The translations under genes and the position numbers were made by a program. The notes beneath the pieces are model-generated. The model saw nothing but the letters and a program-made list of their open reading frames with translations, searched no databases and was not told where the DNA came from. From Thiospirochaeta perfilievii (lineage in GTDB: Bacteria > Spirochaetota > Spirochaetia > DSM-2461), in NCBI RefSeq assembly GCF_008329945.1, contig NZ_CP035807.1, positions 2,480,001-2,544,000 on the forward strand: 64,000 nucleotides of DNA, written 5' to 3'. Positions 1-64,000 of this stretch are shown here, piece after piece; the stretch's first letter is position 1; every line of letters starts with the position of its first letter.

Positions 1-228
1 CTTATCTTCACATATTCCACACTCAACACAGGACGCTGCACTATTACCCTTCATCCAGTCTACCTTACCAATCTGTTTATACTCTGCTCTAGCATAGTCA
101 GTTAAGTTATATACTTTGTGGTAGTTCATTAGCTTAAAATTTAGGGGAATATTAACTCCATGGGGGCAAGGCATACAGTAGTTACACTCTGTACAGTAGA
201 GATCTGCAAGCTTTTTATTCTCTTCCAT
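1..228 (-). pseudogene. Aldo/keto reductase C-terminal Fe-S domain, N-terminal barrel absent (runs off window)
   Basis: Reading leftward from the ATG at 228, 76 codons are open to the window edge. They contain CxxCxxCxxxCP (beginning at the Cys of YCTEC) and later the start of a second CxxCGxC cluster. This is the layout of the C-terminal 4Fe-4S domain found in one branch of aldo/keto reductases. The (beta/alpha)8 barrel that normally precedes it is not upstream: there is an in-frame stop just before this start, then the corA gene. It may be a decayed AKR remnant or a stand-alone small ferredoxin-like protein. The C-terminus lies outside the window. The family match is fairly sure; functionality is not. 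Confidence 0.6.
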
Positions 229-320
229 AGAGTTTTTAATCTGTATCAATTAAATTTAAAAAGGTTCCTTAGTGTTCTATAAACCATCTATTCCTCCACT
301 TATATATATTACTTCCTGGA

Positions 321-337
321 GTTGACTCTAGGTCAAC
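321..337. other. Small inverted repeat downstream of corA
   Basis: GTTGAC, a 5-nt loop, then GTCAAC; an alternative nested palindrome (CTCTAG/CTAGAG) overlaps it. It sits just past the corA stop on the minus strand but lacks a clear T-run, so a terminator role is only possible. Confidence 0.35.
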
Positions 338-345
338 TAGAGATT

Positions 346-1398
346 TTAAAACCACCTTCTTTTCCTAAAAAAGTTAACCATAATAAGGGCGATTATAACC
401 ATAATTCCAAGGGTTATTGGGTATGATAATTTAAAATGCAGTTCCGGCATATATTCAAAGTTCATTCCATATACCCCTGCAATAAAGGTTAAAGGAATAA
501 AAATAGTCGAAATTATTGTTAGTACCTTCATTATATTATTCATTTTATAACCTGAAATATTAATGGAAAGGTTTAATATATTCTCTATACTTTTTGAAGT
601 AGTTTTTATTAAGTCTGTTAGTTGGATAGTATTGTTTAATAAGTCTTTGTAATAAATTAAGTTACTTATATCAATAGGAGGTTTTGTTGAGTTGATAATC
701 CCATCTATAATTGTGCTTAGAGGGGTTACATAGTGCCTTACTATATCTAGTTGACTCTTTAACTGAAGAAACTCATTTATGTCTAATTTATAGTTATCCT
801 TAATTAAACTCTCCTCGAATTTAATTGTTTTTTGTTCCATAAGGTCTAATAATTCAAAATACTCATCGGATAAAAGATCCATACAGATAAAAAGTAGGTA
901 GTCTATACTCTTATTTCTAACCTTTCCCTCTTTTTTAAGAATTCTCTCCTCTATTAGGGAAAATGGTGTTCCATTAGCAAAGGTTATTAATAGATCCTTA
1001 AATATTATGTAACCTATATGATTTTTTATTAGGTTCCCATCTCTAAGTTGTAAACTCTTTTGGATTATGAAATTGAAATTTTCTGTGTCGTTTAATTTAG
1101 GTCTATGATCAATATTCTGTATATTCTCCAGTATTAGGGAGTGTATATTAAATTTGTTTCCAATCTTCTCTAAAAGATTGGAGTTTATTGTAGATGGGCA
1201 GTGAATCCATGTTTTACTATTTTTAGATAGGTCAATATCCACTATTTTATCTAAACTTATATACTGCTTATCAACAGTATCAACATCGTAGTTAATAATG
1301 GATATTTTGATATCTCCACTACCTACCCCATGTTTTCTAATGGTACCTGGTGGTAATTTATCCTTATTTAAATACTTTATTCTTTTTAGTTGCATCAT
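346..1398 (-). CDS. corA: CorA-family magnesium/divalent cation transporter
   Basis: This 350-residue protein has a large soluble N-terminal part and two C-terminal membrane helices (about 292-312 and 325-343). The family signature GMN is at residues 311-313 at the end of the first helix (VYGMNFEYMPE), and a short basic tail follows. CorA proteins form pentameric inner-membrane channels for Mg2+, and sometimes Co2+ or Ni2+. An AGGAAA sequence lies upstream of tandem ATG codons, so the first or second may be used. The gene stands alone, downstream of and co-directional with the esterase. The signature and topology make the assignment secure. Confidence 0.93.
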   Translation of the reverse strand: MMQLKRIKYLNKDKLPPGTIRKHGVGSGDIKISIINYDVDTVDKQYISLDKIVDIDLSKNSKTWIHCPSTINSNLLEKIGNKFNIHSLILENIQNIDHRPKLNDTENFNFIIQKSLQLRDGNLIKNHIGYIIFKDLLITFANGTPFSLIEERILKKEGKVRNKSIDYLLFICMDLLSDEYFELLDLMEQKTIKFEESLIKDNYKLDINEFLQLKSQLDIVRHYVTPLSTIIDGIINSTKPPIDISNLIYYKDLLNNTIQLTDLIKTTSKSIENILNLSINISGYKMNNIMKVLTIISTIFIPLTFIAGVYGMNFEYMPELHFKLSYPITLGIMVIIALIMVNFFRKRRWF

Positions 1399-1458
1399 AA
1401 TATTTCCTACAACTACATTTTAGATTAATACTACTAATAAATATAGAGGAATAATTAT

Positions 1459-1484
1459 TGGCTACCAAAAAGTTTAGGTAGCCA
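1459..1484. terminator. Hairpin downstream of the esterase gene
   Basis: An 8-bp perfect stem (TGGCTACC/GGTAGCCA) with a 10-nt loop lies 8 bases past the stop of the minus-strand esterase. The following minus-strand bases are A/T-rich but interrupted, so termination may be partial. Confidence 0.5.
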
Positions 1485-1491
1485 GTAATTT

Positions 1492-2925
1492 TTATCTACT
1501 TTGTCCTGCTAACCAGCTAAATAGTGTTATCTCTTTACCGTCAATTTCCATTGTAGGGTCGTTATTTAAACTATATATCCAAGACCAATGCCCCATATAC
1601 TCGTAACCTGAATCTTTATCTTTTACATTATTATAGAGTGAGTAGTATATATTTTTTGCTCCAGCACTCTTAAGTCTACGGTATAAGTTATTGCTATTAT
1701 TATCTAATGCTATATTATTCCCATCCTCATCAACACTTAAGTTGTATGTAGAGTAGTCTTGGCCAAGCTTTCCCTGGTATACAGGTACTATCCCATCAGT
1801 TTTTGCGTGTACTAACCATATAGGTTGATCCTTTAAAATCTCGACCTTCTCATCAGTTAACCATGAAGATGAATATGGGGTTGCTGAAGGGTAGGCCGCT
1901 GCAAAATAGTCTGGGTAGTTAACTAACATATTTATAGTCATATATCCACCATTAGAACATCCTCCGATATATATTCTATTTTTATCTATTTTAGGATTAG
2001 ACTCTACATAACTTTTAATTAGTTCCATTAAGGTTTCTGTATAGTATGATGTTCCCATATTTTCTGGAACAGAGGTATTATAAGTTTTACTCCCATCTAT
2101 ATCCATCCATAAAGTAGGTGTTTGGGGTGCTAATATATATGCTCCATTATCCCCAAACAGTTTCTGGATTTCCTTAGTTGCTAGGTTAACTACCTTATTC
2201 CCCATTATTGTAATTAAAGTGTTATTTCCACCCTCTCCTGCACCATGTAACCATATAATTAAAGGTGTGGATCCATCCTTCTCCTTATTATTATCCGGGT
2301 TAAACGTTGCATATTTAAGGGCTATATCATTATGGGAAAACTCTAGATTATTAATAAACTCATCAGCTATTAGGTTGATATTTCCTAGGTCATTATCCCT
2401 ATTAGTTTCTGCAATTTCTAAGGTTCTTCCATTTTTAAGTTTTATTGGGTTTAGTGTTGAAATATTATATGTTGTATCTACAAATACATTAAAATTACTA
2501 CCCATATCATAGTTAAAAGGGGATCCTTCAGTAAGTGTAGGACCTACCTCTAATTCCATAGTTATTGTAGAGCCCTTTTTAGCCCTGTTTCCCATTGAGT
2601 CGGAAATATAAACATCTAGAACTGTTCGTTCTGCAATATGGTCTGTTGGGTTATCCATAGGTTTAAATGTTGAAAAGTTAAAATCTTTAAAAACCCTATT
2701 TGACTCTACCTTAAAGTCAACAGTAGATAGGGAGTCTGGTTTTAAATCTTCCCCTGTTTCTAAAATAATTTTAGATATTCCAGGGCCCCAATCGTAGACC
2801 TCTGTTACAGTTTTATATGTAACTTTCATTTTTTTTCTCCCCTGTTCTTCTCCAGTTTTACAACCTAGTAAAACTGTAATTAATGCTAAGCTAATTAATA
2901 ACTTAATTTTAATACATTTTGGCAT
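1492..2925 (-). CDS. Secreted lipoprotein esterase / prolyl-oligopeptidase-like serine hydrolase
   Basis: The 477 residues begin with a lipoprotein signal (LITVLLGC, Cys22). An Ig-like beta domain follows (about 40-160), then an alpha/beta hydrolase (about 195-477). In the hydrolase, HGAGEGG (227-233) fits the oxyanion hole, GCSNG with Ser324 is the nucleophile elbow, HAKTDG supplies the likely acid and the late GHWSW the His. This Ig-plus-hydrolase arrangement is known from carboxylesterases of the EstA/PHB-depolymerase-like type that cleave acetyl, feruloyl or short-chain esters outside the inner membrane. The substrate cannot be read from sequence. An AGGAGA ribosome site precedes the ATG. 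It may act on plant polymers alongside the GH3 enzyme, but that is inference. Confidence 0.82.
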   Translation of the reverse strand: MPKCIKIKLLISLALITVLLGCKTGEEQGRKKMKVTYKTVTEVYDWGPGISKIILETGEDLKPDSLSTVDFKVESNRVFKDFNFSTFKPMDNPTDHIAERTVLDVYISDSMGNRAKKGSTITMELEVGPTLTEGSPFNYDMGSNFNVFVDTTYNISTLNPIKLKNGRTLEIAETNRDNDLGNINLIADEFINNLEFSHNDIALKYATFNPDNNKEKDGSTPLIIWLHGAGEGGNNTLITIMGNKVVNLATKEIQKLFGDNGAYILAPQTPTLWMDIDGSKTYNTSVPENMGTSYYTETLMELIKSYVESNPKIDKNRIYIGGCSNGGYMTINMLVNYPDYFAAAYPSATPYSSSWLTDEKVEILKDQPIWLVHAKTDGIVPVYQGKLGQDYSTYNLSVDEDGNNIALDNNSNNLYRRLKSAGAKNIYYSLYNNVKDKDSGYEYMGHWSWIYSLNNDPTMEIDGKEITLFSWLAGQSR

Positions 2926-3055
2926 TTATTTCTCCTTATTAAAAGAGTAAACCAAAACTGGAATTTGCCATATAATCTTTTAGTTTACACCTATATACAG
3001 TTTGTTTATGTATAATATATAATTGTTATTAATATTATTAAATAAAAGGTGACAT

Positions 3056-4192
3056 ATGGGGGAAGCATCTATTGATGTAATAAAATTTAAGTATCGATCT
3101 ATAGATAGAAAGTGGCTAAATATCCATTTTTTTATATCCCTAGCCCTAGTCTTTTCTGTCTTATTATTAGAGATTACAATTGGTTATATTGTCTATCGTT
3201 CAGGAGAGATTAACTCAACAATTCCAAGGTACCTATTAAAATTTCTTATCCTTCCTACCCTTGTTAACAGTTTGATAGTGCTTTTAAACTATTTAATTTT
3301 AAAGTCTAATAAAGTTCCCCAATATGTTAAAATATACTCTACCTCTATTCTCCTACTACTAATATGTTTAATAGTTTTCACTGTTCATTCAACATTTTCA
3401 GCACTATATTTTATTTTTTTACTACCAATTTTGCTTACTACTATTTATGGCAGTTATAGGTTATCAACAATTACATCATTTTTATCAATTATAGGTGTTA
3501 TACTATCGGAGCTCTTTATAGTATGGGATTTAGATAAACCATCTATATTTGAAAATGGATTAAGGACAAGTAACTTTATAATTGCAATCTTTATCCTCTT
3601 TTTCTTTTATATTATGAATCTGGTTGTTATATATTTTGAAAGAATAAGGAGTAGGGGAGAGTTAAAAAAAGATTTTGAGCGACATCACCTAAAGAAGAAG
3701 ATAAAAGTAGATGAATTAACAGGCATATATAACCGAATAGCATTTAGAGCTGCTATAGATGAAATGGAAGAGGATAAATCTTTAAACTCCTACATCTTTG
3801 TGATGCTAGATATTGATAATTTTAAAACCCTTAATGACACATTTGGACATGTTGTAGGGGATGAGTGCCTTAAAGAGTTGGGAAGTATCTTAGAAAAGTG
3901 TATGTTTGGATCTACAGCCTTTAGGTATGGTGGGGATGAGTTCTCAATAATTTTTAAAAATGTAAAAGAGGGGGAGGTTATAGATATTTGTAATAAAATT
4001 AACTCTATGTTTTCCCAATATGCAAAAGGGTTTAAGTGTGAAAAACCAATAACCCTAAGTTTTGGTGTAGCCCATTATAGAAAGGATATATCCCCATCGG
4101 ATCTAATAGTTAACTCTGATCTAGCTCTATATGAGTCTAAAAAAACAAAAAATAAAATAACACTATTTAAAGATATATTATCATACCAATAA
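3056..4192 (+). CDS. Membrane diguanylate cyclase (GGDEF)
   Basis: The 378-residue protein has about six membrane helices in the first 200 residues, a short coiled linker, then a GGDEF domain (about 215-375). The motif RYGGDEF is intact, as are the DIDNFK metal/nucleotide segment and the GHVVGD loop, so it should make c-di-GMP from two GTP. I see no RxxD inhibitory site five residues before GGDEF, so product feedback at that site is unlikely. The N-terminal membrane region has no recognisable sensor domain. A GGTG ribosome site precedes the ATG. It is transcribed divergently from the esterase. Confidence 0.92.
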   Translation: MGEASIDVIKFKYRSIDRKWLNIHFFISLALVFSVLLLEITIGYIVYRSGEINSTIPRYLLKFLILPTLVNSLIVLLNYLILKSNKVPQYVKIYSTSILLLLICLIVFTVHSTFSALYFIFLLPILLTTIYGSYRLSTITSFLSIIGVILSELFIVWDLDKPSIFENGLRTSNFIIAIFILFFFYIMNLVVIYFERIRSRGELKKDFERHHLKKKIKVDELTGIYNRIAFRAAIDEMEEDKSLNSYIFVMLDIDNFKTLNDTFGHVVGDECLKELGSILEKCMFGSTAFRYGGDEFSIIFKNVKEGEVIDICNKINSMFSQYAKGFKCEKPITLSFGVAHYRKDISPSDLIVNSDLALYESKKTKNKITLFKDILSYQ

Positions 4193-4259
4193 TAAATTCC
4201 CCAATCCCATACCCATTATTAAAACTTTAAATTACAATAGGACTGATTAGGAGTTCTCC

Positions 4260-6008
4260 ATGTTAAAAACATTCAAATCATTAAATCCTTATTTGAAGCA
4301 GTATAAAAAACTTTTTATCGTTGCTTCAATATTTACAATCATTTTCTCTACCCTAGCCCTAGTCGACCCATATGTGACAGGTGTTTTAATTGATATAATA
4401 ATTGAGGGTGGCTCAGTTTCATTAGTAATTAAAGGGGTCTTATTAATTACAGTTGTAACATTACTACGGACGTTTTTACGTTATAAATACTTTATGAAAT
4501 TTGAACTACTCTCTCAGAAGTTGGTATATAAGCTTAGGAAGGAGATGTATATAAAACTCCAGAATTTAGACTTTACCTTTTTTGATAAAACACCAAATGG
4601 AAAAATAATGACAAATATGACAGGGGATATTGAGGCTATTAGACACTTTTTTGCTTGGATAACCCATGTCTCAATTTTCCATGGCTTTATTTTTATATAT
4701 GCATTAATTGTTATGTTTTTAATAAATCCATTTTTAGCTGGAATACTACTAATAATAATCCCAATAATCGGATTTATATCCTTAAAACTAAGTCGGTCTG
4801 TTAAACCTACATTTGTAAAAATACGTGAACAGTTTTCAAAATTAAACAGTGTTGTTCAAGAGAATATTAGTGGTAATAGGGTAATAAAAGCCTTTGCATC
4901 GGAACCCTATGAGATAGAAAAGTTTAATATTGAGAACCAAAAATTTAACGATAGAAATATTGAGGCTGCTAAAGTGTGGGAGAAATATCTACCTGTATTA
5001 GATGCCTTTGCAATTCTTTTTAACGTAGTTGTTATGTTAATAGGGAGTCTCTTAATAATAAACGATAAAATGAGTATCGGAGAGCTTGTTACATTTAATA
5101 GGCTTTTATGGATGATTAATAACCCCTTAAGAATGTTAGGGTGGATGATCAATGGAACTCAGAACTTTATTGCATCCTACGATAGGGTTGATGAACTATT
5201 AAACCAGGAGAGTAAAATTAAAGAGATCCATAAACCTGTTAATAAGCACACATTAGAGGGGTATATTAAATTCGAAAATGTCTCCTTCCACTATGGGGAT
5301 CTACCAGTTTTAGAGAATATCTCCTTTGAGGTAAAACCTGGAGAGACAGTTGCTCTATTAGGATCTACAGGTTCTGGGAAGTCTACTTTAACATCATTAA
5401 TATCTAGGTTTTATGATGTAACCAATGGGCAGATCCTAATAGATAATGTTCCTATACAAAATTATGATATCTCAATGCTTAGAAGTAATATTTCCATTGC
5501 TATGCAGGATATATTCCTCTTCTCCGACTCTATTGAGGGTAACATATCCTATGGTGTACCCCAAGCTGATAAAAAAAGGATTAGGATGGCTGCAGAGATA
5601 GCAGGGGTTAATGAGTTTATATACCAGTTTGATCAGCAGTTTGACACAGTTGTAGGAGAGAGGGGAGTTGGTCTTTCCGGGGGACAAAAACAGCGAATTG
5701 CCCTAGCAAGAGCGATTATTGAGGATCCATCAATTTTGATTTTAGATGATACAACTTCGGCGGTTGATATGGAAACAGAGTATAAAATATTAGGTGAACT
5801 AAAAAATATAAATGAGAAAAGAACCACCTTTATTATAGCCCATAGAATATCCTCGGTTAAGGATGCTGACTTAATTTTAGTTATGGATAATGGAAGGATA
5901 GTAGAAAGGGGAACTCATGCTGAGTTATTAGATAAAAAGGGCTACTACTACAGTGTTTTTTTCCAGCAGATGGGGGAGTTTAATCTAGAAAAGAAGGTGG
6001 TGTTATAA
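4260..6008 (+). CDS. ABC exporter half-transporter with degenerate catalytic Walker B (heterodimer subunit A)
   Basis: This 582-residue MsbA/LmrA-type half transporter has a six-helix membrane domain (about 15-310) and a nucleotide-binding domain (about 335-575). The NBD has Walker A GSTGSGKST near 367, signature LSGGQKQR near 472 and Walker B ending LDDTTSAVD. The catalytic Glu is Asp here (LDD rather than LDE), which is the mark of the degenerate-site subunit in heterodimeric exporters such as TM287/288, BmrCD and LmrCD. TAGGAG precedes the ATG. Its stop overlaps the next gene's ATG by one base, so the two are co-translated partners. The likely role is export of drugs, lipids or peptides; the substrate is unknown. 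Confidence 0.92.
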   Translation: MLKTFKSLNPYLKQYKKLFIVASIFTIIFSTLALVDPYVTGVLIDIIIEGGSVSLVIKGVLLITVVTLLRTFLRYKYFMKFELLSQKLVYKLRKEMYIKLQNLDFTFFDKTPNGKIMTNMTGDIEAIRHFFAWITHVSIFHGFIFIYALIVMFLINPFLAGILLIIIPIIGFISLKLSRSVKPTFVKIREQFSKLNSVVQENISGNRVIKAFASEPYEIEKFNIENQKFNDRNIEAAKVWEKYLPVLDAFAILFNVVVMLIGSLLIINDKMSIGELVTFNRLLWMINNPLRMLGWMINGTQNFIASYDRVDELLNQESKIKEIHKPVNKHTLEGYIKFENVSFHYGDLPVLENISFEVKPGETVALLGSTGSGKSTLTSLISRFYDVTNGQILIDNVPIQNYDISMLRSNISIAMQDIFLFSDSIEGNISYGVPQADKKRIRMAAEIAGVNEFIYQFDQQFDTVVGERGVGLSGGQKQRIALARAIIEDPSILILDDTTSAVDMETEYKILGELKNINEKRTTFIIAHRISSVKDADLILVMDNGRIVERGTHAELLDKKGYYYSVFFQQMGEFNLEKKVVL

Positions 6009-7792
6009 TGGCTAAAAATAGAAATACATATAACGAAGATGAGTTATTAGAACAAGAATTCAATGTAGGGCAGTTAAAAAGACTTTTATCCTATGTAAAA
6101 AAATATAAAAAACAGATGATTTTAGCACTAATTGTTATATTAACTTCAGCTGTTGCTAACTTAATGATGCCAATTATGATGAAGTTTGTAATTGATGACT
6201 ACATTCCAAATAAGAATGTTCACGCCATTATTACCGCTTCTATAGTGTTTATACTAATTATTATTCTAAGTAGTATTAGTATGAAGTTTAGAATTCGATA
6301 TATGGCAAAGATTGGAAATGGTGTAATTAAAGATATTCGATCTGATATATTTAATCATATACAGAAGTTATCCTTCTCATTTTATGACTCTAGACCCCAT
6401 GGAAAGATTCTAGTTAGAATTGTTAACTATGTAAACTCTTTAAGTGAGCTGTTATCTAACGGCTTAATAAATTTAATTGTAGACTTCTTCTCCTTTATTG
6501 TAGCCCTTATAATAATGCTATTTTTAAGTGTTAAGTTAACCCTAATTACCCTAATATTTGTTCCCCTTGCAACATGGCTTATTTTCCTAATTAAAAATAA
6601 ACAACGTACTTCTATGCAGGATGTAAGTACAAAACAGTCAAATATGAATGCATATATCCATGAGAGTATTAGTGGAATGAAGGTAACTCAATCTTTTACA
6701 AGGGAGGATGTTAATTTAAAGGTTTTTGAAGAGTTAATGGATGATTATCAGGAAAAGTGGATGATCTCCAGGCACTATATTGCCCTAATTTTTCCTATTG
6801 TTAAAAACATTGCAATTACATCCCAGGGGGTTATGTTAGTAGCAGCCCTACTATTTTTTAAGGAGAGTATGACTGCTGGAATAATAGTTGCAGCCCTTGG
6901 TTACTCAGGTAGTTTTTGGCAACCATTGCTAAATATAAGTGAGTTCTATAACCAATTAATATCAGCAAGTGCCTATCTTGAAAGAATTTTTGAAACTATT
7001 GATATAGAGCCGGATATAAAAGATATTCCAGATGCAAAACCACTTGGTAAGATAAATGGTGATATAAAATTTGAAAACGTTGTATTTGGATACGAGAAGG
7101 ATCAGATTATATTAAATAATTTTAATCTTAATATAAAAGCCGGGGAGAAGATTGCCCTAGTTGGTCCTACAGGAGCAGGGAAAACAACTGTTGTTAACCT
7201 TGTAAGTCGTTTTTATGATATAAATAGTGGATCTATTACAATTGATGGTGTTGATATATCTAAGGTGACCTTAAGAAGTTTAAGAAGCCAAATGGGTATA
7301 ATGATGCAGGATACATTTATTTTTAGTGGTACAATTATTGATAATATAAGGTATGGAAGGTTAGACGCTACAGATAATGAGGTTATAGAGGCTGCTAAAG
7401 TTGTAAAGGCCCATGATTTTATAAAAAATATGAAAGATGGTTATTATACAGAGGTTAATGAGAGGGGAACAAGGCTCTCTGTTGGACAGCGTCAACTTAT
7501 CTCCTTTGCTAGAGCTCTTTTAATGAACCCAGCCATACTGATTCTAGATGAGGCAACTTCAAGTATAGACACCCAGTCAGAAAAGATAATACAGGAGGGG
7601 TTAGAGAAACTTCTTGAAAATAGAACCTCATTTGTTATAGCCCATAGACTCTCAACTATAAAGCAGGCAGATAGAATTCTTGTAATAAATAATAGAGGTA
7701 TAGAGGAGATGGGCTCCCATGATGAGTTATTAAAGAAGAAGGGGCACTATTACGATCTATACAGCGCCCAGTTAAAGTTTCTACAGGTTTAG
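6008..7792 (+). CDS. ABC exporter half-transporter with canonical Walker B (heterodimer subunit B)
   Basis: This 594-residue partner has the same fold: membrane domain to about 325 and an NBD with Walker A GPTGAGKTT near 384. Its Walker B is canonical (LDEATSSID) but its signature is altered to LSVGQRQ instead of LSGGQ. A canonical Walker B with a degenerate signature complements the neighbour, whose defects are the reverse. Together they give one hydrolysing and one regulatory ATP site, as known for heterodimeric exporters. The ATG overlaps the preceding stop (TAATG). The 3' end overlaps the convergent AraC gene by 12 bases. Confidence 0.92.
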   Translation: MAKNRNTYNEDELLEQEFNVGQLKRLLSYVKKYKKQMILALIVILTSAVANLMMPIMMKFVIDDYIPNKNVHAIITASIVFILIIILSSISMKFRIRYMAKIGNGVIKDIRSDIFNHIQKLSFSFYDSRPHGKILVRIVNYVNSLSELLSNGLINLIVDFFSFIVALIIMLFLSVKLTLITLIFVPLATWLIFLIKNKQRTSMQDVSTKQSNMNAYIHESISGMKVTQSFTREDVNLKVFEELMDDYQEKWMISRHYIALIFPIVKNIAITSQGVMLVAALLFFKESMTAGIIVAALGYSGSFWQPLLNISEFYNQLISASAYLERIFETIDIEPDIKDIPDAKPLGKINGDIKFENVVFGYEKDQIILNNFNLNIKAGEKIALVGPTGAGKTTVVNLVSRFYDINSGSITIDGVDISKVTLRSLRSQMGIMMQDTFIFSGTIIDNIRYGRLDATDNEVIEAAKVVKAHDFIKNMKDGYYTEVNERGTRLSVGQRQLISFARALLMNPAILILDEATSSIDTQSEKIIQEGLEKLLENRTSFVIAHRLSTIKQADRILVINNRGIEEMGSHDELLKKKGHYYDLYSAQLKFLQV

Positions 7793-8641
7793 ATCCTTAA
7801 CATACTCCCTTGGTGTTTTATGCATAATTTTTTTAAAGACTCTACTAAAGTAGTTAGAGTCTTCATAACCAACTAGGGCGGATATCTCAGTTATGCTTTT
7901 ACTTGTCTCTTCCAAATATCTAAGGGATTTCTCTATTCTTATTTCCGATAGGTACTTTATAATGGACATATTTGTGTAATCTTTAAAAAGATGACACAGG
8001 TGGTGGTAGCTAATATTGAAGTTCTTGGCTAGCACACTAATATCCACACTTTTATTATAGTTTTTATTTAGGTAGAGGAGTATATTCTGGATTAGTTTTA
8101 TACTGCTATTTCTTTTTTCCTGTTCCTGTTTCGTATATTTACACTGGGTAAAGAGAAGACTAACCATCTCCATTAATAGGGATTTAACAATAAGAGGTTT
8201 CGCCAAATTGTCTCCATTGTACTCCCTAACAAGTCTAACTAGACATCTATTTATATCCTGGGTGGATTTAGACTGTGTATCAAAAATTATTTTATTTTCC
8301 GATAGGGGTAGTAGAAAATCTAAATCACCTAGATCCGTAGTTAAGCTCTTTATCATTTTAAGGTCAAAAATAATACAATAATACTCTACCTTAGCTGTTA
8401 TACTGTGCAGGTGGTGAAGATCGTTAGGGTTTAAAATAAGTAGATCATTGGTTTTTCCATGAATTTTCTGGGCATTACAGGTTAGCATTAATTCTCCACT
8501 TAACATAAATATAAGCTCTAGGTGCTCATGCCAGTGGGGTCTAAAAAGCTCCTCTTTATTTACATGGGTCTGCTTCTCTACATATATAGGAAATCTTTTA
8601 TCGGGAATAGGAGGTAAAATATATAAATACTGTTCTTTCAT
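7781..8641 (-). CDS. AraC-family transcriptional regulator with cupin sensor domain
   Basis: The 286-residue protein has an N-terminal AraC-binding cupin (about 25-110; RPHWHEHLELIFML then DLLILNPNDLHHLHS). Its C-terminal double helix-turn-helix (about 185-284) has the usual second-HTH signature GYEDSNYFSRVFKK..M..TPREY. Such proteins bind a sugar or similar ligand and regulate neighbouring catabolic genes. It is divergent from the GH3 gene across a 94-bp region with inverted repeats, so that gene is the natural target. The DNA-binding class is certain; ligand and target are inferred. Confidence 0.9.
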   Translation of the reverse strand: MKEQYLYILPPIPDKRFPIYVEKQTHVNKEELFRPHWHEHLELIFMLSGELMLTCNAQKIHGKTNDLLILNPNDLHHLHSITAKVEYYCIIFDLKMIKSLTTDLGDLDFLLPLSENKIIFDTQSKSTQDINRCLVRLVREYNGDNLAKPLIVKSLLMEMVSLLFTQCKYTKQEQEKRNSSIKLIQNILLYLNKNYNKSVDISVLAKNFNISYHHLCHLFKDYTNMSIIKYLSEIRIEKSLRYLEETSKSITEISALVGYEDSNYFSRVFKKIMHKTPREYVKDLNL

Positions 8642-8686
8642 AAACTATCCAATTTAGCAAGATTGTGCTATTAATTCGCAAACTTA

Positions 8687-8704
8687 TCAAGGACTTATCC
8701 TTGA
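8687..8704. promoter_or_regulatory. Inverted repeat in the AraC/GH3 divergent region, possible operator
   Basis: Arms TCAAGGA and TCCTTGA are perfect with a 4-nt spacer. A second, shorter repeat (TAGCA/TGCTA) lies just upstream near 8655-8670. The position between divergent regulator and enzyme genes suggests an operator, but I see no direct evidence of binding. Confidence 0.4.
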
Positions 8705-8735
8705 AATAGGCGTATTATGTTTACAGGAGAAACTA

Positions 8736-11501
8736 ATGGTAGATTATATAAATGAAATAAAAGGATTTTCATCCTATGCGAGAAAGGCTGCAGCCGAGGG
8801 TATAGTTTTATTAAAAAATGAAGATGAAGTACTGCCTATTATCCCTAGTGATGAGGTTGCACTATTTGGTAGATGCCAAATTGATTATTACAGAAGTGGA
8901 ACTGGTTCCGGGGGATCTGTTAATGTTCCATATACTGTTAATGCTGTTGAAGGATTTGAATTAAATAAAAACATAAACACAAATAAATATTTATTAGACT
9001 TATATGCAAACTTTGTAAAAGAGAATCCCTTTGATAATGGTGGTGGTGGCTGGGCTGCTGAACCCTGGTTCCAAAAAGAGATGAGACTAACAGAGGATAT
9101 TGTTAAAACAGCTAAGGGTAGTTCAAATAAAGCTGTCATTATTATTGGGCGAACTGCTGGGGAAGACCAGGATAACGGTGCTAAACCAGGAAGTTATTAT
9201 TTAACAGAAGATGAACTAGATATGTTAAACAAGGTCTGTTCTCTGTTTAACAATGTAATTGTTGTTTTAAACGTATCAAATACTATTGATATGAGCTGGT
9301 TAGAAAATTCAAACTTAAAAAATAGTATAAAATCAGTTCTCTACTCCTGGCAGGGAGGTATGGAAGGGGGTAATGCCCTTGCTGATGTATTATCCGGGGA
9401 TGTTACTCCAAGTGGTAAGTTAACAGATACAATATCATATAGATTAGAAGATCATCCCTCTGATAAAAATTTTGGTAATGAGATAAGTAATATATATGCT
9501 GAAGACATCTATGTTGGATACAGATATTTTGAAACTTTTAATAAGGATGCAGTTCAGTTCCCATTTGGTTTTGGTCTGTCATACACCTCTTTTACCACTA
9601 AACAGTTAACTGCCCAGATATTAGGAGAGGGTTCTGCTAAGGAATTTGTTGTAAGGGTCGCTGTAACAAATAGTGGAGATAAATATTCAGGGAAAGAGGT
9701 TGTACAACTATACTACTCTGCTCCCCAGGGTGTTTTAGGTAAACCAGAAGTTGAACTTATCGCCTTTAAAAAGAGTAGAATACTAAAACCCGGGGAGACC
9801 CAGGAGTTAGAGTTTAAAATAGACCTATCTAGTATGGCATCCTATGATGATAGTGGGATTACTGGTTATAAATCCTCATATATTTTAGAGAAGGGGGGCT
9901 ATAGGCTCTTTTTTGGAAATAGTGTAAGAAACTTAAATTTAGTAGAGTTTGATAAAGAGATTATTCTAGAGGACAATATTGTTGTTAAAGAGTTAGAAGA
10001 GGCCTTAGCACCACAAGAATCATTTAAAAGAGTGAAGCCTGGGGATAAAAAAGCTGATGGAACTTATAGTCTCGAGTACGAGGAAACACCTAAGTCACAA
10101 ATATCCTTAAAGGATAGAATGGAGAGTCGAAAACCTAAGGATCTAGAGATAACAGGGGATAGGGGCATAAAACTAATAGATGTAAAAAATAAAAAGAGTA
10201 CAATGGATGAGTTTTTAGCCCAACTAACACAAAAAGAGCTTGAAATTATAGTTAGAGGTGAGGGGATGAGTAGTCCTAAGGTTACCTCAGGTACTGCTGG
10301 AGCTTTTGGTGGAGTTGGAGACTCTTTAATAAAACTAGGTATTCCTGTTGCGTGTTGTGCAGATGGCCCATCTGGAATTAGACGTGACAGTGGTGAGATT
10401 GCAATGCAACTTCCAATTGGAACACTTTTAGCTTGTAGTTGGGATGTTGATATGGTTCGAGAGTTATATAAATTTGAGGGTATGGAACTTGTTTTAAATG
10501 AGATCGACTCTCTATTAGGCCCTGGGATTAATATTCATAGACACCCATTAAATGGTAGAAACTTTGAATATTTCTCGGAAGATCCATATCTTACAGGGCT
10601 TATGGCAAGTGCAGTTACCCTTGGAATTAAAGATGGTGGATCAACTGGAACAGTTAAACATTTTGCATGTAATGACCAGGAGTATAAAAGATCAATTGTT
10701 GACTCTGTAGTCTCTGAAAGGGCACTAAGGGAGATACATTTAAAAGCCTTTGAAATGGTTGTTAAGGAGGGTGAAGCTGTAAGTATAATGACAGCATACA
10801 ATCCTATTAACGGTATATGGACAGCTTCCAATTACGACTTAAATACAACAATCCTAAGGGGAGAGTGGGGCTTTAAAGGTATAGTTATGACTGACTGGTG
10901 GGCTAAAATGAATGATCCTGTTAATGGAGGTGAACCCTCAATACAACAGGCAGCATCAATGGTTAGAGCTCAAAACGATATCTATATGCTTGTAAATAAC
11001 TACGGTGCAGAAGTTAACGGATTAGGTGATGATTTAAGTGAATCAGTAGAAAGTGGTGTTTTAACTATAGGTGAGTTACAACGTTGTGCTAGGAATATAT
11101 GTAATTTTATACTAGATGCAAAAGTTATAGAAAGACCTATTAAAGAACCAATTGTAACTAAAGTTCCAGCAGCTGTTGGGGATACGGCTGAGTTTAAAAC
11201 AAATTCAGAGATAAAATTTAATACTACAGTTGATGGAACTAAAACATTTATTGTAGATGAGGAGGGAGAGTACAGTTTAGTTATCTATATGTGTCATGAT
11301 AATGACCCAGCTGCACAATCCTCCTGTAACCTTCTACTTAATAACGAATATATAACTAATATTCAATTAAACGGTTCATTTGGGAACTGGGTTAGACAGA
11401 AAGATTTAAATGTATATTTAGAAAAGGGTCTATATCAGATTGATATTAAGTTTACAAAACCAGGTTTAGAGATTGGTCATATAGTTTTTACTAAGAATTA
11501 G
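8736..11501 (+). CDS. Glycoside hydrolase family 3 beta-glucosidase-like enzyme with swapped domain order
   Basis: In this 921-residue protein the alpha/beta sandwich domain comes first (about 10-290), then a fibronectin-III-like domain (about 300-400), and the catalytic TIM barrel follows (about 485-800). This is the reverse of the common GH3 order and matches the Ruminococcus/Butyrivibrio type. Barrel motifs are intact: CADGPSGIR, GPGINIHRHPLNGRNFE, KHFACNDQE and GIVMTDWW with nucleophile Asp720. A C-terminal beta domain (about 830-921) looks carbohydrate-binding. No signal peptide is seen, so it is probably cytoplasmic and acts on imported oligosaccharides. AGGAG precedes the ATG. Exact sugar specificity is unknown. 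Confidence 0.93.
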   Translation: MVDYINEIKGFSSYARKAAAEGIVLLKNEDEVLPIIPSDEVALFGRCQIDYYRSGTGSGGSVNVPYTVNAVEGFELNKNINTNKYLLDLYANFVKENPFDNGGGGWAAEPWFQKEMRLTEDIVKTAKGSSNKAVIIIGRTAGEDQDNGAKPGSYYLTEDELDMLNKVCSLFNNVIVVLNVSNTIDMSWLENSNLKNSIKSVLYSWQGGMEGGNALADVLSGDVTPSGKLTDTISYRLEDHPSDKNFGNEISNIYAEDIYVGYRYFETFNKDAVQFPFGFGLSYTSFTTKQLTAQILGEGSAKEFVVRVAVTNSGDKYSGKEVVQLYYSAPQGVLGKPEVELIAFKKSRILKPGETQELEFKIDLSSMASYDDSGITGYKSSYILEKGGYRLFFGNSVRNLNLVEFDKEIILEDNIVVKELEEALAPQESFKRVKPGDKKADGTYSLEYEETPKSQISLKDRMESRKPKDLEITGDRGIKLIDVKNKKSTMDEFLAQLTQKELEIIVRGEGMSSPKVTSGTAGAFGGVGDSLIKLGIPVACCADGPSGIRRDSGEIAMQLPIGTLLACSWDVDMVRELYKFEGMELVLNEIDSLLGPGINIHRHPLNGRNFEYFSEDPYLTGLMASAVTLGIKDGGSTGTVKHFACNDQEYKRSIVDSVVSERALREIHLKAFEMVVKEGEAVSIMTAYNPINGIWTASNYDLNTTILRGEWGFKGIVMTDWWAKMNDPVNGGEPSIQQAASMVRAQNDIYMLVNNYGAEVNGLGDDLSESVESGVLTIGELQRCARNICNFILDAKVIERPIKEPIVTKVPAAVGDTAEFKTNSEIKFNTTVDGTKTFIVDEEGEYSLVIYMCHDNDPAAQSSCNLLLNNEYITNIQLNGSFGNWVRQKDLNVYLEKGLYQIDIKFTKPGLEIGHIVFTKN

Positions 11502-11510
11502 TTAAAAAAG

Positions 11511-11545
11511 CTGAGCTGTATTTTGTACAGCTCAGTTTATTTTTA
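11511..11545 (+). terminator. Rho-independent terminator after the GH3 gene
   Basis: A perfect 10-bp stem (CTGAGCTGTA/TACAGCTCAG) with a 5-nt loop is followed by a T-rich run. It lies 9 bases past the GH3 stop and is strong by eye. Confidence 0.88.
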
Positions 11546-11581
11546 TTGAAAAAATATCAATATAAAATTACTATATTTAAC

Positions 11582-12286
11582 ATGAGTTATTTAATATTTG
11601 GCCATCGTGGGATTCCCTCATTAGCAACAGAAAATAGCCTTTCTGGCTTTAAAAAAATCTTAGAAAATAGTGTTAAGGCTGTAGAGTTAGATGTGCATCT
11701 AACCTTGGATAATCTGCTTGTTGTAATTCATGATTTTAATACCGAAAGATTAAGTGGAATCGATTGTGTTGTATCAGATACAGAGTACTCTAGGATTAAG
11801 GAGTTAACTATAGGGGCAGATGATAAAATCCCCCTCTTAAGTGAGGTCTTTGATCTGTTAGGAAGTAGTGTTTTTTATGATATAGAGGTTAAAAGCCTGG
11901 GAAAAAATAGAAAAGAATTAACCGGTAAACTTCTAGATTTAATTAAAAAGTATAAACTAGATAGTTGTTGTATCGTCTCTAGTTTTGATCCTCTATTAAT
12001 AAAAGAGTTTAATAGACTAAAAAGTGGAATAAAAACTGGGGTTATTTACTCTAGGCATAAGGATGTTCCATTTTTCCTAAGGGAAGGGTTAGGAGTTTTT
12101 TTTACCCATGTAGATATAATTAAACCCCATTATAAACAACTTAAAGGACCACTTTTTTTTCTCTTTACAAAAATAATGAAGAAAGAGTGTTATACATGGA
12201 CTGTAAATGATAAAGAGACCTTTGAATATGTTATAAATCGGGGATGTTCCGGGATATGTTCAAATAATCCCCAGGATTTTATATAG
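11582..12286 (+). CDS. Glycerophosphodiester phosphodiesterase
   Basis: Counting from the ATG at 11582 gives 234 residues starting MSYLIFGHRGIPSLATENS. The GDPD signature is clear: HRG..A.ENS, then VELDVHLTLDNLLVVIHDF and later YDIEVK. These proteins hydrolyse glycerophosphodiesters to glycerol-3-phosphate and an alcohol using a divalent metal. An upstream in-frame TTG at 11546 would start inside the T-run of the preceding terminator, so I prefer the ATG, although its ribosome site is weak. It is cytoplasmic, with no signal peptide. Confidence 0.88.
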   Translation: MSYLIFGHRGIPSLATENSLSGFKKILENSVKAVELDVHLTLDNLLVVIHDFNTERLSGIDCVVSDTEYSRIKELTIGADDKIPLLSEVFDLLGSSVFYDIEVKSLGKNRKELTGKLLDLIKKYKLDSCCIVSSFDPLLIKEFNRLKSGIKTGVIYSRHKDVPFFLREGLGVFFTHVDIIKPHYKQLKGPLFFLFTKIMKKECYTWTVNDKETFEYVINRGCSGICSNNPQDFI

Positions 12287-12363
12287 GATATCTTAATCAT
12301 CTTTCAATTGATAAATGTATCGTGTTATATTTATAGATCTAACATTAGGAGAAATAAAAATAT

Positions 12364-13503
12364 ATGAGTTTAAATAAATTTGATGAGAAAGAAGAGGATT
12401 TTGCATCCCTATTGGAAAATAGTTTTACAGATATAAAGGTTTTTACACCTGGAGAAGTTACAGAGGCAGATATTGTTGCTATTTCTGGAGGCTGTGTGTT
12501 TATACAGTTAGATGGAAAGAGTGAGGGGCAAATAGATTCTGAAGAGCTTTTAGATGAGCATGGGGCTATTAAAGTAAAAGTTGGAGAGAAGATAAAAGCA
12601 TACTTTGTTGAAGCTAAAAATGGAGATAAGATTTTTACAACAAAAATAGCTGGAAATAAAGCAGGAAAAGAGTCTCTTAAAAGTGCCTATGAGAGTGGAA
12701 TACCAGTAGAGGGTAGTATAACAGCTGTAATTAAAGGTGGTTATGATGTTAAAATTGGTGATACTAGAGTTTTTTGCCCATTTTCTCAGATTGGATTAAA
12801 GAGAGTCGAAAATCCAGAAGTGTTAGTTGGAACAAGGCATACTTTTAAAATTATTGAGTATAAAGAGGGTGGTCGAAACATCCTGGTATCATCTAGAGTA
12901 TTATTAGAAGAAGAGTTAGAAGATAAAGTTGACATATTAAAACAGGAGTTAGAAGTTGGAATGCCTGTGGATGCAACGGTTATTAGCTTAGAGAAGTTTG
13001 GGGCATTTGTAGATGTAAAAGGAGTAAGAGCACTACTACCAATTTCTGAAATTAGTAGAAGCAGGGTCGATGATATATCTAACTTTTTAACAGTTGGTCA
13101 GGAGATCAAGGTCGCAATTTTAAACCTAGACTGGGATAATAAAAAAATATCAGTAAGTAAAAAACAGCTTATTAAAGACCCTTGGGATGAAGTAACTACA
13201 AAGTATAAAGAGAATAGTAGGCATAGTGGAGATGTTTCAAGAATCACTAAGTTTGGAATATTTGTCACTTTAGAACCAGGAATTGATGGATTAATACATA
13301 TATCAGATATAACCCAGGATAATTTTAAAGTAGGACAAAAAATTAGTGTTGAAGTAAAAAGTATTGATGCTAAAGAGAGAAGAATTGGATTAAAAGAAGT
13401 CGCTTCAGATGAGGAGTACAACTTAAACAAAAAGTATTTTGACTCCGATGATGATAACGATACATATAATCCATTTGCTGCCCTACTTAAGGGGAAGAAG
13501 TAA
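12364..13503 (+). CDS. S1 RNA-binding domain protein (ribosomal protein S1-like, four S1 repeats)
   Basis: The 379 residues carry four S1/OB domains (about 25-95, 112-180, 196-265 and 282-350). The third and fourth are the most typical (KFGAFVDVKGVRALLPISEIS; KFGIFVTLEPGIDGLIHISDI). It is shorter than the six-domain bS1 of Gammaproteobacteria, resembling the shorter S1-like proteins of other phyla. It probably binds mRNA on the ribosome. An AGGAGA lies 11 bases before the ATG. A possible TTGATA -35 with a TTTATA-like -10 lies around 12308-12336. The 3' end overlaps plsY convergently by 17 bases. Whether this is the only S1 of the cell cannot be told here. Confidence 0.87.
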   Translation: MSLNKFDEKEEDFASLLENSFTDIKVFTPGEVTEADIVAISGGCVFIQLDGKSEGQIDSEELLDEHGAIKVKVGEKIKAYFVEAKNGDKIFTTKIAGNKAGKESLKSAYESGIPVEGSITAVIKGGYDVKIGDTRVFCPFSQIGLKRVENPEVLVGTRHTFKIIEYKEGGRNILVSSRVLLEEELEDKVDILKQELEVGMPVDATVISLEKFGAFVDVKGVRALLPISEISRSRVDDISNFLTVGQEIKVAILNLDWDNKKISVSKKQLIKDPWDEVTTKYKENSRHSGDVSRITKFGIFVTLEPGIDGLIHISDITQDNFKVGQKISVEVKSIDAKERRIGLKEVASDEEYNLNKKYFDSDDDNDTYNPFAALLKGKK

Positions 13504-14104
13504 TCTTAGATTCCTCTCTATTAAATAGCCTAATAATATTCTTTTTATGAAAGATGGTTATTAGGATTGTTACAATAATAAAAAAGAGTAATATAGGTGT
13601 AGACCTAGTTCCCTTATCTATTATTGTATAAATAAAATAGTAAATAGGTAGCGTCCAAGCAGTTATTAGGGATGCTACCGATACATATCTTGTAAGCAAT
13701 ATTGTTATTATAAAAATAACTAGGCAGAATGGAAAAGCTGGTGGGAATAGTGCTGTTATACCACCTGCTGCAGTAGCTACCCCCTTTCCACCTTTAAAAG
13801 AGAAAAATATTGGATACACATGTCCTATAATTAAACATAGAAGCATTAAAATCCTTATAATTTCAATATCTAAAGATAGTTCTAATTTTCCAATAAGCAA
13901 TATAGGAATAAAGGATTTAAAAAAATCCAGAATCATAACAATAGATCCTATCCTCCAACCTAAAACCCTTTTTACATTTGTAGCTCCAGCATTACCGCTA
14001 CCTAGAGTTCTAATGTCAACCTTCTTAAGTACAAAACCAAATATTATAGCAAAGGATATAGAACCTATTAGGTAGGATAAAAACAATATTAGAACTATTA
14101 TCAT
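13487..14104 (-). CDS. plsY: Acyl-phosphate:glycerol-3-phosphate acyltransferase
   Basis: The 205-residue integral membrane protein has the three PlsY motifs: the early SxxFA segment, [16 protein letters not shown], and [14 protein letters not shown]. PlsY transfers acyl from acyl-phosphate to glycerol-3-phosphate, the first step of phospholipid synthesis, at the inner membrane. Its start overlaps the stop of the upstream DUF1295-like gene in an ATGA arrangement, so the two are translationally coupled. The length is normal for the family. Confidence 0.95.
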
Positions 14105-14895
14105 CTATTTCTCTTTGGTAGGATAATCAGTAGGCTAGTACTCTCTTTGTATTTTATATACTCCTTATTGCTCCCATACTTTTTATCTGCACTCTTCTCA
14201 AGGAGAGGTATCCCACTTACAAAAAGTAGTAAGAGTGTTATAGTTACGGGACCTAGAATAGTTAAAAATCCAAAACCAGATAGTAGTGGTGTAACAACTA
14301 TGAATAGACCCCACCATACAAGTAACTCTCCATAATAATTAGGGTGCCTAGAATATTTCCATAAACCCTTATCCATCCATCTATTTTTGTTCTCTTCTCT
14401 ATTTTTAAATCTAAATTTCTGAGAATCACTTACAGCTTCTATTATTAAACCTAATAGATAAAGTACAAAACCAACTATGGTAAGAGGGGTAATATCATGA
14501 TCGCCCCTTAAAGTTAAAATTTTCGAATAAGGTAGCATTATTAACCAAACAGCAACTGTCTGAAGAAGCCAGAACCTTATTAGATTTGCAGGATTATCTC
14601 TTTTGTCATCAAATCTATCATCGGTCTTAGTTATTAGGATTCTTTTTAACAGATAAGATCCTAGTCTTAAACCCCAAAGAACTATGGCTAAGGTGAGACC
14701 TAGCTGAATAGATGTAAAATTAGCTCCACTTGAAAGTAGAAGCAGAGGAGCTAGTAGAACAAAGGATAGACTATAGGATAAATCTGTAACCTTATCTGTT
14801 TTAAAAGAAAAGGCAATAATAAAGAAAAAAAGGTTAATAACAACACTAAAGAGTATCGAACTTATAAATGGGTGTGAACTTATGTAACTAATCAT
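14101..14895 (-). CDS. DUF1295 / steroid 5-alpha-reductase-like membrane protein
   Basis: The 264-residue polytopic protein has about six to seven helices and the motif [17 protein letters not shown] near the C-terminus. That motif is typical of the DUF1295/steroid-5-alpha-reductase and isoprenylcysteine-methyltransferase-like group. Bacterial members are predicted membrane redox or methyl-transfer enzymes, and most are uncharacterised. It ends in TGA within the plsY start and itself overlaps the stop of the upstream secreted protein, giving a tight three-gene operon. A lipid-related role is plausible from context only. Confidence 0.88.
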
Positions 14896-15602
14896 TTTAA
14901 ATCTCCATAATAATATATAATATTTGTATTTATACTTTTTTTAGAATTTGGGTTTAATGGGTCTGGTAAAATAGTAGGACCATTTATAGTTAATATATTA
15001 CCAGTAATTTTATCCAATGTCATTTTAACAGGTGGTAGCAAAAAGCTTAATATAGGGTTTCTAATTTTCATCTCTACATTAAGTTGATTCTCATTATTAT
15101 TAACAGTCACAATTTTCATTTCTATCACTCTTAACATATTAAAGTAAGGTATGTAAAATTCAAGGTCTATCCTGTTTTTCAACTTACTTAAATTCTCTTT
15201 TATATAACCTGGTAACATTGGACCTACTATCAATTCCTTGTCTAAATATAAATCTTTTGTATTAATTTTTCCATTAATATTACTTGTTAATACTATTTTT
15301 GAATCACTTTGTTTTATATTCCCTATTATATCCAAATCTTCTATTTTGAAATCATAATTTATAATTTGATTATTTAGAATCTTTACTTCTTCAGACGCCT
15401 TTACTCTGTTTTCCTTGTTGTAAAATATGTGCTTAATAGTTCCATTGTCATAATTCCCACTCACATACTCTTTCTGAGTATATAAAATATCAGTGAAATT
15501 AGTCTTAGCCCTATAAATTGTTCCATTCATAGTTATTATCTCATTTTGTGATAATATTAGAGAGTTAATTGATAGTATAAATGTAAAAATTAGATATTTC
15601 AT
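14892..15602 (-). CDS. Secreted protein of unknown function, first gene of the plsY operon
   Basis: The 236 residues start with a typical signal peptide ([19 protein letters not shown]) and have no lipobox. The rest is predicted beta-rich with no motif I recognise, and somewhat resembles DUF6134-like exported proteins. Its stop overlaps the next gene's start (ATGA), so the periplasmic protein and the two membrane proteins are expressed together. It may bind or carry a lipid-like substrate; that is speculation from context. Confidence 0.75.
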
Positions 15603-15702
15603 ATTGTAATAATAGTAATTATTACTTTTAAAGTCAAATATTATTGCTAAAATTATTTCAATACGTTATATTTTAAGTGTGATCTATAATGTAGGAGAGT
15701 GT

Positions 15703-16227
15703 ATGAAAAATTTAAATTTAATCTTTTTAATGTTAATAAGTTCCATTTTTGTCTATGGAAAAGGGAGTGAAGAACCCTTTCATAAAAGTGTTCCATATGT
15801 AGATATGGATAAATTCTCTGGAGATTGGTATGTTATTGCCCTAATACCCACTATCTTTGAAAAAGATGCAAGTAATGGTATAGAGAACTATTCAATAGAT
15901 GATAAGGGTTTTATTAGGGTTAAATACACCTATAATAAAGGTGGAAAAGATAAAGTAATGTACCAGAAGGGTTGGATATACAATACTCAAACCAATGCCG
16001 AATGGAGGGTTAGACCTTTATGGCCATTAAAACTACCCTATTTTATATTAGAGTTAGATGATAATTACAGTTATACAGTTATAGGAACAAATAATTATGA
16101 CTACCTATGGATTATGGCAAGAACTCCCCAAATAGATCATGAACTTTTAGATGATATAATTAATAGGGCTGTTGATCGTGGATATGACAGGGATAAAATT
16201 GTATTGATGAATCAAGATGGGGTTTAG
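15703..16227 (+). CDS. Lipocalin family protein (Blc-like)
   Basis: Counting from the ATG at 15703 gives 174 residues with a signal peptide (MKNLNLIFLMLISSIFVYG) and the lipocalin opening FSGDWYVIALIPTIFEK. The C-terminal block is Blc-like (YDYLWIMARTPQID..LLDDIINRA). A good AGGAG at 15693-15697 supports this start over an in-frame GTG at 15679. Bacterial lipocalins bind lysophospholipids or fatty acids in the envelope. Here no lipobox Cys is visible, so it is probably soluble and periplasmic. The next gene begins one base after its stop and is a fatty-acid-kinase homologue, a suggestive pairing. Confidence 0.88.
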   Translation: MKNLNLIFLMLISSIFVYGKGSEEPFHKSVPYVDMDKFSGDWYVIALIPTIFEKDASNGIENYSIDDKGFIRVKYTYNKGGKDKVMYQKGWIYNTQTNAEWRVRPLWPLKLPYFILELDDNYSYTVIGTNNYDYLWIMARTPQIDHELLDDIINRAVDRGYDRDKIVLMNQDGV

Positions 16228-16228
16228 T

Positions 16229-18034
16229 ATGGATAACTTATCAATAAATGGATACCAGATTTATAATAGCTTTTTATCTGGTCTTAATCAGATAGAAGAT
16301 GATCGGGATAGAATAAATGAGATAAATGTTTTTCCAGTTGCTGATGGAGATACAGGGAACAATCTTGTAAGGACTGTAAGCCTTATAGCCTATAGATTAG
16401 AGCCCCATAAATCTGCATCTACGGTTTTAGAGAGAATTGCATCACTCTCCCTAGATAGTGCTAGAGGGAATTCTGGTTTAATATTTTCCCAGTTTTTAAA
16501 TGGTTTAGCTATTTTTACCAAGGGTAAGGAGTTTTTAACAATTCAGGAGTTTTCTAAAGCAGCTATAGGAGCTGCTAAAATGGCCTATGAAGCTGTAGAG
16601 AAACCTGTAGAGGGAACTATTTTAACTATTTTAAACATTTGGGCAAAAACCCTAGAAGAGATTAGTATAGAGGTAAAAAATATCGAGTATGTATTTGAAA
16701 AAGCTCTAGTCAATGCTAGAACCGCTTTAGAAAATACAAAAAATCAATTAGCGATTTTAAGAGAGAATAACGTCATTGACGCAGGAGCAATGGGTTTTGT
16801 CTCATTCCTTCAAGGCATTGACTACTTTCAGAAAAAGGGAAGTCTTCCTTCAAAACTCAAGCTAAGTTTAAGGAGATCTAAAAATATTAAAGGCTTTGAT
16901 TTACCTCATACCCATAACTTAAAGGGTAAGAGTATTGATTATAGGTACTGTACCGAAGTTTTATTAGAGGGCAAAGAGATCGACAAGGATAGAGTTAAAA
17001 ATAGACTATCCACCCTAGGTGACTCTATGGTAATTACAAAAGGTGTTGATAGGGTAAGAGTTCATATCCATACAAATTACCCAAATAGAGTTGTTGAAAT
17101 AGTAAAAAATGAGGGAAGGTTATTAGAGCAAAAAGCTGAGGATATGTTTAGGCAAGAGCAGGTTGTAAATAGTAAGTTAGGAAGGATCGCGGTATTAACC
17201 GACTCTATTGCGGACATTCCTAGGGATCTCCTAGATAAATACCAGGTTCATTTAATGAACTTAAAACTTATATGGGGCAATGAAGAGTATTTAGACCGAT
17301 TAACTATTACTTCTGATCAGTTTTATAAGGAACAAGTTATTCGTTCTGACTTTCCAGGGAGTTCTATACCATCAGAGAGTGAAGTAGATACCCTATATAG
17401 ATATCTATTAGATAATTATGATGGAATAATTGTTCTTCCTGTAGGGAAACTTTTAAGTGGTACTTGGAATTTAATGAGTAAGGTTGCAGTTAAAATCAAT
17501 CCAGAAGGGGATAAAATAAGTGTTATAAATACCTGCTTAAACTCTGTTGCCCAGGGATTGCTTGTTCAGGAGGTCGCAAAAAAGGCTGTTTTAGGTGCAA
17601 ATCTTAATGAGTTGAAGGAGTTTGCAAACAGTATAAAAGGTAGAATTAAAATTTATGTTAGTGTAGATACTTTTAAATATATGGTTAAGGGTGGGAGAGT
17701 CTCCCCTTTAAAAGGGTTTATTGCTACTGTTCTAAACCTTAAACCAATAGTTTCCTTGGATGAAAATGGAAAAGGAGCTATAATGGGTAAGGCATTCTCT
17801 AGACGTGGTTTAATGAAAAAAATTATTAAAATAATTAAAGAGAAGGAGAGTGAAAAAGGTATTAAAAGTTATGCCTTAGTCCATGCAGATGACCTAGAGA
17901 GTGCTGAAACATTTTCTAGAGTTGTTAAAAATGTTTTAGGTATAGATCCGGATTATATCTCCTCTATATCTTCTATTGTAGGAATGCATTCAGGGAAGGG
18001 AGCTATAGCTCTTAGTATTCTTGAGAATGAATAG
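16229..18034 (+). CDS. FakA-DegV fusion: fatty acid kinase with built-in fatty-acid-binding subunit
   Basis: This protein of about 601 residues joins two usually separate proteins. Residues about 6-200 are a DhaL/DAK2 kinase domain (NVFPVADGDTGNNL; SARGNSGLIFSQFLNG). Residues about 236-306 are the FakA middle domain (CTEVLLEG; LGDSMVITKG; VRVHIHT). Residues about 318-601 are a complete DegV/FakB domain (VLTDSIADIPRDL; SGTWNLMS; KGGRVSPLKG). In Firmicutes FakB presents fatty acid to FakA, which makes acyl-phosphate. Acyl-phosphate is the donor used by PlsY, encoded 2 kb away. The ATG at 16229 has a TGGGG six bases upstream; an alternative ATG lies at 16217. Confidence 0.9.
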   Translation: MDNLSINGYQIYNSFLSGLNQIEDDRDRINEINVFPVADGDTGNNLVRTVSLIAYRLEPHKSASTVLERIASLSLDSARGNSGLIFSQFLNGLAIFTKGKEFLTIQEFSKAAIGAAKMAYEAVEKPVEGTILTILNIWAKTLEEISIEVKNIEYVFEKALVNARTALENTKNQLAILRENNVIDAGAMGFVSFLQGIDYFQKKGSLPSKLKLSLRRSKNIKGFDLPHTHNLKGKSIDYRYCTEVLLEGKEIDKDRVKNRLSTLGDSMVITKGVDRVRVHIHTNYPNRVVEIVKNEGRLLEQKAEDMFRQEQVVNSKLGRIAVLTDSIADIPRDLLDKYQVHLMNLKLIWGNEEYLDRLTITSDQFYKEQVIRSDFPGSSIPSESEVDTLYRYLLDNYDGIIVLPVGKLLSGTWNLMSKVAVKINPEGDKISVINTCLNSVAQGLLVQEVAKKAVLGANLNELKEFANSIKGRIKIYVSVDTFKYMVKGGRVSPLKGFIATVLNLKPIVSLDENGKGAIMGKAFSRRGLMKKIIKIIKEKESEKGIKSYALVHADDLESAETFSRVVKNVLGIDPDYISSISSIVGMHSGKGAIALSILENE

Positions 18035-18045
18035 ATGGAGCTTTT

Positions 18046-18786
18046 GTGGGAAAATCTGATATTAAGTGGGGAAGGGTAGATGATAAATCCCTTATTGTTA
18101 ATTTAAATGAGAATAAGGATCTAGTTATAGATAAGGATGGTGGAACTGTAAATATAAAAATAGTAGAGAACTCTATAGAGATATATAACCACCGTTTTAT
18201 TGTTCAAGAGAGTGATAGTCTCTATATAAAACCATCCTTTCCAAACCTTCCTGTAATTATAAGGTGTAAGAGTAATCTATCTATACTTCCTAAAAAAAAG
18301 TTGTCTGCATTTGTACAAGTACCCCTCTATCTTTCTATTTACAGTGGTAATAAAAATAGTAAAGATCTTTTATATGAGATGCCCCTTACAAAGTTATCTA
18401 AAAGTTATTTAGGGGATCCTGAGACAGGTGAAATATCCTACTCCCTAGAGAGTGATCTATTTTATAATTATACAGAATATAACGTAAACAACAGAAGTGT
18501 TTATTGCAAAATATCCATTACTAATAAAACATCTACAGTTATGAATTTTGAGAGAATGATTTTAAGAGTTCCTAATTTTAATATTTATGAGGGGGAAGGC
18601 ATCTATTTTAGTAACCCCCAGGCAATAAACTATATTGGCCGGGATGTTAGTAACCAGATGACAATAAAAAAACTCCCTCCTAACACAGGTTTCCCCTTAA
18701 AATTAGTTGGAGAGGCCAGGGAGAGCATAGATAGTAGTTTATTAAGAAAGAGTTTCTATTTTATTAAAAACATATATAATACTTAA
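18046..18786 (+). CDS. DUF432-like protein, coupled to MscS
   Basis: The 246 residues are predicted to be mainly beta-structured, with no signal peptide or membrane helix. The pattern of a central PLYLSIYSG segment followed by an acidic SYSLES stretch and later NFERMILRV recalls DUF432, a mostly archaeal family. I give that name with moderate confidence. It starts at GTG with GGAG five bases before it, 11 bases after the FakA-DegV gene. It ends one base before the MscS start, so it is co-expressed with the channel. A role as a cytoplasmic or membrane-associated accessory to MscS is inferred only from gene order. Confidence 0.68.
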   Translation: MGKSDIKWGRVDDKSLIVNLNENKDLVIDKDGGTVNIKIVENSIEIYNHRFIVQESDSLYIKPSFPNLPVIIRCKSNLSILPKKKLSAFVQVPLYLSIYSGNKNSKDLLYEMPLTKLSKSYLGDPETGEISYSLESDLFYNYTEYNVNNRSVYCKISITNKTSTVMNFERMILRVPNFNIYEGEGIYFSNPQAINYIGRDVSNQMTIKKLPPNTGFPLKLVGEARESIDSSLLRKSFYFIKNIYNT

Positions 18787-18787
18787 T

Positions 18788-19591
18788 ATGAATATAACAA
18801 AGTCTTTACAAAACATTGAGTTTTTTAAAAACCTTGACCTTCAGAAAATATTATTTGTAGTTATAACTTTTTTTGTAGGTCTATTTATACTTAAACTCTT
18901 TAAGCTAATAATTAATAAGTTTTTTATTAAACCTAAAAGCAAACAGTTTATAATGTTATTTAATAAGCTGAGTAACTATCTAGGATTCTCGATCCTCTTC
19001 TTAATTATATTAGGTCAAATAGGAATATCCCTTGCAACAATTCTAGGTGCTGCAGGTGTTTTTGGTATAGCTATAGGTATTGCATCCCAAAAGAGTCTTG
19101 GAAATATTATAAGTGGTTTTTTTATGATAACAGAGAAGAGCTTTGAAATTGGAGATGTTTTAAAAATTGGTGAAAACGTAGGAACTGTATATGCCGTAGA
19201 GCTTCTATCTATTATGCTTAAAACATTTGATAACAAGTTAATAAGAATACCTAATGAGACACTAATATCCAGTGAGATAACAAATATTACAAGGTTCCCA
19301 ATAAGACGATTAGATTTAGAGATATCAGTCTCATATAATGAGGATTTAAAAGGTGTTTTATCCCTTTTAGAGGATATTGCAACAAAGGGTGAGTTATATT
19401 TAGATGAGCCAAAACCATATTTAGTAGTGAAAGGTTTCTCTGAATCCTCAATTGTAATTTTATTAGGAGTTTGGTTTCAAAAAGAGAACTTTCAAGTTGT
19501 AAAAAATGGATTAATGTTAGAGATAATAGAAAAATTTAGAGAGAATAATATTGAAATACCTTTTAATCAGTTAGTAATACACAATAAATAA
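18788..19591 (+). CDS. mscS: Small-conductance mechanosensitive channel (MscS family)
   Basis: The 267-residue protein has three N-terminal helices. The pore helix region is Gly/Ala-rich (LGAAGVFGIAIGIASQKSLGNIISGFF), followed by the MscS beta domain (FEIGDVLKIG..VGTVYAVELLSIMLKTFDN..IRIPNE) and a C-terminal alpha/beta part. It releases solutes on hypo-osmotic shock. The start is one base after the DUF432-like gene and lacks its own clear Shine-Dalgarno, suggesting coupling. The broken ktrB and intact ktrA follow, making an osmoregulation and ion cluster. Confidence 0.93.
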   Translation: MNITKSLQNIEFFKNLDLQKILFVVITFFVGLFILKLFKLIINKFFIKPKSKQFIMLFNKLSNYLGFSILFLIILGQIGISLATILGAAGVFGIAIGIASQKSLGNIISGFFMITEKSFEIGDVLKIGENVGTVYAVELLSIMLKTFDNKLIRIPNETLISSEITNITRFPIRRLDLEISVSYNEDLKGVLSLLEDIATKGELYLDEPKPYLVVKGFSESSIVILLGVWFQKENFQVVKNGLMLEIIEKFRENNIEIPFNQLVIHNK

Positions 19592-19615
19592 AATTATAAG
19601 TATATAGGAATTAAA

Positions 19616-20201
19616 TTGAAGCGAGTCTTGCTATTTTTGATTCTAGGACTAGGAGTTGTGAGTCTATTCCTAGAACTTCAAGTAACACTACCTATACAAT
19701 ATAGGTGGGTTACATCATCTATAGATATATTATTAGTAATATTTTTACTCTTTGAATTCTTATTAACCTATAAGAATAGTCCTATAAAGAAACATTTTTT
19801 AAAGAATAATAAATTCCTATTCGTTTTTGTTTTAGTTTATTTATTATTCTTTCTTTTAAATCGGTACTCTTTATACCTAAATTTAAACTCTTCATTTCGA
19901 GGTTATACATTTATATTAGTTGTAAGGAATATTCTGTTAATATTAAAGGTTTTTGGTAGAATTAAAAAATTGACTACCTTTTTAAACTCAATATTTTCTA
20001 AACCAGCACAGACGGTGGTTTTAAGTTTTGTATTAGTTGTCTACTGGTATAACATCTTCATTAACTATAATTGGGAAATTATCTATTATTATTTTGATGT
20101 TTTTTGGTCGTATAGGACCACTAACACTTTTAACAGCTTCATCTAGAAAAGCTAGAGTCTCTAGGATTTCTTACCCAGAAGCTAAAATTCTTGTAGGATA
20201 G
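19616..20201 (+). pseudogene. ktrB: TrkH/KtrB potassium transporter with its core deleted
   Basis: The first 135 or so codons resemble the hydrophobic N-terminal extension seen on some KtrB/TrkH proteins and run into the usual core opening (KPAQTVVLSFVLVV). The reading frame then changes. From 20040 another frame gives STGITSSLTIIGKLSIII and LMFFGRIGPLTL, and ends with YPEAKILVG at a TAG (20199-20201), the standard KtrB C-terminus. All pore repeats between these ends (roughly 350 residues) are missing, and the joint near 20035-20042 also shifts frame. The 176-residue open frame (to 20146) is therefore a remnant. An AGGAG for ktrA overlaps its end, so the original ktrB-ktrA operon is still visible. 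Confidence 0.85.
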
Positions 20202-20210
20202 GAGTATTAA

Positions 20211-20906
20211 ATGGTAAAAACTTTTGCTGTAATCGGTTTAGGTTTATTTGGTAGAAAAGTATGTGAAGTTTTAATCGAAAAGGGTGGGGAGGTTATTGCT
20301 ATAGATAACAGCCCTGACCAAGTAAATAAAGTTAAGGATTTTGTAACACAGGCTATACTTTTAGATACAACCGATGATGAGACTATTGATGATGCTCCCC
20401 TAGACCATGTAGATGCGGCTATAGTTGCTATAGGGGACAATATAGAGGCTAGTATCTTAACTACAACTCTACTTAAACAGATTGGGGTTCCTTATGTAAT
20501 TGCTAGGGCTGTTAATAAAACCCACTACAGGGTATTAAAAAAACTAGGCGCCGATGAAGTTATAAATATTGAAGAGGATGAGGGGCGTAGTGTCGCTTTA
20601 AATTTAATAAACCCATCAGTATTAAAAAAAGTCATTTTATCAAAAAACGTAATACTATCGGAGATTAATCTTCCTAAAAACTTTATAGATCTTAAGGTTG
20701 GGGATTTAGATTTAAAGGACAAATTTAGTATTAGGATTATGGCAATTAGAAGAGTATTAACCAAACTTGATAGTGATGGTAACAGTATTAGGGAGGAGCT
20801 TTTCCTATATATAGAAGATGTTGATAAATTTTTAGATGGTGATATTCTTTTAGTTAGTGGAGCTACTACTGATATAGAAAAATTTAGTAGCAGTATCGAG
20901 GTATAG
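20211..20906 (+). CDS. ktrA: KtrA/TrkA potassium uptake regulatory protein
   Basis: The 231 residues have an RCK_N Rossmann domain (about 1-140; FAVIGLGLFGRKVCEVLIEKG with the GxGxxG loop, and acidic ID at the end of beta 2). An RCK_C domain follows (about 145-225). KtrA forms a cytoplasmic ring that gates the KtrB membrane subunit in response to ATP/ADP or NAD(H). It looks intact and has its own AGGAG. Its usual partner directly upstream is deleted, so it may now serve another KtrB/TrkH elsewhere or be on its way to loss. Confidence 0.93.
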   Translation: MVKTFAVIGLGLFGRKVCEVLIEKGGEVIAIDNSPDQVNKVKDFVTQAILLDTTDDETIDDAPLDHVDAAIVAIGDNIEASILTTTLLKQIGVPYVIARAVNKTHYRVLKKLGADEVINIEEDEGRSVALNLINPSVLKKVILSKNVILSEINLPKNFIDLKVGDLDLKDKFSIRIMAIRRVLTKLDSDGNSIREELFLYIEDVDKFLDGDILLVSGATTDIEKFSSSIEV

Positions 20907-20908
20907 TT

Positions 20909-21649
20909 ATGATTTTATTAAGTGGCAAAAAGTTTATATTTTCTACTCTGTTAATTCTACTCTCAACTACTATGTTACTTTTAGTTGTTCTATCTATTAA
21001 AGGATTCGACAATTTAAATTTCTCTATAGATAGTCAAAATATCCTCTTCTGGGGAATAATAGCCCTATTGGTTCAGGTGTTCTCTTTTATCTCCCTTTAT
21101 CAATCCCACAAGAAGGTTATTTATAATATTAGACGTGTATCAACAATTGGCGAGCTTTCCCATCCTAAGGTTGATAAGATACTAAACGGCATGGGAAGTA
21201 TTGGTCGAGAGATTGAGATCCTACTCCATAATCAAAATGAGATTGTTGAGTTAAGAGCAAACAGAATTATAGCGCTAAATAACTTAGTATCTAGATTGGC
21301 TTTTGGCTTTAAATCCCCAGTAATAATAACTGATGTAAGTGGTAAAATACTCTATTTTAGTAGCCATTTAAGGGAAAAAATTGAGGCTAATGCCTATAAA
21401 ATCACAGATGTAATTATTGATCTCCCCCTAGAGTCTGCTATAAATCTAATGGAGGGAAATAAGAGTATATGGCAGGATGAAGCCTTTAAAGGAATAACAG
21501 CTAATCCAATATTTGGCAGAGATAACCTAGTATCCTTTTGTCTTTGGGAATTAGATTCAGAAATAAAAAAGATTAATAAGCCCCACGATATTATTAATAA
21601 TAAAGGGAGCTTTAATAAATTCATTTCTAGGTTTAAAAAGAAGGAGTAG
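20909..21649 (+). CDS. Membrane protein with two helices and a PAS-like domain
   Basis: The 246 residues contain two N-terminal transmembrane helices (about 8-30 and 43-63) and a helical linker. A region near 125-215 is compatible with a PAS fold (SPVIITDVSGKILYFSS is a typical PAS opening). No kinase, GGDEF or HTH output follows. It starts two bases after ktrA with a GAGG ribosome site, so it belongs to the same operon. It may sense redox or ion state for the transporter. The PAS assignment is tentative and I do not recognise the whole family. Confidence 0.65.
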   Translation: MILLSGKKFIFSTLLILLSTTMLLLVVLSIKGFDNLNFSIDSQNILFWGIIALLVQVFSFISLYQSHKKVIYNIRRVSTIGELSHPKVDKILNGMGSIGREIEILLHNQNEIVELRANRIIALNNLVSRLAFGFKSPVIITDVSGKILYFSSHLREKIEANAYKITDVIIDLPLESAINLMEGNKSIWQDEAFKGITANPIFGRDNLVSFCLWELDSEIKKINKPHDIINNKGSFNKFISRFKKKE

Positions 21650-21659
21650 GTGGGAATAA

Positions 21660-22304
21660 CTAGGTTTTCTCAAATAAATCCTTTGTTGCTCCACATACAG
21701 GGCAGACCCAATCGTCAGGTAGTTCATCAAATGGAACATCCTCATCATAAACGTATTTGCATAGTGAACACTCGTAAAGATCTCTGTTTTTTTCAACCTC
21801 AATATAGGTTGGAGCATTTTTAGGGGCAACAGCCTTTCTTACCTCATGGAAATACTTATATGTCATCTCATTTGAACTGTTACTTAATACATTACAATCT
21901 ATAACCTCACCAATAAATATAGTATGGGTCCCAACCTCAAGACTCTCTACTAATTTACATTCAAAAGTTGCAATAGATTCATCTGTAAAAAGGGGTAGGG
22001 ATAGTTTATCACCTTGGGTAAATTCATAACTTTTGAACTTATCTATATCCCTTCCTGAATTATAACCAAATGTTCCAATAAGATCCTGGGAGGACTCCTC
22101 TGTTAAAACTGATAAAGCAAACATCTTTGCATTAGAAATTTTATCATGGGTATAGTTATCCTTGTTACAACTAACCGCTATTCTTGGTGGAGCCGATGTA
22201 ATTTGAAATGCTGTATTTATTATACACCCAAATGGTTTTCCATCTAATTGGGTTGTTAAAACATATATACCGTAACTGAGTCTGTGGAATGCTAGATTAT
22301 TCAT
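21660..22304 (-). CDS. Flavin reductase-like flavoprotein fused to rubredoxin
   Basis: The 214 residues comprise an FMN-binding split-barrel flavin-reductase domain (about 1-155; [24 protein letters not shown]; SKDxYTHD-like segment) and a C-terminal rubredoxin (about 168-214). The rubredoxin has CxxC ([11 protein letters not shown]) and CPVCG, so one iron in four Cys is expected. This matches high-molecular-weight rubredoxins (Hrb type) that pass electrons from NAD(P)H to flavodiiron proteins reducing O2 or NO in anaerobes. No flavodiiron gene is in the window. AGGAG precedes the ATG. Confidence 0.92.
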
Positions 22305-22360
22305 TTATATCTCCTTTATAAAATAATAATCTAACTTCCTATACAAAGAAAGAAATATAA

Positions 22361-23266
22361 TTAAGTTAATAAAATTAGGGAAATAACTCCTGTAATTAGC
22401 CATAGGGAAATTCCTTGGATAAAACTCTTTAAACCAGCCTCTTTAATATTCTCCATAGATAGGCCAGATCCAATAAAAAATAGCGCAATTACCATACCTT
22501 TTTTACCTAACTGATTAAACTTTAGGAATAGGGAGTGTCCACTAGGAATAAAGTGACTTGTCATAATTGCTACTACGAATATTAAAATAAACCATGGGAT
22601 CTGAATTTTCCCTGAATTTTTATTAAAAAGGGATATTACTAATGATAGGGGAATTATCCATAGGGCTCTAATAAGTTTTACAGTGGTTGCTACTTCTAAG
22701 GCCTTATCTCCATAGGATGCCCCAGCACCAACTACAGAGCTTGTATCGTGGATTGCTATAGCTGCCCAATTTCCAAATGTTATCTGATCTAGGTTAAAAA
22801 AATGTCCAATAACTGGGAATATAAAAAGAGCAATAGCGTTTAATACAAAAACAACAATTAAAGAGAATGATATTTGGTTATCTTCAGCGTTAATAACAGA
22901 TGATACAGCGGCAATAGCACTACCTCCACATATTGCTGTCCCACTTGAAATTAATATGGATGTATTTTTATCTACTTTTAGTACTCTTCCTATCATAAGC
23001 CCCAATATCATTACTGATAAAACTGATATTGTAGTGTATATAAATCCCGATTTTGATGCAGATACTACCTGTTCAAGATTCATACCAAAACCCATTAGGA
23101 CAATGGATATTTTTAATAGTTGACCCTTATATTTAGATAGGGATGATTTTATCCCAAATACTGAGGCTAAAATTCCTAAAAAGAGAGCTAGGGAGCTATT
23201 TATTAAGGGTGTAAAACATAATATTAGTATCAATGCTGTTATTATCTTATTTCTATTTAGTTTCAT
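22361..23266 (-). CDS. yeiH: YeiH-family (UPF0324) putative sulfate/sulfite exporter
   Basis: The 301-residue protein has about ten helices with the family segments SSGTAICGGSAIAAV and AIHDTSSVVGAGASYG. E. coli YeiH is a putative sulfate exporter paired with the LysR regulator YeiE. Here a LysR gene lies 70 bp upstream on the same strand, repeating that pairing. AGGAG precedes the ATG. The exported anion is predicted, not proven. Confidence 0.9.
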   Translation of the reverse strand: MKLNRNKIITALILILCFTPLINSSLALFLGILASVFGIKSSLSKYKGQLLKISIVLMGFGMNLEQVVSASKSGFIYTTISVLSVMILGLMIGRVLKVDKNTSILISSGTAICGGSAIAAVSSVINAEDNQISFSLIVVFVLNAIALFIFPVIGHFFNLDQITFGNWAAIAIHDTSSVVGAGASYGDKALEVATTVKLIRALWIIPLSLVISLFNKNSGKIQIPWFILIFVVAIMTSHFIPSGHSLFLKFNQLGKKGMVIALFFIGSGLSMENIKEAGLKSFIQGISLWLITGVISLILLT

Positions 23267-23335
23267 GTAATCTCCTTGGATTACAATATAGTATAATTAT
23301 AATTAATAGAAATGATAAATAGTTATTAGCAATAA

Positions 23336-24205
23336 CTAAAAGTTATAGTGTCTAATAAAATCAATTAACCTTTTTATAGTAGGAGGTAGGTGTCCTTTTC
23401 TGTATCCAATTCTTATGCTTCTTTTTATTTTTAATCCATCAATATCAATTTTTACTAATTCACCTCTATTTAGTTCATAAGTTACAGCTTTGTTAGATAT
23501 TAGTGCTAATCCGTTAAAGTTTTTAAGAAATCTCTTTATCCCCTCGGATGAACCTATGGTGTGTTGAATATTAAACTTATCCTGGATCTCATTGTTTATT
23601 ACTTCTAGGGTCCCAGATCCTGACTCTCTAGTAATTATTGGAATCGTCTTTATCTCATTTTTTGAAATCGACCTCTGTTTCGAGTATAGAGTTCCCCTTC
23701 CACAAACTGCAATTATCTCATCCTCTAAATAGTTTAAATATGTAATCCCTGAAGATGATGATGAGTTCTCTACTAGTATTAGATCTATTACATTATTTAA
23801 TAGTTTTTTTTCAATATCTAAGGAGTTACCAGAGAGCATGTTAAGCCTAACGCCCTTATTTCCCATAGCGTAATCTGCTAATATTCCTGGGATAATATAG
23901 TTGGATACTGTAGTACTACAACCAATATTTATTTCAGACTTGGTTGTTTCTCCTACAGGAGTTAAGTTGTTATATAACTCTCTGTAATCTCTTTTTATTT
24001 TGTTTAGATGAAAGTAGGTTGTCTTTCCCTCTTCTGTTAGAGTTATGTTGGGACCATTTCTATTAAAGAGTTTACAGCCTAGACTCTCTTCCAACTCTTT
24101 AATATGTTTAGTTACAGCTGGTTGGGAAATATATAACTCTTTTGAAGCCTTTGTAAAACTTCTAAACTCTGCAACTGATAAAAAAACTAAGTCTCTAAAA
24201 TCCAT
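23336..24205 (-). CDS. LysR-family regulator upstream of yeiH
   Basis: The 289 residues have an N-terminal winged HTH (about 1-60; FRSFTKASKELYISQPAVTKHIKELEE split over the recognition helix) and a periplasmic-binding-like effector domain (about 90-287). It belongs to the CysB/YeiE-like branch that often regulates sulfur-compound genes. Gene order suggests it controls yeiH just downstream. AGGA lies seven bases before the ATG. It is divergent from the EAL gene at 24302. Confidence 0.9.
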   Translation of the reverse strand: MDFRDLVFLSVAEFRSFTKASKELYISQPAVTKHIKELEESLGCKLFNRNGPNITLTEEGKTTYFHLNKIKRDYRELYNNLTPVGETTKSEINIGCSTTVSNYIIPGILADYAMGNKGVRLNMLSGNSLDIEKKLLNNVIDLILVENSSSSSGITYLNYLEDEIIAVCGRGTLYSKQRSISKNEIKTIPIITRESGSGTLEVINNEIQDKFNIQHTIGSSEGIKRFLKNFNGLALISNKAVTYELNRGELVKIDIDGLKIKRSIRIGYRKGHLPPTIKRLIDFIRHYNF

Positions 24206-24229
24206 GATAAATCCTAAATAAAAAAACTC

Positions 24230-24273
24230 CCTGCATTTGCTTGAAAAAGTTTCCAGTGGAAATTAGTAGCAGG
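24230..24273. other. Nested inverted repeats between the LysR and EAL genes
   Basis: An outer pair CCTGC/GCAGG encloses an inner hairpin TTTCC-AGT-GGAAA. It lies in the 97-bp divergent region and could be a regulator site or a structured leader. I do not recognise it as a known riboswitch. Confidence 0.3.
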
Positions 24274-24301
24274 ATTAAAATAACTAGTATAACATAAAGT
24301 A

Positions 24302-26023
24302 ATGATTGAAGAAGAGATGAAGTCTGTAAAAGGAGTAAAACATATAAGAAATGTACTTCTTGTTTGCAGTCTTAGCTTAATATATTATACCTTATCAAAT
24401 TTAATTATAGGTGATATTATAACTGGTTTTATATGTTGTCTTAGCCTAATTCTTGTATCTATTGATACTAGATATATAATAAAGAGAAACCGTATATATC
24501 ATAAATTAATTTTATCTGTATTTGGATATATATCCCTCTGTCTTTTGTTGATGTTTATTAGGGATGATGCTAATAAGATTGGTAGGATGTGGGCTCTTTT
24601 AATTCCACTATTTGTTTTTTATACTCAAACTGTAAAAAAAAGTATAATAATTTTATCACTATATTTAACAGCGCTTTTAATTAAAACTATTATTGATATT
24701 AATCTTGATATAGTTTTTGTAAGACTAAACATTGAACAGTTAACAGTATTTATTATTATATCAATATCTACTTGGGTCTACGCAATGGCTGTTAACCGAT
24801 TTAGAGAGAGTCTAAACTATCAGTTATACTATAATAAGTTTGTCAAATTACCAAATAGAGTCTCTATGTTAAGGGATATAAAAGAGTCAAATATTTATGG
24901 ATTAATACTTATTAATATGGATGGGTTTAAAAAAATAAATAGCCTATATGGAACAGATATTGGAGATAAATTAATTTATAAAATAAGTAGAAGGATACAT
25001 TCTCTGTGTTTAAATTTAGAAAACTATAAGTTGTATAAATTACATGCGGATGAGTTCTGTTTATTAATCAATAAAGATATATCCCAAAACTTTGTTGTTG
25101 ATTTTTCCCATGGGTTAATTAATAAAATTAATAATAAAATTGATATTGATCAATTAGAGATATATCCAACTTTTAGCATCGGTATAAGCCATGGATTCAA
25201 CGTATCATTAGAGAATGCAGACATGGCTCTAAAGCAGGCTAAGGAGTTAAATAAAGATGTAGTCCTATATAGTGATGTTAACCCCTTAGTTAATAGTTAT
25301 ATATATAATCAGACTGCTGCAATTAAAATTAAGAAGGGTGTAGAAAACAGTGCAATATTTCCAGAGTTCCAACCTATAATATCCTTAAAGGATGACTCAA
25401 TATATAAATACGAGGCTTTAGTAAGATTAAAAAACAGGGGTTCAATCTGTTATCCAAATGAGTTCTTAGGAATATCCAAGGAGATAAAGCAGTATAAAAA
25501 TATTACATTTTTAATGATAGAGGCTACATTTGAATACTTTAAAGATAAAAAAAGTAACTTTTCTATTAATTTAGATAATGATGACTTAACAGATATAGAG
25601 ACTACAGATTACATAATATTTATGCTTAAAAAATATAACATCGCCCAGTTTGTGACCTTTGAAATTTTAGAGACAAAAGAAGTGGAGGATATGTCGATTG
25701 TTGTTAATTTTATCAATGTGGTCAAATCCTATGGCTGTAAAATCGCCATAGACGATTTTGGATCAGGTTACTCAAACTTTGCTTATCTTTTGGAACTTAA
25801 GGCAGACTATTTAAAAATTGATGCATCTCTAATAAAGAGTCTAGATAGTGATAAAAAGTCCTACATAATAACAAAGGGTATCATCTCTTTGGCAAAAGAT
25901 ATGGGTATTAAGACTATAGCAGAATATGTCCACAACAATGAAATATCTAATATTGTTAAAGAACTAGGAGTGGATTTTGCTCAAGGATTTCTTTACGGAA
26001 AACCAAAACCATATATTTTGTAG
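24302..26023 (+). CDS. c-di-GMP phosphodiesterase (EAL) with degenerate GGDEF domain
   Basis: The 573 residues begin with about five to six membrane helices (about 15-165). A GGDEF fold follows (about 175-320) with the motif altered to LHADEF, so cyclase activity is unlikely. An EAL domain follows (about 330-570). The EAL domain keeps EALVR, FEILET, AIDDFGSGYSN, LKID, the E of IAEYV and Q of QGFLYGKP, so hydrolysis of c-di-GMP to pGpG is expected. The GGDEF relic may bind GTP as a regulator. The ATG at 24302 has a weak ribosome site; an ATG five codons later follows AAGAAGAG and may be used instead. Confidence 0.9.
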   Translation: MIEEEMKSVKGVKHIRNVLLVCSLSLIYYTLSNLIIGDIITGFICCLSLILVSIDTRYIIKRNRIYHKLILSVFGYISLCLLLMFIRDDANKIGRMWALLIPLFVFYTQTVKKSIIILSLYLTALLIKTIIDINLDIVFVRLNIEQLTVFIIISISTWVYAMAVNRFRESLNYQLYYNKFVKLPNRVSMLRDIKESNIYGLILINMDGFKKINSLYGTDIGDKLIYKISRRIHSLCLNLENYKLYKLHADEFCLLINKDISQNFVVDFSHGLINKINNKIDIDQLEIYPTFSIGISHGFNVSLENADMALKQAKELNKDVVLYSDVNPLVNSYIYNQTAAIKIKKGVENSAIFPEFQPIISLKDDSIYKYEALVRLKNRGSICYPNEFLGISKEIKQYKNITFLMIEATFEYFKDKKSNFSINLDNDDLTDIETTDYIIFMLKKYNIAQFVTFEILETKEVEDMSIVVNFINVVKSYGCKIAIDDFGSGYSNFAYLLELKADYLKIDASLIKSLDSDKKSYIITKGIISLAKDMGIKTIAEYVHNNEISNIVKELGVDFAQGFLYGKPKPYIL

Positions 26024-26096
26024 ATTCTTACTAAAAGAAGTATTTAATACTTGCTTTTTTCTCAGTTAGTATAAAAAATGTCTTAGGAGAAAAGAA

Positions 26097-27380
26097 GTGA
26101 GTGTAACTGTAAGATTATTATATATTTGGGGTTTAATTGTAATTAGTTCATTTTTTTCTATGGCGGAGATCTCCCTTGCTGGAGCAAGGAAGATTAAACT
26201 ACAGTTGATGGCAGAAAGTGGTGATAAAAAAGCTAGAAAAGTTTTAGATCTACAGGATAGTCCTGGGAATTTTTTTACATCAGTGCAAATTGGAATGAAT
26301 ATTGTAGCCCTTCTTGCAGGTATTATTGGGGACGGCATCTTCTCTCCATACCTTAAAAATTATATAGATAATGAGACGATTATATTTTTAATCTCATTTA
26401 TCTTTGTAACTGGTGTTTTTATTGAGTTTGCAGATTTAATTCCTAAAAGAATTGCCATGATATATCCTGAGAAAGTTGCTCTTCTACTTGTTAACAAGAT
26501 GGTTTTTGTTAACAAAGTTTTATACCCTGTAATTCTAATTTTTAACAGTTTAGCAAATTTGGTTTTTAAAATCTTTAAACTATCCTACTCTAGGGAAGAT
26601 AATATAACATACGATGATATAATCGCTATTGTAAATGCAGGTGCCCAAGCTGGAACTGTAAAGACCCAGGAGCAGTCATTTATACAAAATGTTTTTGAGT
26701 TAGAGGAGAGATGGGTCTCCTCAGCTATGACTACAAGGGATGAAATAGTATATTTTAAATTAACTGATAGTGAAGAGGATATAAAGGAAAAAATTGAAAA
26801 AGATCCCCACTCAAGGTTTCTTGTATGTGAAGATAGTATAGATTCTATCTATGGTTATGTTGATTCTAAATTTCTATTATCAAAGTTTTTAAAGGGAGAG
26901 TTTTCTAACCTCAAAAACCTTAAAGAGATTACTAACAGAAGTCTTTTAATAATTCCAAATACCCTCTCCCTGTCTGAAATGCTTGATAGGTTTAATGCTA
27001 CAATGGAAAATTTCGCTGTAATATTAAATGAATATGGCCATGTTGTTGGACTAATAACCCTTCAGGATGTGATCTCAACACTTATGGGTGATCTTGATCC
27101 GTTAAACCAGGAAGAGTATATAATTAAAAGGGATAATAACTCCTGGTTAATCGATGGATTAACTCCTATTGAAGATGTAAAAAAAGCACTAAATATCGAC
27201 AATTTTACAGAGGAAGATACCTATGAAACTATAGCGGGTTTTATGTTTTATATGTTAAAAAATATACCTAAAAAGGGCGCTTCTGTAGAGTATCTAAACT
27301 ACAGTTTTGAAGTAGTAGATGTAGATAACTTTAAAATTGACCAACTTTTAGTTATTAAAAAGGACCACCTGATAGTTTAG
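26097..27380 (+). CDS. CNNM/CorC-HlyC family membrane protein with CBS pair
   Basis: The 427 residues have an N-terminal CNNM (DUF21) membrane domain (about 5-180; FSMAEISLAGARKIKLQ is the classic opening). A CBS pair follows (about 205-325) and then a CorC_HlyC domain (about 340-425). Family members are implicated in Mg2+/Co2+ efflux or sodium-coupled Mg2+ transport; the old haemolysin name is misleading. It starts with GTG, preceded by TAGGAGA. The 3' end overlaps the convergent EAL gene by 26 bases. Confidence 0.91.
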   Translation: MSVTVRLLYIWGLIVISSFFSMAEISLAGARKIKLQLMAESGDKKARKVLDLQDSPGNFFTSVQIGMNIVALLAGIIGDGIFSPYLKNYIDNETIIFLISFIFVTGVFIEFADLIPKRIAMIYPEKVALLLVNKMVFVNKVLYPVILIFNSLANLVFKIFKLSYSREDNITYDDIIAIVNAGAQAGTVKTQEQSFIQNVFELEERWVSSAMTTRDEIVYFKLTDSEEDIKEKIEKDPHSRFLVCEDSIDSIYGYVDSKFLLSKFLKGEFSNLKNLKEITNRSLLIIPNTLSLSEMLDRFNATMENFAVILNEYGHVVGLITLQDVISTLMGDLDPLNQEEYIIKRDNNSWLIDGLTPIEDVKKALNIDNFTEEDTYETIAGFMFYMLKNIPKKGASVEYLNYSFEVVDVDNFKIDQLLVIKKDHLIV

Positions 27381-28929
27381 TCAGAAACTCCCTAAGTGGT
27401 ATCCCCTTACTAAATAACCATCCCTGACCAGTAGTGCATCCACGTCTCTTTAAATAGTTAAACTGTTCCTCTGTCTCAATCCCTTCTGCTATAACTTCTA
27501 AATGCATAGATTGAGCTAGGGAAATAATAGTATCTACTACAGGATAATTAACACTCTTATCCCCTGTATTTATTAGTTCTACAAAACTTTTATCAATTTT
27601 TAAGTTGTTAACATGTAGATTATGTAGATAACTTAAGCTTGAATACCCAGTACCAAAATCATCGATTGCAATTTTAAACCCCATATTGTGAAAGGTTTTT
27701 AAAGAGTTTTGTATAGAGGGGTCTTGGTCTGCCTGTATACTCTCAGTAACTTCAAACTCTATTTGTTTAGGGTTTATATTATATTTTCTAACCATTTTGT
27801 TTATATATGGGATTGTATTTGGGTCTTTTAAATCTAAAACAGATAAATTTATAGCAAAGCTTATAGGAATTTTATATTTATTTAGTTCAACAATATTATT
27901 ATGTATATTATCAAATGTAGTTTCTATAACCCACCTTGTTATTCTTTTTATTTTACCTCCTTCTTCTGCTATTGGAATAAATTCTTCAGGAGACACAAGC
28001 CCTAGATCAGTATGTCTCCATCTTAAAAGAACTTCTGCTCCTATGCATTTCCTATCACTCATTCTTATTTTAGGCTGATAAACTAAACTAAAATCCTTAT
28101 CAAAATTACTAGTTATTAATGCATCATTTAATGAGAATCGGTACTGTTCTTTTTGCATTTTATGTTCATCAAAGTAGATTATGTCTCCATGGTTTTTATT
28201 TTTAGAAACAAGCAGAGTTATAACATTTTTTATTATACTGTCAGAGCTTAATCCATCATTTGGATATCTTGATAAGGCTAAAATAAATTGTACAGATCTA
28301 GATATTCCCTCCACTTCGTAATTTAATTCTAGTTTTTTATGCAGATCCTTAGTTTTTTCCTCAAGTTCCAAAATGTCTGAAGCTGGAAATACTCCCATAA
28401 AAATAGACTCATTCCATCGAGCCAAAAGTTTAAATTGTTCAAATTTTAATCTTTTTACAATCTCTAAGAGTATTTTATCCCCCATATAGAGACCTAGGTT
28501 TGCATATATACGTTCAAGGTTTATTATTCGTATTCCAACCAGTACACATTGATCTACTCCTAAATTACAGTGGTTTATTATGTCATTGAATGTCTCTTTA
28601 AACTTTTGTGAGTTAGGAAGTCCTGTTTTACTATCATTGAAAGCCAAATTACTTAGATGTTTTATTAGTATATTTATAGTAATACTGCCTAGTATCCCAA
28701 AAACTGTTCCTAGAATAAGTACAATTGAAAATCTACTTCTTAACGTAGGATTGAAGAAAATTGATTCAGGTGTAAAACTACCAAATTTCAATCTTAGTGT
28801 CATCGCAATTAAGTAATATATTGGAAGAATTACTCCTGTTGTGTAGTCTAAGATTAGGAAAAAAATACTAAATGCGGCGATAAAATATAGGGAAGATAGA
28901 CCAAATCTTCCACCACCACTTACTATCAC
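27355..28929 (-). CDS. EAL c-di-GMP phosphodiesterase with degenerate GGDEF (5' part frameshifted off)
   Basis: As an open frame it is 524 residues: membrane helices to about 90, a GGDEF-like domain (about 95-245) with RWNES in place of GGDEF, and an EAL domain (about 260-520). The EAL domain has EVLLRW, FEVTES, AIDDFGTGYSS, LKIDKSF and EGIETEEQ. It is an expected c-di-GMP phosphodiesterase. The GTG at 28929 is not a convincing start: the same frame stays open upstream (SQRILAIIII and so on) up to a run of seven T (minus strand) near 28990. There it connects to the small frame at 28959-29210 if one T is added. The true protein was probably about 619 residues. Confidence 0.85.
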   Translation of the reverse strand: MIVSGGGRFGLSSLYFIAAFSIFFLILDYTTGVILPIYYLIAMTLRLKFGSFTPESIFFNPTLRSRFSIVLILGTVFGILGSITINILIKHLSNLAFNDSKTGLPNSQKFKETFNDIINHCNLGVDQCVLVGIRIINLERIYANLGLYMGDKILLEIVKRLKFEQFKLLARWNESIFMGVFPASDILELEEKTKDLHKKLELNYEVEGISRSVQFILALSRYPNDGLSSDSIIKNVITLLVSKNKNHGDIIYFDEHKMQKEQYRFSLNDALITSNFDKDFSLVYQPKIRMSDRKCIGAEVLLRWRHTDLGLVSPEEFIPIAEEGGKIKRITRWVIETTFDNIHNNIVELNKYKIPISFAINLSVLDLKDPNTIPYINKMVRKYNINPKQIEFEVTESIQADQDPSIQNSLKTFHNMGFKIAIDDFGTGYSSLSYLHNLHVNNLKIDKSFVELINTGDKSVNYPVVDTIISLAQSMHLEVIAEGIETEEQFNYLKRRGCTTGQGWLFSKGIPLREFLTKLSGGPF

Positions 28930-28958
28930 TCCTGTTATCAGTATTATTATTATTATGG

Positions 28959-29210
28959 CTAGGATTCTTTGGGAATATATAATATTCCTAGTTTTAAAAA
29001 AATGATTAAAGCTACAATATCTAAAACTAAACTAAAGGATGCCAAAAAAATTAACATCCATGCCTTATCAGGGATTAATATTATAAATATTTCAACTGGA
29101 ACTATTATTATTAATAATAAAGATATTATGTAAAAACTTAGAAGTTGTAGTTTTTCTAATAAGTGAACCCTATTCTCCCTAAACGGGATAAATAATAATT
29201 TTTCTATCAT
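28959..29210 (-). pseudogene. N-terminal membrane segment separated from the EAL protein by a frameshift
   Basis: The 83 residues begin MIEKLLFIPFRENR and contain two membrane helices. They end artificially (LKLGILYIPKES) just after a run of T on the coding strand. Adding one T lets ALIIF continue into FKTRNIIYSQRIL and the membrane domain of the downstream EAL gene, giving one smooth sequence. I read this as the 5' end of that gene split by a one-base homopolymer deletion. Sequencing error, mutation and phase variation all fit. Confidence 0.7.
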
Positions 29211-29246
29211 ACTTAAATTATTGAATATAGAATATAAATATGCAAT

Positions 29247-30023
29247 TTAAATAAAGATCGAAGGATTTTTAGGAATATTACAAAGTGAATTTAATCGTTT
29301 TGCAACACTCTTTATATATTCGTTTTCAAATACCCTGGCATTTGAGGGACAAGTTTTTACACATGCTGCACACTTAATACACAACTGTGCCTCGGTTATC
29401 AAAGGGTTGTTTTTATCAATAGCATTTGTAGGACATAGATCAACACACTTCATACATAAAGAACATCTATCTTTATAAGTAATAGGGCTAAAAGCTGCTG
29501 CTTGTTTTCTCTCTTTATATGGTCTATTCCCATCTACCGAAATGTTATTTTTTATATCACCACTATTAATAAGACTTTTAATTTTTTCCCCATATTCAAA
29601 AGCTAATTCAAGATCTTTTTCATTAGGTCTATCTGCTGCTATAGGGTAAATAGAGTCGGAGAAGGAGTGTTCTCCAATGAATGCAGCAGCAGATATAACA
29701 TTAAAACCCTTATCTGTGGCTAAATCCCTTAGTTCTAATAAGGCATCATCAAATTCTCGATTCCCGTATACAACTACCACGACAGCTAAAGAGTTTGATC
29801 CTTTTAAGTCTGATATTCTTTCTATTACAACTTCTGGAATCCTTCCTGCATAAACTGGGGCTCCAATAATAACTAAGTCAGACTCTTTAAAATTATAATT
29901 ATTCTTATATAGGGTAATATCTGTCTCAAACTGTTGGCTAAACCCTATACCATTTCCAATTTTATTTACAATTTTTTTTGTCGTTTCTGTTGGTGAAAAA
30001 AAAATTTGGTTTATTGTATTCAT
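29247..30023 (-). CDS. EFR1-type flavodoxin-ferredoxin protein
   Basis: Counting from the ATG at 30023 gives 258 residues. A flavodoxin-like domain (about 1-165; FSPTETTKKIVNKIG; GAPVYAGRIP) is followed by two 4Fe-4S motifs: CSLCMKCVDLCPTNAI and CIKCAACVKTCPSNA. This matches the EFR1 family of flavodoxin/ferredoxin fusion proteins, internal electron carriers of anaerobes. GTGGAG at good spacing supports this start rather than the ATG at 30056. A perfect inverted repeat sits directly upstream. The redox partner is unknown. Confidence 0.9.
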   Translation of the reverse strand: MNTINQIFFSPTETTKKIVNKIGNGIGFSQQFETDITLYKNNYNFKESDLVIIGAPVYAGRIPEVVIERISDLKGSNSLAVVVVVYGNREFDDALLELRDLATDKGFNVISAAAFIGEHSFSDSIYPIAADRPNEKDLELAFEYGEKIKSLINSGDIKNNISVDGNRPYKERKQAAAFSPITYKDRCSLCMKCVDLCPTNAIDKNNPLITEAQLCIKCAACVKTCPSNARVFENEYIKSVAKRLNSLCNIPKNPSIFI

Positions 30024-30039
30024 TATATAAAACTCCACA

Positions 30040-30057
30040 AATGTGCTTATGCACATT
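30040..30057. promoter_or_regulatory. Inverted repeat AATGTGC-N4-GCACATT upstream of the EFR1 gene
   Basis: Seven-base perfect arms with a TTAT spacer lie 17 bases before the preferred start codon, overlapping the likely leader. The symmetry and spacing are those of a dimeric repressor or activator site. The binding protein is unknown. Confidence 0.45.
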
Positions 30058-30150
30058 ACATCTATTTTAACTTAATTACTAAGTTGATGGAAGGCTGTCT
30101 TTAAGAATATTTAACCAAAAGTAGCTCTATTTCTTCTTCTCTCGTTTAAT

Positions 30151-31452
30151 TTATATTTTACCTAAAGCTATTATTGTAAGATCATCTTTAAGTGGGTTAT
30201 CCTCTATAAATTTATTAAAAACACTTGTAATGTGTTCTATCATTTTTTCAGGATTATTCCCTTTAAAAGTTTCAAGACTCTTTATTAAACCTTCCACTCC
30301 ATATTCCAGGTTTGAACTGTTAGTAGCTTCTGTAATACAGTCGGAATATAGGAGTAACATATCCCCCTTTTGCACTTTAAATTTAAGTACTTGGTGTACT
30401 ATTAGGTCAAAGAAGACTGTAAAAATAAAAGGAGATATTCCTAATAATAGTATCTTTGTATCACTGTTTTTATTTAGCACTGATTTAAAAATGTAGTAAA
30501 TTGATTGTATCAGTGGAATAATTATTAAAAGCTGTAGATAGTTTGTAATTGTCCTTAATGTTATATACTCCCTTGGGAAGAGAAGTATAATTGATGGTAT
30601 AAATAGTACCATCTTTGTAAGAATTATCTGCCACTTCACTTTTTCTATATATAAAAATGTTCTAATGTAACCTACAAAGGCGTAGGTACTAATAAAAACG
30701 GAGATAAAAATAATTTTTTGGAAAAATATATAGGATAGTTCCCAATCACCAAAACCTGGAATTTTTGTAATAAAAAAGTTAGTTAAGTATATAGATGTAC
30801 TAATTGATAAGACTGCAAAATATAAGTTCTCTTTATCAGATTTTCTTTTAAAGTATATTGAGAAGTAGTAGGCCGCAATTACCAAAAGGATAGCGGATAT
30901 TATTATGTTTATATTAGAGTTTAATAACTCCTGCTTTTCATATATTTTTTCTACTATATCCCTTTGATCTAAAATCAAATCCCCTGTAACAGAACCCTCT
31001 CCCGCTACATAGATCTTTATTAGAAGAACATTCTTTCTGTTAGATAGTATTGAAGTTCTTGGTATGGGAAAGTATCTAAACTGATTCCAGTTACTAAAAA
31101 ACTGGGGAGGGAAATTACCTCCCTCTCCAAGAAATTGACCATTTAAATATGTTTTATCCGCCATTGTAATTCTTCCTAAAAGAAGGGAAATGTCCTTGGA
31201 TATAAGATGTTTGGGAATCTCAAAACTATTTCTTATCCAGATAAAACCTTCTTGTTTTGGAAGAAGTCTCTCTAAGTTGTCTAAGTTCGCTAAGGGTTTA
31301 AAATCTGTTTCACTAATACTTGTATAATATTCATGTTCTTGTCCAAGCTTATATTCCCAGTTCTTATCTATTGTATTTAGGTTATCCAGCTTGGCTGTAC
31401 AAGATAATAGTAGAGTTGGAAGTAGTACTGCAAATATTTTTTTTATCATCAT
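30151..31452 (-). CDS. 7TMR-DISM-like lipoprotein receptor with truncated SpoIIE phosphatase tail
   Basis: The 433 residues start with a lipoprotein signal (LLPTLLLSC, about Cys18). A jelly-roll, sugar-binding-like periplasmic domain follows (about 40-185; SLLLGRITMADKTYLNG), then about six helices (about 195-360). After VFFDLIVHQVL the sequence jumps straight into the last third of a SpoIIE/PP2C phosphatase: GDMLLLYSDCITEATN, then NPLKDDLTIIALGKI. The seventh helix, linker and front half of the phosphatase, with its metal-binding Asp residues, are absent. The protein cannot be an active phosphatase, and the topology of the tail is altered. The frame is intact, so it looks like an in-frame internal deletion. 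Confidence 0.78.
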   Translation of the reverse strand: MMIKKIFAVLLPTLLLSCTAKLDNLNTIDKNWEYKLGQEHEYYTSISETDFKPLANLDNLERLLPKQEGFIWIRNSFEIPKHLISKDISLLLGRITMADKTYLNGQFLGEGGNFPPQFFSNWNQFRYFPIPRTSILSNRKNVLLIKIYVAGEGSVTGDLILDQRDIVEKIYEKQELLNSNINIIISAILLVIAAYYFSIYFKRKSDKENLYFAVLSISTSIYLTNFFITKIPGFGDWELSYIFFQKIIFISVFISTYAFVGYIRTFLYIEKVKWQIILTKMVLFIPSIILLFPREYITLRTITNYLQLLIIIPLIQSIYYIFKSVLNKNSDTKILLLGISPFIFTVFFDLIVHQVLKFKVQKGDMLLLYSDCITEATNSSNLEYGVEGLIKSLETFKGNNPEKMIEHITSVFNKFIEDNPLKDDLTIIALGKI

Positions 31453-31623
31453 TAATCCCCCACGACTTTATTTAGATTACGAGGGAATTTTAGAATCGTC
31501 AATAAAATATTAATATAATTAATAAATTTAACTATATTAAAGTTTGTTCTGTGCTTAATTAGAAGTAAATAGGGTTGAATAGGGATACTTAGTCCATTAA
31601 TATTGTTGTATAAGGAGAATAAT

Positions 31624-31980
31624 ATGGATAATTATAATTTAGTTAGACCAGAGCATTTAAATCATCATGGAACACTTTTTGGAGGGCAGTTACTTTCATG
31701 GGTAGATGAGTGTGCTTGGATGGCAGCAACTAGGGACTTTCCTAAGTACTCCTTTGTTACAAGGGCCATGGATAAAATTGAGTTTAAACACGCTGTTCAA
31801 AATGGTTCCATTTTAAAGTTTCACTCTAAGAAATTTAGGGTAGGGAGTTCATCGGTTACATATCTAGTGGAAGTTTATGAAGATAATAGGAGTTTAAATA
31901 AGGAGATTTTAGCTTTCTCTACAACAGTTACATTTGTCTCAGTAGATGTTGATGGTAGTAAAATTGCCATTGAATTTTAA
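31624..31980 (+). CDS. Acyl-CoA thioesterase, hotdog fold
   Basis: Counting from the ATG at 31624 gives 118 residues, with AAGGAG at 31609-31614 deciding the start. The family block HHGTLFGGQLLSWVDECAWMAA is present, including the Asp of the WVDE segment used in catalysis by YciA/BACH-type thioesterases. It hydrolyses acyl-CoA to free acid and CoA in the cytoplasm. It is monocistronic and ends at a shared hairpin terminator. Confidence 0.91.
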   Translation: MDNYNLVRPEHLNHHGTLFGGQLLSWVDECAWMAATRDFPKYSFVTRAMDKIEFKHAVQNGSILKFHSKKFRVGSSSVTYLVEVYEDNRSLNKEILAFSTTVTFVSVDVDGSKIAIEF

Positions 31981-31981
31981 T

Positions 31982-32012
31982 ATACAAAAGGTCTTAAAAA
32001 GACCTTTTGTAT
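31982..32012. terminator. Bidirectional terminator between thioesterase and gdhA
   Basis: A 14-bp perfect stem (arms 31982-31995 and 31999-32012) with an AAA loop carries A/T runs inside the arms, so it can end transcripts from both converging genes. Confidence 0.88.
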
Positions 32013-32026
32013 CTATTATAAGTAGT

Positions 32027-33379
<1,353 letters not shown>

Positions 33380-33494
33380 TTATTTTACTCCATATCTATA
33401 TTTTATCTGATTTATTATGATATATCATATTTTAGATATTTGTAGATTTGACCTATGATTTTAAGTGAAACACCTAGGGAATTCCGTAATACTC

Positions 33495-34157
33495 TTAGTA
33501 GTCTACAATGTTGTTTCTAATTGCGAACTTTACAAGGTCAACGGATGTTTTCATATTTAGTTTTTGCATTATATGATTTTTATGGGATTCAACTGTTCTT
33601 ACACTAATAAAAAGCTCCTCGGAGATTTCACTATTGGTATAACTATTTCCCCATAGTTTTAGGACTTCAAGCTCCCTTGAGCTAAGACACTTTATTCCTT
33701 GGTTTTCTGTACAACTCTCATCACTTTTTATATTTGTAATATATTTATTAAGTAGAAGTTGAGTTATGGACTTACTGTAGTAGTCATGCCCACTTCTTAG
33801 GGTATAGATAGCTTCTAAAAGATCTTTTCTCTTACTATCTTTAGCTAAAAAGCCTTTAGCTCCAGCTTTTATTGTATTTAGAATATTTCCTTCATCTTTT
33901 TCTGCAGAGAGAATAAGAAGTTGTAACTTAGGATATTTATTACTTAGCCGGCTAATAACATTCATAACCGTCTTATCTAATACCTGCAGGTGTAGTAGAA
34001 GAATGTGTATCTGTTTTAGATCTGTGTCCTCGATTAACTTATCCATATTGTTATATTTTATTAAAACATGAAAGTCTTGAATTGATTCAAGTAGGGTAGA
34101 AATACCCTCTTGTATCAGATTGTGTTCACTATAAAATCCTATTTTTATACAATCCAT
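33495..34157 (-). CDS. Atypical response regulator: REC without phospho-acceptor plus LuxR HTH
   Basis: The 220 residues have a NarL/FixJ layout: receiver (about 4-120) and LuxR HTH (about 150-215; LSSRELEVLKLWGNSYTNSEISEELFIS split by the turn). The receiver lacks the phosphorylation apparatus. The acidic pair is replaced (FYSEHNL), and the acceptor Asp position reads ILLLHLQ, with His or Leu. The Lys in LAKDS remains. It should act without classical phosphorylation. It starts two bases after the giant sensor protein's stop and is surely co-expressed with it, so its activity may be set by that protein. Confidence 0.87.
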   Translation of the reverse strand: MDCIKIGFYSEHNLIQEGISTLLESIQDFHVLIKYNNMDKLIEDTDLKQIHILLLHLQVLDKTVMNVISRLSNKYPKLQLLILSAEKDEGNILNTIKAGAKGFLAKDSKRKDLLEAIYTLRSGHDYYSKSITQLLLNKYITNIKSDESCTENQGIKCLSSRELEVLKLWGNSYTNSEISEELFISVRTVESHKNHIMQKLNMKTSVDLVKFAIRNNIVDY

Positions 34158-34159
34158 AT

Positions 34160-37100
34160 CTATACATCCTCAATAATTATGGATTTTTTAGATCTACCAT
34201 CCATAATAACCTTAAGAGGTTTACTAAATCGGATGTGTCTAAAAAAGTTAGTTTTATGAATAACCTCTTCCTTGTAAAGTCTATCCCAATTAATAAACTC
34301 TGCATTTTTCTGATTATTTACAGAGAAGTAACCAATGTTCATTGAAGTAACATTATGAAAGAAGTGGGATCCTAGGGAGGAATCTAGAGGGAAGTTATCT
34401 AAACTTATCTCTACAATTATTTTGGCGTATGAAATTTGAGCCCAATTAACGGGAATTCCTAGGAACTGATCCCTTGTTCCCCATCTTCCTGGGCCAATTA
34501 GAATATAAGGTCTCTTTTCATTCATCATTACACGGTTTAAGTACTCTATCTCCTCAACCATCTCTAGGGTCTTCATCTTATCAAATAGATCTTTATCCAC
34601 ATATATTACATCACATATATTGTCTATTTCACCGTTACCTAGGCTTGTTTGGGTGTAGAGTAGGGATTCTGACTTTTTGAACTGGTCAATATCGAAGTGT
34701 ATAAAATTACTACTATCTACCATAGGTTTAGTTTGTAGTAGGTAAAAAGTAGGAACCCCATTTTCCGCTTTATTTAGATCCACAGCAAACTCAATCTCTA
34801 CTGGAGAACCTAGGGACTCTTTTAGGGTATTTAGTAGAATTTCCAGGGTTTTAGCTAGGGGTATATAGTTGTATTTAAGAATGTTTGCAAAATTAAGTAT
34901 TCGTGGCCCTGGGGTTGAGAGACCAGGAACAACTCTATCATTTTGTTGGTCATATACTGAGGCGCAGTGTTTAAGTGACCCATGTTTTTCAGCTTCACTA
35001 ATATTAAGTAGGGTAAGGGATGCAAGCTCTCCATCAACAGCATAATCCATATTTTCCCTTCGACAATCTAAGGCGTAAAACTTAACCTGGGAGCTATTTA
35101 TTAAGTCCTTATTGGAGTACATATCGACGTTAGGGTATTTAGGAGAAAATCTGTAGGAATTCATCCCCTCTACAACGTAACTACCAAGACCAAGGGCTGT
35201 CATTGCAAAACCTTCCTCCGGTTTCATGTGGGCTACAGGGTAGTAGTTATAGGAGCATGCTGTTCCACTAATATGGGGGTAGTAATAATCATCATATTTA
35301 TTTCCTACAAGCTCCTGAAGAATAACGGCCATCTTTTCATCCTCCATTCTATGATGAATAGCCTTATAGTATCCCTGGGCTTCATCGGAGAATACCGAGG
35401 CAAAAACAAGCTTTATACTCTCTTTTAACTTCTCTAGGGTAAGTGTTTTATTTTCCCTGTTATTAGGTAGTATATAGGTATGATAAACACCGGCAAAGGG
35501 CTGGGTAAAGGAGTCCTCTGATAGACTTGAGGATCTTACGGCTATTGGATTTTTTATCTGACCAATAAATTTAAATAGTTTATGTTCTAGGCCAGAGGAT
35601 AGTTTCCCAGCTAGGAATGCTAATTTTATATCATGAAAACTACGTCCCTTACTTATTACCTTATCGTAGAGCTTATTTCTGCTAATAAAAGTATCAAACT
35701 CCTTGGTTCCTATAATAGCTGTCTTTGGAGTTCTAATATTTATCTCACTGGATATAGTTGAGAAATCTGAGTTATATATTAGGGTATTTATAAATGCTAA
35801 TCCTCTACCTTTTCCACCAAGGGAACCACCAGCAATTGTTACAATATTTTTTTCAGTAAATTTTGTATCCTCTTCAAATCTAAAAACCTTACCCTTTTTT
35901 TTCTCTGCCTGATAATCTCCAATAATATTTAATAGGTACTCCCTAGTTAAGGATATATTATCTAATGACTCTATTCGCATAGGATTAATTGTTTTCGCAA
36001 GGGTAATCTCCCCCCTGGCCATTAGCCAAATAGAGTATTGGTTCTGGGTAGCATGTAGGTAGAAAGTTTCATCAGGAACAACTCTAAGTTGCTTTTCAAA
36101 CTCCTTAAGGGTTCGAGCTTCTGCTATTTTTTTACCATTTAGATCCTGGAAAATAAAATTCCCAAAGCCAAGGTATGCATTGAGATATTTTTTTAGATCA
36201 TTTAAAAGTGTATCCGAGTTTTTGTTAATAAAAAAAACATCTAGATCATCAGCTTGTTGTTTGTTTTTACCATTAGAAGATTGTAAAATTATTGGTAGTT
36301 TCATTTTGTGGGATTTAACATGTTTTATAAAATCTATACCAGCGTTCTTGTCAAGCTGTCCCCCATGGTCAAACTCTATATCCGATATAACACATAGAAG
36401 GTAGTCCCTATACTTGTTAAAAAGTTGCATAGCATCTTCATAGTTTTTAGCGAGTAGGATTTTAGGGCGGGATCTCATTTTACAAATTTTATCCAGCTCC
36501 TTCTTTTCAACCTCAGGTAGAAGTCTTTGTACCTGTCCAAAAACTATACCGTATAACATTGGTAGATATTTTGAGTAGTATAGGCACGAATCCTCAACCA
36601 TTAATATTACCCGAACAAGACCAACCTTTGTATCATTTTCAACATTTGTCATATCTTCCTTAGATTTTACAATTGAAAAAAGAATCTCAGAGTCTCCATT
36701 CCAGAAAAAGAGATTATCCAAGGAGTTTGTTGAGGCTACCTTATCCTCAAAGTGTTTAATATTACTCTTTTGGTTTATTAGTAGATAAATTGGTAGGGAG
36801 GGTCTTTTATTCTTTATCTTTTCACTTAATAAAACCGGAGCTTCCCTATCTAATCCTGCCATTAAAATAACAAGGTCGAAGGACTTTGAGTCTAACATCT
36901 CAAGGGCTTCTTCCGATGTGGTTACTCCTGTTATTCTTGGTAGGGAGAAAAGACTATACTGATAGATCTCCCCCATAAAACGTTCAAAAAAACCATCTTC
37001 ATTCTCTAGAATAAAAGCGTCGTAGAAAGTGGATACAAATAGTATCTCCTTAACTTTATACTTCATCATATCCAGGTATATATACTTATCAATAACTTGC

Positions 37101-38725
37101 TGGTTAAAGTACTGTTGCAGAGGTTTTTTATTTGTTGTTAGTGTTTTTTTATACTCTTCAGGTTTTTCAACCTCTCTTTTTTCATGGATATTGCTTCTAA
37201 AGATATCCCTACCCTTATTGTCGTTAAAATAACTTGTTATTAGCTTTCCTATATTAACTAAAAGATCCCTCTCTTCTTTAAGAAAAGGGCCTTCATATGC
37301 TTGGGGGAACTCTTTTAAATAAACAACCCTAATATAACCTTTATTATTATCTATTGTAATAAAGTTCTCATCCTGGCTCCAGGTTGTCTCTTTGTAGCCT
37401 GGGGTTATATAATCTCTACCCTCGTAATGGATCTTAACAGCGGTATACTCTGGGTACTGCCAGGAGACCTGTAGAATAGAGATAATTTTTGACATAGTTT
37501 CATCAACTGGTTTACATTCAGAAATAATCTTAGATGTTCTATTTATGGCTCTAAGTTCCTTAAGACGCTCATTGTTTTCTGATATTAGCTTTTTTAAAAT
37601 ATTACTACCGGCTGTTCCAGATATTAAGTGACTAAGGTTAATTAGTAGGTCCCGTTCTTCTTTTAAAAAAGGTCCTTCATCCTCTGTAGGGTACTCTTTT
37701 AGTAGAAAGACTTCTATCTCTCCCTTCTGGCTTCCTGGGCTTTCAAAACTTTGACGTTGAACCCAGATACTCTCTCTAAAGTTTACACTTGTAAAAATCA
37801 TTTTATTAAAATTTATTCTTACAACTGTATCTTCAGGGTGTTTCCATGCCTCGGGGAGGATGTTACAAATCTCCTGTAAAGACTCCTCTATAGAGGCACT
37901 ATTTTTAAGTATTTCGGATGTTTTATTAAGTCCCCTTAACTCTTTTAGTCGTTCAGTATTTACTTCTAAAAGAGTTTGAAGGGAGTTATTTGTATATGCC
38001 CCGGATATAATTGAAGCTAAAACATCTAAAAGGGATTTTTCTTCTTTTAAAAATGGTCCAAAATCTGAAATAGGGAAATCTTTTAAGTAGAATATTTCAA
38101 GAGTACCCTTCTTTTTATCTGGGGTTTCAAAGCTCTTTTTAAGTGACCAAGAAGTCTCTTTAAATTTTCGACTTGTAAATATCTTATTATCAAAATAAAT
38201 TCTAGCTACTGTAAATTTGGGGTATTGCCACGCTTCGGGAAGAAGATCACATATCTCCTGGAGGGAGTCTGTAAGCGTTGGGTTTTTCTTTAGTATCATA
38301 TTGGTTAGATGGATGCTGTTAAGCTCTTTTACTCTCTCATTATGATCATAGTATAGGTTGTTAAGCTCCATCTTAGAGATATAACCTGTTATTATTGTGG
38401 TTAAAATTGTTAGTAGTTTTTTATACTCTTTTGCTTCCTTACTTAATTCCTCTTTGTAATAGAGTTTAAGGGAGCCTTTTTTACCTTGGGATAGGTTTAG
38501 TATTAATTTGTCAGAGTATTGGGTTTTAATAAAACCTATGCTTTTATACTTTGAGGAGGGGGTTGTTAGAATACTGGATACAATATCGACTCTACTTAAC
38601 AGTTTTGGCAGTTGGTCTACAATTTCCTGGAGAACTATCTCCATTTGTCGCTCAGTTGTTGTAAGTGCAACCACAGTGTTTAGACAGTTAAGAGACTCTT
38701 TTTTAGTAAAAATATCAGTAAGCAT
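34160..38725 (-). CDS. Giant signalling protein: GAF-like repeats, two receiver-like domains, PPDK-type ATP-grasp
   Basis: The 1521 residues begin with four related GAF-like repeats of about 125 residues each (to about 520). The first is divergent; the other three share LQEIC..LPEAW.YP and EGPFLKEERDLL-type blocks. Two receiver-like regions follow (about 545-650 and 675-830); the second has VEDS and ISDIEF. The last 650 residues are a pyruvate-phosphate-dikinase/PEP-synthase ATP-binding domain with AGGSLGGKGRGLAFIN, AVRSSSLSEDS and a late EIEFAVDL..VPTFYLLQTKP. The swivelling His domain and PEP/pyruvate barrel of true PPDK are absent, so it is not a metabolic enzyme. It is probably an ATP-using phosphotransfer sensor. 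GGAG precedes the ATG. Confidence 0.82.
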   Translation of the reverse strand: MLTDIFTKKESLNCLNTVVALTTTERQMEIVLQEIVDQLPKLLSRVDIVSSILTTPSSKYKSIGFIKTQYSDKLILNLSQGKKGSLKLYYKEELSKEAKEYKKLLTILTTIITGYISKMELNNLYYDHNERVKELNSIHLTNMILKKNPTLTDSLQEICDLLPEAWQYPKFTVARIYFDNKIFTSRKFKETSWSLKKSFETPDKKKGTLEIFYLKDFPISDFGPFLKEEKSLLDVLASIISGAYTNNSLQTLLEVNTERLKELRGLNKTSEILKNSASIEESLQEICNILPEAWKHPEDTVVRINFNKMIFTSVNFRESIWVQRQSFESPGSQKGEIEVFLLKEYPTEDEGPFLKEERDLLINLSHLISGTAGSNILKKLISENNERLKELRAINRTSKIISECKPVDETMSKIISILQVSWQYPEYTAVKIHYEGRDYITPGYKETTWSQDENFITIDNNKGYIRVVYLKEFPQAYEGPFLKEERDLLVNIGKLITSYFNDNKGRDIFRSNIHEKREVEKPEEYKKTLTTNKKPLQQYFNQQVIDKYIYLDMMKYKVKEILFVSTFYDAFILENEDGFFERFMGEIYQYSLFSLPRITGVTTSEEALEMLDSKSFDLVILMAGLDREAPVLLSEKIKNKRPSLPIYLLINQKSNIKHFEDKVASTNSLDNLFFWNGDSEILFSIVKSKEDMTNVENDTKVGLVRVILMVEDSCLYYSKYLPMLYGIVFGQVQRLLPEVEKKELDKICKMRSRPKILLAKNYEDAMQLFNKYRDYLLCVISDIEFDHGGQLDKNAGIDFIKHVKSHKMKLPIILQSSNGKNKQQADDLDVFFINKNSDTLLNDLKKYLNAYLGFGNFIFQDLNGKKIAEARTLKEFEKQLRVVPDETFYLHATQNQYSIWLMARGEITLAKTINPMRIESLDNISLTREYLLNIIGDYQAEKKKGKVFRFEEDTKFTEKNIVTIAGGSLGGKGRGLAFINTLIYNSDFSTISSEINIRTPKTAIIGTKEFDTFISRNKLYDKVISKGRSFHDIKLAFLAGKLSSGLEHKLFKFIGQIKNPIAVRSSSLSEDSFTQPFAGVYHTYILPNNRENKTLTLEKLKESIKLVFASVFSDEAQGYYKAIHHRMEDEKMAVILQELVGNKYDDYYYPHISGTACSYNYYPVAHMKPEEGFAMTALGLGSYVVEGMNSYRFSPKYPNVDMYSNKDLINSSQVKFYALDCRRENMDYAVDGELASLTLLNISEAEKHGSLKHCASVYDQQNDRVVPGLSTPGPRILNFANILKYNYIPLAKTLEILLNTLKESLGSPVEIEFAVDLNKAENGVPTFYLLQTKPMVDSSNFIHFDIDQFKKSESLLYTQTSLGNGEIDNICDVIYVDKDLFDKMKTLEMVEEIEYLNRVMMNEKRPYILIGPGRWGTRDQFLGIPVNWAQISYAKIIVEISLDNFPLDSSLGSHFFHNVTSMNIGYFSVNNQKNAEFINWDRLYKEEVIHKTNFFRHIRFSKPLKVIMDGRSKKSIIIEDV

Positions 38726-38776
38726 TAAGATAACTCCACTCTTTGTTATAGTTTAAAATAATTATAGCATCTATTT

Positions 38777-40132
38777 CTATATCCCAAAAACCTTATTAAG
38801 AAAAACTATAGCAATTAAAATAGGGGATATAAATTTAATCATAATCATAAATACTTTACTATATTTACTAGCATAAACCCCCGAGCTTGAGATTTCATCC
38901 TTAACATCTGACTTTTTCATTACCCAACCAACAAATATAGATACGGATAGGGCAACAATTGGAAGCATCCAGTTTGCTGTAAAATAATCTACAAAGTCAA
39001 ATAAGTTCATATTTTTTATAGATATTGAACTAAATATAGAGTTTGGACTCATAGATAGAGAGAATACTGTACCTATTATTATTAATGCCAAAACAACAAT
39101 AATTGTTGATTTTTTTCTGTCTAACTTACTATCCTCTGAAACATAGGCAACAGTTACTTCTAGTAGAGATACTGTGGAAGTTAGGGCTGCAATTGCTAAT
39201 AAAATAAAGAATAGTAGCTGGAAGAAAAAGCCTCCAGCCATCTGATTAAAAATATTAGGTAGTGTAATAAAAACTAAACCAGGACCTGATGCGGGTTCAA
39301 TATTAAATGCAAATACAGCTGGGAATATTGCTACTCCTGCTAATAGAGCAATAACTGTATCAGCAATAGCAACTTGAACAGCAGTAGTTCCAAGGTTTAC
39401 ATCCTTTTTTATATATGAACCATAGGTAAGCATAATACCCATACCTAGACTTAAGGTAAAAAATGCGTGACCTAGTGCTTCAAGAACCCCATCCCTGGTT
39501 AATCTTGAGAAATCTGGTTTAAAGAGAAACTTAAGTCCCTCTGATGCCCCATCTAAAGTAACGGCTCTAACATTTAAAATTAATATAATTATTAATAAAA
39601 AGGGCATTAGTATTTTAGATGCCTTCTCAATACCGTTATGTACTCCTAAAAGAACTACTGCTCCTGTAATAACCATAAATATTGATTGAAAAATAATTGG
39701 CTCTACTGGATTAGTTATAAAACTGTTAAAAAGAGAATCTATGGTTTCAACACTTTTACCAGAAAAACTATTTGTTAGGGAAAGTTTTACATAGTTTAAT
39801 GTCCAACCAGCAACAACTCCATAAAAAGCTAATATAAAAAAAGATGTTCCCATAGCTAGAGCTCCTGGTATCTTCCATCCCTTTAATCCTGATATTTGGG
39901 AAAAACTATCTACAGCATTTTTATTACTTCTTCTACCTATCAACATCTCTGAAATTAAAATTGGTAGACCTATTAAAACAATACATATTAGATATACAAG
40001 TAAAAATGCACCACCACCATTTTCTCCGGTTATATATGGGAACTTCCATATGTTCCCTAGACCAATTGCAGAACCAGCAGCAGCTGCTATAATACCAAAC
40101 TTGGATGAAAAACCATCCCTCTCTTTTATCAT
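38777..40132 (-). CDS. Neurotransmitter:sodium symporter (NSS/SNF) family transporter
   Basis: Counting from the ATG at 40132 gives 451 residues with about eleven to twelve helices and the LeuT-fold opening AAAAGSAIGLGNIWKFPY followed by NGGGAFLLVY. These inner-membrane symporters import amino acids such as Leu, Trp or Tyr with Na+. A longer frame starts at 40198 but adds an unlikely 22 residues; TTGAGG upstream of 40132 supports the shorter start. A large intergenic region separates it from the divergent APC gene. Confidence 0.91.
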   Translation of the reverse strand: MIKERDGFSSKFGIIAAAAGSAIGLGNIWKFPYITGENGGGAFLLVYLICIVLIGLPILISEMLIGRRSNKNAVDSFSQISGLKGWKIPGALAMGTSFFILAFYGVVAGWTLNYVKLSLTNSFSGKSVETIDSLFNSFITNPVEPIIFQSIFMVITGAVVLLGVHNGIEKASKILMPFLLIIILILNVRAVTLDGASEGLKFLFKPDFSRLTRDGVLEALGHAFFTLSLGMGIMLTYGSYIKKDVNLGTTAVQVAIADTVIALLAGVAIFPAVFAFNIEPASGPGLVFITLPNIFNQMAGGFFFQLLFFILLAIAALTSTVSLLEVTVAYVSEDSKLDRKKSTIIVVLALIIIGTVFSLSMSPNSIFSSISIKNMNLFDFVDYFTANWMLPIVALSVSIFVGWVMKKSDVKDEISSSGVYASKYSKVFMIMIKFISPILIAIVFLNKVFGI

Positions 40133-40542
40133 AATAATATAAACCTCAAAAAACAATGTCTGAATATTATATCGGTAAAAACTATATAATGCAAACATAT
40201 CTAAATGTTTAAAAGCGATATACTTATTTAATTTGGCTATATTCTTTTATTTAGAATTTTATGCATATGGTTAAATGATTATTTATTTGCAGTTTAGTTG
40301 TTATATTGACGTTTATCGTATTATGTCTTTGATATTGTACGAATATATTATGTGTAATATGTGAAGTCTAGGTTATTAGTATAATAAGAGAGGTTGCTAC
40401 TTAACAGATGATCTTTAGTTTTTACGATAATAACAAAATTAAATTTCTCGAATATTTTGTGTAATCCATCTCTAATATACGTACATTTATTATATTAAAA
40501 TACATATTGCGCAAAAACATAGATAGCATATAGTATACATGT
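40133..40542. other. Divergent intergenic region, very AT-rich
   Basis: About 410 bases between the NSS and APC transporter genes. Apart from the promoter at 40507-40534 I see no gene, tRNA or recognisable riboswitch. Short reading frames here have no coding character. Confidence 0.6.
40507..40534 (+). promoter_or_regulatory. Promoter giving a near-leaderless transcript of the APC gene
   Basis: TTGCGC at 40507 and TATAGT at 40529 are spaced 16 bases. The ATG follows the -10 box by eight bases and there is no Shine-Dalgarno, so transcription should begin at or beside the start codon. Confidence 0.5.
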
Positions 40543-41871
40543 ATGGAAAAATTAGAGAAAAAATATGGTTTCTGGACTACTAGTGCCATGGTTGTAGGTA
40601 TTGTTATAGGTTCAGGAGTTTTTTTTAAGGCTGATGATGTATTAATTGCATCTGGGGGGTCACTTCCTATTGCACTTCTAGCATGGTTTATTGGTGGAGC
40701 CATAATGGTTGTAACAGCCTATGTTTTTTCTAAAATTGCATCAAAAATAGAGAGGGTAAACGGTATCGTTGACTACTTTGAAGAGGCTTATGGAAACAGG
40801 GCTGCTTTTAATATTGCATGGTTTATGACTACAATCTACTACCCATCTCTTGTAAGTGTTCTATCATGGGTCTCTGCTAACTATACATGTGCTTTAACTG
40901 GAAATCCAGATCAAGTTTGGTTTCTTGCCTTTTTTTATTTAGTTTTATTCTTTTTAGTAAATTTAGCTTCTCCAATTATTGCAGGTAGACTTCAGGTCTC
41001 TACAACATTAATAAAGCTTGTTCCTCTGTTAGCAGTAGGAATCATAGGTACAATAGTAGGTCTAGTTAATGGTCAGACAGTTAGTAGTTTTGCAAATACG
41101 GCACAAAATATAGCAGGAAAGCAGGGTGGTTTAGCTCTTGCATCACTATCTACAGCATTTGCCTACGAAGGCTGGATTATAGCCACAACAATAAATGCAG
41201 AGATTAAGGATGCAAAGAAGACTCTGCCTAGAGCATTGGTCTTTGGAACTATATTAATAGTAGTAGTCTACATGCTCTACTATGTAGGAATTGCTAGTGT
41301 TATGCCTAATAGCGATGTTATATCCAATGGAGATAATACATCCCTAGTTGTAATAACCACCCTTTTTGGACCTCTCTCTGGGACACTTTTAACGGTTTTT
41401 GTAATAGTTTCATGCCTTGGAACTTTAAATGGTTTAGTAATGGCATCCTCAAGGGGGATGTACTCTATTGCAGTTCGAAATATGGGATTAAAACCAGAAA
41501 TCTTTTCAAGGGTTAATAGTAGGACCAATAGTACTTTATATTCTGGAATTTCAGGTTTTGTATTCAGTTTTATCTGGTTGGTAGTGTGGTATGGAAACTT
41601 TAATAACTGGTTTTCAGGGTTTTTAGATATATCAGAACTACCTATAGCCTTCCTATACTTTGTCTATTTAAGCCTATATTTTTGGTTTATGAAGAACTTT
41701 AAGGACGCAAATACCATAGACAGATTTGTAACTCCAATCCTGGCCACAGCCGGTTCCCTATACATTATATGGGCAGCAATACATAAGGATATGTTTATAA
41801 CATTCTCTGTTATAATAATCATAATAATGTTAACTGGTAATATTATTAATAGAAAAAAATCCTTAGCTTAA
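40543..41871 (+). CDS. APC-superfamily amino acid permease
   Basis: The 442 residues have twelve predicted helices and the typical first segment MVVGIVIGSGVFFKADDV, then ALSTAFAYEGW-type helix 6 features (SLSTAFAYEGWI). It resembles SteT/LAT-like serine-threonine exchangers or related permeases of the basic APC family, in the inner membrane. No ribosome binding site is seen before the ATG, and a promoter -10 lies immediately upstream. The downstream end is followed within 20 bases by the structured repeat at 41887. Confidence 0.9.
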   Translation: MEKLEKKYGFWTTSAMVVGIVIGSGVFFKADDVLIASGGSLPIALLAWFIGGAIMVVTAYVFSKIASKIERVNGIVDYFEEAYGNRAAFNIAWFMTTIYYPSLVSVLSWVSANYTCALTGNPDQVWFLAFFYLVLFFLVNLASPIIAGRLQVSTTLIKLVPLLAVGIIGTIVGLVNGQTVSSFANTAQNIAGKQGGLALASLSTAFAYEGWIIATTINAEIKDAKKTLPRALVFGTILIVVVYMLYYVGIASVMPNSDVISNGDNTSLVVITTLFGPLSGTLLTVFVIVSCLGTLNGLVMASSRGMYSIAVRNMGLKPEIFSRVNSRTNSTLYSGISGFVFSFIWLVVWYGNFNNWFSGFLDISELPIAFLYFVYLSLYFWFMKNFKDANTIDRFVTPILATAGSLYIIWAAIHKDMFITFSVIIIIIMLTGNIINRKKSLA

Positions 41872-41886
41872 CCTTAGATCTTTTTA

Positions 41887-41969
41887 GGGCGTTACCCCCT
41901 TTGGGGGTCGGGCTATCCGCTAAACTCCTCAGGATAAATCCTTCCGGTGTACCGCTACTATCCCTAACG
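41887..41969. repeat. Structured repeat element, copy 1 (end of orphan cassette)
   Basis: The 83-bp element is bounded by GGGCGTTA and TAACG, inverted ends. It has a GC-rich hairpin ACCCCC-TTT-GGGGGT at 41894-41908 and a central palindromic GGATAAATCC. A 38-base core (41905-41942) is identical to the second copy at 44449-44486. It is much more GC-rich than its surroundings. The layout recalls attC-like recombination sites and the intergenic repeats seen near toxin cassettes, but no integrase is in the window and the assignment is open. It follows the stop of the propeller-like gene. Confidence 0.75.
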
Positions 41970-41975
41970 TTTTTT

Positions 41976-42965
41976 CTACCATTTCCTATCAATTTTATAT
42001 AAGTTTAAAACTGGAACATCTTTAGTTCCCTCCCTTAATAGATAAAACACATCTCCATTTGAGTTAACTGCAGGTTTGATAAGTATACGATCTTTAAAAA
42101 AAAAGTAATCTAATACCCACCCATCTTTGTCAAAAATTATTAGTGATTGGGATATGTCATAATATGTGTTTCCATCTATATCCGTCCCAATGTATGTCGA
42201 TCCACCCTTCATTATATCTAACTTATTATACTCTGGAACTCCAGGGATTATTCTGGGAACTTCTAAACTATTTTTTTTATGTAAATCTTTCCAATAATCA
42301 AACTTTGTAGAGAAATCTGTGTTTAATAACTGGCCATTATAAAACATTCTTTTGCTCTTATCTATTGTATAACCCTCTAACCCATACTTCTTTTTATTTC
42401 TAAACAGTTTAAAAGTCTCATGTTCAGATAACCTTTTAGAGAATTTAAGGTTCTCTCTATCCTCTAAAACAAAGGAGGCTAATGATCCATCTTTAAGGTA
42501 TGTAAAGATAACTTGATCTGTAAAAAGAGTTTTATTTCCATTAGAATTAATAGTTTCTGGGATTAATAACTCTATGCTTTTTTTATTTGATTTGTTGATA
42601 GCATAAAATCTAGTATTATTAAATGTTCCATATAAAATATTAGATGTATCTTTCATTCTTCCAGAGTAACGAATACCAATATTATCTTCTAATATTAAAA
42701 TAACATTAAAAAACTTATCATAATATATAATTCTATTATTTATTATGTCTGATAATATAAATTCCCCTAACGTTGTACTAAAAAAATTACCTGGTTTAGT
42801 TTCTGAACTTCCCCATGCATCTTCCCCAGTTAAGTACCCTAACTGATCGTTGTTGCTTCCAACTTGAAATGACTTAACTAAAGAACCCCTATACTCAGAA
42901 ACCTCTTCAGCATAAATATTAAGTGAAAATAATATTAATAATAAAATAGCTGTTTTTTTAATCAT
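41976..42965 (-). CDS. Secreted propeller-like partner protein, orphan-cassette copy
   Basis: The 329 residues begin with a signal peptide (MIKKTAILLLILFSLNIYA) and are otherwise beta-strand rich, with NHL/propeller-like turns (FILSDIINNRIIYYD). It is a paralogue of the protein at 44519-45508. Residues 1-36 and about 165-329 are nearly identical to it, but about 37-164 differ strongly. It overlaps the upstream effector fragment by eight bases. A role as periplasmic immunity protein or adaptor for the NlpC/P60 effector is inferred from pairing and co-divergence. I do not recognise a named family. Confidence 0.75.
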   Translation of the reverse strand: MIKKTAILLLILFSLNIYAEEVSEYRGSLVKSFQVGSNNDQLGYLTGEDAWGSSETKPGNFFSTTLGEFILSDIINNRIIYYDKFFNVILILEDNIGIRYSGRMKDTSNILYGTFNNTRFYAINKSNKKSIELLIPETINSNGNKTLFTDQVIFTYLKDGSLASFVLEDRENLKFSKRLSEHETFKLFRNKKKYGLEGYTIDKSKRMFYNGQLLNTDFSTKFDYWKDLHKKNSLEVPRIIPGVPEYNKLDIMKGGSTYIGTDIDGNTYYDISQSLIIFDKDGWVLDYFFFKDRILIKPAVNSNGDVFYLLREGTKDVPVLNLYKIDRKW

Positions 42966-44370
42966 TTTGTTTAATTCTCCCTAAAATCCAATCTCTATTT
43001 TGATCATTTTCTGAACTATGATAAAATTTTAAATTGTTCTTATTACCAACTCCAAATAATGAAAGATAACCACTATGCGTAGATTCAATAATTTTTATAC
43101 TACCTAACTCTACTTCCCTATCCCCATCTATAATCTCTACATTTTGTACAATCATTACATGGTAGCTCTCACTAGTAGAGTAATAGATAATATCCCCTGG
43201 GACTACTCTTTTTCTATTTTTAGGTTTTATTCCTAATTCAGTATCATAATCTGTTCTTTTCATAATGTTATATAAGTTATCATTAGGGGTATAAACTGTA
43301 CCTTCTCCAGTATCGTGTATACTTCTTATCCCTCTTTCTGCAGAATTAGAACCTTCTCCATAACTTTTATACTTTGTTCCTATGTAGGCTTCTGACATGT
43401 AGATTAATCCCCCACAATCAACCCCTGCTTCTTGGTTTGTCATTTCTGACCCATATATTAAATAATTACGTTCTACAGGCTGTTTAAATGGATATGTTGG
43501 AGAAGGTTGTTTATTACCTGAAACAGGCTCTAAGTTAGTAGCTAATGAGCCCCAGTTTAAAGCATCTTTGGAAGCTGGTTTTGCCTTATCTCCATCATAT
43601 TTTTTCCATACTTCTAATAATATTAGTCTATCATTTTCAGAAATACTATTAATATTTAAATATCCTAAACTCGTAGAAAGATTTGGTAGAAGGTCTTGGC
43701 TTGGGAATTTATAATTATTAAATTCAATAGTAGCATTCAGAAAAGACTCTCTATTAAGTTCTGTATCTTCATCTTCTAAAAGATCCCTTGCAATATCCAT
43801 GTTACTTTTTAACTCTGTTGCTTTATCAAACATTGCTAAATATTGTTCATACATCTGATTATAGAATTCAAAGGGTGTTGAAGTCCTACAAAAACTGTAA
43901 ACAACACTATTTGTATTAATACCTCCTGTGGCCGCTCTATGAAAGTAAACAGAGGAGGGGATTGATACGACCTGTTTGCCATTCCCCTGAATAAGTTGTG
44001 ATAAATCCTCCCAGTTATATCCTCTAGCGGTGTTATTTACAGAGTATTGTTGTGCTTGATCCTTTGTTACCATAACTCTATTCCACTCATTAGGCCCATA
44101 CCACACTTTAAGGCTTGTTGTGTTATTAGGATAACTCCCTTGATTTATTGAGTAAAAACGCCTAATTATTTTAAATCTTGGGTTAGAGATCTCTTCATAA
44201 TTGTTATTTAGTTGAACTTCAATATAGTCTCCAATAACATCTGCTTCGACTTTATTTGGTGGAGCGTTCCATGGGTATTTGTTATTAAAGTCATTTAATC
44301 CTGTTTTATCATCATCTATATATAAGTTAGCCCTCCATAACATCCGGTTAATTTCTTTAAATTGCTGCAT
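42958..44370 (-). CDS. Orphan NlpC/P60-like effector C-terminal module (no signal peptide)
   Basis: The 470 residues correspond to residues 917-1358 of the large secreted protein upstream, joined to nine unrelated codons. The C-terminal domain looks like an NlpC/P60 cysteine peptidase: AGVDCGGLIYMSEA with Cys319, then PGDIIYYS and SYHVMIV with His404. These enzymes cut peptidoglycan peptides. There is no export signal and no Shine-Dalgarno before the ATG, so it is probably a silent donor cassette, like orphan toxin ends in polymorphic toxin loci. It may also be an expressed intracellular relic, which is less likely. Confidence 0.75.
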   Translation of the reverse strand: MQQFKEINRMLWRANLYIDDDKTGLNDFNNKYPWNAPPNKVEADVIGDYIEVQLNNNYEEISNPRFKIIRRFYSINQGSYPNNTTSLKVWYGPNEWNRVMVTKDQAQQYSVNNTARGYNWEDLSQLIQGNGKQVVSIPSSVYFHRAATGGINTNSVVYSFCRTSTPFEFYNQMYEQYLAMFDKATELKSNMDIARDLLEDEDTELNRESFLNATIEFNNYKFPSQDLLPNLSTSLGYLNINSISENDRLILLEVWKKYDGDKAKPASKDALNWGSLATNLEPVSGNKQPSPTYPFKQPVERNYLIYGSEMTNQEAGVDCGGLIYMSEAYIGTKYKSYGEGSNSAERGIRSIHDTGEGTVYTPNDNLYNIMKRTDYDTELGIKPKNRKRVVPGDIIYYSTSESYHVMIVQNVEIIDGDREVELGSIKIIESTHSGYLSLFGVGNKNNLKFYHSSENDQNRDWILGRIKQND

Positions 44371-44428
44371 GTTTTCGCAATTTACGAGACAGAAATTAAT
44401 ATCATAGACAGCCTTGTAAGAGATCCAT

Positions 44429-44512
44429 GGTGTTCCCCAGATAGATCTGGGTCGGGCTATCCGCTAAACTCCTCAGGATAAATCCTAAGGGGTAACACTG
44501 CAATCCTTAACG
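44429..44512. repeat. Structured repeat element, copy 2 (between cassettes)
   Basis: The 84-bp element has the same 38-base core as copy 1 (44449-44486) but a different outer hairpin, CCCAGAT-AG-ATCTGGG at 44437-44452, and ends in TAACG. Hairpin presence is kept while its sequence changes, so structure rather than sequence of the arms seems to be conserved. It lies between the stop of the propeller-like gene and the orphan effector module. Confidence 0.75.
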
Positions 44513-44518
44513 CATTTT

Positions 44519-45508
44519 CTACCATTTCCTATCTATTTTATATAAGTTTAAAACTGGAACATCTTTAGTTCCCTCTCTTAATAGATAAAACACATCTCCA
44601 TTTGAGTTAACTGCAGGTTTTATAAGTATACGATCTTTAAAAAAAAAGTAATCTAATACCCACCCATCTTTGTCAAAAATTATTAGTGATTGGGATATGT
44701 CATAATATGTGTTTCCATCTATATCCGTCCCAATGTATGTCGATCCACCCTTCATTATATCTAACTTATTATACTCTGGAACTCCAGGGATTATTCTGGG
44801 AACTTCTAAACTATTTTTTTTATGTAAATCTTTCCAATAATCAAACTTTGTAGAGAAATCAGTGTTTAATAGCTGGCCATTATAAAACATCCTTTTGCTT
44901 TTATCTATTGTATAACCCTCTAGCCCATACTTCTTTTTATTTCTAAACAGTTTAAAAGTCTCATGTTCAGATAACCTTTTAGAGAATTTAAGGTTCTCTC
45001 TATCCTCTAAAACAAAGGAGGCTAATGATCCATCTTTAAGGTATGTAAAGATTATATTTCCTGTGAAAATTGTACAATTTGAACCTAAAGTTAAATTATT
45101 ATCAATATATAACTCTGTTGATTTTCCACTTGTTTTATCAAGAATATAATGTCGACTATTTGATGTTGTTCCCCAAAGAATATTATCAACTTCCTTTAAT
45201 CTTAATGAATAATTTATGTTGGATCCTATTCCGAAAGCATCGCTTGTACTTAATTCTTTATTAAGAGACAACATTCTACTATTATTTGTATCTGCGATGA
45301 TTAAGTTATCTTCTTTATTGATAAACATTGCAGAGGGTTGGGTTTCTGACGTTCCTCCGCCTTCTGCGCTTGTATCCATTCCTAATTGATTACTCTTGTC
45401 TCCAACTTGAAATGATTTAACTAAAGAACCCCTATACTCTGAAACCTCTTCAGCATAAATATCAAGTGAAAATAATATTAATAGTAAAATAGCTGTTTTT
45501 TTAATCAT
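44519..45508 (-). CDS. Secreted propeller-like partner protein, full-length-locus copy
   Basis: The 329 residues have a signal peptide and beta-propeller-like repeats. INKEDNLIIADTNNSRMLS resembles an NHL repeat strand-turn. The C-terminal 165 residues are identical to the orphan-cassette copy, whereas about 37-164 are different. It overlaps the large effector gene by eight bases, so production is coupled. As a periplasmic protein it is placed to bind the exported NlpC/P60 protein, as inhibitor, chaperone or sensor; this is inference. Confidence 0.78.
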   Translation of the reverse strand: MIKKTAILLLILFSLDIYAEEVSEYRGSLVKSFQVGDKSNQLGMDTSAEGGGTSETQPSAMFINKEDNLIIADTNNSRMLSLNKELSTSDAFGIGSNINYSLRLKEVDNILWGTTSNSRHYILDKTSGKSTELYIDNNLTLGSNCTIFTGNIIFTYLKDGSLASFVLEDRENLKFSKRLSEHETFKLFRNKKKYGLEGYTIDKSKRMFYNGQLLNTDFSTKFDYWKDLHKKNSLEVPRIIPGVPEYNKLDIMKGGSTYIGTDIDGNTYYDISQSLIIFDKDGWVLDYFFFKDRILIKPAVNSNGDVFYLLREGTKDVPVLNLYKIDRKW

Positions 45509-48500
45509 TTTGTTTAATTCTCCCTAAAATCCAATTCATATTCCTATTATTATAGACAGATAAGTTATTTTTATTACCTACTCCATACAGAGAAATACCT
45601 TCTAGATCTCCATCATGTGTAGACTCAATAACTTTTATTTTATCTAACTCAACTTCCCTATTACCATCTATAATATCTACATTCTGTACAATCATTACAT
45701 GGTAGCTCTTGCTAGTAGAGTAATAGATAATATCCCCTGGGACTACTCTTTTTCTATTTTCTGCACGTTTTAAACCTGAAAACTCACTACTTTCCATAAT
45801 GTTATATAAATTGTCATTAGGGGTATAAACTGTACCTTGTCCTGTATCGTGTATACTTCTTATACCTCTCTCTGCAGAATTAGAACCTTCTCCATAACTT
45901 TTATACTTTGTTCCTATGTAGGCTTCTGACATGTAGATTAATCCCCCACAATCAACCCCTGCTTCCTTTTTTGAATAGTTTATACCATACATTGTTTGTT
46001 CACCTTCTGGCTGTAAAAATGGTTTTTGTGGTGATACAGTCCAACCTAGTGCATCCCTAGATGCAGGTTTTGCTTTAGAAGGATCATATTTTTTCCATAT
46101 TTCCAACAATTTTTGTTTATTTCCATCTTCAATTTGTAAATAACCTAAAGTTGTATACAGGCTAGGTAATAATGTTTTGGGGTTTGGTTTTATATATTTA
46201 TATGCTTCTTTTACTTCATCAAATGCATTTCTATTTTCATCCGTATCTTCAGAATCTAAAAGTTCTTTAGCTTCATTCATTATGTTTTCAAGCTCTGTGG
46301 ATTTATCTAACATATATTCATATTGTTCTTGCATCTGATTATAGAACTCAAAGGGTGTTGTTGTTCTACAAAATTCATAGACTACACTATTTGTATTTAT
46401 ACGACTAGATTTATTAATACCTCTATTATAGTAAACAGAGGAGGGGATTGATACGACCTGTTTGCCATTCCCCTGAATAAGTTGTGATAAATCCTCCCAG
46501 TTATATCCTCTAGCGGTGTTATTTACAGAGTATTGTTGTGCTTGATCCTTTGTTACCATAACTCTATTCCACTCATTAGGCCCATACCACACTTTAAGGC
46601 TTGTTGTGTTATTAGGATAACTCCCTTGATTTATTGAGTAAAAACGCCTAATTATTTTAAATCTTGGGTTAGAGATCTCTTCATAATTGTTATTTAGTTG
46701 AACTTCAATATAGTCTCCAATAACATCTGCTTCGACTTTATTTGGTGGAGCGTTCCATGGGTATTTGTTATTAAAGTCATTTAATCCTGTTTTATCATCA
46801 TCTATATATAAGTTAGCCCTCCATAACATTTTTTTGTCATACACAGCTAAAAAGTCTTCCTCTTTAGATAAAGCATCTATTGGATTATCATTAATATTAA
46901 GTTGGAAATTAAGTAAAATATCATCCCCAGGTCTAATATTATTTTCTAAGGGTCTAATTCCAAACCGGCTGTAAATATTATTATCATCTTTTTTAAACTC
47001 TAACTTCCCGTAGACAGATTGTAGAGAAAAGTCCTCCTTTGTATCACCATCTGTTGTAAATATACCAGGTTCATATATTACTTCGTATCTTGATCTGCTA
47101 CCTTGACTTATATTTAACTTTTTAAATGTTGCAAGCTTTACATTGTCATAGACTATCTCATTGTTATTACTAGTTATCTGAACAGCATAAAATTCAAAAC
47201 CATCACCTTTATTTACATTTATATTACTACCATTCCCTGTGTCACTATTTTCAGGGTCACTATTGCTGTAATATTGGTCCGTGGGTGGTAGCAGTTTAAC
47301 TGGAATATTGTTACCTTCAATTAATTTATTATCTTTATTTTTAAAACTTATAGATCTTATTTCATATAGTTCCCCTGTATTGGGAATCCAATGGCTATAG
47401 TTTCTGTTTGTCTGTTTATTTAATCCTAAATCAATATCTGCTAGAATTGTTTCAGGAGTATAAACAAAGGGATCCCACAGGTCATCACCTTCAAAATTTT
47501 TAGGTTCTTTTCCTATATATTTTATAAGCCTTCTAGGGATAAAATCCTTTGGAGAGTCGGTAAAGGAGCTTAGTATTCCACTATTTCCCCAGTAGTTTAG
47601 GGATACCCTCCCATCTTGTTTTGTTACAGATAAAACTAAAACATTTCCAATATTAAATGTTGTATCTCCATCCTTGTATCCGGAATCTACAACTATCCCT
47701 ACTTCAGTTCTCCCATTTGTTGTATTAACAAGAAGGTCCCCTGGTTGAATTAGGCTTAAGTCTGGAATTATTACACTACTTCTCTCTATATCTTCCCGGG
47801 TAAATCTTATTTTATCTAGGTCATATTCCCCTAAAAGTGTGAACTGAGGTTCTCCCTCACTATCTAAAAGGTCAGAAGAGACTTTCCCATCCTCTGTTTT
47901 CCCCATTTTGTAGTAGTCATCTAGGGTTTTAGATTTCTTATCGTTTTCAATACCTAGTATCTTGGTGTAAAATGATGTCATTGCTATTGATCCAGATAGC
48001 AGGCCAAGACTATCCACACCAGTAAGGTTTATTCCCCTATATGTATTCCCTTGGTTTTTCCCTGGGACAAAAGGTTTATCGGTATTAACATTTACCATAA
48101 AATTATTTCCAACACTGTCGTTTAAGGCAAAATAGTACTGTTTAGCTGTTTTTTTATTACCATAAGTATCAAATGTGAAATAGTTATTATTCCCATATAA
48201 TGAACCCCTTGGATAGATTGTTTTATATCTTTTTACAACATCAAACTGCTTCTTCATTTTATAATTAAATGTTCTAGGAGAATCCATACCTCCTTCAACG
48301 TAGGGTAGGGAAGACCCTGTAATAATACTGTCTCCTAAGTAAAATGGAGTGGTTAACTCTATATTATCTAGCTTACTGTTTGGGGCTTGAAAATATTCCG
48401 CTGCTATCTCTTCTAAATATGCAACTTTCTCACTATTGAAAGTAGGGTCAAGTTCATTAACAGGAGAGTTTATACTCTTTGGTTTAAAAGGAAGGTAGTT

Positions 48501-49577
48501 ATTTTCCCTATTATCTAAACTAATACCCTCATAACTTTTTAACCATAAATCTAAATTATTATTTTGCTCTAATAACTGGGATGGATAGATATTGTTGCTA
48601 CTATTATTATCCCTTTGGTTTTTATCTAGGGTATATTCTAAACCCCATGTTAAATATTTCAGAGCACAGGATACAAGTTCCTCCCCATCACTCTTTGTTA
48701 TTGTCGTATACTGGTTATAGTCAAATGGTTTATTTTTACCCTCCATATACTCATTTATATAGTGATGGAAAATAGGTTTACTCTTATCAAAATATACTTT
48801 TAGAAATTTTTGAATTACAGAGTGTCCAAGCTCTTTACTACTGTTAACATTGTAGTTATATATTGTATCAAAGTACCCAATATTATTTTTGGCATTCTCT
48901 TTAGTTATAGCTAAGTCAGAGTTTAGTTTAAGTTTATATACATATTGGTTATCAATCTCGGATATTGGAAATGGGTTTCCACTACTACTAGTAAATGTAT
49001 TACTTCCTAATAACTGATTCTTGAAAAATCGTTTATAATCTGAATTTTGTTCTAAAGTATCAATTAATTGGGATGTAGATGTAAAATCGTCTGGATTAAT
49101 TGCTATATTAGGTAGAACTTCAAGGATAAGTTTAAATGAGTTTGACGGAGTATCTTTATTTATTAAAATAATACCTAATATAATACTTTTATCACTATAT
49201 TTAAGGCTTATTGTGTCAGGGAGATTGTCAAGATCCTTGGTTTTAGTGTAATTGTAATCTTTAAAGTACTTTAGCTTTGTATTTGTTTTATTCCCATTAT
49301 AGGTTAAATTATTAGGAGTAATTTCTTGATAGGAGTCTACTGTAAACTCCTCCATAATAAAAAAAGAATCACTATTACTTACAATTTTTATTAATTCACT
49401 TCCTAGTTTTGAATCCCTTATAACTTTAAAGGAGTTGATGTTATTATCCCCATCTTTAATAATAATATCAGAGGAATACTGTCTTTTAGTTTCTCTCTCC
49501 TCACTATTTCCGTTGGAAAAAAGGGTTAGGGCAGTTGTTAGAACCAGGAGTAGTAATATGTGTCTTATCTTTATCAT
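45501..49577 (-). CDS. Large secreted protein with two NlpC/P60-like domains (first degenerate)
   Basis: The 1358 residues start with a signal peptide (about 1-22). Residues about 25-450 match nothing I know. A first NlpC/P60-like domain (about 510-690) reads GVDSLGLLSGS with Ser523 at the Cys position, and PGDLLV..TEVGIVV with Glu625 at the His position, so it should be inactive. A linker and beta region (about 700-1080) follows. A second domain (about 1195-1358) keeps Cys1210 in GVDCGGLIYMSEA and His1293 in SYHVMIV. An exported peptidoglycan peptidase or bacterial effector is likely. GGAGG precedes the ATG. From residue 917 on it is duplicated in the orphan cassette. Confidence 0.8.
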   Translation of the reverse strand: MIKIRHILLLLVLTTALTLFSNGNSEERETKRQYSSDIIIKDGDNNINSFKVIRDSKLGSELIKIVSNSDSFFIMEEFTVDSYQEITPNNLTYNGNKTNTKLKYFKDYNYTKTKDLDNLPDTISLKYSDKSIILGIILINKDTPSNSFKLILEVLPNIAINPDDFTSTSQLIDTLEQNSDYKRFFKNQLLGSNTFTSSSGNPFPISEIDNQYVYKLKLNSDLAITKENAKNNIGYFDTIYNYNVNSSKELGHSVIQKFLKVYFDKSKPIFHHYINEYMEGKNKPFDYNQYTTITKSDGEELVSCALKYLTWGLEYTLDKNQRDNNSSNNIYPSQLLEQNNNLDLWLKSYEGISLDNRENNYLPFKPKSINSPVNELDPTFNSEKVAYLEEIAAEYFQAPNSKLDNIELTTPFYLGDSIITGSSLPYVEGGMDSPRTFNYKMKKQFDVVKRYKTIYPRGSLYGNNNYFTFDTYGNKKTAKQYYFALNDSVGNNFMVNVNTDKPFVPGKNQGNTYRGINLTGVDSLGLLSGSIAMTSFYTKILGIENDKKSKTLDDYYKMGKTEDGKVSSDLLDSEGEPQFTLLGEYDLDKIRFTREDIERSSVIIPDLSLIQPGDLLVNTTNGRTEVGIVVDSGYKDGDTTFNIGNVLVLSVTKQDGRVSLNYWGNSGILSSFTDSPKDFIPRRLIKYIGKEPKNFEGDDLWDPFVYTPETILADIDLGLNKQTNRNYSHWIPNTGELYEIRSISFKNKDNKLIEGNNIPVKLLPPTDQYYSNSDPENSDTGNGSNINVNKGDGFEFYAVQITSNNNEIVYDNVKLATFKKLNISQGSRSRYEVIYEPGIFTTDGDTKEDFSLQSVYGKLEFKKDDNNIYSRFGIRPLENNIRPGDDILLNFQLNINDNPIDALSKEEDFLAVYDKKMLWRANLYIDDDKTGLNDFNNKYPWNAPPNKVEADVIGDYIEVQLNNNYEEISNPRFKIIRRFYSINQGSYPNNTTSLKVWYGPNEWNRVMVTKDQAQQYSVNNTARGYNWEDLSQLIQGNGKQVVSIPSSVYYNRGINKSSRINTNSVVYEFCRTTTPFEFYNQMQEQYEYMLDKSTELENIMNEAKELLDSEDTDENRNAFDEVKEAYKYIKPNPKTLLPSLYTTLGYLQIEDGNKQKLLEIWKKYDPSKAKPASRDALGWTVSPQKPFLQPEGEQTMYGINYSKKEAGVDCGGLIYMSEAYIGTKYKSYGEGSNSAERGIRSIHDTGQGTVYTPNDNLYNIMESSEFSGLKRAENRKRVVPGDIIYYSTSKSYHVMIVQNVDIIDGNREVELDKIKVIESTHDGDLEGISLYGVGNKNNLSVYNNRNMNWILGRIKQND

Positions 49578-49691
49578 TTTTATCTATTTCCTCCATTGAA
49601 AGAGTTGTGTTACTTCTCTTTGTATAGAGGAAAAGATCTATATGAATTCAATTTATGTCACTATTTCCAAATATAACGGAAACAGTGTTAA

Positions 49692-51779
49692 TTATTTAAT
49701 CTTGAACTTAGACACCTCTTTGTTTAAGATTTCTATTGCATCTTTATTTTCTAAAGAAATTCTATCCACATCCTGCATCGCTTCATTTATCTCATTAGTT
49801 CCTATAGACATTTCAGACATATTACCGTTTATTTCCTGGGTAACAGTATTTAGCCTATTCATTTCATCTATAACATCCTTACTACCAGTTGTCATTTCTA
49901 GTGAGCTGTTTTGAATCCCCAAGGTTATTTCTGATAATTGATCCAAAGCTACCATTACTTGTTTACCTCCAGCACTTTGTTCCTCCATAGCTGATAAAAT
50001 AATTAATTCTTGTTCATTTACAGTATTTACCATTTTTACAACTTGTTCGAACTGGGCCATAGCTGAGTCTGAGTTTTTAGATACAGTATCTATTAGTGTT
50101 TTTAAGTTATTTAGTACATCGGTTATTGTCTTTGACTGAGCACCAGATGTTTCTGCCAGTTTTCTTATTTCGTCTGCCACAACGGCAAAACCTTTTCCTG
50201 CTTCCCCTGCATGGGCAGCTTCAATTGCTGCATTCATTGCTAGTAAGTTAGTCTGACTTGCTATCCCAGAGATAATGGAGCTTGCTTGAAGCAGTCCTTC
50301 AGATTCATTAGATATTGTTTTAATATTATCTGAAACTGTAATAATCTCCTTCTGTCCCTGTTTGGAAGCTTCTAAAAGGGATTTTACATTTTTAGCATTA
50401 TTACCAAGAATATTCCCTACGGAGCCTATATTTGCTAACATCTGGGTTATTGCTGCAGAAGACTCTTCGATACTCGATGATTGAGTCTCTATATGGGTGT
50501 TTAAATTATCTATCCCATGAACAATAGATTTAACTGTAGAGCTTGACTCTTCTATTCCTGAGGCTTGGGTATTAATTTGATTTTTTACACCCTGTATATT
50601 TGCACTAATTTCATTTATAGCAGCAGCTGATTCTGCCATACTACTAGCTAAATCGCTTCCAATCCCTTGAAGGGTAACAGCTTGTTTTTGAATTATAGTT
50701 ATTAATAATCTAATTTTATCTATTGTTTTATTAAAGTATAGTGATAGTGATCCTATTTCATCGGTACTAATAGTGGGTAATTTTTGGGTAAGGTCTCCCT
50801 CTCCCTCAGAAATATCTTTTAATAGATCTTTTACTCTAACTATAGATTTGGTAATTTTATTAGCAAAAATTAGTGTTAATAAAATTCCAATAGAGAATAC
50901 AATTACAAAAAAGATAATTAGTAGTCTTCTTAAATTATTTATATGGGAAAAAACCTCTTCCTCATTAGCAGCCGTTGCTATTATCCATGATGTCCCTGGA
51001 ACCTTGGAGTAACCAACAATCTGATTTTCCCCTTGAAAAGAGTAATATCCATGACCATTAGGTGTTTTTATCATCTCTGATTGTACTCGTGCAATATCTT
51101 TTAAGGTTTCGTCTTTACTACTATCATTAATAAAGTTTCTAATATCTAAAACAAACTCTCTATTAGTATGAGCTACAAAATTCCCTTTGTTATTTATTAG
51201 GTAGGAGTACCCAGTTTTACCATAACCAATATTATCTGTAATATCAGATAGTGCTGTTCCATCTAATCTAGCAATTAGCACTCCTTGAATAGTATTCTTA
51301 TTATCTTTAATTGGTGTTGCTAACATTATAACTGGAGAGTTAGTAACTCTACTAATTATTACATCGGAATAATTGGTAGCCCCTGCAAAAGCTTTTTTTA
51401 CATAATCCCTATCTCCTAAATTACTAATAGAGCCATCAGTATATTTAGCTGTCCCATCCTTTGAAACTATACCAATACCAAGAAAGTTATGGGCTTCTAA
51501 CTCATTTAAAAGTAAGGGTTTTTGAACCTCCCAGTCCATGTCCTTCATTTCAGAGTTGTTTCTAATCCCTTCAATCACTGCCATATTTACATCAATACTA
51601 GCTCTTATATATTTTGCTCCCTCATTGGCCATTATTGTTAGAGTTTCTGTAATGGTCTCCTTAAGGGATTGCTTACTAGCATTATACGCTAAAGTACTAA
51701 GTCCTACTGTGTTTAATAGAATTATTAAACCGGTAATTATTATTAGCTTTTTTCTTATTGTTAAATTACGAAAAATCAT
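49692..51779 (-). CDS. Methyl-accepting chemotaxis protein (Cache sensor)
   Basis: The 695 residues have a first helix (about 12-32) and a double-Cache periplasmic sensor (about 35-270; [20 protein letters not shown] and [18 protein letters not shown], each a typical Cache block). A second helix (about 280-305), HAMP (about 306-360) and a long signalling coiled coil follow, with the hairpin [20 protein letters not shown] intact. It signals to CheA/CheW; Cache domains commonly bind amino acids or carboxylates. No NWETF tether is present. GGTG precedes the ATG. Confidence 0.95.
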
Positions 51780-51847
51780 TTATACACCTTTATTTCTAAT
51801 ACTTTTACAGATCGTATCATTAATTTATGGCAATTTTCAAATTTATT

Positions 51848-52459
51848 TTACTTTTTTAATATTAGAGTTGTCCATACTGTATTATCTCTATTTAAAGCAT
51901 CGTTATTAACAGACTCATACTCTAGTTTGAATCCCATATCTTTAAATAGTTGTATATACTCTCCCTTAGACCTAATATAAAATTGTCTTCCATCTTTATC
52001 TCTGTTATTAATAATTTCAGGGTACTCTGTAGGGACAGATATTATTAAAATGCCGTCACTTTTTAATAAATTGTTAATTGCAATTATAGACTTATAGATA
52101 TCAGAGTCCGGTATATGTTGTAACACTGAAGAAGCTAAGATATTATTCCATAACCTAGTTGAAACATTAAAAGGAATACTGTTGGGCAGACTACCAATAA
52201 GTACCCTATTAGTAAGATCTTTATACTGTTTTATAGATGTTTGGATCATATTTTCAGAAGGTTCTAATCCATAGGCATCAAACCCTTGATTCATTAGTAT
52301 ATTTAAATCCCTACCAGATCCTGAACCTATATCTAAAACTGTTGTCCCTAATTGAAAAAACTTTTTAAATAGATTTATATATTCTGGGAAACTACTATTG
52401 TACTTTTCTTGTAATATATCTGCATTTTTATTGTAAAATAATGAAGTTAACTCATCCAT
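51848..52459 (-). CDS. Class I SAM-dependent methyltransferase
   Basis: The 203 residues contain motif I VLDIGSGSGRDLNILM, a following acidic GLEPSENM and later ILASSVLQHIP, typical of Methyltransf_11/25 proteins. The substrate is unknown; related small methyltransferases act on small molecules. No clear Shine-Dalgarno is present. It shares strand with its neighbours but has no functional link I can see. Confidence 0.86.
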   Translation of the reverse strand: MDELTSLFYNKNADILQEKYNSSFPEYINLFKKFFQLGTTVLDIGSGSGRDLNILMNQGFDAYGLEPSENMIQTSIKQYKDLTNRVLIGSLPNSIPFNVSTRLWNNILASSVLQHIPDSDIYKSIIAINNLLKSDGILIISVPTEYPEIINNRDKDGRQFYIRSKGEYIQLFKDMGFKLEYESVNNDALNRDNTVWTTLILKK

Positions 52460-52519
52460 AAGTTGATTATATCAGTTAATAATTTAAGTAGTAATAGTAT
52501 TTATTTATCCTTAATTTCT

Positions 52520-53266
52520 TTAGTTCCACTTAGATGTTTCTCTACGATACTTATTTATATATTTATTGAAGTTTTCGAGGAAATCTGGGTGTTCTGCAAT
52601 AAATTTCTTTGTAAAGTATACACCAAGAGGTTTATTTTGATTAGTGAATATTTTTACTTTATCCTCAACCCTATATTTTTTTAATAGTGCATCCATTACA
52701 TAATTATTTGCCATTACAGCATCGACTCGTTTAGCCAGAAGTATTTTAAGTAGATGTTCTGTGTCTGGAGGAGTTCCTTTTATATTATAATTTTCTTGAT
52801 TCATCCATTTTAGCATATTTGCTCCAAGAAAGCTTGCAACCTGGGCTTTTTCTTTAAAATCTGGACTTTCAGGGTTTAGGGGATTTTCCTTAAGAATATA
52901 CCAGTTCCATTTTTGATCTGCTATATAAGAAGACATTATTGCAAATTCATCTCGGCTATCTTTCTGTGATGCTGCAAAAAACCCATCAGTCTCATTATTT
53001 TTAGCCATAATTTGTGCTCTTTCCCATGGTACAACTTGAATTTCAAGTTCAAAGTTCATCATATCTAATGCGTATCGAACCGGTTCTATTGCAACTCCTG
53101 TAAATGTCTCATCCGCAATAAATTTAACCTCTGCATTATCTGGGTAACTACTGTAGGGAAAAAGATTATGGGTACTAAGTACAATTTTGTTTTGGGCAGA
53201 TAAATCAATAAAGATACATGAAAAAAATAAGATAAAGAAAATATTTTTTATTCTGTAATAATTCAT
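52520..53266 (-). CDS. Periplasmic solute-binding protein, family 3-like
   Basis: The 248 residues have a signal peptide (IKNIFFILFFSCIFIDLSAQ) and an SBP_bac_3-type fold: FTGVAIEPVRYALDMMNFELEIQVVPWERAQIMA is the usual first lobe pattern, split across strands. Such stand-alone proteins without a permease gene are common in environmental bacteria and may act in uptake or as sensors. The ligand is probably an amino acid or similar small molecule. GGGGGAG precedes the ATG. Confidence 0.85.
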   Translation of the reverse strand: MNYYRIKNIFFILFFSCIFIDLSAQNKIVLSTHNLFPYSSYPDNAEVKFIADETFTGVAIEPVRYALDMMNFELEIQVVPWERAQIMAKNNETDGFFAASQKDSRDEFAIMSSYIADQKWNWYILKENPLNPESPDFKEKAQVASFLGANMLKWMNQENYNIKGTPPDTEHLLKILLAKRVDAVMANNYVMDALLKKYRVEDKVKIFTNQNKPLGVYFTKKFIAEHPDFLENFNKYINKYRRETSKWN

Positions 53267-53357
53267 ACACTCCCCCGTTTAAAGTCTAGTTCTCCTATTA
53301 GGATAAATCAATATAAATTATATATAGAGGTTCAATTAAAAGATGTAAAACCTAACA

Positions 53358-53386
53358 TTGTTTATTAATATGTGATAAGGTATTAT
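53358..53386 (+). promoter_or_regulatory. Promoter giving a leaderless mntA-hepT transcript
   Basis: TTGTTT at 53358 and TATTAT at 53381 are separated by 17 bases. The GTG start lies seven bases after the -10 box and no Shine-Dalgarno is present, so the transcript should start at the initiation codon. Confidence 0.55.
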
Positions 53387-53393
53387 AAATATA

Positions 53394-53801
53394 GTGAAAG
53401 ATTTAAAAGATATAAAAAGATATGTTTGTACTACGATTAATAATTATCCCGACATTGAGCTTGTTATAATTTATGGTTCTGCTGTTCAAAACAGATTAAC
53501 TTTAAGTAGTGATGTAGATATAGCTATTGGAAGTAGTCATGTTATTACTAACCAGATTTTATTGGAAATTTCTACAACACTGTCACTTCTAATTGAGTTG
53601 GAGGCTAGTGTTATAGATATAAATAAAATGGAAGGGTTGATTATTGAAGAAGTTCTTACTAAGGGAGATATTGTTAAAAACAGTAACCCAGATCTTTTAT
53701 TTAGTCATATTCAGAGAATGCAGACATATACAGAAGATATACTACCTTTTCAGCAGCAAGGGGCTAAGAAATTACTAAAGGACTATTTAAATGATGAGTA
53801 A
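53394..53801 (+). CDS. mntA: MntA-type nucleotidyltransferase antitoxin
   Basis: The 135 residues contain the minimal nucleotidyltransferase motif GS-X10-DVD (beginning GSAVQNRL and ending SSDVDIAIG). In type VII toxin-antitoxin systems this protein AMPylates the HEPN toxin HepT near its active site and neutralises it. It starts at GTG with no Shine-Dalgarno, right behind a promoter. The stop overlaps hepT by 11 bases. The motif is canonical, so the antitoxin should be active. Confidence 0.9.
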   Translation: MKDLKDIKRYVCTTINNYPDIELVIIYGSAVQNRLTLSSDVDIAIGSSHVITNQILLEISTTLSLLIELEASVIDINKMEGLIIEEVLTKGDIVKNSNPDLLFSHIQRMQTYTEDILPFQQQGAKKLLKDYLNDE

Positions 53802-54195
53802 TACACTAATAAAAAAAAGTGAATCTCTTATTCGATGCCTTAAAAGAATTGAGGATAAACGTCCTGATTCATTAGATCTTTTAATAAATGATATGGATCT
53901 ACAGGATATAATATCCGTTAACCTTGAAAGAGCTGTACAAATTACAGTTGATATGGGTGCTATAATAATTGCTGAGAAAAGTTTAAAACCTTCTAATACT
54001 ATGGCTGGTACCTTTCAGGTTCTAGCTAATGAAGAAATTATTTCAATTGATCTAGCTAAAAAACTTCAAAGTTCTGTTGGGTTTAGGAATATTTCTGTTC
54101 ATGAATACAATTCAATTGATTGGGAATTAGTGTTTGATCTTATTCATCATCATCTATGTAATTTTAAAGAATTTTTAAAATCAGTGCTTGTCTAA
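53791..54195 (+). CDS. hepT: HepT-type HEPN ribonuclease toxin (DUF86)
   Basis: The 134 all-helical residues carry the HEPN motif R-X4-H-X-Y (FRNISVHEYN), which forms the RNase site and supplies the Tyr modified by MntA. An upstream helix has the usual VNLERAVQITVDMGA pattern. The gene overlaps mntA by 11 bases. The pair is complete and canonical, and is implicated in plasmid stability or phage defence. It sits beside a truncated transporter, so it may have been inserted there. Confidence 0.9.
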   Translation: MMSNTLIKKSESLIRCLKRIEDKRPDSLDLLINDMDLQDIISVNLERAVQITVDMGAIIIAEKSLKPSNTMAGTFQVLANEEIISIDLAKKLQSSVGFRNISVHEYNSIDWELVFDLIHHHLCNFKEFLKSVLV

Positions 54196-54213
54196 TTTTA
54201 TATATTTAATTTT

Positions 54214-54651
54214 ATGTTATTTGTAAATTCGGGGGTAGACCAGAAGAGGCGTACTTCTATTGGTATTGTTTTAGTTACAGTGTTTTTTGTTACATCATCC
54301 GATTCTGGTTCACTAGTTGTTGACCATTTAACATCAGGAGGAAAGTTAGATTCTCCTGTTCCTCAACGGGTATTTTGGGCTGTTATGGAGGGTGTAGTTG
54401 CTGCTACACTACTTATTGGTGGAGGTTTAACTGCATTGCAAACAGCTTCTGTTATTACAGGTTTACCATTTGCAGTTATATTACTAATGATGATTTATTC
54501 CCTTAATGCAGGTCTTAAACAGGAATTTGAAATTGAAGAAGTGGTGCGTAGAAAAGTACGTGAAATTAGGGAGGATCATATAATTAATGAAGTTATTAAT
54601 TCTGTTGTACATGATCATGCAATAATTGATAAAGAGGATGAGAAGAAATAG
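54214..54651 (+). pseudogene. BCCT (betaine/carnitine/choline) transporter, C-terminal stump
   Basis: The 145 residues match only the end of a BCCT transporter: FFVTSSDSGSLVVDHLTSGG, then two helices and a charged cytoplasmic tail. BCCT proteins are 500-700 residues, so about the first three quarters are missing. It directly follows the MntA-HepT pair (18-base gap), which occupies the place of the missing part. It cannot transport on its own. It ends at a hairpin shared with the iron operon. Confidence 0.85.
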
Positions 54652-54656
54652 ATATA

Positions 54657-54684
54657 AGGGTGGTTTTAATTAACCACCTTTAAT
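54657..54684. terminator. Hairpin terminator between the BCCT stump and the iron operon
   Basis: GGTGGTT and AACCACC form a 7-bp stem with a TTAATT loop, flanked by A and T runs, between convergent genes. Confidence 0.7.
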
Positions 54685-54694
54685 AGAATGAAAA

Positions 54695-55504
54695 TTAGCT
54701 ATACACCATATCCCGTTTATGATGTCTCCCCCTAGGTATAATTAAGGGTGAACGTGATATCGGATCTGTTATTACAACACTATCTAAGCCAAAAACATCA
54801 CTTATTAACTCTTTAGAAATTACATCCTCTGGAGAGCCTTCAGAGATTAATTTTCCATTTTTTATTGCAAAAATATTATCAGCATATCTTGCAGATAGAT
54901 TAATGTCATGGAGTACCATTACCACAGTTGTTCCACGCTTTCTGTTTAAGTCTGTTAATAGATCTAAAATTTCAATTTGATAACATATATCTAAATATGT
55001 TGTAGGTTCATCTAATAGTAGAATGTCTGTATTTTGAGCTAATGCCATTGATATCCAGACTCTTTGCCTCTGACCTCCTGAGAGTTCATCAATTCTACAA
55101 TTGGCTAATTCATGGATTCCCATTATATCTAAGGCTTCTTCAATTGCTTCATAATCATCTTGTTTTAACCCTTTAACTACACCTTGATATGGAAACCTTC
55201 CTCTAGAAACTAGATCAATAACTGTTATCCCTTCAGGAACAATAGGCGATTGAGGAAGTAATCCTAGGGTTTTGGCTAACTCTTTTGAGTTGATTTTTCC
55301 TATCTCTTTTTCATTAATTACAACGCTACCAGATTTAACCTTTAATAACCTAGCAATAGTTTTTAAGAATGTAGATTTTCCACAAGCATTAGCTCCAATT
55401 ATGACACTAATTTTACTATCTGGAATTGTAATTGATATATCATTTACTATGATTTTATTATCATATCCTGAAATAACGTTTTTAGCCTTTAGGATATTAT
55501 TCAT
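54695..55504 (-). CDS. Iron-siderophore ABC transporter ATP-binding protein
   Basis: The 269 residues carry Walker A GANACGKST, signature LSGGQRQR and Walker B LLLDEPTTYLD, in the FecE/FhuC class. It powers import through the two FecCD permeases encoded just upstream, overlapping the second by four bases. It is the last gene of a four-gene iron operon. Confidence 0.94.
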   Translation of the reverse strand: MNNILKAKNVISGYDNKIIVNDISITIPDSKISVIIGANACGKSTFLKTIARLLKVKSGSVVINEKEIGKINSKELAKTLGLLPQSPIVPEGITVIDLVSRGRFPYQGVVKGLKQDDYEAIEEALDIMGIHELANCRIDELSGGQRQRVWISMALAQNTDILLLDEPTTYLDICYQIEILDLLTDLNRKRGTTVVMVLHDINLSARYADNIFAIKNGKLISEGSPEDVISKELISDVFGLDSVVITDPISRSPLIIPRGRHHKRDMVYS

Positions 55505-56526
55505 TTATTTACTCCTCGTTTGTTAATTTCTACTACTTGTAGTACTAAGTATGGTGTCCCTAACATTCCAGTAATTATACCAACAGGGAGTCTTACACTA
55601 AAAAGATTTTGACCAATTAAGTCTCCAGCTAATACTATGATCCCACCTACTAGAGAAGAACCGATAGAACTACTCGTACCGTAAATCTTTCTAGATATTG
55701 GTCCAGATAAAAATGATATGAAAGCGATTGGTCCTGTAACAGAAGTTGAGTAGGAGATAAGATAAACAGAAGATACTATTAACATAACCCTTACGAAACC
55801 TGTTTTAACACCAAGTGTTGTAGCAGAACTATCCCCTAGTTCTAAGACTTTTAGATACCTTTCCATTAAGAGTATTATAGTTCCAAAAAATAATACTACA
55901 TATAAAAGTAGGGGGATTGAGCTCATTTGAACACCGTTTAAGTTTCCACTTAACCACCTATATGCTGCTGGGATATCATATTGTGGGGCTTTTAAAAGAA
56001 GATAGGATATTATTGAACCCATCATCCCTTGAACTCCAATACCTATTAGTATTAGTTTACTACCTGAGAACCCACCTATTTGGGAAAATAAATAGATTAA
56101 ACTTGCAACTGTTAATCCAGTCATTAAAGCTGAAATAGAGACTAAAGATCCTGAATAGTTTAAAACCAAAATAGAAAAAAGGGCTCCAACACTAGATCCA
56201 GTTGATATACCAATAATATCTGGGCTTGCTAAAGGGTTTTTTAACATTACCTGAAATGTATTACCTGCAATACCTAAGGCAAGACCAACTAAAACACCAC
56301 TTAACATTCTAGGAAGGCGAATTTTCATAATTGCAAATGTAGCACCTTTTACACTCTCCCCATTTAAAACTCTTAATATAGTAGGTATTGGATAGTATGT
56401 ATTTCCTAATATCAGTTCTAATAAAGAAAGGGACAAAAGGATAGTCGTAAGTATTATTACTACTTTAATCCGCATTTTCCGTCTTTTATGGAAACCATAC
56501 CAGATGTTATTCTTATCTATTTTCAC
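55501..56526 (-). CDS. FecCD-family iron-siderophore permease (second)
   Basis: The 341 residues have about ten helices and BtuC-fold signatures: LPRMLSGVLVGLALGIAGNTFQVMLKNPLASPDIIG, here divided by a loop, and GPIAFISFLSGPISRKI. It forms a heterodimeric inner-membrane channel with the upstream FecCD protein. Starts and stops overlap neighbours by four bases. Confidence 0.94.
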   Translation of the reverse strand: MKIDKNNIWYGFHKRRKMRIKVVIILTTILLSLSLLELILGNTYYPIPTILRVLNGESVKGATFAIMKIRLPRMLSGVLVGLALGIAGNTFQVMLKNPLASPDIIGISTGSSVGALFSILVLNYSGSLVSISALMTGLTVASLIYLFSQIGGFSGSKLILIGIGVQGMMGSIISYLLLKAPQYDIPAAYRWLSGNLNGVQMSSIPLLLYVVLFFGTIILLMERYLKVLELGDSSATTLGVKTGFVRVMLIVSSVYLISYSTSVTGPIAFISFLSGPISRKIYGTSSSIGSSLVGGIIVLAGDLIGQNLFSVRLPVGIITGMLGTPYLVLQVVEINKRGVNK

Positions 56527-57515
56527 TTTGTATCAACCTTTGATCTCATTACTATCACAATTAAAATTGGAGCCCCTATAAAAGCAGTAATAATTCCAAC
56601 TTCTAACTCTGAAGGAGTACCAATAACTCTGCCTAAAATGTCTGCATTTAGAAGTAAAAGGGCTCCTCCAATACCTGAATATGGTAATAATAGCTTCTGA
56701 TTTGTTCCAACTATGATCTTAATGACATGGGGAACCATTAAACCAATAAATCCTATAGGTCCTGCTATAGCAGTTACTGATCCGCAAAGTATAACCCCAG
56801 ATATTGCCCCTAAGAGTCTTATCATTGTAGGCCTTGCTCCAAGGCCTGTTGCTAATTCATCCCCTAGAGCCAATGCATTTAGAGGGTTTGAAATTATAAA
56901 AGCTATAAGTAAACCTATCAAGAAAAATGGTATCATTGCCAATATTCCTTGGTAGGTAGCACCACTTAGACTCCCTACACTCCAGAATCGAAAACTATTT
57001 AGATTTTCCGCATTAGGAAGAACAATTGCATTTGTTACAGAAGTTAAAGCTATACTGGTTACAGTTCCTGCAAGAGCTAGTTTTATTGGTGTTACACCTC
57101 CAAAACCTAAAGATCCAACAACGTAGACAAATATCGCTGCTGAAAATGCCCCTAAAATAGCAAGTAGAATATACAGGAAGGCGCTATTTATATTAAAGAA
57201 TACAATGCCAATTACCACAAATAAAGATGCCCCAGTATTTACACCTAATACACTAGGGTCTGCTATGGGATTTCTAGTTATTCCTTGCATTAGAGCTCCT
57301 GAAACCCCTAATGATAGTCCTGCTATTAAACCAAAAATGGTTCTAGGAACCCTTTCCCATATAACTACCTGGATTAATGTCTCTTTTTTGGTATGTATAA
57401 GCGTATCTAGTACTTCTATAAAATTAATATCCCTAGCACCAAATGCTAGAGATAAAAATATTGTAGCTACAATACTTATTATACTAATTATTATAAGCAG
57501 ACTCCTTTTTACCAT
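56523..57515 (-). CDS. FecCD-family iron-siderophore permease (first)
   Basis: The 330 residues have the motif set RVPRTIFGLIAGLSLGVSG, GITRNPIADPSVLG and AGPIGFIGLMVPHVIK. It is the partner of the next permease. It overlaps the binding-protein gene by seven bases, so all four genes form one coupled unit. Confidence 0.94.
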   Translation of the reverse strand: MVKRSLLIIISIISIVATIFLSLAFGARDINFIEVLDTLIHTKKETLIQVVIWERVPRTIFGLIAGLSLGVSGALMQGITRNPIADPSVLGVNTGASLFVVIGIVFFNINSAFLYILLAILGAFSAAIFVYVVGSLGFGGVTPIKLALAGTVTSIALTSVTNAIVLPNAENLNSFRFWSVGSLSGATYQGILAMIPFFLIGLLIAFIISNPLNALALGDELATGLGARPTMIRLLGAISGVILCGSVTAIAGPIGFIGLMVPHVIKIIVGTNQKLLLPYSGIGGALLLLNADILGRVIGTPSELEVGIITAFIGAPILIVIVMRSKVDTK

Positions 57516-58531
57516 TTTACGTTTTCTGCGGCACTATTTATTAAGGTTAAGTAGTCGTCAATATACCAAGGGATTGATAGAACACTAGGAGTACATGATG
57601 CTGCCAATGGTGAATTATCCTCGATTAAAACCACTGCATTATTGGCCACTGCTGGAATTGTTCCTATTAATGGATCCGATTTAAGCGCTTCTAATAAGTT
57701 CCCATCACCATATGTAAATATTAGATCAAGATCATAAAGGATATCTACATTTTCTGAACTTAACTCTATTGCGAAACTACTTATATCTAGTTTTTCAGAG
57801 ATACTTTCAGGGAAATGTAGTCCTAAATCCTTAAGATATGCTGCCCGTGCATCAACAGGTGTATAAATATAGAATTTACCAAGGTCTGATGGGTTAAAGT
57901 AGAAGAATGCCGCACTTTTATCTTTTATTTCAGGATATTTCTTTGTTCTACTTTCTATAAGTTTTTCTACTCTACTAATTAACTCTATTCCCTCTAGTTC
58001 TAATCCCATTGCTTTAGAATTCAGTCTCGTTTTTTCTCTCCATAATGTCTGCCATGGGTTCTTTGGGTATGCAATTACCGGTGCAATTTCACTAAGTAAA
58101 TTGTACTCTTCTTTGGTAATTCCTGAATATGCAGCTAATATTACATCTGGATTTGAGTCACTAATTGCCTCATAGTCTAGACCAGCTATATCGTCATATA
58201 TCGTAGTGTCTTCTGAGTTCATACTATCTAGAACTTCTTTCGTCCAAGGATGTAATTTCTCTCCTTCTGTCACACCATAATTAGCTGCTGAAATCCCTAC
58301 TGGAGTTATACCTAAGGCTAGTGGTACATCATGATTACCCCATGAGATGGTTGCAACCCTAACTGGGGTCTTCGAAATTATAGATTCTCCATAGGCATGC
58401 TCTATTACAATTTTATCCTCCCTATTAGGCTGAATATCCTCAACTGACTCTGATTGATTTCTCCCAAACATAGATACTGAGATATAAACAGTAAATATCA
58501 GTATAACTATCCCTCTTTTTCTAGTTAACAT
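57509..58531 (-). CDS. Iron-siderophore periplasmic binding protein
   Basis: The 340 residues have a signal-type N-terminus (GIVILIFTVYISVSMFG) and a FecB/FhuD-like fold: ISKTPVRVATISWGNHDVPLALGITPVG and DYEAISDSNPDVILA, with the central helix between lobes. No lipobox Cys is apparent, so it would be soluble in a Gram-negative periplasm. It delivers a ferric siderophore or haem to the permeases. AGGAG precedes the ATG. Its promoter carries a DtxR-like box. Confidence 0.93.
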   Translation of the reverse strand: MLTRKRGIVILIFTVYISVSMFGRNQSESVEDIQPNREDKIVIEHAYGESIISKTPVRVATISWGNHDVPLALGITPVGISAANYGVTEGEKLHPWTKEVLDSMNSEDTTIYDDIAGLDYEAISDSNPDVILAAYSGITKEEYNLLSEIAPVIAYPKNPWQTLWREKTRLNSKAMGLELEGIELISRVEKLIESRTKKYPEIKDKSAAFFYFNPSDLGKFYIYTPVDARAAYLKDLGLHFPESISEKLDISSFAIELSSENVDILYDLDLIFTYGDGNLLEALKSDPLIGTIPAVANNAVVLIEDNSPLAASCTPSVLSIPWYIDDYLTLINSAAENVKW

Positions 58532-58568
58532 ATTTCTATCTCCTTTAAGTTCTGACTGTTAAACTTTA

Positions 58569-58582
58569 TTAGGTATACCTAA
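58569..58582. promoter_or_regulatory. DtxR/IdeR-like iron box overlapping the -10 of the iron operon
   Basis: TTAGGTATACCTAA is a perfect 14-bp palindrome 38 bases before the start of the binding-protein gene. On the minus strand a -35 TTGTCA (58600-58595) and a -10 TATACC (58577-58572) are spaced 17 bases, with the -10 inside the palindrome. Half-site TTAGG is typical of DtxR-family metalloregulator sites. Repression by iron-loaded regulator is inferred. Confidence 0.7.
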
Positions 58583-58796
58583 TTTTAGGGATTATGACAA
58601 TATATATAGTATACTTTTTTATATTTTATAAATAAGTCCATAGATAATTAAAACCGTGGGATAAAGAAGTTATGAATCCAGAAGGCCTAATGGGAATAAA
58701 TAGAGGAGTTAAACATCGAGGTTTAAAAAAAATTTACTACCTTCTATCATTTTTTTTAAATAGTATAAATTCCAAAGGTTAGGCCAATATTAGGTA

Positions 58797-59108
58797 TTAA
58801 AAAAGCTTAATAACTAATATTTTTAAAATATCATCTCCTACATTTTCCCAGCCGTGGGGAATATCCTTAGGACTTTCCATGTAGGAGCCTTCTTCACATT
58901 CTGAGGTCTCACTACCTACTGTTAATTTACCTTTCCCTTTTATTACATAAAAAAGAACATCTACTGGAGTGGTATGTATTGGCAGTACAGCCCCCTTATC
59001 AAAGGTTAGTTGAACTGAATTAGTAGTAAAACTGTGGGGTACTTTTTGTATTGTTATCCCCTGTTTCCCCTGGGATTTCTTTAATTCATCTAATATCCAT
59101 TTTTCCAT
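58797..59108 (-). CDS. Small single-domain cupin protein
   Basis: The 103 residues form one cupin domain: LPIHTTPVDVLFYVIKGKGKLTVGSE and a second box ESPKDIPHGWEN. The metal-binding set is partial (one His in the first box). Function is unknown; such proteins bind metals or small ligands. AGGAG precedes the ATG. It is monocistronic. Confidence 0.85.
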   Translation of the reverse strand: MEKWILDELKKSQGKQGITIQKVPHSFTTNSVQLTFDKGAVLPIHTTPVDVLFYVIKGKGKLTVGSETSECEEGSYMESPKDIPHGWENVGDDILKILVIKLF

Positions 59109-59238
59109 TTAAAATCTCCTTTATTAAATTAATTATAGGTTGTTAGAACAGTAATAGCTGTATCATTTGATACCGGTTAGAAGTTTTTTTAGCTTTGGCC
59201 TATACTATGTAGTATAAAATTTGTTTTAGGAGGTTAAA

Positions 59239-59801
59239 ATGACATTTTATGATTCTAAAGAGGGTGTAAAACAGTATATTAATATGGCTAAAGATTATGA
59301 TGGTAGAGAGCTTATTAATAATTTTATCCCATACTTAGATAAGGATTCTACAGTTTTAGAGATTGGTATAGGCCCTGGAAAGGAATTAGATATCCTAGCT
59401 GAAAGCTTTAAAGTAACAGGTTCTGATAAATCTAAACTATTTTTAGATCTATATATAGAAAAGAACAGTGACGCAGATTTATTAGAACTAGATGCTGTAA
59501 CCTTGGATACTAACAGGGTATTTGACTCAATCTACTCTAATAAGGTTTTGCACCATATAAAAAAAAGAGAGATGGTTGAATCTATCTATAATCAAGCTCG
59601 AATATTAACAGATGGTGGGATAATTTTCATACGTTTTGGGCCGGTGAGGGTAGCGAAGAGTATGAAGGTTTGATATCGAACTACTATGTTGAAGAGGAGT
59701 TAGAATCCCTTTTTAAGGATAAATTTGAGATCTTAGAGATTAAAAGATATAAAGAGGAGGAGGAAGATGACTCTATATATATTGTAGGGAGAAAAATATA
59801 A
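59239..59801 (+). pseudogene. SAM-dependent methyltransferase split by a one-base frameshift
   Basis: The open frame (144 residues, to 59673) has motif I VLEIGIGPGKELDIL and VLHHIKKREM. It then derails after GGIIF into RFGPVRVAKSMKV and stops at TGA. From 59628 another frame continues the expected protein: HTFWAGEGSEEYEGL, NYYVEEELESLF, then EDDSIYIVGRKI, ending TAA at 59799-59801. Adding one T to the T-run at 59624-59627 restores a protein of about 187 residues. GGAGG precedes the ATG. Sequence error or a fresh mutation are both possible. Confidence 0.8.
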
Positions 59802-59888
59802 TAGTTTTTTATACCTTATATAAAACGGGAGCTTAACTAGAGTTTCCTCCTAAGCTTACCGAGTTATAAATTAAAGAAGTTAAAAACA

Positions 59889-59917
59889 TTTTGGATTTGA
59901 GTATTGTTTGGTATACT
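59889..59917 (+). promoter_or_regulatory. Promoter giving a leaderless transcript of the WYL regulator gene
   Basis: A TATACT -10 at 59912-59917 lies six bases before the ATG at 59924, with a weak -35 (TTTTGG) near 59889-59894. No Shine-Dalgarno is present. Confidence 0.45.
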
Positions 59918-59923
59918 ACTTAC

Positions 59924-60820
59924 ATGATTAAGGATAGTAAGGGTATTGCCGAGAGGTATGCTGTAATATTAAATGAGCTAAGTAATAAAGAGAAAGTTAA
60001 TATACACGATCTAGAAGATCTAACAGGATATGGAATTAGAAATTTACAGTTAGATTTAAACCAGAGATTAAAAACACCTTTTAGAATAGAGACAGATAAA
60101 CGTGGTAACTACTGGATGGATAAAAAGTATAGAGGTCTGTTCTCTGTACAGGATATAGAGAAGTTATCTAAAATAATTGGTATCGAAGAGATATTCCCAG
60201 AGTTAGATAGTAGTTTTATTACAGATATTATAGATAGTAAGTCATCAAAACCTTTTATTTTTAAATCACCTTATAAAGAGTCTCTTAAGGGTAATACTCA
60301 GTTTGATCTAATTGCTAAGGCTATCTCAAAGAGTGTTAAATTAAAGTTTACCTATTTTAAGGGGGATAAGTGGAAAAGACACCTAGTAGAGCCCTACCGT
60401 TTAGTAAATAATTATGGTACATGGTACCTCTTTGCTGTTGAAAAAGATATTTTGAAATCCTTCAAGTTATCAAAAATTGATGGGGCATCCCAGGGGTTTG
60501 ATAGTTTTTCTATGGATGAAGATATAATTAGAAGTATTGAAGAGAGTGATACTGTATGGATATCAAAAGGGGAGTCTATAGAAGTTAAACTTAGAGTCGT
60601 TGCATCATTTACTTCTTATTTTATTGATAACATATCCCTGCCTGGGCAAAAGAGTTGTACTACAGAGGATGATGGTTCACTAATTGTAACAGTTAAGGTT
60701 TTTTACTTAGAGGAGATTAAAAATATTATTAAATATTGGATTCCTAGAATTATTGTAATTGCACCTAGTGAACTAAGGGATGAGATTAAAAAAGAGTTAA
60801 CAACCTATATGAATTTATAA
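59924..60820 (+). CDS. WYL-domain transcriptional regulator
   Basis: Counting from the ATG at 59924 gives 298 residues. An N-terminal HTH (about 10-55; LEDLTGYGIRNLQLDL) is followed by a WYL domain (about 120-185; RHLVEPYRLVNNYGTWYLFAV, where GTWYLFA stands for the W-Y-L core) and a WCX C-terminal extension (about 210-297). WYL domains bind ligands or nucleic acids and often regulate stress or defence genes. An in-frame TTG at 59891 would lie upstream of the -10 box, so the ATG is preferred. The target is unknown. Confidence 0.9.
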   Translation: MIKDSKGIAERYAVILNELSNKEKVNIHDLEDLTGYGIRNLQLDLNQRLKTPFRIETDKRGNYWMDKKYRGLFSVQDIEKLSKIIGIEEIFPELDSSFITDIIDSKSSKPFIFKSPYKESLKGNTQFDLIAKAISKSVKLKFTYFKGDKWKRHLVEPYRLVNNYGTWYLFAVEKDILKSFKLSKIDGASQGFDSFSMDEDIIRSIEESDTVWISKGESIEVKLRVVASFTSYFIDNISLPGQKSCTTEDDGSLIVTVKVFYLEEIKNIIKYWIPRIIVIAPSELRDEIKKELTTYMNL

Positions 60821-62260
60821 CTTTTTTAACTTTCTTAATGTCCAAGCTAGAGTTATAAGTGCAGATGACCAGTTAATAAATATTAACCCTATCCAGACAC
60901 CTCTCTCTTCCAAAGATAGAGCAAAACAGAGAATATAAAAAATAATAGCTGGGGCTAGAATTTGTCTATATAGACCCATCCACATTATTAATCTTGGTTT
61001 TTTAATCCCCTGGAGTAGGGCATTACTTTGAAAAAGTATTATGTAGCTATAAAACGTTATTCCCTGGAGTAGTAGATAGTCATATCCCATTCTAATAACA
61101 TCTTTATTATTAGTAAAAAGTCCAATAATTTGCTGTCCAAATATAAGAACCGGTGGGAGTATTATTATCATAACTATAAAACCTCCAAGTAGGGAGAGTT
61201 TATATGAGATTATTACCCTATCTATCTTTTTTGCACCATTATTTTGACCTACCATTGCCCCTAGTGCAACATTTAAACCTGCAGCAGGTACTAAAGCAAT
61301 CTGTTCCACCCTAATTGCTGCACCATAGGCTGCAACGGCATTACTTCCAAAGGCTGCAATAAACCAAGTAATTACAAAAGTCCCTAAACTCATCGTTACA
61401 TAGTTTGCTGTAGCGGGAACTGCTTGTTCTACAATCTCCTTTATATACTCTTTTTCAGGAATATAATCCTCTTTTTTAAGTTCTTTTAATCCATCAATCT
61501 TAATAACTTTATATAAAAGATAGAGTAGACTAATAAATTGTATAAGTACTGTAGCCAGTGCAACACCAGCCTCATTCAAAGATAAGGCATACATAAAAAG
61601 TGGGTCTAAACCTATATTAAGTAGAAATCCAATAATTAATATATTCCTATAACTTTTTGTATCCCCCCTAGATGAGAGGGCTGAGGACAATACTGGGACT
61701 AAATTTATAATTGGCATACCTAAAATAATTACTCTACCGTAGTCTATTGCCCCCTTTAAAACAGGACCTTCGGCTTTTAATAGAATGAATATAGGCTCAA
61801 GTATTATTAAAAAAAGAACTGCTATAAAAAGAGAAAATAAAGTTGAACTTATAATTGATTGGCTAAGATATTTTCTAGATTTTAAAACTTCTCTCGCCCC
61901 AATAGCATTGGCTATAAGTGCACCAGAAGCAGCTGAAAACCCTACTCCTAGGGAGATAACAAGTAGGTAAAGTGGGAAATTAAGGGCTAGGGATGCTAGG
62001 GAGTCTGTTGATAATTTCCCAGCCCAGAAACTATCTACAACATTATACATTGTATTAAATAGTAGACCTATACTAGTAGGGATGGCTAATCTCTTTAAGT
62101 GGGAAAGTTTATGATTAAACTCATCGTGGGTATGGGCGTATTCATAAAATGGTTTAAGTAGATAACCATTAAGGGTTTCTAAGTTATAATTATTATCTAA
62201 AAAGAAACAAACCTTCTTAAAATCATCTAATAGTTTATATCTACTAAATTTAATATTCAT
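60815..62260 (-). CDS. MATE-family multidrug/Na+ efflux protein with N-terminal extension
   Basis: The 481 residues have twelve helices and the usual opening LAIPTSIGLLFNTMYNVVDSFWAGKLST, here beginning near residue 58. The preceding 57 residues are hydrophilic and helical (KPFYEYAHTHDEFNHKLSHL), an extension absent from standard MATE proteins of about 450 residues. A GGAG ribosome site precedes the ATG at 62260, so the extension is probably made. Export of cationic drugs or metabolites driven by H+ or Na+ is expected. The 3' end overlaps the WYL gene by six bases. Confidence 0.92.
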   Translation of the reverse strand: MNIKFSRYKLLDDFKKVCFFLDNNYNLETLNGYLLKPFYEYAHTHDEFNHKLSHLKRLAIPTSIGLLFNTMYNVVDSFWAGKLSTDSLASLALNFPLYLLVISLGVGFSAASGALIANAIGAREVLKSRKYLSQSIISSTLFSLFIAVLFLIILEPIFILLKAEGPVLKGAIDYGRVIILGMPIINLVPVLSSALSSRGDTKSYRNILIIGFLLNIGLDPLFMYALSLNEAGVALATVLIQFISLLYLLYKVIKIDGLKELKKEDYIPEKEYIKEIVEQAVPATANYVTMSLGTFVITWFIAAFGSNAVAAYGAAIRVEQIALVPAAGLNVALGAMVGQNNGAKKIDRVIISYKLSLLGGFIVMIIILPPVLIFGQQIIGLFTNNKDVIRMGYDYLLLQGITFYSYIILFQSNALLQGIKKPRLIMWMGLYRQILAPAIIFYILCFALSLEERGVWIGLIFINWSSALITLAWTLRKLKKL

Positions 62261-62262
62261 AA

Positions 62263-62849
62263 TTTACTCCATCTATTTTAATAATACCTCCTAGAAAAAG
62301 TGAGGAAACAACTTTTGAGAAGAGGTATGGCTTAAGGCTGGATCAGAATTTCTATGTACATATAAGGTTTCCAGATAACAGCTTTTATAATGGATTAAAA
62401 GAGGTAGCTATTCCATTAGAAGAGATAAATAAGACTAACATTCATTTTAAAAACATTTATATAGTTGAAAATAGGATGAATTATCTAACTCTACTATTAA
62501 ATAGTGGTGATATTGTCATCTGGGGAATGGGTAAAGGACTCTCCCTGTTTCGTGATATTAATTTTTTACAAGATGTCAACATATATTATTGGGGGGATAT
62601 ATAGACCCCCAGGGTTTTGAAATATTAAATAATCTTAGAAGTTATTATCCAAATGTTGCATCAATATTAATGGATAATAAAACTTTTGATGACTATAATG
62701 AGTATGCTCATGGGATAAGTTTGGTAAAGCAGCTAGATCTTCCCTATCTTACTAAGGAGGAGAGAGAACTTTACAAGAGGCTATTTAATAATAATGAATG
62801 TTTACGACTAGAACAGGAGAGGATTAGGTTTAGTATTGGGAGTAATTAG
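62263..62849 (+). pseudogene. jetD: Wadjet JetD (DUF2220/TOPRIM) C-terminal remnant, frameshifted
   Basis: Two frames together give the JetD C-terminal domain. 62263-62604 reads FEKRYGLRLDQNF, IYIVENRMNYLTLL, IVIWGMGKG and VNIYYWGDI and then stops. From 62604 a second frame resumes with DPQGFEILNNLR, SILMDNKT, LTKEERELY and LRLEQERI to TAG. Removing two bases from the ATATATA stretch (62597-62603) joins them as YYWGDIDPQGFEI. JetD is the topoisomerase-VI-like nuclease of the Wadjet plasmid-defence system. The N-terminal DUF3322 part and jetABC are absent; the remnant begins at the MATE gene. It is surely nonfunctional as it stands. Confidence 0.75.
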
Positions 62850-62975
62850 CTCCATTTTCATTTTACATAAGTTTCCTATTATTTTAGTATGATTTTATTC
62901 ATAAAACACTAACTTTTACCTAATGTTCTTCTAATTTAATTATCTAAAAATATTTCATATCGGAGGATAATAAAA

Positions 62976-64000
62976 ATGAATAACATTAAAAAAATTTTAA
63001 TGCTTGTTATGGTATCATTATCAGTAGCAGCATTCGCAAACGGAAACAAGGAGAGTAAGGATATTGCTCAAGTAACAGCTGAAGCAAAAAAGGCCAAATA
63101 TGTATTCCTTTTCATTGGAGATGGAATGGCTATGCCTCAATTAAGTGCTGCTGAAGCTTACCTAAGCGCACTAGAAGGAGAAGAGGCAAGTTTTAAAAAA
63201 CTTGCAATGAGTAATTTCCCTGCCCAGGGCCTTACCACAACCCAAGCTTCAAACGCATTAATAACAGATTCTGCAGCTGCAGGAACAGCCATTGCAACAG
63301 GTTACAAAACAGAGTCTGGTGTAATTTCAATGGATCCATCAAAAACAAAAACATTAAAAACCATTGCGGAGTTAGCTAAAGAATCAGGGAAAAAAGTTGG
63401 TATTGTTTCAAGTGTTAACCTTGACCATGCAACACCTGCAACTTTTTATGCACATAATGTAAGTAGAAATAACTATTATGACATAAATATTCAAATGGCT
63501 AACAGTAATTTTGACTACTTTGGTGGTGGAATGGTTAGAATAGATAAAACTCCAGAGGGGGAAAAAACTGCTCATGATATTATGACTGAGAAAGGTTGGA
63601 ATATTGCATCCTCTAGAGATGATTTTGCTAATCTAAAAGCTAATGGGCAGAACTATGCTTACAATACAGGTTTTGCTGGAAATGCCCTTGCTTATTCAAT
63701 GGATATGAAAAAAGATGATATTACATTAGCTGAGTTTACAAAAAAAGGTATTGAACTTCTTGATAATGATAAGGGATTCTTCATGATGGTTGAAGGTGGA
63801 AAAGTAGACTGGGCTTGTCATGCAAATGATGCTGCTGCATCTATCAATAACACTATTGCATTTGATAATTCTTTAAAAGAAGCTATAAAATTCTATAATA
63901 CTCACCCTAATGAAACACTAATTGTTGTAACTGGAGACCATGAAACAGGAGGACTTACCTTAGGTTTTGCTGGAACAAAATACGGTTCAGATTTTACTCA
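62976..64000 (+). CDS. phoA: Alkaline phosphatase (partial, runs off window)
   Basis: The first 341 residues are visible. They comprise a signal peptide (about 1-21) and then the alkaline phosphatase core: FLFIGDGMAMPQ (metal-binding Asp), ITDSAAAGTAIATG with the nucleophile Ser, MVEGGKVDWACHAND and GDHETGG (metal ligands). It hydrolyses phosphomonoesters in the periplasm. GGAGGA precedes the ATG by nine bases. The upstream region holds two similar direct T-rich repeats, too weak to call a Pho box. Confidence 0.95.
   Translation, partial: MNNIKKILMLVMVSLSVAAFANGNKESKDIAQVTAEAKKAKYVFLFIGDGMAMPQLSAAEAYLSALEGEEASFKKLAMSNFPAQGLTTTQASNALITDSAAAGTAIATGYKTESGVISMDPSKTKTLKTIAELAKESGKKVGIVSSVNLDHATPATFYAHNVSRNNYYDINIQMANSNFDYFGGGMVRIDKTPEGEKTAHDIMTEKGWNIASSRDDFANLKANGQNYAYNTGFAGNALAYSMDMKKDDITLAEFTKKGIELLDNDKGFFMMVEGGKVDWACHANDAAASINNTIAFDNSLKEAIKFYNTHPNETLIVVTGDHETGGLTLGFAGTKYGSDFT

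Follow-up and report, generated by a model that had tools for sequence, protein, structure and literature searches.

Proteins in which a receiver (REC) domain is fused to a domain of the pyruvate phosphate dikinase (PPDK) type have been recorded in censuses, the relevant parts of which give no function for them and mention neither a linkage to glutamate dehydrogenase (GDH) nor a swivel-fold domain (PMC5847659; PMC4395418). The sensor protein described here joins REC to a PPDK-type domain in the same way, and its core family has many members in Bacteroidota and extends to archaea. It differs from the census proteins in that its second receiver (REC2) is canonical and only the first (REC1) is Asp-less, and in the addition of four GAF-like repeats and an Asp-less LuxR partner. 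VadK (Rv1127c) of mycobacteria is a PPDK derivative without a PEP/pyruvate barrel; it autophosphorylates on His and controls metabolic enzymes by interacting with them (PMC13400623). It shares with the present sensor the ATP-grasp domain, the lack of a barrel and a tie to the regulation of metabolic enzymes, and its His carrier has a putative counterpart here, predicted by fold; however, VadK as described has only two domains, one of them a recognisable PPDK-type His domain, whereas the present protein carries sensors, receivers and a C-terminal domain that is invisible to sequence profiles.

PPDK and PEP synthase resemble the sensor in the fold and residues of the ATP-grasp domain and in a collinear, predicted swivel-fold domain, but the PEP/pyruvate barrel is absent here and the carrier motif is changed to G[ST]HFF. 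RPH, phenylphosphate synthase PpsAB and HpeHI likewise combine an ATP-grasp domain with a swivel in the absence of a PEP barrel; unlike the sensor, they possess a substrate-binding domain, phosphorylate small molecules and have no receivers (PMC4844700, PMC12167813). The regulator encoded beside the sensor is a REC-LuxR protein of the aspartate-less receiver (ALR) kind, lacking the acceptor Asp as 18 of its 19 relatives do, and no essential difference from ALR regulators (PMC4395418) was seen, its partner here being a PPDK-type sensor and not a histidine kinase.

The preliminary description of this locus, made from the sequence alone, had proposed a different phosphotransfer logic. A sensor/DNA-binding pair that dispenses with a histidine kinase and uses a PPDK-type ATP-grasp domain survives from that proposal, but such a logic is not unprecedented, since REC-PPDK fusions, Asp-less receivers and the His-autophosphorylating VadK have already been published (PMC5847659, PMC4395418, PMC13400623). 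What is new here is the cross-phylum link to GDH, the hidden domain with a predicted carrier fold, the exchange of inputs among relatives, and the presence of an Asp-less LuxR partner in a cassette capable of transfer.

Cassette layout and sensor inputs

The window, that is, the whole analysed stretch of 64,000 nucleotides from Thiospirochaeta perfilievii, contains the following features (window positions; aa numbering of the sensor except for the last two lines):

34160-38725, minus strand: sensor gene, 1521 aa (four GAF-like repeats, REC1, REC2, helical linker, PPDK_N ATP-grasp, C-terminal domain of predicted swivel fold)
37211-38725, minus strand: four GAF-like repeats, aa 1-505; R2-R4 clear, R1 diverged
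36656-37051, minus strand: REC1 pseudo-receiver, aa 559-690; Met622 at the acceptor position
36152-36616, minus strand: REC2 canonical receiver, aa 704-858; E711, D712, acceptor D782 (36380-36382), S816, K835
35846-36109, minus strand: helical linker domain, aa 873-960; weak DUF5752-like match, conserved H..S.W..A
34712-35824, minus strand: PPDK_N ATP-grasp, aa 968-1338; K972, R1064, E1310, E1312 and Q1331 invariant
34163-34720, minus strand: C-terminal domain, aa 1336-1521, predicted swivelling beta/beta/alpha fold; H1454 (34364-34366), R1414, G1452, F1455
33495-34157, minus strand: regulator of 220 aa, Asp-less receiver (His56) plus LuxR/GerE helix-turn-helix
32027-33379, minus strand: gdhA, NADP-specific glutamate dehydrogenase (NCBIfam equivalog NF006929, 778.6 bits against a cut-off of 536)

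Both open reading frames of the pair noticed earlier were recovered with the gap of 2 bases between them. The third member of the cassette, gdhA, begins 115 bp beyond the LuxR gene; lying outside positions 33495-38725, it had been missed in the preliminary description, yet it is the key neighbour. It is the only close match to NADP-glutamate dehydrogenase in the genome. On the minus strand, the interval from the LuxR gene to gdhA showed no terminator-like site, and promoter and terminator scans of the cassette gave results that either did not exceed those of shuffled sequences or were uninformative. A gene for a sodium-dependent transporter (38777-40198, minus strand) precedes the sensor gene in the same orientation at a distance of 51 bp; in the loci of relatives, no such transporter was seen next to the sensor gene.

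The domain composition read from the letters was largely borne out. Four GAF-like repeats are present, R2-R4 being 36-49% identical to one another and R1, at merely 16-24%, weak; relatives of this module in related genomes belong to histidine kinases, an NtrC-type protein and a LuxR protein. Both receiver-like domains could be recognised, with a Pfam Response_reg score of 28.9 bits, just below the cut-off, and a fold match of REC2 at Z about 13-14. The PEP-synthase-like ATP-binding domain is a PPDK_N domain (aa 968-1338, Pfam E 8e-38, fold Z 18-26), and the five ATP-grasp residues listed above are invariant in 62/62 homologues. HisKA, HATPase_c, a PEP-utiliser domain and the PEP barrel were all missing from the sensor by Pfam, in agreement with the earlier reading of a protein that is neither a histidine kinase nor a barrel enzyme, and the chain stops after the C-terminal domain, leaving no room for a PEP/pyruvate barrel.

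The claim that the system lacks a classical acceptor does not hold once all of its receivers are considered. The acceptor position of REC1 is occupied by Met in 54 of the 62 homologues, while REC2 is canonical in 61/62 (the same count holds for D782), with E711, D712, S816 and K835 near-invariant, and the reading with no classical acceptor was rejected on these grounds. The sensor is a fusion of REC to a PPDK-type domain and, judged from the residues, has one canonical receiver of the phosphorylatable type (REC2) and a dead one (REC1).

In the LuxR protein (GerE match, E 1.8e-17), the acceptor position is taken by His56 and the acidic pair by Ser-Glu, so that the absence of both acceptor and pair noted earlier holds with one acidic residue kept. 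The pair formed by the sensor and the LuxR protein is conserved in spirochaetes and Bacteroidota, and the acceptor Asp is absent from 18/19 relatives of the regulator. The single relative with an acceptor Asp (L046:3986-4651, minus strand) has Ala for Ser/Thr and no Lys; a paired receiver with a normal Asp, which had been named as evidence against the earlier reading, thus exists as far as the Asp goes, but not with the usual Ser/Thr and Lys. Since the receiver is Asp-less in the manner described in PMC4395418, a switch of this regulator by Asp phosphorylation appears unlikely from its sequence.

The C-terminal domain and its predicted fold

When modelled alone, the C-terminal domain (186 residues) gave a predicted structure with pLDDT 92.6. 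The best VIA-align match of this model in the PDB was the phosphoryl-carrier domain of PPDK (2fm4; 3.6 A over 115 residues) with Z 5.9, a value in the range compatible with a mere common fold and not decisive by itself. Four more PPDKs, EIN-Ntr, EI and RPH stand in the same list, and apical domains of GroEL/TRiC, aconitase and RraA score close behind 2fm4. These last proteins share the swivelling beta/beta/alpha fold. The core model (992 residues) could be superimposed on PEP synthase 2ols with Z 26.0 over 362 residues (model 431-992 onto 9-467) and on PPDK 1dik (418-992 onto 6-511), so the C-terminal domain follows the ATP-grasp domain in the same order as the carrier of PPDK. In the predicted order of elements (beta-alpha-beta-alpha-beta-loop-His-alpha-beta...), H1454 opens the third helix, which we take, from what is known of PPDK and from this order, to be the site of the PPDK catalytic His. 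H1454, R1414, G1452 and F1455 are invariant in 70/70 sequences, the set for H1454 and R1414 including KaiC-type relatives, and the GGxTSHAA carrier motif of PPDK is replaced by [LQ]G[ST]HFF.

Sequence-based comparisons gave a different picture. For the C-terminal domain, hhalign in local and global mode returned swivel domains with a probability of 0.4% or less, under conditions in which the EI and PPDK swivels, used as a positive control, were joined at 99.4%. Pfam searches of 46 members matched this domain neither to PF00391 nor to another swivel, hmmsearch of PDB sequences found no swivel relation, and Foldseek alone returned nothing significant (best E 0.017, a chitinase). The swivel reading rests on VIA-align and collinearity, from which we consider it likely that the domain is a diverged phosphohistidine carrier. 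The earlier statement that there is no phosphohistidine swivel therefore stands by sequence but not by predicted fold, collinearity with PPDK and PEP synthase, and the invariant His. A His domain elsewhere in the protein, which had been named as an observation that would count against the original proposal, is probably present in the form of this predicted domain, on which sequence profiles are silent.

The same evidence bears on the idea of a non-catalytic nucleotide sensor, in which the ATP-grasp domain would merely bind ATP/ADP as a measure of energy charge and the C-terminal domain would be a structural fold binding GDH or LuxR. The C-terminal sequence resembles no phosphohistidine domain, and conservation of the nucleotide pocket can be explained by binding alone; however, every tested catalytic residue of the ATP-grasp domain is invariant, as is H1454 (70/70) at its predicted catalytic place, which makes this idea decidedly improbable. 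In the literature found, VadK is the sole studied PPDK-derived signalling kinase, and a phosphohistidine domain hidden from profiles would mean that such kinases have been under-counted.

Linkage to glutamate dehydrogenase and origin of the cassette

Among 30 PPDK_N-family loci from spirochaete relatives, 27 have a GDH gene within 1.5 kb, the match in L032 being weak, and the three GDH-less loci include contig ends. In the wider set of 80 named loci, GDH lies near the core gene in 33, in either orientation, and no GDH was found inside the fetched flanks of the other 47. The positive loci belong to Bacteroidota, Spirochaetota, Acidobacteriota, Gemmatimonadota, Cloacimonadota and the archaeal Thermoplasmatota and Hodarchaeota; as the locus sets are phylogenetically dependent and the named set is skewed to close relatives and Bacteroidota, these counts describe a recurrence and not a rate. 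At 41 control loci of PPDK, EI and PtsP, GDH was found in none, and a general linkage of PPDK with GDH was rejected on this basis. The family is large, a single scan having returned at least 584 related stretches.

Core and GDH distances are correlated (Mantel r 0.68, equalled in 0/1000 permutations), and in four Bacteroidota loci (L049, L050, L062, L063) there are two core paralogues, each adjoining its own type of GDH. Tandem duplicated core genes were seen in L048, L049, L050, L055, L056, L059, L062, L063 and L109 (Bacteroidota/Cloacimonadota). An accidental neighbourhood of sensor, REC-LuxR and gdhA, or one due to shared ancestry only, would agree with the 47 of 80 named loci that have no GDH nearby and with the skew of this set to Bacteroidota; but the adjacency recurs in different phyla, in both orientations and with separate paralogues, and none of the 41 control loci shows it, which leaves such an accident hardly credible. 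A functional link of the sensor family with GDH is, in our opinion, very likely, adjacency as such being no proof that GDH is the target. Literature searches for the sensor family together with GDH returned nothing relevant.

A sister type was represented by a further 19 loci, and GDH was located in 13 of them, three of these matches being weak and cut by the locus edge; most of the 19 proteins have a degenerate KaiC-like N-terminus and no receivers. So, the output module, and not the receiver, tracks GDH. The sister family (L031, L033, L034, L166-L182) combines the degenerate KaiC-like N-terminus with PPDK_N and the same C-terminal domain (GPGRWG...GTHFF) and is mostly located beside GDH. Two other relatives of ~1060 aa (L183, L184) have an ERAKELNCLYQVEE sensor start and the GTHFF domain and are apparently beside GDH as well.

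These relatives are pertinent to an analogue of hybrid kinases, in which the phosphoryl group of H1454 would be relayed to D782, in the same chain or in trans, with REC2 as the output and the PPDK parts replacing HisKA/HATPase. Such an arrangement would suit the REC2 domain that is canonical in 61/62 homologues, the N-terminal sensor repeats of histidine-kinase type, the lack of HisKA/HATPase and the predicted His carrier within the same chain. However, a receiver in the same chain is not required, since the KaiC-like relatives, which have none, retain both the ATP-grasp/C-terminal module and the association with GDH. In addition, REC precedes the enzymatic module, the arrangement of response regulators whose output is an enzyme. 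A relay of this kind is therefore unlikely, and REC2 is somewhat better understood as an input than as the final acceptor.

In Bacteroidota, genes for the alpha and beta subunits of a KorAB-type 2-oxoacid:acceptor oxidoreductase often lie directly upstream of the core gene (L048, L057, L073, L074, L075, L078, L082, L083 and others). Metabolic neighbours such as GDH and KorAB, and the existence of two-domain small-molecule dikinases (PMC12167813; PMC4844700), would be in keeping with a metabolic dikinase comparable to RPH, phenylphosphate synthase and HpeHI, in which the ATP-grasp/swivel module would transfer a phosphoryl group to a small molecule connected with the metabolism of glutamate or 2-oxoglutarate, under the regulation of receivers or KaiC-like domains. 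But there is no extra substrate-binding domain before or after the swivel, unlike in RPH and HpeH, and the sensory architecture and the paired transcription factor indicate signalling, which renders this function quite unlikely; a regulatory rather than metabolic role of the sensor is held with good confidence.

In the core tree, the cassette of the window and six relatives of full architecture nest inside Bacteroidota. The GDH of the cassette is 80% identical to that of Bacteroidales, whereas its identity to the other spirochaete types does not exceed about 74%, and the order sensor - LuxR - gdhA is also present in five Bacteroidota loci (L035, L036, L039-L041). Because of this nesting, the Bacteroidales-like GDH and the same gene order there, a joint transfer of the whole cassette is probable, as far as can be judged from sequence comparison.

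Proposed mode of action

GDH is one of the main routes by which ammonium enters metabolism, and to our knowledge it has few dedicated regulators. The sensor is probably a member of a so far uncharacterised family of GDH regulators. In the scheme suggested here, the GAF-like repeats and the phosphorylatable-type REC2 (D782) would serve as sensor inputs, and the ATP-grasp domain with the C-terminal swivel-fold domain would form the output, like the first half of PPDK or PEP synthase. ATP would phosphorylate H1454 of the swivel-fold domain. As a PEP/pyruvate barrel is lacking, the phosphoryl group, or the conformational state set by phosphorylation, might act on a protein, the likeliest targets being GDH and a complex controlling its synthesis. 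As the ATP-grasp domain, the C-terminal domain and GDH are constant while the inputs vary, the ATP-grasp/C-terminal pair is taken as the output on GDH or on GDH expression. The signal would likely be carbon/nitrogen or 2-oxoglutarate status because of the GDH and KorAB neighbours, the direction of GDH control belonging to the inferred part of the scheme. The Asp-less LuxR regulator is probably controlled through contact with the sensor and may adjust transcription of its own operon or of gdhA. Whether the cassette is in fact a GDH-dedicated unit whose sensor is a regulatory ATP:histidine phosphotransferase with interchangeable inputs appears to us evenly balanced.

A broader proposal can be put forward only tentatively, our doubts somewhat outweighing our confidence, namely that a widespread superfamily of bacterial and archaeal signalling kinases exists in which ATP-grasp and a hidden, strongly diverged phosphohistidine swivel replace HisKA/HATPase, with swappable inputs of GAF-like, receiver or KaiC-like type, dedicated to GDH as a control of carbon and nitrogen apart from P-II/NtrBC, a route from ATP over H1454 to D782 being possible in the present protein. 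Hundreds of unannotated proteins, encoded next to gdhA in a number of bacterial phyla as well as in archaea, would then constitute a new class of nitrogen-control kinases. A missing P-II protein as the motive for an alternative nitrogen sensor was considered and rejected, as four ordinary P-II genes are present in the genome. A separate 965-aa frame of this genome (G000:C1:2681813-2683081; L186, L187) contains weak GDH-like stretches (38% and 29%) and possibly encodes a GDH of the large type.
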